From contig CAMARC010000008.1 of assembly GCA_945860405.1 (NCBI GenBank), positions 1 through 36,778 on the forward strand: a DNA stretch of 36,778 nt, written 5' to 3'. Of this stretch, positions 1-36,778 are shown piece by piece (position 1 is the stretch's first letter; every line of letters begins with the position of its first letter). Origin of the DNA: Candidatus Kuenenia stuttgartensis (GTDB lineage Bacteria; Planctomycetota; Planctomycetia; Pirellulales; UBA1268). The notes under the pieces were generated by a model. The model worked only from the letters and a program-made list of their open reading frames with translations. It searched no databases and had not been told where the DNA came from. The translations under genes and the position numbers were made by a program.

Positions 1-660
1 CTCAAGGTGAGCCAGCCTCGAGTCCGCGACAAGGCATCGATCGGCGACGAGCGGATCGTCTTCTCGTCGAAGATCCTTTCCCCGTACCTGCGGAAGAGCC
101 GATCGATGGAGGAGCTCATTCCCTGGCTCTCCCTCAAGGGTGTCTCGACCGGCGACTTCGGGGAGGCGCTCGAATCCCTCATCGGGCCGTCGGCAAAGGG
201 CTTCAGTCCAAACGTGATCGTTCGGCTCAAGGAGCGATGGAGTGGGGAATTCGACGAGTGGAGCCGCCGCGACCTCACCGGCAAGCAGTACGTCTCCGTC
301 TGGGCGGACGGGATCCACGTGCGAATTCGCCTAGAAGATCCGACCAATCCGAAGCAGTGCCTGCTCGTGGTCATGGGGGCCACGGCCGACGGCCAGAAGG
401 AATTGATCGCCGTCATCGACGGCGTCCGCGAGAGCAAACAGAGCTGGCTCGAACTGCTCCTCGACCTCAAGAACCGTGGGCTCACCATTCCACCGACGAT
501 CGCTGTCGCCGATGGTGCGCTCGGCTTCTGGGCCGCCCTGCGGGAGGCCTACCCGACGACGCGCGAGCAACGCTGCTCAAGTCCACAAGACCGCCAACAT
601 CATCAACTCCATGCCCAAGGCGATCCAACCGAAAGCGAAGTTCGACCTCCACCAGATCTC
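1..660 (+). pseudogene. IS256-family (Mutator-type) transposase remnant, both ends missing and frameshifted
   Basis: The reading frame is already open at the window's left edge; a GTG at 7 is only an internal codon. The middle of an IS256-type DDE transposase can be read: the segment SMEELIPWLSLKGVSTGDF, the first catalytic Asp in VWADGI (near 303-320) and the second in VADGALGFW (near 505-530). At about 577-580 four bases stand where the family has one Trp codon, so the frame moves by +1 and similarity continues in the next frame as VHKTANIINSMPKAIQPKAK up to about 658. Similarity then stops before the third catalytic residue (Glu). No inverted terminal repeat is visible on the right. With the frameshift and the lost Glu the element cannot encode an active transposase. 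It is a relic at the border of the polysaccharide operon. The family assignment is confident; the left boundary is unknown. Confidence 0.9.
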
Positions 661-778
661 GGGGTGGCGTGCCTTAGGCGTGTCGTACGATTGCAGACCG
701 GGATCATCACAGCCCAACGGGGGCTTTCCGGCCCGGGAGCCTGCGGGTCGATTCGCGGTGCTGATTGAATGCCAGACA

Positions 779-2167
779 TCAATTGCGCCCTGCGGAAGTG
801 GTGGCGATCTGCCGACCTCGGAGGACGCAGTCGTCGGTCCAGAAATACTTCCATTGGGCGAACCTGCCCGCCATCACGATCGAGCCGACGGGCGATGCGG
901 GGTCGGCCCCCCAGTCGGTCGTGGCGTCAAGATCGTCTGGCTCGCGGGACAAACCGTGATCCTCGAGCCATCGGAAAATCGTGTCGAGGGCACTGCGGCG
1001 TGGCTTCGTAAACACAATGTTGGCGAAAGGGCAGGAACGGGTGGCGATCCGCACGAGTCCTTTCTCGAGATCGGCCGCGCTGATGAACCCGAGTTCCACG
1101 AGCTCGTTGGCGACTCTCACAGCGGTGCTCTCTGGCGGCTCGCCAAGGGGACGGTGCCGGCTCGAGTAGACCTCGACCTGCACGCACGACATGCCCGCCG
1201 GTGCATTCGCCGGAGCCATGTTTTCCACGCAATGGATCCTCGTGGAGGCTTTGTCTTCGTCGTAGACGTAGAACCAACGGTAGTCGTGGTGGGAGAACCG
1301 CGGAGCGAACACGTCGATGAGCAAAAGTTGGGTGCAATCGAGTTGCTCGACGGCTGCGGAGACATCGGTCGGCACGTCAGAGCACAATCGCACGAAGTCC
1401 GGGAGGGGGAGTGTCGAGATCAGGCGCCGAAAGGGGAGCGTCTCTCCGGTGACAATGGTGGCTGTCTTCTTGGCGAGATCAATTTGCGCAACCGCGGAAT
1501 TGAGCCGGATGTGTGCGCCATCGGCAAAACGTTCGAAAAAATGCTGGAAACCACCCGTCTGCGGATACCGGCCAGTCGTGATGTAGTACCCCTTGTTTCG
1601 GCTTCCTGGTACCAGTGAGGCTTCTACTTCGGCCAGCGACGGAGTGTGCATTCGGGGGCCGAGCCAGTCCACCGACATCTCCTCGGGCCCCACCGTCCAG
1701 TATTTCCTTGTGTAGGCAGCTGGAAGAGCATCGGCAAAGGCACGTCCGAAGGAACGCCGCAGCCATTCGAGATAGTTGTCTGGCGGCCTGGGTGTACAGA
1801 GATCGCTTTCGAGTCGTGCTGCGGCAGCAGCCTTCATGTCGTCCGCGCAAGCAGCTCTCAAGGGTTGAGGTAATTGCCAGAGGTGCACCTGCGCGGGGTG
1901 TTCGACGACGGATCCGCGGTAAAAGTTTGCAACCGAGATCGGCATTTCATGGAAGGCATCGTCCACGTTCCTTGCGAAGAGATCTCGAACGTAGTCGTGC
2001 CTCGTGAACGAGATGTGGGGGCCATGATCGAGCGTGAATCCGTCGGCGATGATCGATCTGGCGTGCCCGCCGATGACGTCGCTTTTCTCGAGGATGACGC
2101 AGTCATGATGGTGGAGATGCCACGAGGCCGACAATCCCGCCAGGCCTGCGCCAAGAATGAGGTTCAT
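779..2167 (-). CDS. FAD-dependent amine-oxidase / UDP-galactopyranose-mutase-like protein
   Basis: A 462-residue protein opening directly with an FAD-binding Rossmann motif (GAGLAG at residues 6-11, acidic Glu27, GG at 33-34). The C-terminal segment MAGRFAQWKYFW is the FAD-contacting end typical of protoporphyrinogen-oxidase-like amine oxidases and UDP-galactopyranose mutases. The frame stays open further upstream, but the ATG at 2167 places the dinucleotide-binding fold at the N-terminus, and its ATG overlaps the preceding gene's TGA (ATGA), so translational coupling is likely. It is the last gene of the sugar-nucleotide operon. It may modify a nucleotide-sugar or a lipid-linked glycan; the substrate cannot be read from the sequence. 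About 120 bases with no recognisable gene separate it from the IS256 relic, and I see no terminator hairpin there. Confidence 0.8.
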   Translation of the reverse strand: MNLILGAGLAGLSASWHLHHHDCVILEKSDVIGGHARSIIADGFTLDHGPHISFTRHDYVRDLFARNVDDAFHEMPISVANFYRGSVVEHPAQVHLWQLPQPLRAACADDMKAAAAARLESDLCTPRPPDNYLEWLRRSFGRAFADALPAAYTRKYWTVGPEEMSVDWLGPRMHTPSLAEVEASLVPGSRNKGYYITTGRYPQTGGFQHFFERFADGAHIRLNSAVAQIDLAKKTATIVTGETLPFRRLISTLPLPDFVRLCSDVPTDVSAAVEQLDCTQLLLIDVFAPRFSHHDYRWFYVYDEDKASTRIHCVENMAPANAPAGMSCVQVEVYSSRHRPLGEPPESTAVRVANELVELGFISAADLEKGLVRIATRSCPFANIVFTKPRRSALDTIFRWLEDHGLSREPDDLDATTDWGADPASPVGSIVMAGRFAQWKYFWTDDCVLRGRQIATTSAGRN

Positions 2168-3000
2168 AGCGTGATCTCCGGGACATACCGCATCACCTCG
2201 CCGGGCCGGTACGCAATCGCCCCGGGAAGCAGACGGCCCGCCGCCCCCCATCTCCGCCACCAATGCTCGGCAAACTCCAGGATCGTCACGGGGTGTCCTG
2301 TGCCGACGTTGTGAACCTCCGGACGCCCCGGTTCGAGAGGGCGATCGACGCAGACGCTGAGGAAGGAGGCCGCCACGTCACCCACGGGGACAAAATCCCG
2401 CACCTGCTGGCCCGGCGTCATCGGATAGTCGGCGCCCGCCAAGGCCGCCCCCCTCAAGGAAGGCCAGAGCCGCGAGGCATCCTCGCCCTCGCCGAAGACG
2501 TGGAAGGGGCGAAGAATCGCGCACTCGAGCCCCTGCTCATGGGCCAAACCGCAGGCCGCCATCGTGGCGGCGGCCTTCGAGGCGTGGTAGGGGCCAGTCG
2601 GTTCGAGTGCAGCGGACGGGGGTATCGCCTCGTGGCGAGCCCCGTTAGCTCCGTATTCAAAACATGATCCACAGACGATCAATCGCCTCACGCCCCCCTT
2701 CGCGGCGGCGTTCCAGAGCGCGAGCGAGTCAATAACATTCGTCTGGAAGCACGCGTTCCAGTTCGCGGCGGCGGGGTTGACCCCTGCAGCGGCAAGGTGG
2801 ATGACCGCATCGACACCTGCAAGATCGGAGGACCGGATCTCCGCGAGATCGCCCTCAATCCAGTCCACCCCGAGATCCACTGGCACGCGCGGCGTCGACC
2901 TAGGGCGACGCAGCCCGACAACTTCATGGCCGGCGGCGCGTGCCGCGTTCACAACGTGGCTCCCGATAAATCCGGTGGCACCGGTGACAAACATGCGCAT
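2164..3000 (-). CDS. NAD(P)-dependent SDR epimerase/reductase, possible CDP-dideoxyhexose 4-reductase
   Basis: An extended short-chain dehydrogenase of 278 residues. It has the N-terminal NAD(P) motif TGATGFIGSH, the strand-4 motif HLAAAGV, a GSCFEYG segment supplying the catalytic Ser, and the active-site YHASK (YxxxK). The start chosen is the ATG at 3000; a second Met two codons on (2994) is equally possible, while the longer frame runs back into rfbH. It lies 34 bases after rfbH and overlaps the next gene by ATGA. Abequose and paratose synthases, which reduce the 4-keto group made after RfbH action, belong to this superfamily, so a role as the last step of a CDP-3,6-dideoxyhexose pathway fits the context. 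A generic UDP-sugar 4-epimerase cannot be excluded. Family is certain; substrate is inference. Confidence 0.82.
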   Translation of the reverse strand: MRMFVTGATGFIGSHVVNAARAAGHEVVGLRRPRSTPRVPVDLGVDWIEGDLAEIRSSDLAGVDAVIHLAAAGVNPAAANWNACFQTNVIDSLALWNAAAKGGVRRLIVCGSCFEYGANGARHEAIPPSAALEPTGPYHASKAAATMAACGLAHEQGLECAILRPFHVFGEGEDASRLWPSLRGAALAGADYPMTPGQQVRDFVPVGDVAASFLSVCVDRPLEPGRPEVHNVGTGHPVTILEFAEHWWRRWGAAGRLLPGAIAYRPGEVMRYVPEITL

Positions 3001-3034
3001 GGCCGAGAAGCCGATGGAAGGGGAATGGGCCGTC

Positions 3035-4366
3035 TCAAACCTTTTGCCGGAAGAAGCTTTCGACCCTTTCCGCCGTGAAATCGAGCATCTCCTGCGTGAG
3101 ACCCGGGTAAACACCGATGAAGAGCGTCTGGTTCATGATCGTGTCGGTCCCCGTGAGATCGCCGTGAACCCGTCGCGGAAGGTGCATGAAGCCCGGCTGC
3201 TTGAGGATGTTGCCGCCGAAGACCAGCCGCGTCTCGATATTGACCTCCTCCAGCCAGCGGATGAAGTCGCGACGATCGATATGGTCCGCCAGCGTGATCG
3301 GAAAGCCGAACCACGACGGCTTCGCCTTGGCAGGCCAGCGGGGAAGGATCATGTGATCCTCGAGCGGACGAAATCGCTCCATGTAGAAAGCGGCGTGGCG
3401 GCGACGAGCCTCGATGAACTGAGGCAGTTTGTGGAACTGAGCGCAGCCGATCGCGGCCTGCATCTCGCTCACTTTCAGATTATAGCCGAGGTTCGAGTAG
3501 ATGTACTTGTGGTCGTAGCCGTAAGGCAATTCGCCAAGCTGCCACTCGAACCGCATTCCGCAGGTGTTGTTGACGCCGGGATCGCACCAGCAATCCCGCC
3601 CCCAGTCGCGGATCGAAAGGCAGGTGCGGCGGATGCCGCCGTCGTTGACGACGACCATGCCCCCCTCTCCCATCGTCATGTGGTGGGCCGGATAGAAGGA
3701 GATCGACGACATCGATCCGAACGAGCCGACTAGCTTGCCATCCCATGTCGCGCCGAGCGCATCGCAGCCGTCCTCGAGAACCCAGAGGTCGTGACGCTTT
3801 GCGATATCCATGATGGCATCCATGTCGCAGGGGATGCCGACAGTATGAGGCACGAACAAGCAACGTGTCCGTGGGCCGATCGCTGCCTCGAGTTGTGTCA
3901 CGTCGACGTCGTACTCGCCCGGCTTGCAGTCGACGAAGACCGGCACCAGCCCGTGTTGCACGATCGGTGTGAGGGTCGTGGGAAAGGTGACCGCCGGTGT
4001 GAGGACCTCGTCGCCGGGCACCAAATGGCCCTTCACCTGCGGGCTGCAGAGGGTGGCAATCATGAGGAGGTTTGCCGACGAACCGGAGTTCACCAGAAAC
4101 GCGGCGTGGGAGCCGAAGAACTTCTTCATCGTCTCTTCGAAGCTCTTCGCGAAGGGCCCGGCTGTCAGCCAGTACTGCAGCACGCTCTCAACGCCGTGTT
4201 TCATCTCGTCGGCGTCGTAGACGCGTCCCGCGTAGCTGACCTTCGTCTTGCCGGGAACGAACGGCTTCCGTTGGTGGGCAACGGCATAGTGCTCTTCGAC
4301 GAGGCGGAGGATGTCCCCTTCGATGTCTTCCTTCGTGCGGCCCTTCTCAGCGGAGGATGAACTCAT
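3035..4366 (-). CDS. rfbH: CDP-6-deoxy-4-ketoglucose 3-dehydrase, PMP/[2Fe-2S] enzyme
   Basis: A 443-residue DegT/DnrJ/EryC1-fold protein diagnosed as the E1 dehydrase rather than an aminotransferase by two features. The position that holds the PLP lysine in aminotransferases is His here (SFYPAHHMTMGEGG, H228/H229). The full iron-sulfur motif C-X57-C-X1-C-X7-C is present as Cys201, Cys259, Cys261 and Cys269. The family removes the C3 hydroxyl of CDP-4-keto-6-deoxyglucose using pyridoxamine phosphate and an electron-donating reductase (E3), giving precursors of paratose, abequose, tyvelose or ascarylose for O-antigen. No E3-type reductase is visible in this window. The ATG at 4366 overlaps the TGA of the upstream dehydrogenase gene (ATGA). 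Cytosolic; length is normal for the family. Confidence 0.95.
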   Translation of the reverse strand: MSSSSAEKGRTKEDIEGDILRLVEEHYAVAHQRKPFVPGKTKVSYAGRVYDADEMKHGVESVLQYWLTAGPFAKSFEETMKKFFGSHAAFLVNSGSSANLLMIATLCSPQVKGHLVPGDEVLTPAVTFPTTLTPIVQHGLVPVFVDCKPGEYDVDVTQLEAAIGPRTRCLFVPHTVGIPCDMDAIMDIAKRHDLWVLEDGCDALGATWDGKLVGSFGSMSSISFYPAHHMTMGEGGMVVVNDGGIRRTCLSIRDWGRDCWCDPGVNNTCGMRFEWQLGELPYGYDHKYIYSNLGYNLKVSEMQAAIGCAQFHKLPQFIEARRRHAAFYMERFRPLEDHMILPRWPAKAKPSWFGFPITLADHIDRRDFIRWLEEVNIETRLVFGGNILKQPGFMHLPRRVHGDLTGTDTIMNQTLFIGVYPGLTQEMLDFTAERVESFFRQKV

Positions 4367-5763
4367 GGTGTGATCTTTCGGTCGATGGAGGGAGCGGCAG
4401 CGGGACTATAGCCCACGGCGATGCAGCGAGCGTGCGGGAAGGTGCCCGGAGCGAACATCCGCCGGGCGTCGAGAAAGACCTTTCCGGCGAGTCGGGCCGG
4501 ATCGGCGGCGAGGTTCGAATACTCCGGCCACCTCGTGGCCAGAACGACACCGTCAGCGCTCGCAATCGCCACGTTCCAATCGTCGACGATCTCGACAACG
4601 CCGGGGCCGAGGTCGGCAACGGCCTGGGGGGCAGCGATCGGATCGTGTGCTAGCACCCGGATGCCCCGTCCAGCAAGATGCCTCGCCATCCGCAGCGATG
4701 CCGACTCGCGGACGTCGTCCGTGCCGGGCTTGAACGCGAGGCCGAGAAGCAGCACCGTCCGCCCCGTCACGTCCCCACCGAACGCCTTGAGGAAAGGCCC
4801 GAGCACCGAGACGGGTTGCGATGCGTTCACGTCGAGGACCGCTTGGAGAATCAGCGGTGTGACGCCGAAGGAGGCCGCGAGCGTCCGCATCGCTTCCACG
4901 TCCTTCGGGAAGCAGCTGCCACCAAACCCGCAACCGGGAACCAGGTATGAGAGAATCGCCGGATCAGCCCGCCGGCCATCGGCCCCGATCGGATTCCACC
5001 GCTTGTCGGCCGCGACGCCCTTGACGACATCCATCGCATCGATGCCGCCGACCGCCGCCGCGACGTTGGCCAGCTCGTTCATGGCCGATATCTGCAACGC
5101 GAGCATGGCATTGTTGGCGTATTTGATCATCTCGGCCGTGCGCGTGTTCACCGGGATCGTGTCGCAGTTCCAGGGCGCGTACATCCGTCGTAGGAGATCG
5201 AGGGTGCCTGGATCCTCGTGCCCGAAGACAATGCGGTCAGGGTGCATGAAGTCGGCGATCGCCTCGCCTTCCCGGAGAAACTCCGGGTTCATACCGAGGC
5301 CGAAACCGGCCGCCCCGACGGCTCGTCCGGACGCCCTCTCGAGGACCTCACGGACCACCGTGTCGGTGGTGCCCGGCACGACCGTGCTCTTGACGACGAC
5401 CGATGCAAAACGGGGCCTTCCCGCAAGCCACCGGCCCACCATGGCCGCCGCCGAGCGGATCTGGCCGAGGTCGATCGCCCCATCCTTGGAGGGCGTGCCG
5501 ACACAGAGGAGCACCACGTCGGCATCGCCGATTGTCTCTGCGCTCGCCAGATACGCCACAAGCCGGCCGCTCGCCACGACGTCGGCGAGCAGTTCCGGTA
5601 GGCCGGTTTCGTGGATTGTGGGTACACCGCGGTTGATCGAATCGACGATCTCACGCCGCGTGTCGAGCACCCGAACGGAGTGCCCCTTTGCTGCAAGGCA
5701 CGTACCGCTGACTAGGCCGACGTAGCCGGTGCCGACGACGGTGATGGAGAGAGGTTCAGACAC
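4363..5763 (-). CDS. ugd: UDP-glucose 6-dehydrogenase
   Basis: Oxidises UDP-glucose to UDP-glucuronate with two NAD+. The 466-residue protein has the N-terminal NAD motif VVGTGYVGL, the ST-V-PGTT segment, the central NPEFLREG motif, the dimerisation helix with EMIKYANNA, and the catalytic cysteine in GFGGSCFPKD, followed by the C-terminal UDP-binding domain (LAFKPGTDDVRES). The GTG at 5763 is chosen because it puts the NAD motif eight residues in. It overlaps the end of the decarboxylase gene by 8 bases and has GGGAGG about 9-14 bases upstream. The open frame continues to 6150 only as a shadow of the neighbouring gene. Its position next to a UDP-glucuronate decarboxylase homologue suggests a two-step route to UDP-xylose, though UDP-glucuronate may also be used directly. 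Confidence 0.96.
   Translation of the reverse strand: MSEPLSITVVGTGYVGLVSGTCLAAKGHSVRVLDTRREIVDSINRGVPTIHETGLPELLADVVASGRLVAYLASAETIGDADVVLLCVGTPSKDGAIDLGQIRSAAAMVGRWLAGRPRFASVVVKSTVVPGTTDTVVREVLERASGRAVGAAGFGLGMNPEFLREGEAIADFMHPDRIVFGHEDPGTLDLLRRMYAPWNCDTIPVNTRTAEMIKYANNAMLALQISAMNELANVAAAVGGIDAMDVVKGVAADKRWNPIGADGRRADPAILSYLVPGCGFGGSCFPKDVEAMRTLAASFGVTPLILQAVLDVNASQPVSVLGPFLKAFGGDVTGRTVLLLGLAFKPGTDDVRESASLRMARHLAGRGIRVLAHDPIAAPQAVADLGPGVVEIVDDWNVAIASADGVVLATRWPEYSNLAADPARLAGKVFLDARRMFAPGTFPHARCIAVGYSPAAAPSIDRKITP
4405..4410 (-). promoter_or_regulatory. -10-like hexamer TATAGT upstream of rfbH
   Basis: On the minus strand the AT-rich hexamer TATAGT (5 of 6 to TATAAT) sits in GC-rich sequence about 40 bases before the rfbH start, inside the end of the dehydrogenase gene. 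The same hexamer occurs at a similar distance before the CobW gene (18135-18130). No convincing -35 was found. It could be an internal promoter or chance. Confidence 0.3.
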
Positions 5764-6865
5764 CGGAGGAACGGCCTCCCGACTCGCCGGAGTTGGGCCG
5801 GTAGTATTCGTACATCCGCGCCAAGCCTTCCTCGAGACCGACGCGCGGCTCATAGCCGAGAAGTCGGCGGGTCTTGGTGAGATCGGGGCATCGTCGCTGC
5901 GGATTGTCGCGGAGGTAGAGGGGGTCGTCGCTGACCGTCTTCGTGACGCGAAGATCACGCCCTGCAACGCGGATGACCGCCCTAGCCAGATCCTCCATCG
6001 AGATCTCCGGGGCCTCCGTGCCGATGTTGAACGCCTCCCCGTCATGAGTCGAAAGGAGCACGAGGAGATAGCCCGTGATGGCATCGGAGATGTAGCAGAA
6101 TGTCCGCGTTGCGCGACCATCGGAAAGCAATGCGATGTCGCGCCCCGCAAGCACGTCCCTGAAGAAGTCGGGGAGGACCCGCCGGTCGTCGATGGAAAGC
6201 CCGGGGCCGTAGTTATTGAAGGGCCTTGCCACTTTTACGGGTGTGCCATGGACCTGATGGAACGTCACGCAAAGCGTCTCGCCGTAACGCTTCGACTCGT
6301 CGTAGCAGGCCCGGGGGCCTGTGCAACTGACGAAGCCGCGGTAGTCCTCTGGCGTCGGGATGTGGGCTGGATCGGGATCGCCGTAGATCTCGCTGCTGGA
6401 GAAGAAGAGAAAGCTCTCGGGCCGAAGCGCGACGGCATGATCGAGAAGATTCCGCAAGCCGATCACATTGGCGTCCATCGTCTCGAGCGGATACTTCCGG
6501 TAAAACGTCGGAGACGCAACCGAAGCCGCATGGATCACAAAATCGGCGACGGGAAACGTCTTCGTTGCGACGATGTCGGTGGCGTGCGATTCGATGTCGT
6601 CGCGATCGCTCATGGCTCGGAGCCAAGCGGGGATTCCGCGGAGGTAATTGTCGATCGCGATCAGCCGGCATGGCGAGGCAAGTTGGCCGGAGTCGTTGAG
6701 CCAAGCAAAAAAATGGACGAACTGGGAACCCAGAAATCCTGCAGCGCCGGTGAGCAGCACCGTCTTTCCGGCGAAACGCCCCACCGCGTCACCGAGATTC
6801 CCGGCGATCGCAGCGGCGTCGCGGGCGAAGGCCGGATCCATGCTGCCGTGTTGGAAGTCGGTCAT
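5756..6865 (-). CDS. UDP-glucuronate decarboxylase-like (UDP-xylose synthase) extended SDR
   Basis: A 369-residue extended SDR. After about 30 extra N-terminal residues it has the motif GAAGFLG (Gly40, Gly43, Gly46), then HAASVASP, SSSEIYGDP and the catalytic Tyr188/Lys192 (YDESK). The SEIYG motif, with Glu159 where 4,6-dehydratases carry Asp-Glu, and PFNNYGPG point to the UDP-glucuronate decarboxylase group, in line with ugd directly downstream. It would remove CO2 from UDP-glucuronate to give UDP-xylose in the cytosol. The ATG at 6865 overlaps the TGA of rfbF; a Met nearer the fold (residue 9) is an alternative. A dTDP-glucose-type dehydratase activity is less likely on motif grounds but cannot be ruled out by eye. 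Confidence 0.82.
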   Translation of the reverse strand: MTDFQHGSMDPAFARDAAAIAGNLGDAVGRFAGKTVLLTGAAGFLGSQFVHFFAWLNDSGQLASPCRLIAIDNYLRGIPAWLRAMSDRDDIESHATDIVATKTFPVADFVIHAASVASPTFYRKYPLETMDANVIGLRNLLDHAVALRPESFLFFSSSEIYGDPDPAHIPTPEDYRGFVSCTGPRACYDESKRYGETLCVTFHQVHGTPVKVARPFNNYGPGLSIDDRRVLPDFFRDVLAGRDIALLSDGRATRTFCYISDAITGYLLVLLSTHDGEAFNIGTEAPEISMEDLARAVIRVAGRDLRVTKTVSDDPLYLRDNPQRRCPDLTKTRRLLGYEPRVGLEEGLARMYEYYRPNSGESGGRSSGV

Positions 6866-7647
6866 GGCCACACCTTCCACGGAGCATTTCCCCGGGCCCA
6901 CATGCCGTTGAGCAGCATGAACTCCTGATACGTATCCATCGGTTGCCAGAAGCCATTGTGGCGGTAGACCGTCAGTTCCTTCCCCCGCACGAGGGCGTTC
7001 ATCGGTTCCCGCTCGAGCATCATGCCAGGATTGCCATCGAGGTGCCGGAAGAGTTTGCGGTCGCAGACCATGAATCCGCCATTGATGTAGCCCCCCTCCG
7101 ACTGCGGTTTCTCGTTGAAGTGTGTGACCGTGGCGTCGGCACCGATGCCCAGTTCACCGAATCGCCCCGGTGGGTGTACGCCGGTGAGCGTCGCGGTGCG
7201 GCTGTATTTGTGGTGGAGGTCTATCGACGCGGTGATGTCGATGTCGCCCACGCCGTCACCGTACGTGAGGAGGAACGTGTCGTCGTCGCCAAGGTGCTTC
7301 TCGATCTGTTTGACCCGGAAAGCTGTCATGCTCTCTTCGCCGGTTTCCGCGAGAGTGACCTTCCAATTCAATTCATCCGGCTGATCGTGGAAGGCGACGG
7401 ACTTTGTCCGCCCCAGTTCGAGCGTCACATCACTCGTCGCCCAGTGATAATTGCGGAAGAAAGCCTTGATGATATCGCCCTTGTAGCCGAGACAGAGGAT
7501 GAACTCCGTGTGACCGTGATGGGCATAGATCTTCATGATGTGCCAGAGAATCGGCATTCCGCCGATCGGCACCATCGGCTTGGGGCGGTATTCGGTCTCT
7601 TCACGGAGGCGGGTGCCTTTTCCGCCGCACAAAATGACGACTTTCAT
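6862..7647 (-). CDS. rfbF: Glucose-1-phosphate cytidylyltransferase
   Basis: A 261-residue sugar nucleotidyltransferase that opens with the signature CGGKGTRLREET and continues with PKPMVPIGGMPILWHIM. It also carries LCLGYKGDIIK, the metal-binding TYGDGVGDI and the INGGFMV segment. Length and the ETEYRPKPMVPIG stretch match RfbF/DdhA, which makes CDP-glucose from glucose-1-phosphate and CTP, the first committed step toward CDP-3,6-dideoxyhexoses; rfbH later in the operon supports this. The gene begins one base after the stop of the upstream fragment (TGACATG) and overlaps the next gene by ATGA. The CDP-glucose 4,6-dehydratase (rfbG) that normally sits between rfbF and rfbH is absent from this window. 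Confidence 0.95.
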   Translation of the reverse strand: MKVVILCGGKGTRLREETEYRPKPMVPIGGMPILWHIMKIYAHHGHTEFILCLGYKGDIIKAFFRNYHWATSDVTLELGRTKSVAFHDQPDELNWKVTLAETGEESMTAFRVKQIEKHLGDDDTFLLTYGDGVGDIDITASIDLHHKYSRTATLTGVHPPGRFGELGIGADATVTHFNEKPQSEGGYINGGFMVCDRKLFRHLDGNPGMMLEREPMNALVRGKELTVYRHNGFWQPMDTYQEFMLLNGMWARGNAPWKVWP

Positions 7648-7648
7648 G

Positions 7649-8068
7649 TCAGGTCATCACCGGAGTATCCACCGGCTCCAGTCGCGTTTCGGAAAAACAG
7701 ACCGAGCCCCAATTGCGATGCCAGGTCGCCAGCATCCCTGCCGAGCCTCGAGGCAGAATCGTGAAGGCCAGCGTGCCGATCACGATTTCGTAGCCGAAAC
7801 GTTCGGAAAGGATCCCGCCCGTCCCTATGCTCTGGCCGAGGTAGTAACTTCCGGGTGCCAAACGCGGGGTAGTGATTGTCAAGCAAATGACGCGGGTTTC
7901 GCCCCGTCGAATCGAGAACGTATCGCTCGTGAAGAGTGTGCCGATCGTGTCCCCGAAGTGATTGAAGATGCTCGCCCCGATGGAAAGCCCTTCGAAATCG
8001 CGATCGCTGTGAATCGTCATGTCCACTCGGACTGGAGCGTTGTAGTCGAGTATGTCCTGCTGGTCAGT
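7649..8068 (-). pseudogene. C-terminal domain of a polysaccharide ABC-transporter ATPase (Wzt-like), 5' truncated
   Basis: About 139 codons are open here, with a possible GTG start at 8026 or ATG at 8020. The sequence reads as a beta-sandwich of the Wzt C-terminal type: SIGASIFNHFGDTIGTLFTSD, then LTITTPRLAPGSYYL, and near the end LAFTILPRG followed by WHRNWG. In Wzt this domain follows the ATPase domain and recognises the terminus of the exported O-polysaccharide. Here an in-frame TAG at 8071-8069 stops the frame upstream. Beyond it I find no Walker A, signature or Walker B motif, only a short possible NBD end (SLYFDGDLTAA) near 8160-8190. It is most simply a remnant of a deleted wzt. An independently expressed carbohydrate-binding domain is the alternative. 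It is one base from rfbF, so it may still be transcribed with the operon. Confidence 0.7.
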
Positions 8069-8157
8069 CTATGACCGCTTGGTGAATCGACATGGCATCG
8101 ACGGTTCCTGCCCGTCGCAAGTCGGCGAGCGGGACGCAGCTGTCAAATCTCCGTCGA

Positions 8158-8163
8158 AGTATA
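8158..8163 (-). promoter_or_regulatory. -10-like hexamer TATACT upstream of the sugar operon remnant
   Basis: TATACT on the minus strand (5 of 6 to the -10 consensus) lies about 130 bases before the first usable start of the Wzt-like fragment. At a 17-base spacing the -35 position reads CTGGAA, only 3 of 6. It could drive the remaining polysaccharide operon. Weak evidence. Confidence 0.25.
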
Positions 8164-8270
8164 GGGATTCCGAGACCACATTCCAGCCGTTTGAAGCGAA
8201 CACGCTGAGCGAGGGGCTTGGCAGAACGGCCTGGAGGTGTCAGCCCGCAGAGCGGGCACGAGGAGGCGGT

Positions 8271-8276
8271 TAGGAT
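8271..8276 (+). promoter_or_regulatory. -10-like hexamer TAGGAT upstream of the cysteine desulfurase
   Basis: TAGGAT occurs 28 bases before the ATG at 8304. The identical hexamer precedes the DUF116-prenyl synthase gene at 14247-14242. No clear -35 is seen. Confidence 0.3.
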
Positions 8277-8303
8277 ATCCGCGAGGACCCGCCCCAACGC
8301 TCC

Positions 8304-9494
8304 ATGTACCCCTCGCTCATGCCCTTCTTCGACCACAACGCCACGACGCCGCTCCACCCCGCCGCCCGCGCGGCGTGGCTCGAGGCCGCCGATCGCTTCT
8401 GGGCCAATCCCTCGAGCCTCTACGGCCAGGCCACGGCGGCCCGTGACCTCCTCGCCGATTGCCGCGAACGGCTCGCCGACTCGCTCGGCTGCAATGATCC
8501 TGGCCGGATCGTCTTTCCGTCGGGCGCCACCGCCGCCAACAACCTCTTGGCCCGACACCTTTCCACCTCGGCCCCGCCCGACGCCGTCGCGCTGGTTTCC
8601 CCCATCGAACACCCCGCCGTCGACGCGTCGATCCGCGCTGCCTTCCCGGGCCGCGTTCACGAAACCGGCGTCGACTCGGAGGGGGTCGTCGCGCCCGAGG
8701 CAGTCGCGGGGGCACTCGACGGAGCCGGCCACCGGCCCATCGCAGTTGTCTCGATCATGGCCGCGAGCAACGAAAGCGGCGTCCTCCAGCCATGGCAAGA
8801 CCTTGCTAGCCTCTGCCGCGATCGCCACATCCCGTTCCACACCGATGCTTCCCAGTGGCTCGGCAAGCTCCCCGCCGTTGGGCTCGCGGGCTGCGACTGG
8901 GTGACCGGGAGCGGCCACAAGTTCGGCGGCCCCCGCGGCGTCGGGTTTCTCGTTGTGCCTGCTGACAGCCGCTTCCGCGGCGACCTCGGCGGCCCGCAGG
9001 AACAGGGCCAGCACGCCGGCACCGAAAACCTCCCTGGCATCGCTGGAATGGTGGCGGCGCTCGAAGCTCGGGAGCGAGATCTCTCCACGATCGCCAAGCA
9101 GGGCGCCGCCCAGCGCGACGCCGCCATCGAACTGCTCCGCGAGCTTCTTCCTGCGGGAAAAGTCGTCAGCGGCAATGCCGAGCGACTGTGGAACACCCTC
9201 GCGATCCTCATCCCCGGAGCCGACTCGCGAAAGCTTGTCGCTGCCCTCGACCGGGCGGGTATCGAAGCCTCCACCGGCTCGGCCTGCAGTTCGGGCGCCG
9301 CCTCGGCCGCGCGGGTCGTTGCCGCGATCGCCCTGTCCCTCGGCCTCGCTCCGGGGGCACCCGCCGGCATGGTGCGCTTCTCCGCCGGCCCCGACACCAC
9401 CGCTGCAGACTGGCAGGCCGCGATGCATGCCTTGGCCGAAGCCGTCATCGCCAACGCGGGCCCCGCTCGGCCTCCGCGCGTCGACCTGCGCTGA
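8304..9494 (+). CDS. Cysteine desulfurase, NifS/IscS-like class V aminotransferase
   Basis: A 396-residue PLP enzyme that would remove sulfur from cysteine as enzyme-bound persulfide for Fe-S cluster, thio-cofactor or tRNA thiolation pathways. Visible landmarks are DHNATTPL near the N-terminus, His103 in IEHPA (stacks on PLP), Asp181 in HTDASQ (PLP ring nitrogen), the Schiff-base lysine Lys206 in SGHKFGG, and the persulfide cysteine Cys328 in STGSACSSG. The motif around residue 238 (AGTENLPG) is also typical. The start is ATG 8304 or, with a shorter N-terminus, ATG 8319. It is convergent with the terpenoid/redox cluster, only 39 bases from the end of the cyclase-like gene. That cluster contains at least two Fe-S proteins and a lipoyl-carrier homologue, so a sulfur-supply role for it is possible but unproven. 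Confidence 0.93.
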   Translation: MYPSLMPFFDHNATTPLHPAARAAWLEAADRFWANPSSLYGQATAARDLLADCRERLADSLGCNDPGRIVFPSGATAANNLLARHLSTSAPPDAVALVSPIEHPAVDASIRAAFPGRVHETGVDSEGVVAPEAVAGALDGAGHRPIAVVSIMAASNESGVLQPWQDLASLCRDRHIPFHTDASQWLGKLPAVGLAGCDWVTGSGHKFGGPRGVGFLVVPADSRFRGDLGGPQEQGQHAGTENLPGIAGMVAALEARERDLSTIAKQGAAQRDAAIELLRELLPAGKVVSGNAERLWNTLAILIPGADSRKLVAALDRAGIEASTGSACSSGAASAARVVAAIALSLGLAPGAPAGMVRFSAGPDTTAADWQAAMHALAEAVIANAGPARPPRVDLR

Positions 9495-9533
9495 AAGGGC
9501 TTTGGCGACGCGCCGACGGGCGACCCCTCGCTG

Positions 9534-11399
9534 TCAGCTGCTATGCCCTGATGCTGTGTTGTCCAGCAATCTCGCCGCCCGCTCGAGGGCCGTCACCGTG
9601 AAGGCGAGCGGATAGAGCGCTTCGTCGTACCAGAGCTTCGCGAAGTAGAGGCCGATCGGCGCGGCGGGGAAGACGTTTCCGCCGTCGGTGTGCTCGATCA
9701 GCCATTCGACCCCGCGGCCGACCGCGAGGAGCGCCCGGCCGGCAAGCTCTCGATCGGCCGCGTGCTCGGCCACTTCGGCGAGCGCCTCCACAGCCACCGC
9801 CGTCTCCTCGATCGTCGCCCCGATCCCCGGGGCACTCGCGATCCCACCATCGGGGCTTTGAGCGGCGAGAAGCCACTCGGCGCCGCGGCTGTTGCGCGTC
9901 GCTCGCACGACCTTCGCCGTGCCATAGGCGGGATTGGCCTGCTCGGGGTGGGCCTGATTGCCAAACCACAGCGGCCACCAGGCGCCGTCGGCCCGCTGCG
10001 TGCTGGCGAGATACCTGTGCGCGGCGGCGAGAGCGCGAGCCGTGCGCGGCGACTGCCCCGCCGCATCGAGCGACGTCCAGGCCTCCGCCGCGCGGAGGAC
10101 ATGCGCTGTGATGTCGGGGCAGGAGGTGTCAAACGGCAGCCTCCCCCAGCCGCGGCAAAATGTCGGCGTGCCGCCGTCGCGGTTGGCGAGATTGACAAGC
10201 CACGTAAGCGCGCTTCGGGCTGCCGCGCGGATGCCGTCGGGGAGCGGTCGATTCTCAGCTGCCTCGAGCGCCGCAAGGGCCAGAAGGCCGCCGCTTGTGT
10301 CATCGGCATCAGGGACCCCGCCGGGGAGATCGGTCCAGGCCCAGCCGCCAGGGGCTGCGCCAGTGTAGGGATGGACGCGATTCCATTGCTGCTCCAGGAG
10401 CCAGTCGCGCACCGCGGCCCGCTCTCCGCCATCGAGATGATCGGCGAGCTTGCCACCGGCGGCGAGGGCGCCGATTGAGAGCGTTGTGCACCAGGTGGCG
10501 AGATTCGTGTCGATCGGCCATGACCCGTCGGCCCGCTGCGAGGCGACGAGAAACGCCACGCCTTCCACCGCCACCGGATGCTCTGGGAGATCCATGCCCG
10601 CCAGGCTCATCGTCACGAAGCTCGTCAGCGGCGTCGCCTCGAGAAAGCCCCCTCCCGCCGGTTGGATCGCCCGGAGCGTGCGGAGCGTCGGGGCCACCGC
10701 CAAGTCGCGGAGTGTCTTCAGCGGCGGCCAGGCCGGCGCCCGCGCATGCCGCACCTGCCCGATCGCGATCAGCGCCGGCAGGGCGTAGCTCACCACCTGA
10801 AGGTCGACGAGCCGAAACCACGACTGCGGCAGCGCCGCCAGCTCGAAGGGGAGCTGTGGGATCACCCGCCATGTGGCCGGATCGTCGGGATCACCGAGCC
10901 GGCCGCAGAGCGCCGTGTGGACGAGGATCGGCACGCTGAACGTCTTGTCGCGGCCGTAGATCCGCGAGAGCGCCGCGGCGAGCGTCGCCCGATCGGTGCC
11001 ACCGGCTTGTGTGGTGATCCACGCCGCAGCGCCGTCGACGGCCGCCGAAGGGATGCCGCGCGTCTCGGCAAGCGCCGCGAGCACCGACCAGCCGAGGAGC
11101 GTCGTCGAGAGGTTGCCGGGGCTCGCGGCCGTATCCCCCCAACTGCCGTCGGGGAGTTGCGTGGCGGCGAGCCAGTCTTCGCCAGCCGCGATCCGCGCCG
11201 TGTGGACTGCCCTGCCCAGACGCTGGTCGATCAACCGCAAGCTCGCGATCGCCGTCGCCGTCGACAGCGCGCTCGACGACAGCTCGCCCGTCCAGTGGCT
11301 CCCGGTGCGCTGGGCGAGTAGATGCCCCGTCGCTGCGCCCCGAGACTTGGCGAAGGCGGAGGAGCGGAGGATGTGAGATGGCGGGACAGGCAGGCTCAT
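9534..11399 (-). CDS. Squalene-hopene-cyclase-family class II terpene cyclase homologue
   Basis: A 621-residue alpha-barrel protein with several QW-type repeats (QLPDGSW at 81-87, QRADGSW at 288-294, QRADGAWWPLWFG at 468-480, QSPDGG at 514-519). It carries the class II cyclase acid motif D364-A-D366-D367-T (PDADDT), matching DxDDT of squalene-hopene and tetraprenyl-curcumene cyclases. The CPDITAHVLRA and YGTAKVVRA segments align with the second half of squalene cyclases. It is at or slightly below the short end of typical SHC lengths (about 620-720). The ATG at 11399 overlaps the previous gene by ATGA. The protonating Asp suggests an active cyclase acting on a polyprenyl chain at the membrane face. 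The substrate could be squalene or a longer prenyl product from the neighbouring synthase; no squalene synthase is in the window. Last gene of the cluster. Confidence 0.88.
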   Translation of the reverse strand: MSLPVPPSHILRSSAFAKSRGAATGHLLAQRTGSHWTGELSSSALSTATAIASLRLIDQRLGRAVHTARIAAGEDWLAATQLPDGSWGDTAASPGNLSTTLLGWSVLAALAETRGIPSAAVDGAAAWITTQAGGTDRATLAAALSRIYGRDKTFSVPILVHTALCGRLGDPDDPATWRVIPQLPFELAALPQSWFRLVDLQVVSYALPALIAIGQVRHARAPAWPPLKTLRDLAVAPTLRTLRAIQPAGGGFLEATPLTSFVTMSLAGMDLPEHPVAVEGVAFLVASQRADGSWPIDTNLATWCTTLSIGALAAGGKLADHLDGGERAAVRDWLLEQQWNRVHPYTGAAPGGWAWTDLPGGVPDADDTSGGLLALAALEAAENRPLPDGIRAAARSALTWLVNLANRDGGTPTFCRGWGRLPFDTSCPDITAHVLRAAEAWTSLDAAGQSPRTARALAAAHRYLASTQRADGAWWPLWFGNQAHPEQANPAYGTAKVVRATRNSRGAEWLLAAQSPDGGIASAPGIGATIEETAVAVEALAEVAEHAADRELAGRALLAVGRGVEWLIEHTDGGNVFPAAPIGLYFAKLWYDEALYPLAFTVTALERAARLLDNTASGHSS

Positions 11400-12292
11400 A
11401 CGCTGGCATGCCCCAGGGCGACGAGGCCGTAGAAGGTGTATTCGGCATCGGGCTCGTCGTCGGCCCACGAGCCATGGAAGGCGCCGACATTTGTCCACAG
11501 CGAGTCTAAAAAATCGAGGACCGTCTCGCGGCGGTCGCGCCACGGCGCGTTGAGGGCATCGAGGGCGTGGAGCGTCACGGCCGTCGAGAGAAGATCGGGG
11601 AGCGGGGCGTCGGGGGCGGCGCAGAAGCCACCGGCCGGATGCCAGCGCTCGAGAAACCAATCCCCTATGCCCGCCGGCAGCGGCCGGTCGAGGGAGCGGA
11701 GCGTCGCGACGGCAGCGGCCGTCGCGGTGGTCGAGCCCTCGGCTTGCCCCGGCTCGTTCGACCAGCCGCCGTCAGCGCTCCGCAGGGCCTCAAGTGAATC
11801 GGCCAGGCGCTCGGGCTCTGGCAGCGGGAGCTTGAGATCGGCATGGGCGTTGACGGCAAGAAAGGAGCCGTAGGCGGTGCCGCAGGAGGCATGGCGGCGC
11901 GAGGCGTAGCCGCCGTCGGCGGAGCGATGCTGGAGAAACCCCGCGGCGATCCCCTCCCGGATGCCGGCGGCAAGCGTGGCGGCCGGTTGCGAGGCCCAGG
12001 CCCGGGCCAGGCAGCAGCGGTGGACGAGATCGAGGCTGTCACCAGGGCCATAGCCCGCGAGCCACTCGCGCGTGGCGATGATCTGCGGCGCCTGCGGATC
12101 GAGGGCATCGAGGGCCACGAGCGCATCGAGCGCAAACGAGCTGTAGTAGAGATCGCGGCGGCCACCGCGATTGACGTAGCCGCCGCCGGCGGCGGCCGTG
12201 CCATGGAGGAACGTGGTGACGAGGTCGGCGGCATCGCCCAGCGAACGTCGCGCGAGCCTGGCGACCTGGAGCATCTGGAGTCGCTGGCTCAT
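11396..12292 (-). CDS. Prenyltransferase/squalene-oxidase repeat protein, short alpha-barrel without DxDD
   Basis: A 298-residue protein made of alpha-alpha-barrel repeats of the prenyltransferase-beta / terpene-cyclase type. Repeat cores are GGYVNRGGRRDLYYSSFALD, SADGGYASRRHASCGTAYGSF, SADGGWSNEP and HPAGGFCAAP, ending in DAEYTFYGLVALGHASV. The size is that of a single barrel, about half of a squalene cyclase, and no DxDDT acid motif is seen. It lies 13 bases after the DUF116-prenyl synthase gene and overlaps the full-length cyclase homologue by ATGA, so the two cyclase-fold proteins are probably made together and may form a heteromer. Bacterial homologues of protein-prenyltransferase beta subunits share this fold, but a canonical zinc triad is not evident by eye. 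Start ATG 12292; the frame upstream is a shadow of the neighbour. Confidence 0.82.
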   Translation of the reverse strand: MSQRLQMLQVARLARRSLGDAADLVTTFLHGTAAAGGGYVNRGGRRDLYYSSFALDALVALDALDPQAPQIIATREWLAGYGPGDSLDLVHRCCLARAWASQPAATLAAGIREGIAAGFLQHRSADGGYASRRHASCGTAYGSFLAVNAHADLKLPLPEPERLADSLEALRSADGGWSNEPGQAEGSTTATAAAVATLRSLDRPLPAGIGDWFLERWHPAGGFCAAPDAPLPDLLSTAVTLHALDALNAPWRDRRETVLDFLDSLWTNVGAFHGSWADDEPDAEYTFYGLVALGHASV

Positions 12293-12305
12293 GGAGCGCG
12301 CCCGC

Positions 12306-14144
12306 TCACGCCCGCTCGACGACGGCTGCGGCGGGCTCCACCGCGGGAGCACTCGCCTTGGCTGCCCCTTCCGTCTTCGCGTGTCGCAGCCGTTCCTGCT
12401 CCGCCTCGCGACAATAGCCTTCGAACGACACCTCGTCGAAAATCTTCCCGAGGACGCGGCGCATGAGACCTTTGAGCGTCGGCTCCAGGAGCCCGTCGAG
12501 CGCCCGGATCGCCTGCTCCTTGTAGCCTTCGAGGAGCAGCGCCGCCTTTTCATCGGCCTTGCATTCGGCGATCGCGCCGCGAATCCGCTCAGCCGTCACG
12601 CCCGCCACATGTTCGCCCCGGGAGAGGCGACCGAGCAGGTCGCGATCGGCGCCGCGGGCCCGTTCGGCGGCCAATGCCAACACGACGCTCGGCCGCGGCT
12701 GGGCGCCGGGGAGGAGCCCGGCGTCATCCTGGAGATCGTCGAGGTCGTCCTTGATCTGATAGGCGATGCCCACCGCCTCGCTGAACGTCCGCAGGACCTC
12801 GGCGAGCTCGCTGCCGCGGCCGGCACAGAGGCTGCCAAGCTGAAGGGCGACATCAAACGCGGGGGCTGTTTTGAGCCTGAAGATTTCGAGCACCTGTCGG
12901 CTCGCCAGCGCCGTGGGCGTCCGGCTCCAGGCGAGCTCCTCCCCTTGGCCGCGGCACAACAGCCGCTGCGACTGAGAGGCCTCGCGGACCGCCGCGGTGA
13001 TCGTCGCCGGATCGAGACCCGACTCGGCGATCAGCCGATAGCCTTCGCCGATGAGGACGTCGCCGACGTTGAGTGCCACCGGAACGCCATACGCACCGGG
13101 AAGCGTCGGCTCGCCGTAGCGCTCGAGATCGCCATCCTCGATGTCGTCGTGGACAAGCGAGGCTTTGTGGAAGCATTCCACGGCCACCGCGATCTTCTTG
13201 AGCGAGGCTTCCTGCGCCGGGGTTGGCGCTGGCACGAGCGCCGCATGGACGGCCGCGGCGAGAAACGGCCGCCACCGCTTGCCGCCGACGCCGAGCCACT
13301 CGCGCCCGACGCGCTCCGCATGCCCTTCCGCGGGGCCGAGCAGTTCGTCGAGGACGGCCGGCTCGAACCAAGTCTTCACGGTGTTTTGGAGGCCGCCGAG
13401 ATCGAGGCGCCGCGAGGTGTCGGCGGCCTCGAGGTGGATGTAATCCCACACCCAGTCGTCATCGACCATCGTGTCGATGCAGTCGTCTTGGAGGAGGGGA
13501 ACGGCGACGGCGGGGATCGCGGCTGCCTCGACGAACGGGTGTGTTTTCTCGAGGACCGGCAGGCAGCTGACGCCGACAATGGCGTCGATCTGGCCGGTCT
13601 GGATCATCGCCATCACCAAGGCCGAGCCCTCGGCCACGAGGACGGCGTAGCCGAGCCGCTCGGCTTCGGCTTGGAAGTCTTGGATCGAGCAGAGCCCGCA
13701 GCTCTTGCAGAGGAGGCCGAACTCATCAAACGGCGCCGGACAGCGGCTCTCCACGCGGAGGCACTTCGGCATCAGGAGGAGGCGGCGATGGTAGGGCACG
13801 GCGGCCAAGGCATCGCGCCACGACTCGTTGTTGACAAGCACCCCGGCGTAATCGAGATGGATCTCGCCGAGACCCACCTCGGCCATCGCCGCGCGGGCCC
13901 GGGCATGCAATTCCTCCATCCGCAGCGGCGGCACCGCCGGCTCGGCGGCGAGTCCGCGGCGGATCGCCTCGAGGAGGGCCGTCCGCTCCGGCTTCGTCTG
14001 CGGGATTTTCGGATGGGGGGCGCGGGAGCGGATCAGCGCCGGCGGCACCGGCGGCGGAAGAATTACCAGCGGCAGCGAGGATCGCACCGGGGCGCCGGGC
14101 GCAGCGGCGGCGGAATCCGTCGTCGTTCGTTCGGCTGTCGACAT
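12306..14144 (-). CDS. DUF116 - polyprenyl diphosphate synthase fusion protein
   Basis: A 612-residue two-domain protein. Residues about 95-240 match the DUF116 family, with a cysteine pattern at 128 (PKC), 135, 146, 149, 152 (CKSCGLC), 194 (GVSC) and 222, suggesting a metal or Fe-S site. Residues about 280-580 are a trans-isoprenyl diphosphate synthase: GGKRWRP at 287-293, first aspartate motif D333-D334-I-E-D337, and second motif D466-D467-L-D-D470. Both DDxxD motifs are intact. Ala328 and Ser329 before the first motif are small, which in this family goes with chains of C20 or longer rather than C15. A Pro-rich linker forms the N-terminus and an Ala-rich tail the C-terminus. ATG 14144 has GAGGA upstream. 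The fusion suggests that chain synthesis is tied to a redox or metal step. It could supply the cyclase homologues encoded next. Confidence 0.88.
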   Translation of the reverse strand: MSTAERTTTDSAAAAPGAPVRSSLPLVILPPPVPPALIRSRAPHPKIPQTKPERTALLEAIRRGLAAEPAVPPLRMEELHARARAAMAEVGLGEIHLDYAGVLVNNESWRDALAAVPYHRRLLLMPKCLRVESRCPAPFDEFGLLCKSCGLCSIQDFQAEAERLGYAVLVAEGSALVMAMIQTGQIDAIVGVSCLPVLEKTHPFVEAAAIPAVAVPLLQDDCIDTMVDDDWVWDYIHLEAADTSRRLDLGGLQNTVKTWFEPAVLDELLGPAEGHAERVGREWLGVGGKRWRPFLAAAVHAALVPAPTPAQEASLKKIAVAVECFHKASLVHDDIEDGDLERYGEPTLPGAYGVPVALNVGDVLIGEGYRLIAESGLDPATITAAVREASQSQRLLCRGQGEELAWSRTPTALASRQVLEIFRLKTAPAFDVALQLGSLCAGRGSELAEVLRTFSEAVGIAYQIKDDLDDLQDDAGLLPGAQPRPSVVLALAAERARGADRDLLGRLSRGEHVAGVTAERIRGAIAECKADEKAALLLEGYKEQAIRALDGLLEPTLKGLMRRVLGKIFDEVSFEGYCREAEQERLRHAKTEGAAKASAPAVEPAAAVVERA

Positions 14145-14241
14145 GCCTGGTCCTCGTGGCGAACCGTTCGTGGTGGGCTCGCCGGGCGTTCCCGGCTCCC
14201 CCCCGCATTTGCCGCGCTCCTTCGGGAGGCCGGCCCTGAGA

Positions 14242-14250
14242 ATCCTATCA
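14242..14250 (-). promoter_or_regulatory. Extended -10-like element before the DUF116-prenyl synthase gene
   Basis: In the only gap of about 100 bases within the cluster, the minus strand reads TGATAGGAT (TGn plus TAGGAT) about 98 bases before the ATG at 14144. It would allow separate expression of the last three genes. No -35 was identified. Confidence 0.35.
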
Positions 14251-15141
14251 CGTGGAGGGGGATGACGCCGCCGGACCCATGCCTTCGGCCGCGGCCTGCC
14301 CGGCGAGCGCCGCTGCGGCCCGCTTGGCGGCTTCGGCCGATTTCCGTTGGATCTCCTCCGGCGAGGGAAGCGCGTCGAGCACCTCTCGGGGAATTGCCGC
14401 GGCGTCGGCGAGCTTCGTGAGACAGCGCCGCCGCTCGGCAAGGGCCTGATCGGCGCTCCGCTCCCGCGAGAAACGGTTTTTCGCCTCGGCCGAGCGTTCC
14501 CGGAGGCGGGCGTAGAGATCGCCACCGAGGAGGGCCGAGATGTCGATCTTCATCTTCTCCCGGCCGACGTCTGTCTGGCTTACCGGAGCCCCGTCGATCG
14601 GCCCGGCATGGTATTTCGGGAACATGATCGCGACTTCGGGGCAGACGCGCGAGCAGGCCGGGCAGTTGACCTTGCAGTTGGAGGGATTCTCGACGCGAAG
14701 GCGATGGTCGGCGTCGACCCCGTAGACATCGAACAGGCAGAAGCTCAGGCACTGCATGCAATTGGTGCAGCGGACCGGATCGATGACCGGAAACCATGGC
14801 TTCCAGGAATCACCCGCGCCTGGGGTGTTGAGGGGACGGTCGGCCCGGGTGCCGTCGACGAGCCCAACGACCTCCGCCGGCGTCCGCCCCGTGCAGTCGT
14901 GGACTTCGACTTTCGTCGTGTCCGTGGAAGTGACCAGCGGCGCTCCGCCGACAAACCGACCGACGACCACGAACGTCGCTTCATCGGCGGCGGCCGCAGC
15001 CCCTTCATGGGCAAGCGTCACCGAATACCCCCGATCGAGGAGCGAGGCCACGAGCTCTGCCCGTTCCGGGCCGGCCAGCGGCTCGGCACCGCTTCCTTCA
15101 TAGAGCACCACGCGGGGCTGGCGGGTGGCGAGTGTCGTCAT
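14248..15141 (-). CDS. 2[4Fe-4S] ferredoxin-domain protein of the terpenoid/redox cluster
   Basis: A 297-residue protein. An N-terminal part of about 110 residues (VVLYEGSG..., no family recognised) leads to two classic cluster motifs: CxxCxxCxxxC at Cys125, 128, 131, 135, and CxxxCxxCxxxCP at Cys156, 160, 163, 167. The tail of about 130 residues is charged and Ala-rich, with a run of probable helix around 200-290. No signal peptide or membrane segment is seen, so it is cytosolic. It probably passes electrons to a partner such as the radical SAM protein or the DUF116 domain; this is inferred from neighbours. The gene overlaps the small cysteine-protein gene by ATGA, pointing to tight coupling. 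Confidence 0.82.
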   Translation of the reverse strand: MTTLATRQPRVVLYEGSGAEPLAGPERAELVASLLDRGYSVTLAHEGAAAAADEATFVVVGRFVGGAPLVTSTDTTKVEVHDCTGRTPAEVVGLVDGTRADRPLNTPGAGDSWKPWFPVIDPVRCTNCMQCLSFCLFDVYGVDADHRLRVENPSNCKVNCPACSRVCPEVAIMFPKYHAGPIDGAPVSQTDVGREKMKIDISALLGGDLYARLRERSAEAKNRFSRERSADQALAERRRCLTKLADAAAIPREVLDALPSPEEIQRKSAEAAKRAAAALAGQAAAEGMGPAASSPST

Positions 15142-15626
15142 CGTTTCTCTCCCTCGGGGGTCGTCGGCGGAAGCTGACCGAGCGAGGCGATCCGGCCGGC
15201 CGCCGCCTGTTCGGCCGCGGCATCATCGCGGCCCGCGGCGCTCTCCGCCACGGCGCTTGGGTCGCCGGAAAGCATCCCCGCGAGGACCCGCTCTGCCGGG
15301 AGCGTCCGCATGTTGAGAATCTCGACGCCCGCCTCGCCGAGCGGGGAATCGCCCAGATGAAACAGCCCGCGGACGGCGCGCGGCCAACAGGCGGCGATCC
15401 GCAACGTCGTCCCCTCCTTGGCGAGCGCCGACAGATCGGCCAGATGGGGATCGCGGCGGGCCGCCATGTCGCAGAGGTCGGCCACCGCCTCGAAGCCCCG
15501 CCCCGATCCGGCGAGCCCCTCGAGCACCGCCCCCTTCACGTCGGCCGGCACCACCTGCGCAAACGCGCAGCGGCAATAGAGCATCCGCACCGCCGGCTCC
15601 GTTCCCTTGGCGTCGTCTCCGCTCAT
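15138..15626 (-). CDS. Small cysteine-containing protein of unknown function, cluster member
   Basis: A 162-residue protein whose family I do not recognise. It has Cys18 and Cys20 (YCRCAF), Cys52 (DLCDMAA) and Cys80 in the segment IAACWPRAVRGLFH, followed by VEILNMRTLP. The remaining C-terminal 50 residues are Ala-rich and probably disordered. The C-x-C pair and two further single cysteines could bind a metal or Fe-S centre. It is coding beyond doubt: its start overlaps the stop of the radical SAM gene (ATGA) and its stop overlaps the start of the ferredoxin-like gene (ATGA), so these three products are almost certainly made together and may form one complex. Confidence 0.8.
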   Translation of the reverse strand: MSGDDAKGTEPAVRMLYCRCAFAQVVPADVKGAVLEGLAGSGRGFEAVADLCDMAARRDPHLADLSALAKEGTTLRIAACWPRAVRGLFHLGDSPLGEAGVEILNMRTLPAERVLAGMLSGDPSAVAESAAGRDDAAAEQAAAGRIASLGQLPPTTPEGEKR

Positions 15627-16876
15627 CGCCGTTCTCCCTCAGCCGTCGCCGTCGCGCTAGACCGCGTTGGCGGGCGCTTCCCCGGCTTGGCGTAGGTACC
15701 GAAGTCGTTGAACCAGTGGCGTTTCGCGAGCCGGTACATCCAGTGCTTCTCCGGCACTTCGCGGCCGGGGAGATCCTGGCTGCTCCGCGGGGTGGCCGCG
15801 AGAAGCTCCTCGCGCGCCGTGCCCCGCTGGGTGGTGTCGCGGGCCCCGTGTCGATCGGCGATCTCGAGGACGAGCTTCGGGTTCTCGAGCATCACGCAGC
15901 CGCGGCTGTGGGCTGCTGCCGCGTCGCGCATGTCGCGGAGGAAGGCCGACTGCGTCACCGTGTCGTAGAAGGAGCCTTTCCGGGCGTCGTCGACGGCAAG
16001 CTGGATGATCGGGCAGGGCTCGATGTAGCCCGACGGGCCGACGTGGTGCGTGATTCCAGCGGCCATCGGGCAGAGGGCGTCTCCCTGGTCGTCGTAGTAG
16101 GCATCGACGATCGCGATCGGCTTCGTCGCCCGCCGCGACGTGACGAACTCGCGGACGCGGACGAGCTGGTCGGGGCGAAGCGCCAGCTCCGGTGAGGCCT
16201 CGGGGCCGACCGGCCGGTAGGTGTGGAACCAGGTGTAGTGGACGCCGAGGCCGATAAGGTGGTCGAGCCAGGCATCGGTGAGGAGCTGGTCGATGTTCGA
16301 CTGGCAGAGGCTCGTCGCCACCCCGGTGAGGAGCCGGGCTTCGAGGCAGACCTCGAGGCCACGGAGCGTGCGGTCGAGCACCTGCCGATTGCCCCGGCGG
16401 ATGTCGCTGGTGGCCGCGTCACCCTCGATGCTCAAAAGCGGCGTGGCATTGCCGATCCGGGCGAGCCGGCGGGCGACGTCAGGGGTGATCAGCTGGCCGT
16501 TGGTGAAAATCTGGAAGTAACAGTCGCCATGCCGCTCGAGGAGATCGAAGAGCCCCGGATGGAGGAACGGCTCGCCACCGAGAAGGCCGAAGAAGGAGTT
16601 CCCGTGGGCTTTCGCGTCGGAAATGATCCGGTCGAGCTCGTCGGTCGTCATCATCGTTCGCGGCGCCTGGACGTCGACCCAGCATCCCTGGCAGCGGAGG
16701 TTGCAGGAATTGATGATCGAGAGGTGGAGGAACGGCGGAAAGACGATCCCGCGGCGCTTGCGGGCCTTGAATCGCTCGACGGAGAGCATGCCTTTCAGAC
16801 CGAAGTTCCAGCCGGCCTTCCACAGGCACTTCGGCGACACGGTGGTGACGATGCGGGTCGCGAGTTGCGGAAGCAT
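15623..16876 (-). CDS. Radical SAM protein with SPASM-like C-terminal cysteines
   Basis: A 417-residue radical SAM enzyme. The SAM-binding cluster motif is Cys58-x3-Cys62-x2-Cys65 (CNLRCQGC), followed by the GGEPF motif at 100-104 and SIEGD at 149-153. Three later cysteines (Cys269 in LCPMAAG, Cys288 in EPCPI and Cys327 in SRGC) may ligate an auxiliary cluster. The arrangement resembles the MoaA/PqqE/SPASM group. The N-terminus before the barrel (residues 1-45) is basic and partly hydrophobic, perhaps for membrane contact. It differs from HpnH (adenosylhopene synthase), whose second half is unlike this one. Its place among prenyl-chain enzymes suggests radical chemistry on an isoprenoid, but peptide or cofactor modification is equally possible. 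Start ATG 16876, 57 bases after the CobW-like gene. Confidence 0.88.
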   Translation of the reverse strand: MLPQLATRIVTTVSPKCLWKAGWNFGLKGMLSVERFKARKRRGIVFPPFLHLSIINSCNLRCQGCWVDVQAPRTMMTTDELDRIISDAKAHGNSFFGLLGGEPFLHPGLFDLLERHGDCYFQIFTNGQLITPDVARRLARIGNATPLLSIEGDAATSDIRRGNRQVLDRTLRGLEVCLEARLLTGVATSLCQSNIDQLLTDAWLDHLIGLGVHYTWFHTYRPVGPEASPELALRPDQLVRVREFVTSRRATKPIAIVDAYYDDQGDALCPMAAGITHHVGPSGYIEPCPIIQLAVDDARKGSFYDTVTQSAFLRDMRDAAAAHSRGCVMLENPKLVLEIADRHGARDTTQRGTAREELLAATPRSSQDLPGREVPEKHWMYRLAKRHWFNDFGTYAKPGKRPPTRSSATATAEGERR

Positions 16877-16933
16877 GGCGGGCCGTCCGTCGTTGGTGTT
16901 GGGGAAGAGAACGGGGGAAGTTGAGCCGGATGA

Positions 16934-18052
16934 TCAGGCGGGGATGCGGTGCGTGGGGACGGGGCGGCCGGGGCGGAAGTGCTCGCTGTGGATCACGTCG
17001 GCGGCCAGGTCGCCCCGGACTGTCTCCAGCGCCTCGCGGACGGCCACTTCGAGGATCGCCGGATCGGCTTCAGCCCGGAGGTTGATGAGGAGCCGGCCGA
17101 CGTCGAGCGGATCGGTGAGGCGGTGCGAGAGTTCGGCGACGGCGGCGGAACGGACGAGGTTTGCGGCGGCCAGTTCGTAGTCGTCCCCCTCGACTGAAAG
17201 CGTCGCCTTGAGATGGGCGATTTCGTGGCCGAGACCAGCCACCGCGGCCCGGATCGCCTCGAGGAGCCGAGTGAGCATCGCGTTGCCGTCCCACTCCCGT
17301 CCCCCGGGCTCACCGAGGCGGATCTCGGCATTGAGCCAGCCGAGGAGGGCCTCGCCGTCGGCGTAGCGGTCGTAGTCGATCTCCCCGATCGGCCGGGGGC
17401 TGGAGGAGTCGGCAAGGAGCGTCTCGAACCAGTCGTCGAGGCCGGTCCCGTCGCGGGCCGAGATCTCGTACACCCGGGCGCCGGGGCAGGCGACGGCCAA
17501 GGCTCCGCGGAGCGCTTCGCGTTGCTCGGCGGTGACGAGGTCGCACTTGTTGATGACGATGATCTCCGCCTCCTCGAGTTGCTTGCGGTAGATGTAGCTG
17601 ACATTCGGCGAGAAGCTGCCGCCGGAGGCGCCGGGAACGCCGAGGATCCGCAGCGCCCGGAGGGGATCGACGACGACACTCACCGGCGCGACCGTGAAGC
17701 GATCGCCGTAGATCCGCGCCAGTGGCAGGCTGACCGTGGCGACCAGATCGGTGCAGCTCCCCACCGGCTCGGCGAGGAGAATGTCGGGGGCGGTGTCGTG
17801 CGAGAGTCGATCGGCGGCCTCGACGAGCGAATTGAAACGGCAGCAGAAGCAGCCTCCGGCGATCTCCTCGACGGGGAGGGCGTGGGCGCGGACGAGGGCC
17901 GTGTCGACAAGCCCGCCGGCCTGATCGTTGGTGACCAAGCCGACGCGGAGCCCGCGGGCCGTGAACCACTCGGCGGCGCGGAGAATCGACGTCGTTTTCC
18001 CTGCCCCGAGGAAGCCGCCGATCATCACGTAACGGGCTGGCGTGGCGGGCAT
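16934..18052 (-). CDS. G3E-family (CobW/COG0523) GTPase, probable metallochaperone
   Basis: A 372-residue P-loop GTPase. It shows the Walker A motif GGFLGAGKTT (12-21), the family metal-binding motif GGCFCC (Cys68, Cys70, Cys71), AEPVGS, and the base-specificity motif NKCDL. The C-terminal part carries the usual variable region. G3E proteins use GTP hydrolysis to deliver Zn, Co or Ni, or to assist cobalamin or nickel enzymes. Here no cobalamin, nitrile hydratase or urease gene is near, so the client is probably a metal-dependent protein of this same cluster (DUF116 or cysteine proteins). It follows the lipoyl-carrier gene by 32 bases and precedes the radical SAM gene by 57. Length is normal. 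Family certain, client unknown. Confidence 0.92.
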   Translation of the reverse strand: MPATPARYVMIGGFLGAGKTTSILRAAEWFTARGLRVGLVTNDQAGGLVDTALVRAHALPVEEIAGGCFCCRFNSLVEAADRLSHDTAPDILLAEPVGSCTDLVATVSLPLARIYGDRFTVAPVSVVVDPLRALRILGVPGASGGSFSPNVSYIYRKQLEEAEIIVINKCDLVTAEQREALRGALAVACPGARVYEISARDGTGLDDWFETLLADSSSPRPIGEIDYDRYADGEALLGWLNAEIRLGEPGGREWDGNAMLTRLLEAIRAAVAGLGHEIAHLKATLSVEGDDYELAAANLVRSAAVAELSHRLTDPLDVGRLLINLRAEADPAILEVAVREALETVRGDLAADVIHSEHFRPGRPVPTHRIPA

Positions 18053-18084
18053 GGGGAGGCTCTCGGTGAAGGGGGGGGAGGCGG

Positions 18085-18576
18085 TCAGGTGCTGTCGGGA
18101 GACTCGTCGTCGGCCGAGGGAGAAGAGCCACTATAGCGGGACGCATGGAGCCGATCGATCGTCCCGGAGAGGAGGGCGACATAGCCGTGGACGTCGAGAT
18201 CCCCCTCCGCCGGCCGGCCGCGGACGGCGTAGAGCCAGCCATTGCCATGCGGATCGGAGTGGGTCAGGCACGATTCGGTCGAAAGGAGTGGGTTGGTCTC
18301 GACGAACTCTCCATCCATGACGGAATAAAGATCGCTGACCGCCTTGAAGCCTTCGACGGTGCCGAGCCGCTGGCCACCGACGACCGGGGCGCCGGGGGTG
18401 ACGTCGAGAAGCATCTCCACCAACTCGCCGAGCATCCGCGTGGCAAACTTCGTCATCCCCACCTGCCACACCTCGCCGCCATCGACCGAGGTCATCCAGA
18501 AGTGCGACGGCGCGTAGCGATGGCCGGCCGGGAAGCGGGCCGTGAAGTGGGCATGCCGGAAGCGAACGGCGTCCAT
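18085..18576 (-). CDS. GcvH-like lipoyl carrier protein, first gene of the terpenoid/redox cluster
   Basis: A 163-residue homologue of the glycine-cleavage H protein. The family core is clear: VGMTKFATRMLGEL, then GTVEGFKAVSDLY with the lipoylatable Lys78, then GEFVETNPLL and the end motif SDPHGNGWLYAV. H proteins are about 125-130 residues; this one has an extra C-terminal tail of about 40 residues rich in Ser and Asp. GcvT and GcvP are absent from the window, and the gene heads a cluster of Fe-S and prenyl enzymes, so a role in glycine cleavage is doubtful. Dedicated lipoate-binding proteins of this fold (LbpA) work in sHdr sulfur oxidation, showing that the fold can be recruited to other pathways. 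ATG 18576 is chosen over an upstream start because family similarity begins right there. Confidence 0.86.
   Translation of the reverse strand: MDAVRFRHAHFTARFPAGHRYAPSHFWMTSVDGGEVWQVGMTKFATRMLGELVEMLLDVTPGAPVVGGQRLGTVEGFKAVSDLYSVMDGEFVETNPLLSTESCLTHSDPHGNGWLYAVRGRPAEGDLDVHGYVALLSGTIDRLHASRYSGSSPSADDESPDST
18130..18135 (-). promoter_or_regulatory. -10-like hexamer TATAGT before the CobW-family gene
   Basis: TATAGT on the minus strand, about 78 bases before the start at 18052 and inside the 3' end of the lipoyl-carrier gene. It is the same hexamer as before rfbH. Could be an internal promoter. Confidence 0.28.
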
Positions 18577-18647
18577 GGGGGGGAACGGGCTCCGGGGTGG
18601 GGGGCGATGCTGAACGGGGGGCACGCCGCCAGCCGAGGCGGCCCCGC

Positions 18648-18653
18648 ATGATA
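18648..18653 (-). promoter_or_regulatory. -10-like hexamer TATCAT upstream of the GcvH-like gene
   Basis: TATCAT (5 of 6) on the minus strand lies in the 114-base gap between the pseudouridine synthase stop and the GcvH-like start, about 72 bases before the ATG. It is the best candidate for the main promoter of the eight-gene cluster. The -35 is not convincing. Confidence 0.4.
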
Positions 18654-18690
18654 GCCGGCGGGCGCCGGGCTTCGATGGCGTGGAAGGGGA

Positions 18691-19905
18691 TCAATCGTCG
18701 TCGAGATGGTCGTCATCGCCGGCATCCGGCGAGTCGTCGGCGGGGAGGGGGGGAGCCATTTCCGGTGGGGCCCATGCCGAGCGTTGTTCGGGGGGCGTGC
18801 CGTCGCCGTGCAGGGAGTCTGGCTGGGGGGCTTCCTGCAGCCTGGCCGGCGGACGCCTCACGCCGCGCCTCCCGGCGCCGAGCCCGCGGAGGCGTTTGAT
18901 GAGCAGGACGATGTCGGTCGGAAGGGGGCTCGAGAACTGCATCTCCTCCCCAGTAACCGGGTGGACGAAGCCGAGATCGGCGGCGTGGAGCGCCACCCGC
19001 GCGGCCTGCGAGCGATCGACGAGTTCGGTTCCGCGGGGCGCCGAGTAGACCCGCTCACCACAGACCGGATGACCGCTTTCGGCCATGTGGATGCGGATCT
19101 GGTGGGTGCGTCCCGTCTCCAGCCGGCATTCGACGAGGGTGTAGTCGTTGCCGAAGTGCTCCACCGGGACGACGTGCGTCACCGACCGCTTCCCCTCCTC
19201 GCCGTCGGCGGAGCCGCGCCGGCCATCGCCGCGGTCGCGGACGAGATTGGAGATGATCGTGCCCGCCTCGACCCTACCGACGCAGATCGCCAGATAGCGA
19301 CGCTGCGTGGTGTGGGCGCGGAATTGTTCGGCGAGGATTCGTTCGGCCGGAACGGTGCGGGCAAACACGAGCAGGCCGCTGGTCTCGCGATCGATGCGGT
19401 GGACGGCCCGCACTGGCGGGAGGCGTCGCGGCCCGATTCGCTCCTGCCCACCGCGGGGAGGACCGCCGCGGGGGGTGGGGGCGCGCCGCGAACGACCGTC
19501 GATGAACCGTTGCACGACCGTCGGGAGGAGCTCGTCGAGCGTCGGCTGGACCTGCCGGCGGCGGGCCGGCCAGTCGCGCTCCTCGGCGTGGCGGGTGGTG
19601 GTGAGGCCGGCCGGCTTCTCGACGACGACGACGGCGTCATCGACGTGGACGATCTTCACGTCGTCGGCCCGCGGGGGAGCGACGGCGGCTTCGGGGAGCA
19701 CCTTCACGACCTCTCCGTCTTGAAGTCGCCGCGCCACGTCGGTGCAGATGTTGCCGTGGATCATCACATGGCGCGACCGGACCAGCTTCTGCACCCGCGA
19801 CCAACTCGCCCCATCGAGCTTGGCGCGGAGGAATCCTGCGAGTGTCTGCCGCGCGTCTCCGCTGCCGACGTGAAAGACCGTGCCGGTGGACTTCGGCTTC
19901 GTCAT
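18691..19905 (-). CDS. RluA/RluD-family 23S rRNA/tRNA pseudouridine synthase
   Basis: A 404-residue protein with an N-terminal S4 RNA-binding domain (about residues 18-70, with [18 protein letters not shown]). The catalytic domain holds the essential aspartate Asp172 in [21 protein letters not shown] at 95-101, and [15 protein letters not shown] later. It isomerises uridines in rRNA or tRNA. Two unusual parts are a basic Arg/Gly-rich insert before the catalytic loop (about 137-165) and a C-terminal extension of about 65 residues rich in Pro and Asp, ending in an acidic run. Neither belongs to the core fold. The gene is divergent from purA. The exact target position (RluA, C or D type) cannot be fixed by eye. 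Confidence 0.9.
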
Positions 19906-20063
19906 GGGAATGGGATGCTCGATGCGTGTGGATGGATGCCCCAGCCAGCGCGGGGGCCGGGGGGCCAGGGTGTCTGCCGGAATCCAGGCTGCCCCGGAAA
20001 GGAGGCTTTGGCTGCCGGTCCAGCCGGCCGTTTGCAGCCCCTCTCCCGCAGTCCGCCAGCGGC

Positions 20064-20091
20064 TTGACCGGGGGTGGCCCGGTTCTAGACT
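20064..20091 (+). promoter_or_regulatory. Possible sigma70-type promoter for the purA operon
   Basis: TTGACC at 20064-20069 (5 of 6) and TAGACT at 20086-20091 (4 of 6) are 16 bases apart, placing transcription start near 20098 and leaving a leader of about 80 bases to the GTG at 20177. It lies in the 271-base divergent gap with the pseudouridine synthase gene, in which I see no other feature. Confidence 0.4.
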
Positions 20092-20176
20092 CTACATCGG
20101 GTGGGCCATGCTGCGGCCGCCTCCGGCGGAATCGCCGTCTCCTTTCGCTCCACTCCCCCTCCGAGGATCCCCTTCC

Positions 20177-21535
20177 GTGCCCGGCACCTGCGTCATCGGT
20201 CTACAATGGGGTGACGAGGCGAAGGGGAAGCTCGTCGATCTCCTCACCGAGGATCACGACGTCGTCGTCCGCTACCAGGGGGGGGCCAACGCCGGCCACA
20301 CCGTCGTTTCCGGCGGCCAAACCTGGAAATTGTCGCTCATCCCCAGCGGGATTCTCCGTGACAACGTGGCCTGTGTCGTCACCGGCGGCGTCGTCCTCGA
20401 CCCCGCCAGCGTGATCCGGGAGATGGACGGCCTCGAGTCGCGGGGCGTGACGATCGGTCGGAAGCTCCTCCTCTCCGACCGGGCCCATGTCGTGTTTCCC
20501 TGGCATGTCAGCGAAGACCGCTTCCTCGACGGCAGCTTGTCGGGCGGCGAGGCGATCGGCACCACCGGCCGAGGGATCGGCCCCTGCTACCGCGACAAGG
20601 TCGGCCGGTCGCTGGCGATTCGGCTCGGCGACTTTTACCGCCCCGACTTCCGCGACAAACTCGCCCATGTCGTGAACGTCAAAAACAGCCTCTTTGCCGG
20701 TTGGAAAGTCGGTGGGGCGACGATCGAGCCCCTCGATGCCGACCGGATCCACGCCGAATACGCCGCGTACGGCGAGCGTCTCCGGCCGCATGTCGCCGAC
20801 ACGACCGCCTTCCTCCTCGACGAGATCGAGGCCGGAAAGCGCTTTCTTTTCGAGGGCGCCCAAGGGTCGCTCCTCGACATCGACCACGGCACGTTCCCCT
20901 TCGTCACCAGCAGCAATTCCTCCGGTGTCGGTGTGTCGAGCGGTTCGGGCGTGCCTGGGCGCTGGATCGACCGGGTGATCGGCGTGGTGAAGGCCTATTC
21001 CACGCGCGTCGGAGGGGGGCCGCTCCCCACCGAGCAGGTCAACGCCGTCGGCGAGCACCTCCGAGAGCGTGGCCACGAGTACGGCACGGTGACGAATCGG
21101 CCGCGCCGCTGCGGATGGTTTGATGCCGTGGCCGCCCGCTATACCGCCAGGCTTTCCGGGGTGGATGTCCTGGCCGTCATGCTTCTCGATGTCCTTTCCG
21201 AACTCGACGAAGTGAAGATCTGTTCGGCCTACGAGATCGACGGCCGCCGCGTCCATCAATTCCCCAGCCACATCGACGATCTCAAGAAGGCTGTTCCCGT
21301 CTACGAGACCCTCCCTGGGTGGAGGGACGACCTGACGGGCGTGCGGGGCTACGATGACCTTCCCCGCCAGGCCCGGGCCTATCTCGACCGTATCGGTGAG
21401 CTCCTCGGTCGGAGGGTTTCGATCGTGTCTGTTGGTCCCGACCGGGCCCAGACGATCCTCCGTGACCGCAACCTCGCCGGCAGCCCCCCGAAGCCATGGC
21501 CACCACACCCGCACCCCTCGGCGGCGAACGCCTGA
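20177..21535 (+). CDS. purA: Adenylosuccinate synthetase
   Basis: Joins IMP and aspartate using GTP in the first AMP-specific step of purine synthesis. The 452-residue protein starts at GTG 20177, where the conserved N-terminus [17 protein letters not shown] begins and GAGGA lies nine bases upstream. The frame is open further 5', and an ATG at 20108 would add an improbable Pro-rich leader. Other family motifs are [44 protein letters not shown] and [16 protein letters not shown]. One small variation is GDEAKGK instead of the usual GDEGKGK in the P-loop. The C-terminus has a Pro/His-rich extension of about 20 residues that is also the stretch overlapped by the next gene. Confidence 0.96.
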
Positions 21536-22299
21536 CGCCGGTGGCGGCGCCGGTCGAGACCGCTCCGCTCGCCCCTGCTGCTCCGCGCCCCGACTCCCTC
21601 CCGCGGCATGTCGCCATCATCATGGATGGCAACGGACGCTGGGCGATGACGCGCGGCCTGCCCCGCATCGAGGGGCACCGTCGGGGCGTGGCGAGCGTGC
21701 GGCGGACAACCGAACAGTGCGTGCGCCTCGGGATCGAGCAGCTCACCCTCTACTGCCTCTCCAGTGAAAACTGGCGGCGGCCCGAGGCGGAGCTCGCTTT
21801 TCTGATGTGTCTCCTCGAGCAGTATCTCATCGAGGAACGGGGGCTCCTCATGGAGCAGGGCGTGCGCCTGTCGATGATCGGCCGCCGCGATGGCCTGCCG
21901 GCGGAAACCCTCGCCGCCCTCGATCAGACCGCCGAACTCACCGCCGGCAACGGCGGCATGAAGCTCTGTCTGGCGATTAATTACGGCGCCCGCGCCGAGA
22001 TCGTCGAGGCCGCGCGGCGCCTCGCCCGCGAGGTGCGGGAGGGGCGCCTCGACCCCGAAGCCATCGACGAGGATCAATTTTCCGCGGCGCTCGACACCGC
22101 CGGGATGGCCGATCCCGATCTCCTCATCCGCACCGCCGGCGAGATGCGTGTGAGCAATTTCCTCCTCTGGCAGATCAGCTACGCGGAGCTGTGGGTGACC
22201 GACGCTGCCTGGCCCGACTTCGACGAGGGGCAACTCGACGCAGCCCTCGCCTCGTATGCCTCCCGTGAGCGTCGCTTCGGGGGGCTCGGGAAACCGTGA
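21496..22299 (+). CDS. uppS: Undecaprenyl diphosphate synthase (cis-prenyltransferase)
   Basis: Extends farnesyl diphosphate with cis isoprene units to the lipid carrier for peptidoglycan and O-antigen. The 267-residue sequence contains [13 protein letters not shown] with the catalytic Asp, the GHRRG segment, [23 protein letters not shown] and [15 protein letters not shown], all signature elements. ATG 21496 overlaps purA by 40 bases. A GTG at 21541, just after the purA stop, would also leave the whole domain intact, so the start is uncertain. The product is linked to the polysaccharide genes of region 1 by function only. Confidence 0.94.
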
Positions 22300-23288
22300 C
22301 GCTTCCAAGCCTCGCCACGCCGATTCCGGAGAGCATCCCTCCCAGGCCAGCGGCCCAGACGCGGATGGCCCGGGTGATCATGGGATTGGGTTTGCTCGGT
22401 GTGTTCCTGCCGCTGGTGTGGGCCGATTCCGTCGGCCTGTGGGGCGCTGGAGCGGCGGTGTGGCTCCTCCCTGTCGCGATCCTCCTGGCGGGTGCCGCGG
22501 GAATTGAGTGTGTGGCGATTCTCGCCCGGCGGGGCCTCGGGCCGCGGGCGGCCGTGCTCGTCACCGGGTGTGTCGTCGTGCCTCTGGCGGCGGCCGTCGG
22601 CAGTCCGGCGTTCCGCTCCGCGACGGGCGGGGGAGCGCCTCTCAATCCAGCCGGGTGGGCTGCCGCGGCCGCCGTGGCTGCGATGACGGGAGCATTTCTC
22701 GTGGAGATGGCCTTCTATCGGCAGGGAGATGGGGCGATCGAACGGCTGGCGGGCACGGCCCTGGGGCTGTTGATGGTCGCCCTGCCGATGGCCTTCATTG
22801 TCACCCTCCGTCTCACCGGTACGCCAGACTACGAGGGGGGGTGGCACCGGCCGGGGCTTGCACCGTTGGTGGGGATGATCGCGGCGGTGAAGTTCGGCGA
22901 TGTGCTCGCTTACCTCGTCGGTTCGACCGTCGGCCGTCACCGCATGGCGCCGACCCTGAGCCCGGGGAAGACTTGGGAGGGAGCGGTCGGGGCTTTGTGC
23001 GGGGCCCTGATCGCCTCGTGGATCGTGTTGGTCGGCCTGCGTGGAGTGCTCACGCCCGCCGATGGCGGCAGCGCCGAGCCGTTCGGCGGGTGGATCGTCC
23101 ACGGAGTGTTCGTCGGCGCGGCCGGGATGCTCGGCGACCTTGCCGAGTCGCTTGTCAAACGCGAGGCCGGCGTCAAGGATTCGGGGGGAGCGCTCGGCGC
23201 TCTCGGCGGTGGTCTCGATCTCGTCGATTCGCTTCTCTTCGCCGCGCCTGCAGCATGGTTGCTGTGGGTCTATTCGTTTCCATCCTGA
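22296..23288 (+). CDS. cdsA: Phosphatidate cytidylyltransferase (CDP-diacylglycerol synthase)
   Basis: A 330-residue integral membrane protein with about eight hydrophobic helices, making CDP-diacylglycerol from phosphatidate and CTP. The C-terminal family block is recognisable (SLVKREAGVKDSGG, then GGGLDLVDSLLF), as is LSPGKTWEG before it. Compared with the usual signature (K-D, then H-G-G, then D-R-x-D), the His is replaced by Leu and the Arg by Leu, a notable change near the catalytic site. The start is a GTG whose last bases form the uppS stop (GTGA), so the two are coupled. Function as a canonical CdsA is likely; a specialised variant is possible. Confidence 0.88.
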   Translation: MTLPSLATPIPESIPPRPAAQTRMARVIMGLGLLGVFLPLVWADSVGLWGAGAAVWLLPVAILLAGAAGIECVAILARRGLGPRAAVLVTGCVVVPLAAAVGSPAFRSATGGGAPLNPAGWAAAAAVAAMTGAFLVEMAFYRQGDGAIERLAGTALGLLMVALPMAFIVTLRLTGTPDYEGGWHRPGLAPLVGMIAAVKFGDVLAYLVGSTVGRHRMAPTLSPGKTWEGAVGALCGALIASWIVLVGLRGVLTPADGGSAEPFGGWIVHGVFVGAAGMLGDLAESLVKREAGVKDSGGALGALGGGLDLVDSLLFAAPAAWLLWVYSFPS

Positions 23289-23339
23289 GGCGGCGTGTCG
23301 ATCGCGACCCTGCCGCCACTGTTACCGGGGGAACCTCCC

Positions 23340-24695
23340 ATGAATCGCCTGTTTATGGATCGCCTGGTTGTCGCCGCGGCCCTCCTCTGCGTCGCGTGCA
23401 GCCCCCGATCAGGCGCGGCCGAAGAGACCAACTGGCCGGCCTTCCGTGGCCCGGCCGCGCGCGGCGTGGCCCTTGGGAGCGGGCTTCCCGACCGCTGGTC
23501 GGCGACGGAAAACGTCGCCTGGAAGACCGACATCGCCGGGCGTGGATGGTCGTCGCCGGTGGTCTGGGGCGACAAGATCTTCCTCACCACCTGCGAATCG
23601 ACCGGTGAGGTCGAGGCGGCGAAGAAGGGGCTGTACTTCGGCGGCGATCGGACGGAGCCCTCCGAGGCGATCCACCGTTGGAAGGTCCTCTGCCTCGACC
23701 TCGAATCGGGGAGCATCCGCTGGGAGAAGACACTCCACGAAGGCAAGCCGTCGCAACCGATCCATGTGAAGGGGAGCTATGCCGCGGAGACGCCGGTCGT
23801 CGATGGCGACCGGTTGTGGTGTCTGTTCGGTAATGTCGGCCTGTTCTGCCTCGATCACGATGGCAACGAGCAGTGGCGCCGCGAGATCGCCCCCCGCGCG
23901 ATGCGCAACGGCTGGGGCACCGCGGCTTCGCCGGCGCTCCATGACGGCCGGATCTATCTTGTCCACGACACCCAAGAAGCCTCCGAGATTGTCGCCATCG
24001 ACGCCGCCACCGGCGCCGAGATCTGGAAGACCGATCGCGACGAGAAGAGCAACTGGGCCACGCCGCTGGTGTGGGTGACGCCGCAGCGCACGGAGATCGT
24101 CACGGCCGGCACGGGCAAGGTGCGGTCTTACGGCACCGACGGCAAACTCCTCTGGTCGCTCCAGGGGATGTCGTCGATCACCATCGCCACCCCGTACGAA
24201 CACGACGGCCTGCTCTGTGTCTCCTCGGGCTACGTGATGGACCGCACCAAGCCGCTCTATGCGATCCGTCCCGGCGCCAGTGGTGACATCTCCCTCGTGC
24301 CCGGTGAGACGTCAAACGCGTCGATCGCCTGGAGCCAGCCGTCAGCCGCCCCCTACAACCCGTCGACCCTCGCCGTCGATGGCCGGGTGTATGTTCTCCA
24401 CGACCGGGGATTCCTCGCGGCCTACGCCGGGAGCGACGGCCGGGAGCTGTACTCTCCGCAGCGGATCCCCGAGGGCAGGGCCTTCACGGCGTCCCCCTGG
24501 GCAGCCGACGGGAAGGTGTTCTGCCTCAACGAGGATGGCGTGACGTTCGTGTTTGAGGGGGGGGACAGCTTCGAACCGCTTCACGCCAATTCCCTGGCGG
24601 AAGATGACATGTGCATGGCGACGCCGGCCCTCGCCGGCGACCGTCTCCTGATCCGCACCGCCGAGCGTCTCTACTGCCTTCGCCGCGCCGACTAA
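23340..24695 (+). CDS. Secreted PQQ-like beta-propeller protein
   Basis: A 451-residue protein with an N-terminal signal sequence (basic MNRLFMDR, hydrophobic core, Cys-Ser-Pro, then GAAEE). Repeated propeller blades follow: NVAWKTDIAGRGWSSPVVWGD, IRWEKTLHEG, NEQWRREIAPRA, AEIWKTDRDEKSNWATPLVW and LLWSLQG, ending in DRLLIRTAERLYCLRR. Proteins of this type share the fold of BamB and quinoprotein dehydrogenases but lack recognisable PQQ or catalytic residues. They are numerous in planctomycetes, usually with unknown ligand. Start ATG 23340 is preferred over GTG 23295 because the signal peptide begins there. Sequence around the first Cys (CVACS) is a poor lipobox, so cleavage by signal peptidase I is more likely. 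The terminator after it makes it the end of a transcription unit. Confidence 0.88.
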   Translation: MNRLFMDRLVVAAALLCVACSPRSGAAEETNWPAFRGPAARGVALGSGLPDRWSATENVAWKTDIAGRGWSSPVVWGDKIFLTTCESTGEVEAAKKGLYFGGDRTEPSEAIHRWKVLCLDLESGSIRWEKTLHEGKPSQPIHVKGSYAAETPVVDGDRLWCLFGNVGLFCLDHDGNEQWRREIAPRAMRNGWGTAASPALHDGRIYLVHDTQEASEIVAIDAATGAEIWKTDRDEKSNWATPLVWVTPQRTEIVTAGTGKVRSYGTDGKLLWSLQGMSSITIATPYEHDGLLCVSSGYVMDRTKPLYAIRPGASGDISLVPGETSNASIAWSQPSAAPYNPSTLAVDGRVYVLHDRGFLAAYAGSDGRELYSPQRIPEGRAFTASPWAADGKVFCLNEDGVTFVFEGGDSFEPLHANSLAEDDMCMATPALAGDRLLIRTAERLYCLRRAD

Positions 24696-24745
24696 CAGCT
24701 TGGTGGTGGCCCGGTGCGGCCACCGATCCCCCTCTGGCCGGGGCT

Positions 24746-24774
24746 GGCTCAGTCGGCGGCTGAGGCGCTTTTTT
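24746..24774 (+). terminator. Rho-independent terminator after the PQQ propeller gene
   Basis: The inverted repeat CTCAG (24748-24752) and CTGAG (24760-24764) encloses a GC-rich 7-base loop and is followed after GCGC by six T residues (24769-24774). The stem is short but the T-run is one of few in this GC-rich DNA, and the position, about 50 bases after the stop codon, fits. Confidence 0.55.
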
Positions 24775-24861
24775 GCCTGTTTTCATGCTGGAATGCCCCG
24801 ATCTCGGGCTGGCGGCGACGGCGGCTCGATCCTCTGCCACCGCATGGCGTCGGTTGGCGGG

Positions 24862-24867
24862 TATACT
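24862..24867 (+). promoter_or_regulatory. -10-like hexamer TATACT upstream of phoH
   Basis: TATACT (5 of 6) about 65 bases before the phoH ATG and about 90 bases after the terminator of the preceding unit. It would start the phoH-pgpH-ybeY-corC-recO run. No good -35 at 16-18 bases. Confidence 0.38.
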
Positions 24868-24931
24868 TCTGGCTATCCGGGTCCATCCCCTCCTCTCGAG
24901 ACCGTCGACGCCTCATGCGTCGCGGGCTCCG

Positions 24932-25894
24932 ATGTCCCGCACGACGATCGCGGTGGTCGACTCCAAGCGGATCCTGGCCATCTTCGGCCCGCGGGACCAG
25001 CACCTCCGCAGGATCCGGACGGCGCTGGGCGTGAACGTCTCTGCGCGCGAGGACTCCATTCGCATCGAGGGGGAAGAGCGGGCCGTCAAGCGGGCCACGA
25101 CCGTCTTTGAGCAACTCGACCGCGTGGCCCGTGACCGCGGGAGCGTCGATGGCACCGATGTCGCGCAGGCGATCGCCGTGGTGACCGGGGAAGAGGCTCC
25201 GGTTCACCATGAGCCGATCGATGTCCACCGTGCCGGCCGGCACGTCATGCCGCGCTCGGAAGGTCAAGCCGCCTACGTGCGGGCGATCCGCGAGCACGAT
25301 GTCGTCCTCTGCAACGGTCCGGCAGGCAGTGGAAAGACCTTTCTCGCCGTGGCGATGGCGGTGTCGCTGTGGCGGGCCGAGCAGGTTCGGAAGATCGTCC
25401 TCGTCCGCCCCGCGGTCGAAGCCGGGGAAAGCCTTGGCTACCTGCCCGGCGATCTCCAGGCCAAGATCAATCCCTACCTCCGCCCCGTCCTCGACGCCCT
25501 CCGCGAACTGATCGACTTTGAGCTCCTCAAACGGCTCGGGGAGCAGGACGTGGTGGAGATGGTGCCGCTGGCGTACATGCGCGGGCGGACGCTCAACAAC
25601 GCCTTCATCATCCTCGACGAGGCACAGAACACGACCGTCGCGCAGATGAAGATGTTCCTCACCAGGCTCGGGCTCGGCTCGAAGATGGTGATCTCCGGCG
25701 ACACCACGCAGGTCGATCTCCCCCCCAACCGCACCAGCGGGCTCGTCGACGCCATGCGGCGTCTCCAGCATGTCCCCGGCTGCTGCCGGGTGCGTCTCGC
25801 GGGGAGCGACATCGTCCGCCATCCGCTCGTGCAGCGGATTGTCGAGGCCTATGACGACGAGGCCCACGACGACCACGGTCGCCCTCCCCGCTGA
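24932..25894 (+). CDS. phoH: PhoH-family ATPase (PhoH-like RNA-associated P-loop protein)
   Basis: A 320-residue protein with a short N-terminal KH-like region (about residues 12-60, with ILAIFGPRDQHLRRIRTALGV) and a RecD-type ATPase domain. Walker A is GPAGSGKT at 129-136; the Walker B region reads IILDEAQN; further motifs are VRPAVEAGE and SGDTTQVDLP. PhoH (YbeZ) pairs with YbeY in RNA maturation and ribosome quality control, and ybeY is indeed found two genes downstream. Start ATG 24932 gives the family length; upstream frame is intergenic. A 42-base gap leads to pgpH. Confidence 0.95.
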   Translation: MSRTTIAVVDSKRILAIFGPRDQHLRRIRTALGVNVSAREDSIRIEGEERAVKRATTVFEQLDRVARDRGSVDGTDVAQAIAVVTGEEAPVHHEPIDVHRAGRHVMPRSEGQAAYVRAIREHDVVLCNGPAGSGKTFLAVAMAVSLWRAEQVRKIVLVRPAVEAGESLGYLPGDLQAKINPYLRPVLDALRELIDFELLKRLGEQDVVEMVPLAYMRGRTLNNAFIILDEAQNTTVAQMKMFLTRLGLGSKMVISGDTTQVDLPPNRTSGLVDAMRRLQHVPGCCRVRLAGSDIVRHPLVQRIVEAYDDEAHDDHGRPPR

Positions 25895-25936
25895 TCGAAA
25901 CACTCCCCTCGCTGCCACCGTTGCCGCTGTCGCACC

Positions 25937-28366
25937 ATGCCCGTAGCACCCTCCTCCTACCGCCGTACTGTCCGTCGCGGCCATTCCGTGGAGGGGCCGC
26001 AGGGTTTCCTCGGGGCGCTCTTCGAGCGGGCCTCGCGATCGGAGGTCCTCCTCCGCCTGGCGCTCTGTCTGGCGGCCGCCACGGTGCTGCTGATCGCCCT
26101 CCACGGCTGGACAGAGCCGATGCCTTGGCACACCGGCTCCGTTGCCTCCCGCGGGATCGCAGCCCGCGTTCCCTTCGAGAAGCCGGATCAAGAGCGGACC
26201 CGCACCGCCCAGGAGCGGGCCGCGGCGCAGGTGCGTGTCGTCTACACCCAAGATCCGGCGCCGCTCCTCCGCCTTCGTGATGGTCTCAAGAACCGGGCGG
26301 CCGAGATCGGCGCGGCCGATGCGATCGACCTCGTCATCCCCGATGCCTGGCTCGAGTTCGCGCCCGCGGCGGCGGCGACGCTCGTCGACCTTCCCGAGCG
26401 AGCGGTGGTCGACGCCGGCCGATCAGGCGCGGCGAAGACGACCGACGAAGCTGCGGCCAAGCCGCCTGCGACGGCGGAGGCCACGTCGTCCGTCGCCGAC
26501 GATGGCCCTGCCGCTACCGGCGTGGAGGGGGATGCCGCGGTCGACCCGGCCCTGGCGGCCCAACGCGCCGAGTTTGCCGAGTTCCGCTCCCACCTCGACA
26601 CGAAAGAAAAACAGCTGGAGTTCGACAAGGGGATCGATCAGGCCTTCGCCGACCTGATCGCGACCGGCGTTCTGGAGACGATCCAGCACGGCGTCGACGA
26701 GGGGAGCCAGACCGAGATCGACGTCCATCCGTTGGGGAATCTCGCCACGATCGCCCGCGTCCAAGTGGCCGATGTGCTGCTCGGCGAGGCGAAAAACCGA
26801 CTCCAACTCCGCCTCCGCGAGGAGCTCGGGGCGGGGGGCTTTGCCGACCGCATCGATGCCTGGGTCGGGCCCAAGCTTGCCGGCTCGCTCGAGATCGATT
26901 TCGAAGCGACCCAGCAGGCGCGGACGGAGGCCCGCGAGAAGACGCCGCAGCAGTTCGTGCGTTATGCCGCCGGCGACATCCTCTCCGCGCCCGGCGAGCT
27001 GGTGCGCGAGGAGGAGCTCGCGCTGTTGCGCTACGAACACGACGAATATGTCCGCCGGCAGGATGCCCGGCCACGAGCCGGGCGGGCGTTGTCGATGCTC
27101 GGGCTGTTCGTCGCGATGTTCACGCTGGCCGGCTTCTATGTCCACATGCATCACCGCGAGGTTCTCGACGACCTCGGCCATGTCGCCACGCTCCTCGGCC
27201 TGGCCGTGGTGACGACGATCATCTGCCTGTTCGCCTCGGGTGACGCCTGGCGGGCCGAGATCGTGCCGTTGCTCGTGTTCGCGATGACGGTGGCGATCGC
27301 CTACGACGAGGATCTCGCCCTCCTCCTTGCTGCCGAGGTAGCGCTCGTCGTCGTTGTCGGCCTCGGCCGTGGCCTCGTTGACTACATCACCCTCACGGCA
27401 GCGTCGGCGGCGATGGTCTTCTGGATGGGGCGGCTGCGGAGCCGCAGCAAGCTCATTTATGTCGGACTGTGGGCCGGAGTGGTGGCGCTGGCGACCCAGC
27501 TCGGCGCCGAACTCCTCGACGGCCGGTCGATGAGCACCCAGCTCCTCTACGATGCCGGGAGGACCGGAATCTGGACGCTCCTGGCGGGCTTTCTCATGAC
27601 CGGCCTGCTCCCCTTTATCGAGCGGAGTTTCGGCGTCCTCACCGACTTGAGCCTGCTCGAGGTGGGGGACGTTGCCCATCCGCTCCTCCAAGAGCTCGTC
27701 CGCCGTGCGCCTGGCACCTACAACCATTCGATCAACGTCGCGAGCATCGGCGAGGCGGCGGCCGAGGCGATCGGCGCCCGCGGCCTCCTCGTCCGTGTCG
27801 GGGCCTATTTCCACGACATCGGCAAGATGCTCAAGCCGGTCTACTTCGTGGAAAACCAAGGCCAGCAAGGGAGCCGTCACGAGTCGCTCGTCCCGGCGAT
27901 GAGCACCCTGATCATCGTCGCCCACGTCAAGGAAGGGGCGGAGCTGGCCAGGCAATACAACCTTCCCACTCCGATCGTCGATTTGATCGCCGAACACCAC
28001 GGCACGACGCTCGTCGAATACTTCTACCGGCGGGCGACCGAACGGCAGCAGGCCAATCCCGACGGCGGCGACGTCGACGAGCACACCTACCGCTACCCCG
28101 GGCCGAAGCCGAGCACGCGTGAGTCGGCGGTCCTCATGCTCTCCGACGCCGTCGAGAGCGCCAGCCGGGCCCTCACCGAGCCGACGCCAGCCCGGATCCA
28201 GGGGCTCGTCCACGATCTGGCGATGAAGCGGCTCCTCGACGGCCAATTCGATGAGTGCGGCCTGACGCTCGAGGAACTCGAGATCATCGAGCAGAGCCTC
28301 GTGAAAAGCCTGACGGCCGTCTATCACGGCCGCGTCAAGTATCCTGATCAGCAGAGGACGGCTTAG
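25937..28366 (+). CDS. pgpH: PgpH-type cyclic-di-AMP phosphodiesterase, membrane HD-domain protein
   Basis: An 809-residue protein of the 7TM-HD family. After one N-terminal membrane helix (about residues 38-58) comes a large extracytoplasmic region to about 380. It includes an Ala/Thr/Asp-rich stretch near 165-210 that looks like an unstructured insert. Several membrane helices follow (about 384-560), and then a cytoplasmic HD phosphohydrolase domain with TYNHSINV, His626-Asp627 in YFHDIGK and His687-His688 in EHHGT. These are the metal ligands with which PgpH hydrolyses c-di-AMP to pApA. The neighbours (phoH before, ybeY after) follow the order known from Firmicutes and planctomycetes. The HD motif is intact, so activity is expected. 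Confidence 0.93.
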   Translation: MPVAPSSYRRTVRRGHSVEGPQGFLGALFERASRSEVLLRLALCLAAATVLLIALHGWTEPMPWHTGSVASRGIAARVPFEKPDQERTRTAQERAAAQVRVVYTQDPAPLLRLRDGLKNRAAEIGAADAIDLVIPDAWLEFAPAAAATLVDLPERAVVDAGRSGAAKTTDEAAAKPPATAEATSSVADDGPAATGVEGDAAVDPALAAQRAEFAEFRSHLDTKEKQLEFDKGIDQAFADLIATGVLETIQHGVDEGSQTEIDVHPLGNLATIARVQVADVLLGEAKNRLQLRLREELGAGGFADRIDAWVGPKLAGSLEIDFEATQQARTEAREKTPQQFVRYAAGDILSAPGELVREEELALLRYEHDEYVRRQDARPRAGRALSMLGLFVAMFTLAGFYVHMHHREVLDDLGHVATLLGLAVVTTIICLFASGDAWRAEIVPLLVFAMTVAIAYDEDLALLLAAEVALVVVVGLGRGLVDYITLTAASAAMVFWMGRLRSRSKLIYVGLWAGVVALATQLGAELLDGRSMSTQLLYDAGRTGIWTLLAGFLMTGLLPFIERSFGVLTDLSLLEVGDVAHPLLQELVRRAPGTYNHSINVASIGEAAAEAIGARGLLVRVGAYFHDIGKMLKPVYFVENQGQQGSRHESLVPAMSTLIIVAHVKEGAELARQYNLPTPIVDLIAEHHGTTLVEYFYRRATERQQANPDGGDVDEHTYRYPGPKPSTRESAVLMLSDAVESASRALTEPTPARIQGLVHDLAMKRLLDGQFDECGLTLEELEIIEQSLVKSLTAVYHGRVKYPDQQRTA

Positions 28367-28401
28367 GAGGCCGTGAACGTCGTGCCGCCCCGCTGGATGC
28401 C

Positions 28402-28992
28402 GTGCCCGTGACCCAAGGAAAACAGCGGCATCGATCGGCTCCGTCCGCTGGCCGCAAGGCCGTCGCCGCTGTGACCGACCATGTGTTGACTGACAACATG
28501 GTGATCGAGGTTGTCGATCGTCAGCGGCGCGTGAAGCTCGGAAGCGGGTGGCTCGAGCGGCTCATCCGGAAGGCCCTCCGCGCGGAGAAGGTGACCGCGG
28601 CCGAGGTCTCGGTGCTGCTTTGCGACGACCGGCGGATTGCTGGGCTCCATGACGAATGGATGGGAGACCCAACCCCCACCGACGTGATCACGTTTGATCT
28701 CTCCGATCCGGCGGGGATGCCGGGGGGCGACGGCGTCCTGCGCGGGGACATTGTCGTCAGCACCGAGACCGCGGTGCGGATGGCAAAGGTTGTTGGCTCG
28801 ACACCGCGTCTGGAGACGGCCTACTACGTGGTCCACGGAATCCTCCATCTCACCGGCCACGATGATCTCTCGCCGGGGCCGCGGCGCGCGATGCGTCGCC
28901 GCGAGCGAACGCTCATGGGTGCGCTCGGCCTGCCGGCGCCGCCGCGACCGGCCGGCGGATCGAAGCCACGTGGCGGCGGAGGGGGACGATGA
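28402..28992 (+). CDS. ybeY: Endoribonuclease / rRNA maturation factor YbeY
   Basis: A zinc-dependent protein needed for 16S rRNA 3' processing. The zinc motif HxxxHxxxxxH is present as HGILHLTGHDD near residues 149-159, preceded by PTPTDVITFDL and GDIVVSTETA. The longest frame starts at GTG 28402 (196 residues), but the first 25-30 residues are basic and unlike the family; GTG 28471 or ATG 28498 would give a more typical N-terminus. The C-terminus has a Pro/Arg/Gly-rich tail. Its TGA overlaps the ATG of the next gene. Confidence 0.92.
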   Translation: MPVTQGKQRHRSAPSAGRKAVAAVTDHVLTDNMVIEVVDRQRRVKLGSGWLERLIRKALRAEKVTAAEVSVLLCDDRRIAGLHDEWMGDPTPTDVITFDLSDPAGMPGGDGVLRGDIVVSTETAVRMAKVVGSTPRLETAYYVVHGILHLTGHDDLSPGPRRAMRRRERTLMGALGLPAPPRPAGGSKPRGGGGGR

Positions 28993-30263
28993 GCCCCGAG
29001 CCGCTCGGCATGGCGCTGCTGCTCCTCGGGATCGCCAGCATGGCGGCGGTCCAGGCGCGCGCGGCCCGAGGCGCGCCGCGCCACCGCGTTCATGAATTGT
29101 GTCGCGATCGGGGCATGCCGGAGTTGGCCGACGAGATTGTCGACGGCAGCGAGCCGGTGGCCTTCATCGCAGCCACGATCGTGGTGGTCGCTGCGACGGC
29201 GGCGACCCTCGTTGCGGCGCACTCGCTCGATCTCCAATTGGTGCCGGGGCGAATCCGCCTGCCGGTGATGCTTCTCTGGATGGGGATCGTGTGGTTTCTG
29301 CTCGTGGCGGCGCCGATGCTCCTGGCGCGGACGGTCGGCCCGCGGATCCTCGTCGCCATCTGGCCGATCTGGAGGCCGTTGGTCGCCGCGGTGAAGCCGT
29401 TCGTGGTCGGCGTTGCCTGGCTTGCGAATCTCCTCAGCGGCGCGTTCGGCAGGCGCGGCGGGGAGAGCGACGAGCCGACGGTCGAGGAGGAGGTTCGGCA
29501 GGTGGTCGATGACGCGCTGCGCGATGGGCGGCTCGAGGGAGCGGCCCGTGACATGATCGAGGGGGTGATGGATCTGCGCGACGCCCGTGTCGCGCAGATC
29601 ATGACGCCGCGGACATCGATGGTGACGCTCCCGGTGAACGCTGCCTGGTCCGAAGTGCTCGCCGTGGCAACCGAGAGCGCCCACACGCGGATGCCGGTCT
29701 GGGACCGTTCCCCCGACGACGTCATCGGCATCCTCCACTCCCGTGAGCTCCTCACGCACCTCGCTACAGCTGCCGGCGGAGGTGCTGCGGCGCCTCCGGA
29801 AATGCGGCCGCTCCTCCGCCCCCCGTATTTCGTCCCGGAGTCGATGAGCGTCCAGAACCTCCTCCGCGAGTTCCAGCGGACGCACACGCACATGGCGGTG
29901 GTGACGGATGAGTTCGGCGGTGTGTCGGGGGTGGTGACGATCGAGGACGCGCTGGAGGAGATCGTCGGGGAAATCGCCGACGAGCACGACGAGGCCTTCT
30001 CCGATGGACTCCGCCAGATATCGGAGGGGGTCTGCGAGGCAATGGCCAATGTCCGCCTCGAGAATCTTGCCCGTGCCACCGGGCTCGACTTGCCGATGGA
30101 AGCCGACTACGAAAGCGTCGGCGGTTTTGTCTTCCACCATCTCGGCCGGATCCCGGTCGCCGGCGAACGCTTCGAGTCGCACGGAGGACGGTGGGAGGTG
30201 CTCGCCGCCACGCGGAACCGGGTTGACCGGGTCCGCGTCACCCGCCTCTCCCCCCCGGATTGA
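28989..30263 (+). CDS. HlyC/CorC-family membrane protein with paired CBS domains
   Basis: A 424-residue protein. The N-terminal half has about four hydrophobic helices (residues 5-25, 55-80, 92-115, 125-150) of the DUF21 transmembrane type. Then an acidic linker leads to two CBS domains (about 205-325, with IMTPRTSMVTLP and MAVVTDEFGGVSGVVTIED). A C-terminal CorC_HlyC (transporter-associated) domain ends near 420 (YESVGGFVFHHLGRIPVAGE). Family members influence magnesium or cobalt efflux and are sometimes called hemolysins without strong evidence. In many bacteria a CorC-like gene follows ybeY, as here, with an ATGA overlap. Confidence 0.92.
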   Translation: MSPEPLGMALLLLGIASMAAVQARAARGAPRHRVHELCRDRGMPELADEIVDGSEPVAFIAATIVVVAATAATLVAAHSLDLQLVPGRIRLPVMLLWMGIVWFLLVAAPMLLARTVGPRILVAIWPIWRPLVAAVKPFVVGVAWLANLLSGAFGRRGGESDEPTVEEEVRQVVDDALRDGRLEGAARDMIEGVMDLRDARVAQIMTPRTSMVTLPVNAAWSEVLAVATESAHTRMPVWDRSPDDVIGILHSRELLTHLATAAGGGAAAPPEMRPLLRPPYFVPESMSVQNLLREFQRTHTHMAVVTDEFGGVSGVVTIEDALEEIVGEIADEHDEAFSDGLRQISEGVCEAMANVRLENLARATGLDLPMEADYESVGGFVFHHLGRIPVAGERFESHGGRWEVLAATRNRVDRVRVTRLSPPD

Positions 30264-30269
30264 AGCCCG

Positions 30270-31049
30270 ATGGCTGCGGACAAGGCCCACGCCGTCGTGA
30301 TCCGCGCCGTGCCATTCGGGGAAACCAGCGCCGTGGTGACGCTCTTTACCCGCGAGCTCGGCAAGCTGCGGGCCCTGGCGAAGGGAGCGTGGCGGCCGAA
30401 GAGTGCTTTTGACGGCGCCCTTGACCTGCTTTCGACCTGTCAGGTACTCGTCCTCCGCAGATCGTCGGGCGGACTCGACCTGCTCACCGAGGCGTTCCTC
30501 GAACGAAGGTTTCGCGTCGCCACGAGCTTGGCGGCGGTCCACGGCGGGATGTATGTCGCCGAACTGCTCGATGCCCTTACCGCGGACGCCGATCCGCAGC
30601 CGGAGTTGTTCGATGTTGCCCGCACGACACTCCTCCATCTCTCGGACCATGAAGGCCCCGACGCGCTCGTCTGGCCTCGCGTCATCCGTTTCGAACTCGC
30701 CGCCCTCCGTGCAGCCGGCCAGGCTCCGGCGCTGGGACGCTGCGCGGAGTGCCGCGCGGCCGTTCCCGACACGGGGCGGATCGCCTTCGGGATGCTCGAT
30801 GGTGGCGTGCTCTGCCCGGAGTGCCGCCGCGGCCGCCGGGTCGTCGTCTCGGTCTCGTCGGCGGCCCTGGCTGTCCTCCGCAGCCTCCGCGCAGGCTCTG
30901 TCGAGAAGCCGATCGACCCCCCGGTCCTCGGGGAGCTGCGGGCCGTGATGAACACGTATGTCGCCCATGTGCTGGGAAGGAAATCGCGGCTCAGCCCGCG
31001 GCTTGTGCCAGTCATCCCTCCCCGATCGACCCCCTCACGCGACGCCTGA
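30270..31049 (+). CDS. recO: DNA repair protein RecO
   Basis: Annealing and RecA-loading mediator of the RecFOR pathway. The 259-residue protein begins with an OB fold (AVVIRAVPFGETSAVVTLFTRELGKLRALAKGA) followed by the helical domain. It has a four-cysteine zinc site, CAEC at 158-161 and CPEC at 182-185. It lies 6 bases after the CBS-protein gene, so it is likely co-transcribed. Length and motifs are normal. Confidence 0.94.
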   Translation: MAADKAHAVVIRAVPFGETSAVVTLFTRELGKLRALAKGAWRPKSAFDGALDLLSTCQVLVLRRSSGGLDLLTEAFLERRFRVATSLAAVHGGMYVAELLDALTADADPQPELFDVARTTLLHLSDHEGPDALVWPRVIRFELAALRAAGQAPALGRCAECRAAVPDTGRIAFGMLDGGVLCPECRRGRRVVVSVSSAALAVLRSLRAGSVEKPIDPPVLGELRAVMNTYVAHVLGRKSRLSPRLVPVIPPRSTPSRDA

Positions 31050-31089
31050 TCCCCGCCGGCCGCGCCGATACACCCCGGGTGCCCACCCC

Positions 31090-32391
31090 ATGCCGTGCTC
31101 CACGCATCCCCGCCGCCCCGGAAGCCAGCCGACCGGGCTGCTTCTGGCCGCTGCCCTGGCGGTCCTGCTCGGTGGCTGCGCGACGACGCTCAAGTCGCCG
31201 AACTGGCCCTGGTCGAAGCGTGGCGACGAGGCGGGGCGGAAGGTCGCCGGTGAGCTCGGCGAGGATGCCGAAAGCGAGATCATCTCGTCGGAATACACGC
31301 CCCCCCCCGATCCGGGCTGGGATTGGTTCAAGGGGGATAACGTCAAGCGCCGCTGGAAGCGGCTCGTGGGGCGCGGGCCGAACGAGCCGGTGGCGCGGCG
31401 GGCGCTGGCCGAGGCCGACGGCCTCTACAACCAGCGGAAGTTCAAGGAAGCGGCCACGAAGTACAAGGTGGCAATCGATCGCTGGCCCGACTCGGCGATC
31501 GAGGAGGAGGCGATGTGGCAGCTCGCCGAGTGCTGGTTTTTCACCGACCAGTACCCCAAGGCAGAAGATGCCTTCGACGAGCTCGTGAAGAAGTATGCCA
31601 ACACGCGCTACCTCGATCGGATCGCCCAGCGTCAGTTCGTCATCGCGCAGTACTGGATCGCCCTCGATGACAAGCACCACTATCTGACGATCGTGCCGAA
31701 TGCCTTCGACCGCTCCCGGCCGATCTTCGACACCCGCGGCCGGGCCCTCAAGGCCTACGATCACGTCCGCATCAACGATCCGCGCGGGCAGTTGGCCGAC
31801 GACAGCATCATGGCCCAGGCCAACGCCCACTTCCTCGAGCGGCAGTGGATCGATGCCGACTACTTCTACTCCCTCCTCCGCAGCGAGTACCCGGACAGCG
31901 ACTTCCTCCTCCAGGCTCATCTCCTCGGCCTCCAGGCGAAGCTCCGCGCCTACCAGGGGCCCGGTTACGAAGGGGGCGTGCTCGATGAGGCGGAAGTGCT
32001 CGCCGATCAGACGCTCGTGCAGTTTCCCGATCAGCTCGCCCGCCCCGACCAAGACCGCGTCCTCGGTGTCCGGGCCGAGATCCATGCCCAGCAGGCGCTG
32101 CGCCACTGGAACAGGGCCGAGTTCTACGCCAAGGGGGAGCACTACACCTCGGCGAGGATCTACTACGCGCTGATCGCCCGCGACCGCCCCGAGACACTCC
32201 TGGCGACGAAGGCCCGCGAGCGGCTCGGCATGATCGCCGGGAAGGATGACGTCTCCGACAATCCCTTCCCGACGCTCACGGCCTGGCTCAATCCCGATTC
32301 GCTCAAAGAGGCGGAGCTCGACGCCATGGCCGAGGCCGACGCCGTCATCGCCCGCGAGGACAACTCCGGCGCTTCCGGTCCGATCCGCTGA
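31090..32391 (+). CDS. BamD-like TPR lipoprotein, outer-membrane assembly
   Basis: A 433-residue protein. The signal peptide ends in a lipobox LLGG-Cys30, so it is predicted to be a lipoprotein facing the periplasm. TPR-type helices begin near residue 105 (RRALAEADGLYNQRKFKEAATKYKVAIDRWPDSAIEEEAMWQLAECWFF...), the arrangement of BamD, which helps insert beta-barrel proteins. It is much longer than E. coli BamD (about 245), with extra repeats and a C-terminal region of unknown role. ATG 31090 is chosen because it starts the signal peptide; the open frame upstream overlaps recO. The lptE gene follows. BamD-like by fold and location; strict orthology is not proven. Confidence 0.82.
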   Translation: MPCSTHPRRPGSQPTGLLLAAALAVLLGGCATTLKSPNWPWSKRGDEAGRKVAGELGEDAESEIISSEYTPPPDPGWDWFKGDNVKRRWKRLVGRGPNEPVARRALAEADGLYNQRKFKEAATKYKVAIDRWPDSAIEEEAMWQLAECWFFTDQYPKAEDAFDELVKKYANTRYLDRIAQRQFVIAQYWIALDDKHHYLTIVPNAFDRSRPIFDTRGRALKAYDHVRINDPRGQLADDSIMAQANAHFLERQWIDADYFYSLLRSEYPDSDFLLQAHLLGLQAKLRAYQGPGYEGGVLDEAEVLADQTLVQFPDQLARPDQDRVLGVRAEIHAQQALRHWNRAEFYAKGEHYTSARIYYALIARDRPETLLATKARERLGMIAGKDDVSDNPFPTLTAWLNPDSLKEAELDAMAEADAVIAREDNSGASGPIR

Positions 32392-32431
32392 TTGCTCCTC
32401 TTCGCAAAGCACGCTCGCGTGCGCCCCCGTG

Positions 32432-32437
32432 TAGGGT
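32432..32437 (+). promoter_or_regulatory. -10-like hexamer TAGGGT upstream of lptE
   Basis: TAGGGT lies 32 bases before the lptE ATG in the 77-base gap after the BamD-like gene. Weak (4 of 6), with no -35. A GC-rich inverted repeat GCACG-CTCG-CGTGC (about 32409-32422) just before it has no T-run. Confidence 0.2.
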
Positions 32438-32468
32438 TTCCATCGCCAACGAGTCAGGATTCCGAGTC

Positions 32469-33023
32469 ATGCCCACCGGCCACGCCGTTTCTCGCCGGGG
32501 GTGGCTGTTGGCTGTCGCGGGCCTCGCTTTCGGCACGGCCGGCTGTGCCGGCTACCGATTCGGCAACAACACGCTCTACGCGCCGAACGTCCGCACCGTC
32601 TACGTCCCGATGATCCAGAGCGACTCCTACCGCACCGTTCCCGGCGTCGATCTGGGGGAACGGCTGACGGAGGCTGTCTGCAAGGAGATCGAGAAGCGCA
32701 CTCCCTTCAAGGTGGTGGGGAACGCCGAGGCCGACAGCGTGCTGACGGCGCGGATCGTCTCCGATACCAAGCGCATGCAGGTTGAGAGCCCCACCGACCA
32801 ATCGCGGATGGTGGAGATGAATATCCAAGTGCTCGTCACCTGGGCCGACCGCGGCGGCGCGGTGCTCGCCACCGGTGCCGTTCCCCTCCCGGCGGCGAGT
32901 GTCGACGTCGGTCAGGCGGCCGTGCTCGTTCCCGAATACGGCCGCTCGGTCGTGAGCACGCAGCAGGAGGGAATCGTGAAGATGGCCCAGCAGATCGTCG
33001 GCCTCATGGAAGAGCCGTGGTGA
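32469..33023 (+). CDS. lptE: LptE-like LPS-assembly lipoprotein
   Basis: A 184-residue protein with a signal peptide and lipobox GTAG-Cys26, followed by the LptE-type start GYRFGNNTLYAPNVRTVYVPM. A beta-alpha sandwich then runs with RLTEAVCKEIEKRTPFKVV and a C-terminal QQIVGLMEEPW. LptE plugs the LptD barrel that places lipopolysaccharide in the outer membrane. The N-terminus contains SRRGWLLAV, which resembles a twin-arginine motif, so export by Tat is conceivable. It is the last gene of this plus-strand run and ends 7 bases from a convergent gene. Confidence 0.85.
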   Translation: MPTGHAVSRRGWLLAVAGLAFGTAGCAGYRFGNNTLYAPNVRTVYVPMIQSDSYRTVPGVDLGERLTEAVCKEIEKRTPFKVVGNAEADSVLTARIVSDTKRMQVESPTDQSRMVEMNIQVLVTWADRGGAVLATGAVPLPAASVDVGQAAVLVPEYGRSVVSTQQEGIVKMAQQIVGLMEEPW

Positions 33024-33030
33024 GCGAGTG

Positions 33031-33783
33031 TCAGGCGGGGCCGCGCCTGCCGAGGCGAATCTGTTCGAGCTCCAGCCGGAGGGGGGCCCAGTAGAGTCGA
33101 TCAGCCTCACGCTCCGTATCTTCCTCGGCACGCAGTGCTGCCGTGAGCGCTACGGCGTCACCGGCGAGGGCGTGCGTCAACAGCGGTCGGCGGGGGATCG
33201 CCGCCGTAGTAGCGTCGGGGAGTTCGCGGGCCAAGCCGATGAGGAGGGATGGAGTGCGCAGTTCCTCGAGCCACAGAGCGACGGCCTTGGCATCACGCGC
33301 TTCGCCATGGCGGGCGAGATCAGCTTCGACAAGCCTCGCGATCATCGGCCAGTCCTTGTCGCGCTGGGTCTTCTTGGCCGTGACGAGGTCCCGGAGGGAA
33401 AGCACCTCGATCGCCCCTCCGTCGGTCTCGATCGTGGTTCGTCGATCCCAGAGCGTCTCGAATCCGGGGAGACCGCGAAGCGTTGCCATGACGTCGACGC
33501 GCATGCCAGCGGCGCCGGGGGCGCGGCAGCGGAAATGGACGGCGAGCCCCCGTTTCAGATGCCGGCGCTCGAACGGCGGCACCGCGATCACGTCCGCCTC
33601 GAGGGAGTCGAGGGCCGCTGTGAGGCGCTCGAGGTTTGCGTCGTCGGCGAGCACGAGCACATCGGTGTCGCGGCTGAACTCAGCCCCGCCGTACAACACG
33701 CATGCTTGGCCGCCCATGAGGAGCGAACGCACGCCGCTCTTCGTCAGAGTAGAAAGGACTTTGAGAATCGGGCTCGGGGTCAA
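33031..33783 (-). CDS. Nucleotidyltransferase-fold protein, toxin-antitoxin-like partner
   Basis: A 250-residue protein with the minimal nucleotidyltransferase fold. It has GGQACVLYGG (24-33), the metal-binding pair Asp39-x-Asp41 in SRDTDVLV, and a probable third Asp97 in MRVDVMA. This is the arrangement of the DUF6036/AbiEii-like group, whose members add nucleotides to RNA or proteins and often act as toxins. The start is TTG 33783; a later start (GTG or ATG at 33717) would remove the beta strand before the GG motif. With the TTG it overlaps the preceding small gene by 104 bases. The pair faces lptE head-on. Toxin function is inference. Confidence 0.78.
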   Translation of the reverse strand: MTPSPILKVLSTLTKSGVRSLLMGGQACVLYGGAEFSRDTDVLVLADDANLERLTAALDSLEADVIAVPPFERRHLKRGLAVHFRCRAPGAAGMRVDVMATLRGLPGFETLWDRRTTIETDGGAIEVLSLRDLVTAKKTQRDKDWPMIARLVEADLARHGEARDAKAVALWLEELRTPSLLIGLARELPDATTAAIPRRPLLTHALAGDAVALTAALRAEEDTEREADRLYWAPLRLELEQIRLGRRGPA

Positions 33784-33928
33784 GGGACCCTCCCAGTTCC
33801 AGATAGGTCTGCCAGAGCCGGGAGGATTCCTCGAGGCGCTGGGCCGGGGTCAGGGAGTACCACTCCGCCCATTCCGCCCCGACGAGATCGACCCAGTCGA
33901 TGGAGTCTTGTTTCGCGACCTGTTTCAT
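33680..33928 (-). CDS. Small protein preceding the nucleotidyltransferase, antitoxin-like
   Basis: An 82-residue protein starting at ATG 33928. It contains an amphipathic helix (WAEWYSLTPAQRLEESSRLWQTYLELGG) and the conserved-looking tail LDPEPDSQSPF...GRPSMRVVRRG. I know this tail from small proteins encoded beside nucleotidyltransferases; no enzyme motif is present. Its last 104 bases also encode the start of the next protein in another frame. Probable partner or antitoxin; the binding role is inferred only from arrangement. Confidence 0.72.
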   Translation of the reverse strand: MKQVAKQDSIDWVDLVGAEWAEWYSLTPAQRLEESSRLWQTYLELGGSLDPEPDSQSPFYSDEERRAFAPHGRPSMRVVRRG

Positions 33929-34031
33929 GATTCGCCCATCCTACCCCCCTCCGCCGCCAGTCCGCCAACGAATCGGCCGCGATCTCCGGCAGAGCAGGCG
34001 ACGGTTCCCTCCGGCGGAGCCGTGCTGCGGG

Positions 34032-34037
34032 TAAAAT
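34032..34037 (+). promoter_or_regulatory. -10-like hexamer TAAAAT directly before folP
   Basis: TAAAAT (5 of 6 to TATAAT) ends only six bases (GAGGGG) before the folP ATG at 34044. If it is a real -10, transcription would start at or next to the start codon, giving a leaderless message. No clear -35 is seen. Confidence 0.35.
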
Positions 34038-34043
34038 GAGGGG

Positions 34044-34928
34044 ATGGCAACCACCCCGCTCCCCATCGATTGGCAACTCCGTTCAACGCGTCTGGCGCTG
34101 CCGCATCCGGCTGGCGCACTCCGCCGGCCGCTCGTGATGGGGATCGTCAACGTCACCCCCGACAGCTTCTCCGATGGCGGCCGCCATGCGGCGGTCGATG
34201 CGGCGGTGGCGCATGGATTGCGCCTCGTGGCCGAAGGGGCCGATCTCCTCGATGTCGGCGGGGAGAGCACTCGGCCTTTTTCGACGCCGGTCGAGGCTGA
34301 CGAAGAGATCCGGCGAACGGCCGAGGTGGTGCGCCGACTCGCCCGCGAGTCGGGGGTGCCGGTGTCGATCGACACCTCAAAAGCCGCCGTGGCCGAGCGC
34401 GCTCTCGAGTGCGGCGCCGAGATCATCAACGACGTCACCGGCCTCGAAGGGGATCCGGCCATGCTCGCGCTCGCCGTCGCTTCGCGGGCCGGCATCTGTG
34501 CGATGCACATGCAGGGCACCCCCGCCACGATGCAGATCGATCCACGCTACGACGATGTCGTCGGAGAGATCTTCCAGTGGCTGGCCGCACGGCGCGACAC
34601 GCTCCTCGCTGCCGGCATCGAGGAGGCACGGATCTGCCTCGATCCCGGCATCGGCTTCGGCAAGACTCATGCCCACAACCTGGCGCTTGTGTCCCATGCG
34701 GGGAGGTTTCTCGACCTCGGCTGCCCGATCCTCGTCGGCCACTCGCGGAAGGGCTTCATCGGCAAGGCCCTCGAGCAGGCGCTCGGCCGCCCGGCCACCG
34801 AGAGCGATCGGGATGCTGGCACCGCCGGGATCGCCTGCCGGCTCGCCGCCGCCGGGATCCAGATCGTCCGCGTCCACGCCGTCGGCCTCGTGCGCACGGC
34901 CCTCGAAGGCTTTTCAGCCGGGGCGTGA
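34044..34928 (+). CDS. folP: Dihydropteroate synthase
   Basis: Condenses p-aminobenzoate with 7,8-dihydropterin diphosphate in folate synthesis. The 294-residue TIM-barrel protein carries the two family signatures, VMGIVNVTPDSFSDGG at the first strand and DLLDVGGESTRP at the second. It also has SIDTSK, INDVTGL, DPGIGFGKT (pterin-binding) and VGHSRKGFIG. The only start giving a normal N-terminus is ATG 34044. A gap of 135 bases leads to proA. Unrelated in pathway to its neighbours. Confidence 0.96.
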   Translation: MATTPLPIDWQLRSTRLALPHPAGALRRPLVMGIVNVTPDSFSDGGRHAAVDAAVAHGLRLVAEGADLLDVGGESTRPFSTPVEADEEIRRTAEVVRRLARESGVPVSIDTSKAAVAERALECGAEIINDVTGLEGDPAMLALAVASRAGICAMHMQGTPATMQIDPRYDDVVGEIFQWLAARRDTLLAAGIEEARICLDPGIGFGKTHAHNLALVSHAGRFLDLGCPILVGHSRKGFIGKALEQALGRPATESDRDAGTAGIACRLAAAGIQIVRVHAVGLVRTALEGFSAGA

Positions 34929-35015
34929 GTGGCGGCTCGTTGCCAACGATTGCGGGCCGGCGAAACCTTGACGCCGCGGGAGCGCGAGTCCGAGCCGATT
35001 CCCCGGGGATCCGCG

Positions 35016-35024
35016 TGGTATCCT
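35016..35024 (+). promoter_or_regulatory. Extended -10-like element upstream of proA
   Basis: TGG followed by TATCCT forms an extended -10 arrangement (TGn plus a 4-of-6 hexamer) about 40 bases before the proA ATG. It lies in the 135-base gap after folP. Confidence 0.38.
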
Positions 35025-35063
35025 CGGAAGTTGAGACCTCCCCCCGAGCCCCGCATCTCCGCC

Positions 35064-36356
35064 ATGTCGACCGCCACCAACCCCCCGCCCCACGCCCCCG
35101 CCGATCTTGCCGCCCACTGTCTGGCGATGGCCGAGCGGGCCCGGCAGGCCGCGATCGATCTCGGCGGCGTGTCGACGGAGCAAAAGGCGGAGGCGTTGAG
35201 GCGGGCTGCCGTCGAGATCCGTGCGGACACCCTTGTGATCCTCGCCGCCAACCGGGCCGACCTCGAAGCCTCCGCTGGCGCAGGGCTCACCGCCGCCGCC
35301 TATGAGCGGCTCCTTCTCGACGAGAAGCGTGTCGAGGGGATTGCCGCCGGTCTCGAAGCGGTCGCGGCGCTCCCCGATCCGGTCGGCGAGGTGATCGAAT
35401 CATCGCTCCGCCCCAGTGGCCTCACGGTCCGCAAGATCCGCGTGCCACTCGGCGTGATCTTTTTCATCTATGAGTCGCGGCCGAATGTCACGGCTGACGC
35501 CGCGGCGGTTTCTCTCGCCTCCGGCAACGCCATCATTCTCCGCGGCGGCAAGGAAGCGGCCCACTCGAGCCGGGCGATTGTCGAGGCTTTCCGTCGGGGC
35601 ATGGCCGCCGCCGGCCTGCCGGTCGATGGCGTGCAACTCGTCGACACCGCCGATCGGGCAGCGGTCGGGGAGTTTCTCAAGCTCGACTCGCTCATCGATC
35701 TGGCGATCCCGCGCGGCGGCGAGCAGCTCATTCGCCGCGTCTGTGCGGAGGCGCGGATGCCGGTCCTCAAACACTTCAACGGCAACTGCCACGTCTACGT
35801 CGATCGGGCGGCCGATCTCGGCATGGCCCGGGCGATCACCGTCAATGCCAAGTGCCAGCGGATGGGAGTCTGCAACGCGGCTGAATCGCTCCTCGTTCAT
35901 CGGGACGTCGCGGCGGCGTTCCTGCCGGAGATTGGCCAGGCGTTTGGCGAACGTGGCATCGAGATAGTCGGCGACGCCGCGACGCGCCGGCTCCTCCCCG
36001 CCGCGGGTGTTGCCACGGAGGCCGACTTCGCTGCCGAGTTCCTCGGGCCGAAGATCTCGGTGGCGGTCGTCGACTCCCTCGACGCGGCCATCGATCACAT
36101 CAACCGTTACGGCTCCCGGCACACCGACGCGATCGTGACGGCCGATACAGCAGCTGCCGACCGGTTCACCGCCCGCGTCGATACGGCCGTCGCCGTCGTC
36201 AATGCAAGCACCCGTTTCAACGACGGCGCCGAGCTCGGGCTCGGCGCCGAGATCGGAATCTCGACCGACAAGCTCCACGCCCGCGGCCCCTGTGGCACCC
36301 GCGAGCTCACCACCTATAAGTACGTCGTCACCGGCACGGGGCAGACGCGGTCATAG
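35064..36356 (+). CDS. proA: Gamma-glutamyl phosphate reductase
   Basis: Reduces glutamyl-5-phosphate to the semialdehyde with NADPH, the second step of proline synthesis. The 430-residue aldehyde-dehydrogenase-fold protein has GVIFFIYESRPNVTADAA, the NAD(P)-region GNAIILRGGKEA, HFNGNCHVYVD, the catalytic cysteine in QRMGVCNAAESLL, and the C-terminal GLGAEIGISTDKLHARGPCG. ATG 35064 begins just ahead of the family's N-terminal helix; the frame upstream has no good start and no homology. No proB is in the window. Confidence 0.96.
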   Translation: MSTATNPPPHAPADLAAHCLAMAERARQAAIDLGGVSTEQKAEALRRAAVEIRADTLVILAANRADLEASAGAGLTAAAYERLLLDEKRVEGIAAGLEAVAALPDPVGEVIESSLRPSGLTVRKIRVPLGVIFFIYESRPNVTADAAAVSLASGNAIILRGGKEAAHSSRAIVEAFRRGMAAAGLPVDGVQLVDTADRAAVGEFLKLDSLIDLAIPRGGEQLIRRVCAEARMPVLKHFNGNCHVYVDRAADLGMARAITVNAKCQRMGVCNAAESLLVHRDVAAAFLPEIGQAFGERGIEIVGDAATRRLLPAAGVATEADFAAEFLGPKISVAVVDSLDAAIDHINRYGSRHTDAIVTADTAAADRFTARVDTAVAVVNASTRFNDGAELGLGAEIGISTDKLHARGPCGTRELTTYKYVVTGTGQTRS

Positions 36357-36398
36357 TGGCCGCCCTCCCCTGACCATCGACCCTCCGGAGGCAGTTCG

Positions 36399-36778
36399 AT
36401 GATGCAGGCGTTCCACCACCGTCTTCTCACGGTCCTCACCACCTCGCTCGCCCTCACCATGCCCCACGCAGCCCGCGCGGCCGACACGACGGCCCCAACG
36501 CCCGCCGATCCCTATCAGTGGCTCGAGGATGTCACCGGCGAGAAGCAGCTGGAGTGGGTGAAGGAGCGCAACGCGAAGGTGACCGCGGCACTCGCCGACA
36601 ACGACGCCTTCCGATCGCTCGAAAAAAGGATCCTCTCGATCCTTGACTCGAAGGATCGGATCCCGATGGTTGGGAAGATCGGGCCCCACTTCTACAACTT
36701 CTGGCGCGATGCCAAGAACCCCAAGGGGGTGTGGCGGCGGACAAGCCTCGAGGAATACCGCAAAGCGCAGCCGGCCTG
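36399..36778 (+). CDS. Prolyl oligopeptidase (S9A), 5' part, cut by the window edge
   Basis: The first 126 codons of a secreted serine peptidase. ATG 36399 (with a second ATG directly after) has GGAGG at 36387-36391, seven bases away. A signal peptide (MMQAFHHRLLTVLTTSLALTMPHAARA) is followed by ADT, a good signal-peptidase I site. The mature start DPYQWLEDVTGEKQLEWVKERN is the typical N-terminal segment of prolyl oligopeptidases, which leads into the beta-propeller gate. The catalytic domain lies beyond the window, so activity cannot be judged. Confidence 0.87.
   Translation, partial: MMQAFHHRLLTVLTTSLALTMPHAARAADTTAPTPADPYQWLEDVTGEKQLEWVKERNAKVTAALADNDAFRSLEKRILSILDSKDRIPMVGKIGPHFYNFWRDAKNPKGVWRRTSLEEYRKAQPA

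Follow-up and report, generated by a model that had tools for sequence, protein, structure and literature searches.

A DUF116-prenyl synthase fusion and its nine-gene cluster in Planctomycetota and Verrucomicrobiota

The fusion gene

The window, by which we mean the whole stretch of 36,778 nucleotides that was analysed, holds on its minus strand a gene for a DUF116-polyprenyl diphosphate synthase fusion (12306-14144), whose 612 residues translate without a stop. Pfam places DUF116 (PF01976; COG1852) at residues 88-235 (13440-13883, minus strand; E 9.7e-34) and a trans-prenyl synthase domain (PF00348, polyprenyl_synt) at residues 281-474 (12723-13304, minus strand; E 2e-35, 122.6 bits against a cut-off of 27). 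A first-pass annotation had described a single chain with both domains, and the profile search supports both halves; its concern that the DUF116 score might be insignificant is unfounded, the score being 116.5 bits against a cut-off of 25. Several NCBIfam trans-prenyl synthase models matched the fusion protein, all below their cut-offs. To our knowledge, DUF116 has no known function.

The first-pass annotation had also suggested that a stop hidden around residues 240-280 might separate two genes. In relatives of the same family the reading frame is open across the domain junction, with no stop, and the same architecture occurs at 53-98% identity in named Planctomycetota and Verrucomicrobiota assemblies. 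Because the same uninterrupted frame recurs in many independent assemblies, a sequencing or frameshift artefact joining two genes is rejected, and we consider the fusion to be real. The seven cysteines named beforehand (Cys128, 135, 146, 149, 152, 194 and 222) are all present in the DUF116 domain, and each is invariant in an alignment of fusion proteins from the two phyla (32/32). The same seven, CxxCxxC included, are also found in two stand-alone DUF116 proteins.

In the synthase half, the first Asp-rich motif is DDIED (D333-D337; 13134-13148, minus strand), preceded by HKAS, and the second is DDLDD (D466-D470; 12735-12749, minus strand). Ala328, Ser329, D333, D334, D337, D466, D467 and D470 are invariant in the 32-fusion alignment, as is a Lys-Thr pair at 425-426. 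The synthase had been called complete, and both Asp motifs are there, but the completeness has to be qualified: the PF00348 match spans positions 9-194 of a 251-position profile and the C-terminal part is divergent, the segment past the second Asp motif is short and has no usual GK..GK.T loop, and the first motif is followed by RYG instead of RRG. Relatives in clade B (Planctomycetia; see the tree below) have NDLKD as their second motif, so catalytic competence is not assured for every member of the family. Planctomycetal stand-alone long-chain synthases have the same Ala at position -5 and a small residue at -4 (HxATLVHDD), and IspA-like ones have Tyr (HAYS). The earlier argument from small residues at 328-329 for a product of C20 or longer keeps its premise, since Ala-Ser is present and invariant, and it is reasonable but weak; the pair fits such a product and does not fix it.

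The AlphaFold model of the whole fusion protein has a mean pLDDT of 74, and its C-terminal half has the isoprenyl-synthase fold, for which Foldseek gives GGPP and decaprenyl synthases as the closest structures (E about 1e-11). Modelled alone, the DUF116 half is alpha/beta (pLDDT 75), with low confidence in the cysteine loop. Neither a Foldseek comparison of this DUF116 model with the PDB (best E 0.016) nor a sequence search of the PDB with DUF116 gave anything significant.

The surrounding cluster and its distribution

The fusion lies in a nine-gene cluster whose order, established by tblastn against relatives, is fixed. A GcvH-like protein with the conserved lipoyl-lysine context EGFKAVSDLY (18085-18624, minus strand) is followed by a CobW-type GTPase (16934-18052, minus strand), a radical SAM protein whose orthologue is confined to fusion-bearing genomes in the set tested (15623-16876, minus strand), a small protein with conserved YCRCA...DLC...AC.PRAV (15138-15626, minus strand), a ferredoxin-type protein with two four-cysteine clusters (14248-15141, minus strand), the fusion, an alpha-alpha toroid (Prenyltrans) protein whose start was set by a conserved MSxRLQMLQVARLA (11396-12292, minus strand), a class II cyclase resembling squalene-hopene cyclase (SHC), with DADD at ORF residues 451-454 (9534-11399, minus strand; start inferred from alignment, the listed ORF beginning at 11660), and a homologue of NifS-type cysteine desulfurases, whose gene runs convergent to that of the cyclase (8304-9494, plus strand). 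A separate canonical GcvH is encoded elsewhere in the genome. The small cysteine protein is limited to the window-type cluster; it has no Pfam relative, and a sequence search of the PDB gave nothing significant. That it might be fused to the longer ferredoxin of Planctomycetia is unsupported (hhalign probability 1.5%). Two further ORFs are probably not genes, one at 8064-9428 (minus strand) antisense to the NifS gene and one at 18706-20067 (plus strand) antisense to an RluA-type gene (18691-19905, minus strand). Upstream of the cluster, at 19880-23288 on the plus strand, are three genes that accompany it in numerous members of the family and that resemble, by eye, purA, uppS and cdsA.

The gene order recurs in many loci of the window's family. 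One Verrucomicrobiota contig (L120) has all nine genes in the same order, the last one convergent, and other Verrucomicrobiota have the cluster in parts or the fusion alone. In many Verrucomicrobiota and Planctomycetia its genes lie dispersed, and a NifS gene was not seen next to the cluster in every clade.

DUF116 was found in 127 of 294 Planctomycetota genomes, 76 of which were scored as fusion-bearing, that is, as having DUF116 within an open reading frame of 500 aa or more. The cyclase is present in 74 of these 76 and in none of the 218 other Planctomycetota genomes, and the ferredoxin in 72/76 against 1/218. The two fusion-bearing genomes with no cyclase are G136, where DUF116 is decayed, and G358, where there is a stop in the frame. 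Among 36 Verrucomicrobiota genomes picked for having the fusion, the cyclase was found in 35, in one case as a 55-residue fragment. Of the partner genes, the genome-wide survey covered the cyclase and the ferredoxin. The radical SAM orthologue was followed in a 44-genome panel, where it occurs in 27 of the 28 genomes with an intact fusion (the gap is G367) and in 0/16 others. All these co-occurrence counts take in genomes that are related to one another, so they are uncorrected for shared ancestry and do not represent independent events. Well-assembled genomes of the same class exist that do not have the fusion.

The fusion as such is not new. DUF116 (arCOG02078, COG1852) fused to polyprenyl synthetase in some bacteria was reported in 2015, with Psta_0175 of Pirellula staleyi as an example, and a flavodoxin/REC-like fold and an electron-transfer role were proposed for DUF116 (Makarova, Galperin and Koonin 2015; PMC5898192). 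Our alpha/beta model is compatible with the flavodoxin-like proposal and does not establish it. The passage on Psta_0175 has the same domain fusion and the electron-transfer proposal; the cluster, the cyclase, the radical SAM and ferredoxin partners and the decayed paralogue in a hopanoid cluster do not appear in that passage. In the literature searched, where many subscription papers fell outside coverage, we found no paper on the nine-gene cluster, and this setting of the fusion looks undescribed. The first-pass annotation had proposed that the fusion ties DUF116 to isoprenoid metabolism. The gene context strengthens that link, but it is not a new observation (PMC5898192), nor is it a general rule: stand-alone DUF116 in other Planctomycetota adjoins fmt (methionyl-tRNA formyltransferase), directly after it (L181:8739-9254 and L183:8476-8919), and in one case (L183) rsmB comes next, so DUF116 has further duties and is not isoprenoid-bound in general.

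Comparison with hopanoid synthesis and decayed forms of DUF116

The cluster shares a common logic with hopanoid biosynthesis, namely a prenyl synthase, a class II toroid cyclase with DxDD and radical SAM tailoring. The DADD of the cyclase is invariant and lines up with DVDD, the catalytic motif of squalene-hopene cyclase 1gsz. In contrast to hopanoid biosynthesis, the cluster adds GcvH, NifS, CobW and two further Cys-rich proteins, and its cyclase scores far under the SHC cut-off (60.0 bits with TIGR01507, for which the NCBIfam equivalog cut-off is 431.1), so that it is a relative of SHC and not SHC by that test. The radical SAM protein of the window likewise gave no TIGR03470 (HpnH) among its best 25 matches and no DUF3463 match; HpnH is found in a paralogous cluster on another contig. 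In Akkermansia muciniphila, adjacent pairs of terpene cyclase/mutase genes (AMUC_RS06010/06015 and AMUC_RS03775/03780) have been reported as hopanoid genes (PMC7671984), and these could correspond to the toroid and SHC-like pair.

That other contig of the same genome (C6, 16001-36000; L227) carries a hopanoid cluster with a DUF116-synthase paralogue alongside HpnH, SHC, a histidine kinase, a very conserved response regulator, a HemN-like radical SAM protein and a xylose-isomerase-like protein (L227, L050-L057). The hopanoid assignments rest on the syntenic locus L052 (SHC, TIGR01507, E 3.6e-175; HpnH, TIGR03470, E 1.8e-152). The paralogue, which serves as a natural control, keeps Cys128, 149 and 152; 135, 146 and 194 are missing from every copy and 222 from most, and the synthase motifs of the paralogue are intact save for ND in place of DD in the second motif. 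Decay has also occurred in genomes G136 and G349, which have no cyclase, ferredoxin or radical SAM gene; cysteines remain at three of the seven DUF116 positions in G136 and at none in G349, and the synthase motifs HKASLVHDDI[EQ]D, GQGAE and KT are retained in both. Cysteine decay with the synthase motifs retained is thus seen in fusions that have no partners or that have taken on another duty, and we infer that the cysteines are kept for the radical SAM, ferredoxin and cyclase branch and not for chain elongation. In G349, the decayed fusion is near a Trp_halogenase/FAD_binding_3-type oxidoreductase that shares 46% identity with one from the hopanoid cluster at L052 (L235:12444-13721 and 8862-10892), hinting at a second partner of the synthase.

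In a tree of synthase domains, the fused forms make up one clade apart from the stand-alone ones (support 100/100). This clade splits into A, with the window and Verrucomicrobiota, and B, with Planctomycetia, in which the hopanoid-cluster paralogue is nested. A second tree, with one long-branched row taken out and two decayed forms put in, is poorly resolved inside the Planctomycetia clade. For the cysteine decay, parsimony gives only about two independent events, of which supported branches force one. The fusions of the window's family group with Verrucomicrobiota and the hopanoid paralogue with Planctomycetia (L066, L077, L079, L089, L101, L108, L113, L120, L134 and the window), and it is possible, judging from these sequences, that the cluster was transferred between phyla and the old copy then reused. 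With long-chain trans-polyprenyl diphosphate synthases (PF00348) the fusion shares the fold, both Asp motifs and small residues at -5 and -4, and it differs from them in its N-terminal DUF116, RYG for RRG, the shortened loop after the second motif and its separate clade.

The proposed role of the fusion

We believe, with a probability of roughly 0.6, that the fusion is dedicated to a hopanoid-like pathway to cyclised terpenoids in Planctomycetota and Verrucomicrobiota, where it acts as the entry enzyme that forms the prenyl diphosphate, with DUF116 as a putative Fe-S module. Beyond the domain identities, the synteny and the co-occurrence, we infer a mechanism in which the synthase half would condense IPP with an allylic primer to a prenyl diphosphate of C20 or longer. 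This chain, or a product derived from it, would be cyclised by protonation from the DADD of the SHC-like class II cyclase, which may act together with the toroid protein. One or more Fe-S clusters in the DUF116 half may pass electrons (or sulfur) in a radical SAM/ferredoxin step, and GcvH, NifS and CobW may help to load or supply the radical SAM/ferredoxin machinery. The domain fusion would hold the prenyl product close to the redox step.

A different use of the same genes would be sulfur insertion, in which sulfur mobilised by NifS is passed on by a lipoylated GcvH-like carrier and a DUF116/ferredoxin relay, and the radical SAM protein makes a C-S bond to give a sulfur-containing cyclic terpenoid. 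In two phyla the cluster keeps NifS and the GcvH-like protein, lysine context included, in synteny, the cysteine-rich small protein and the ferredoxin sit between their genes, and lipoate-binding sulfur carriers of other systems provide a precedent (PMC10332631). However, NifS and GcvH could just serve Fe-S assembly or another carrier function, and NifS did not turn up next to the cluster in every clade, so we regard this scheme as unlikely.

Very unlikely, in our opinion, is a housekeeping role of the fusion as a long-chain prenyl synthase (e.g. for menaquinone-6), with DUF116 a regulating redox sensor and the cluster a matter of chance proximity. The Ala-Ser pair at -5/-4 resembles that of long-chain synthases, and the window's own genome, which is 82% complete, has an IspA-type synthase, the fusion and the decayed paralogue, with no stand-alone long-chain synthase seen. 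Against this, a 30-genome panel contained 17 Planctomycetota genomes whose fusion is intact, and each of these carries exactly three PF00348 genes, one of them the fusion, which argues that the fusion is an extra, dedicated synthase and disfavours a housekeeping menaquinone enzyme. Typing of the top-scoring further synthase in each genome gave the stand-alone long-chain kind (HxATLVHDD or HxASLVHDD) where the fusion is intact and the IspA type (HTYSLIHDDLPAMD) in G136 and G349. A housekeeping enzyme also sits poorly with the absence of the fusion from well-assembled genomes of the same class and with its tracking of the cyclase, the ferredoxin and the radical SAM gene.

That DUF116 is a passive leftover of a chance ancestral fusion, which stabilises or localises the synthase and has no Fe-S role, would fit the way in which synthase motifs outlast DUF116 in the hopanoid paralogue, G136 and G349, but it is quite improbable given seven cysteines that are invariant across the fusions of two phyla and common to stand-alone DUF116, and given decay that was seen only in fusions without the partners or with another duty.

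To return to the dedicated entry enzyme, its DUF116 is paired strictly with a class II cyclase, a radical SAM protein and a ferredoxin and loses its cysteines in genomes without these partners, which gives DUF116 a specific role that is testable in cultured aerobic planctomycetes. If this role is true, a lipid pathway that two phyla share would have been overlooked, or mislabelled as hopanoid synthesis. A bolder proposal, which we hold to be rather doubtful, is that the nine-gene cluster makes terpenoid lipids of a class not yet described, cyclised and possibly sulfur-bearing, and that the prenyl synthase with its DUF116 Fe-S domain works there with a dedicated radical SAM protein, a cysteine desulfurase and a GcvH-like carrier of the lipoyl type.
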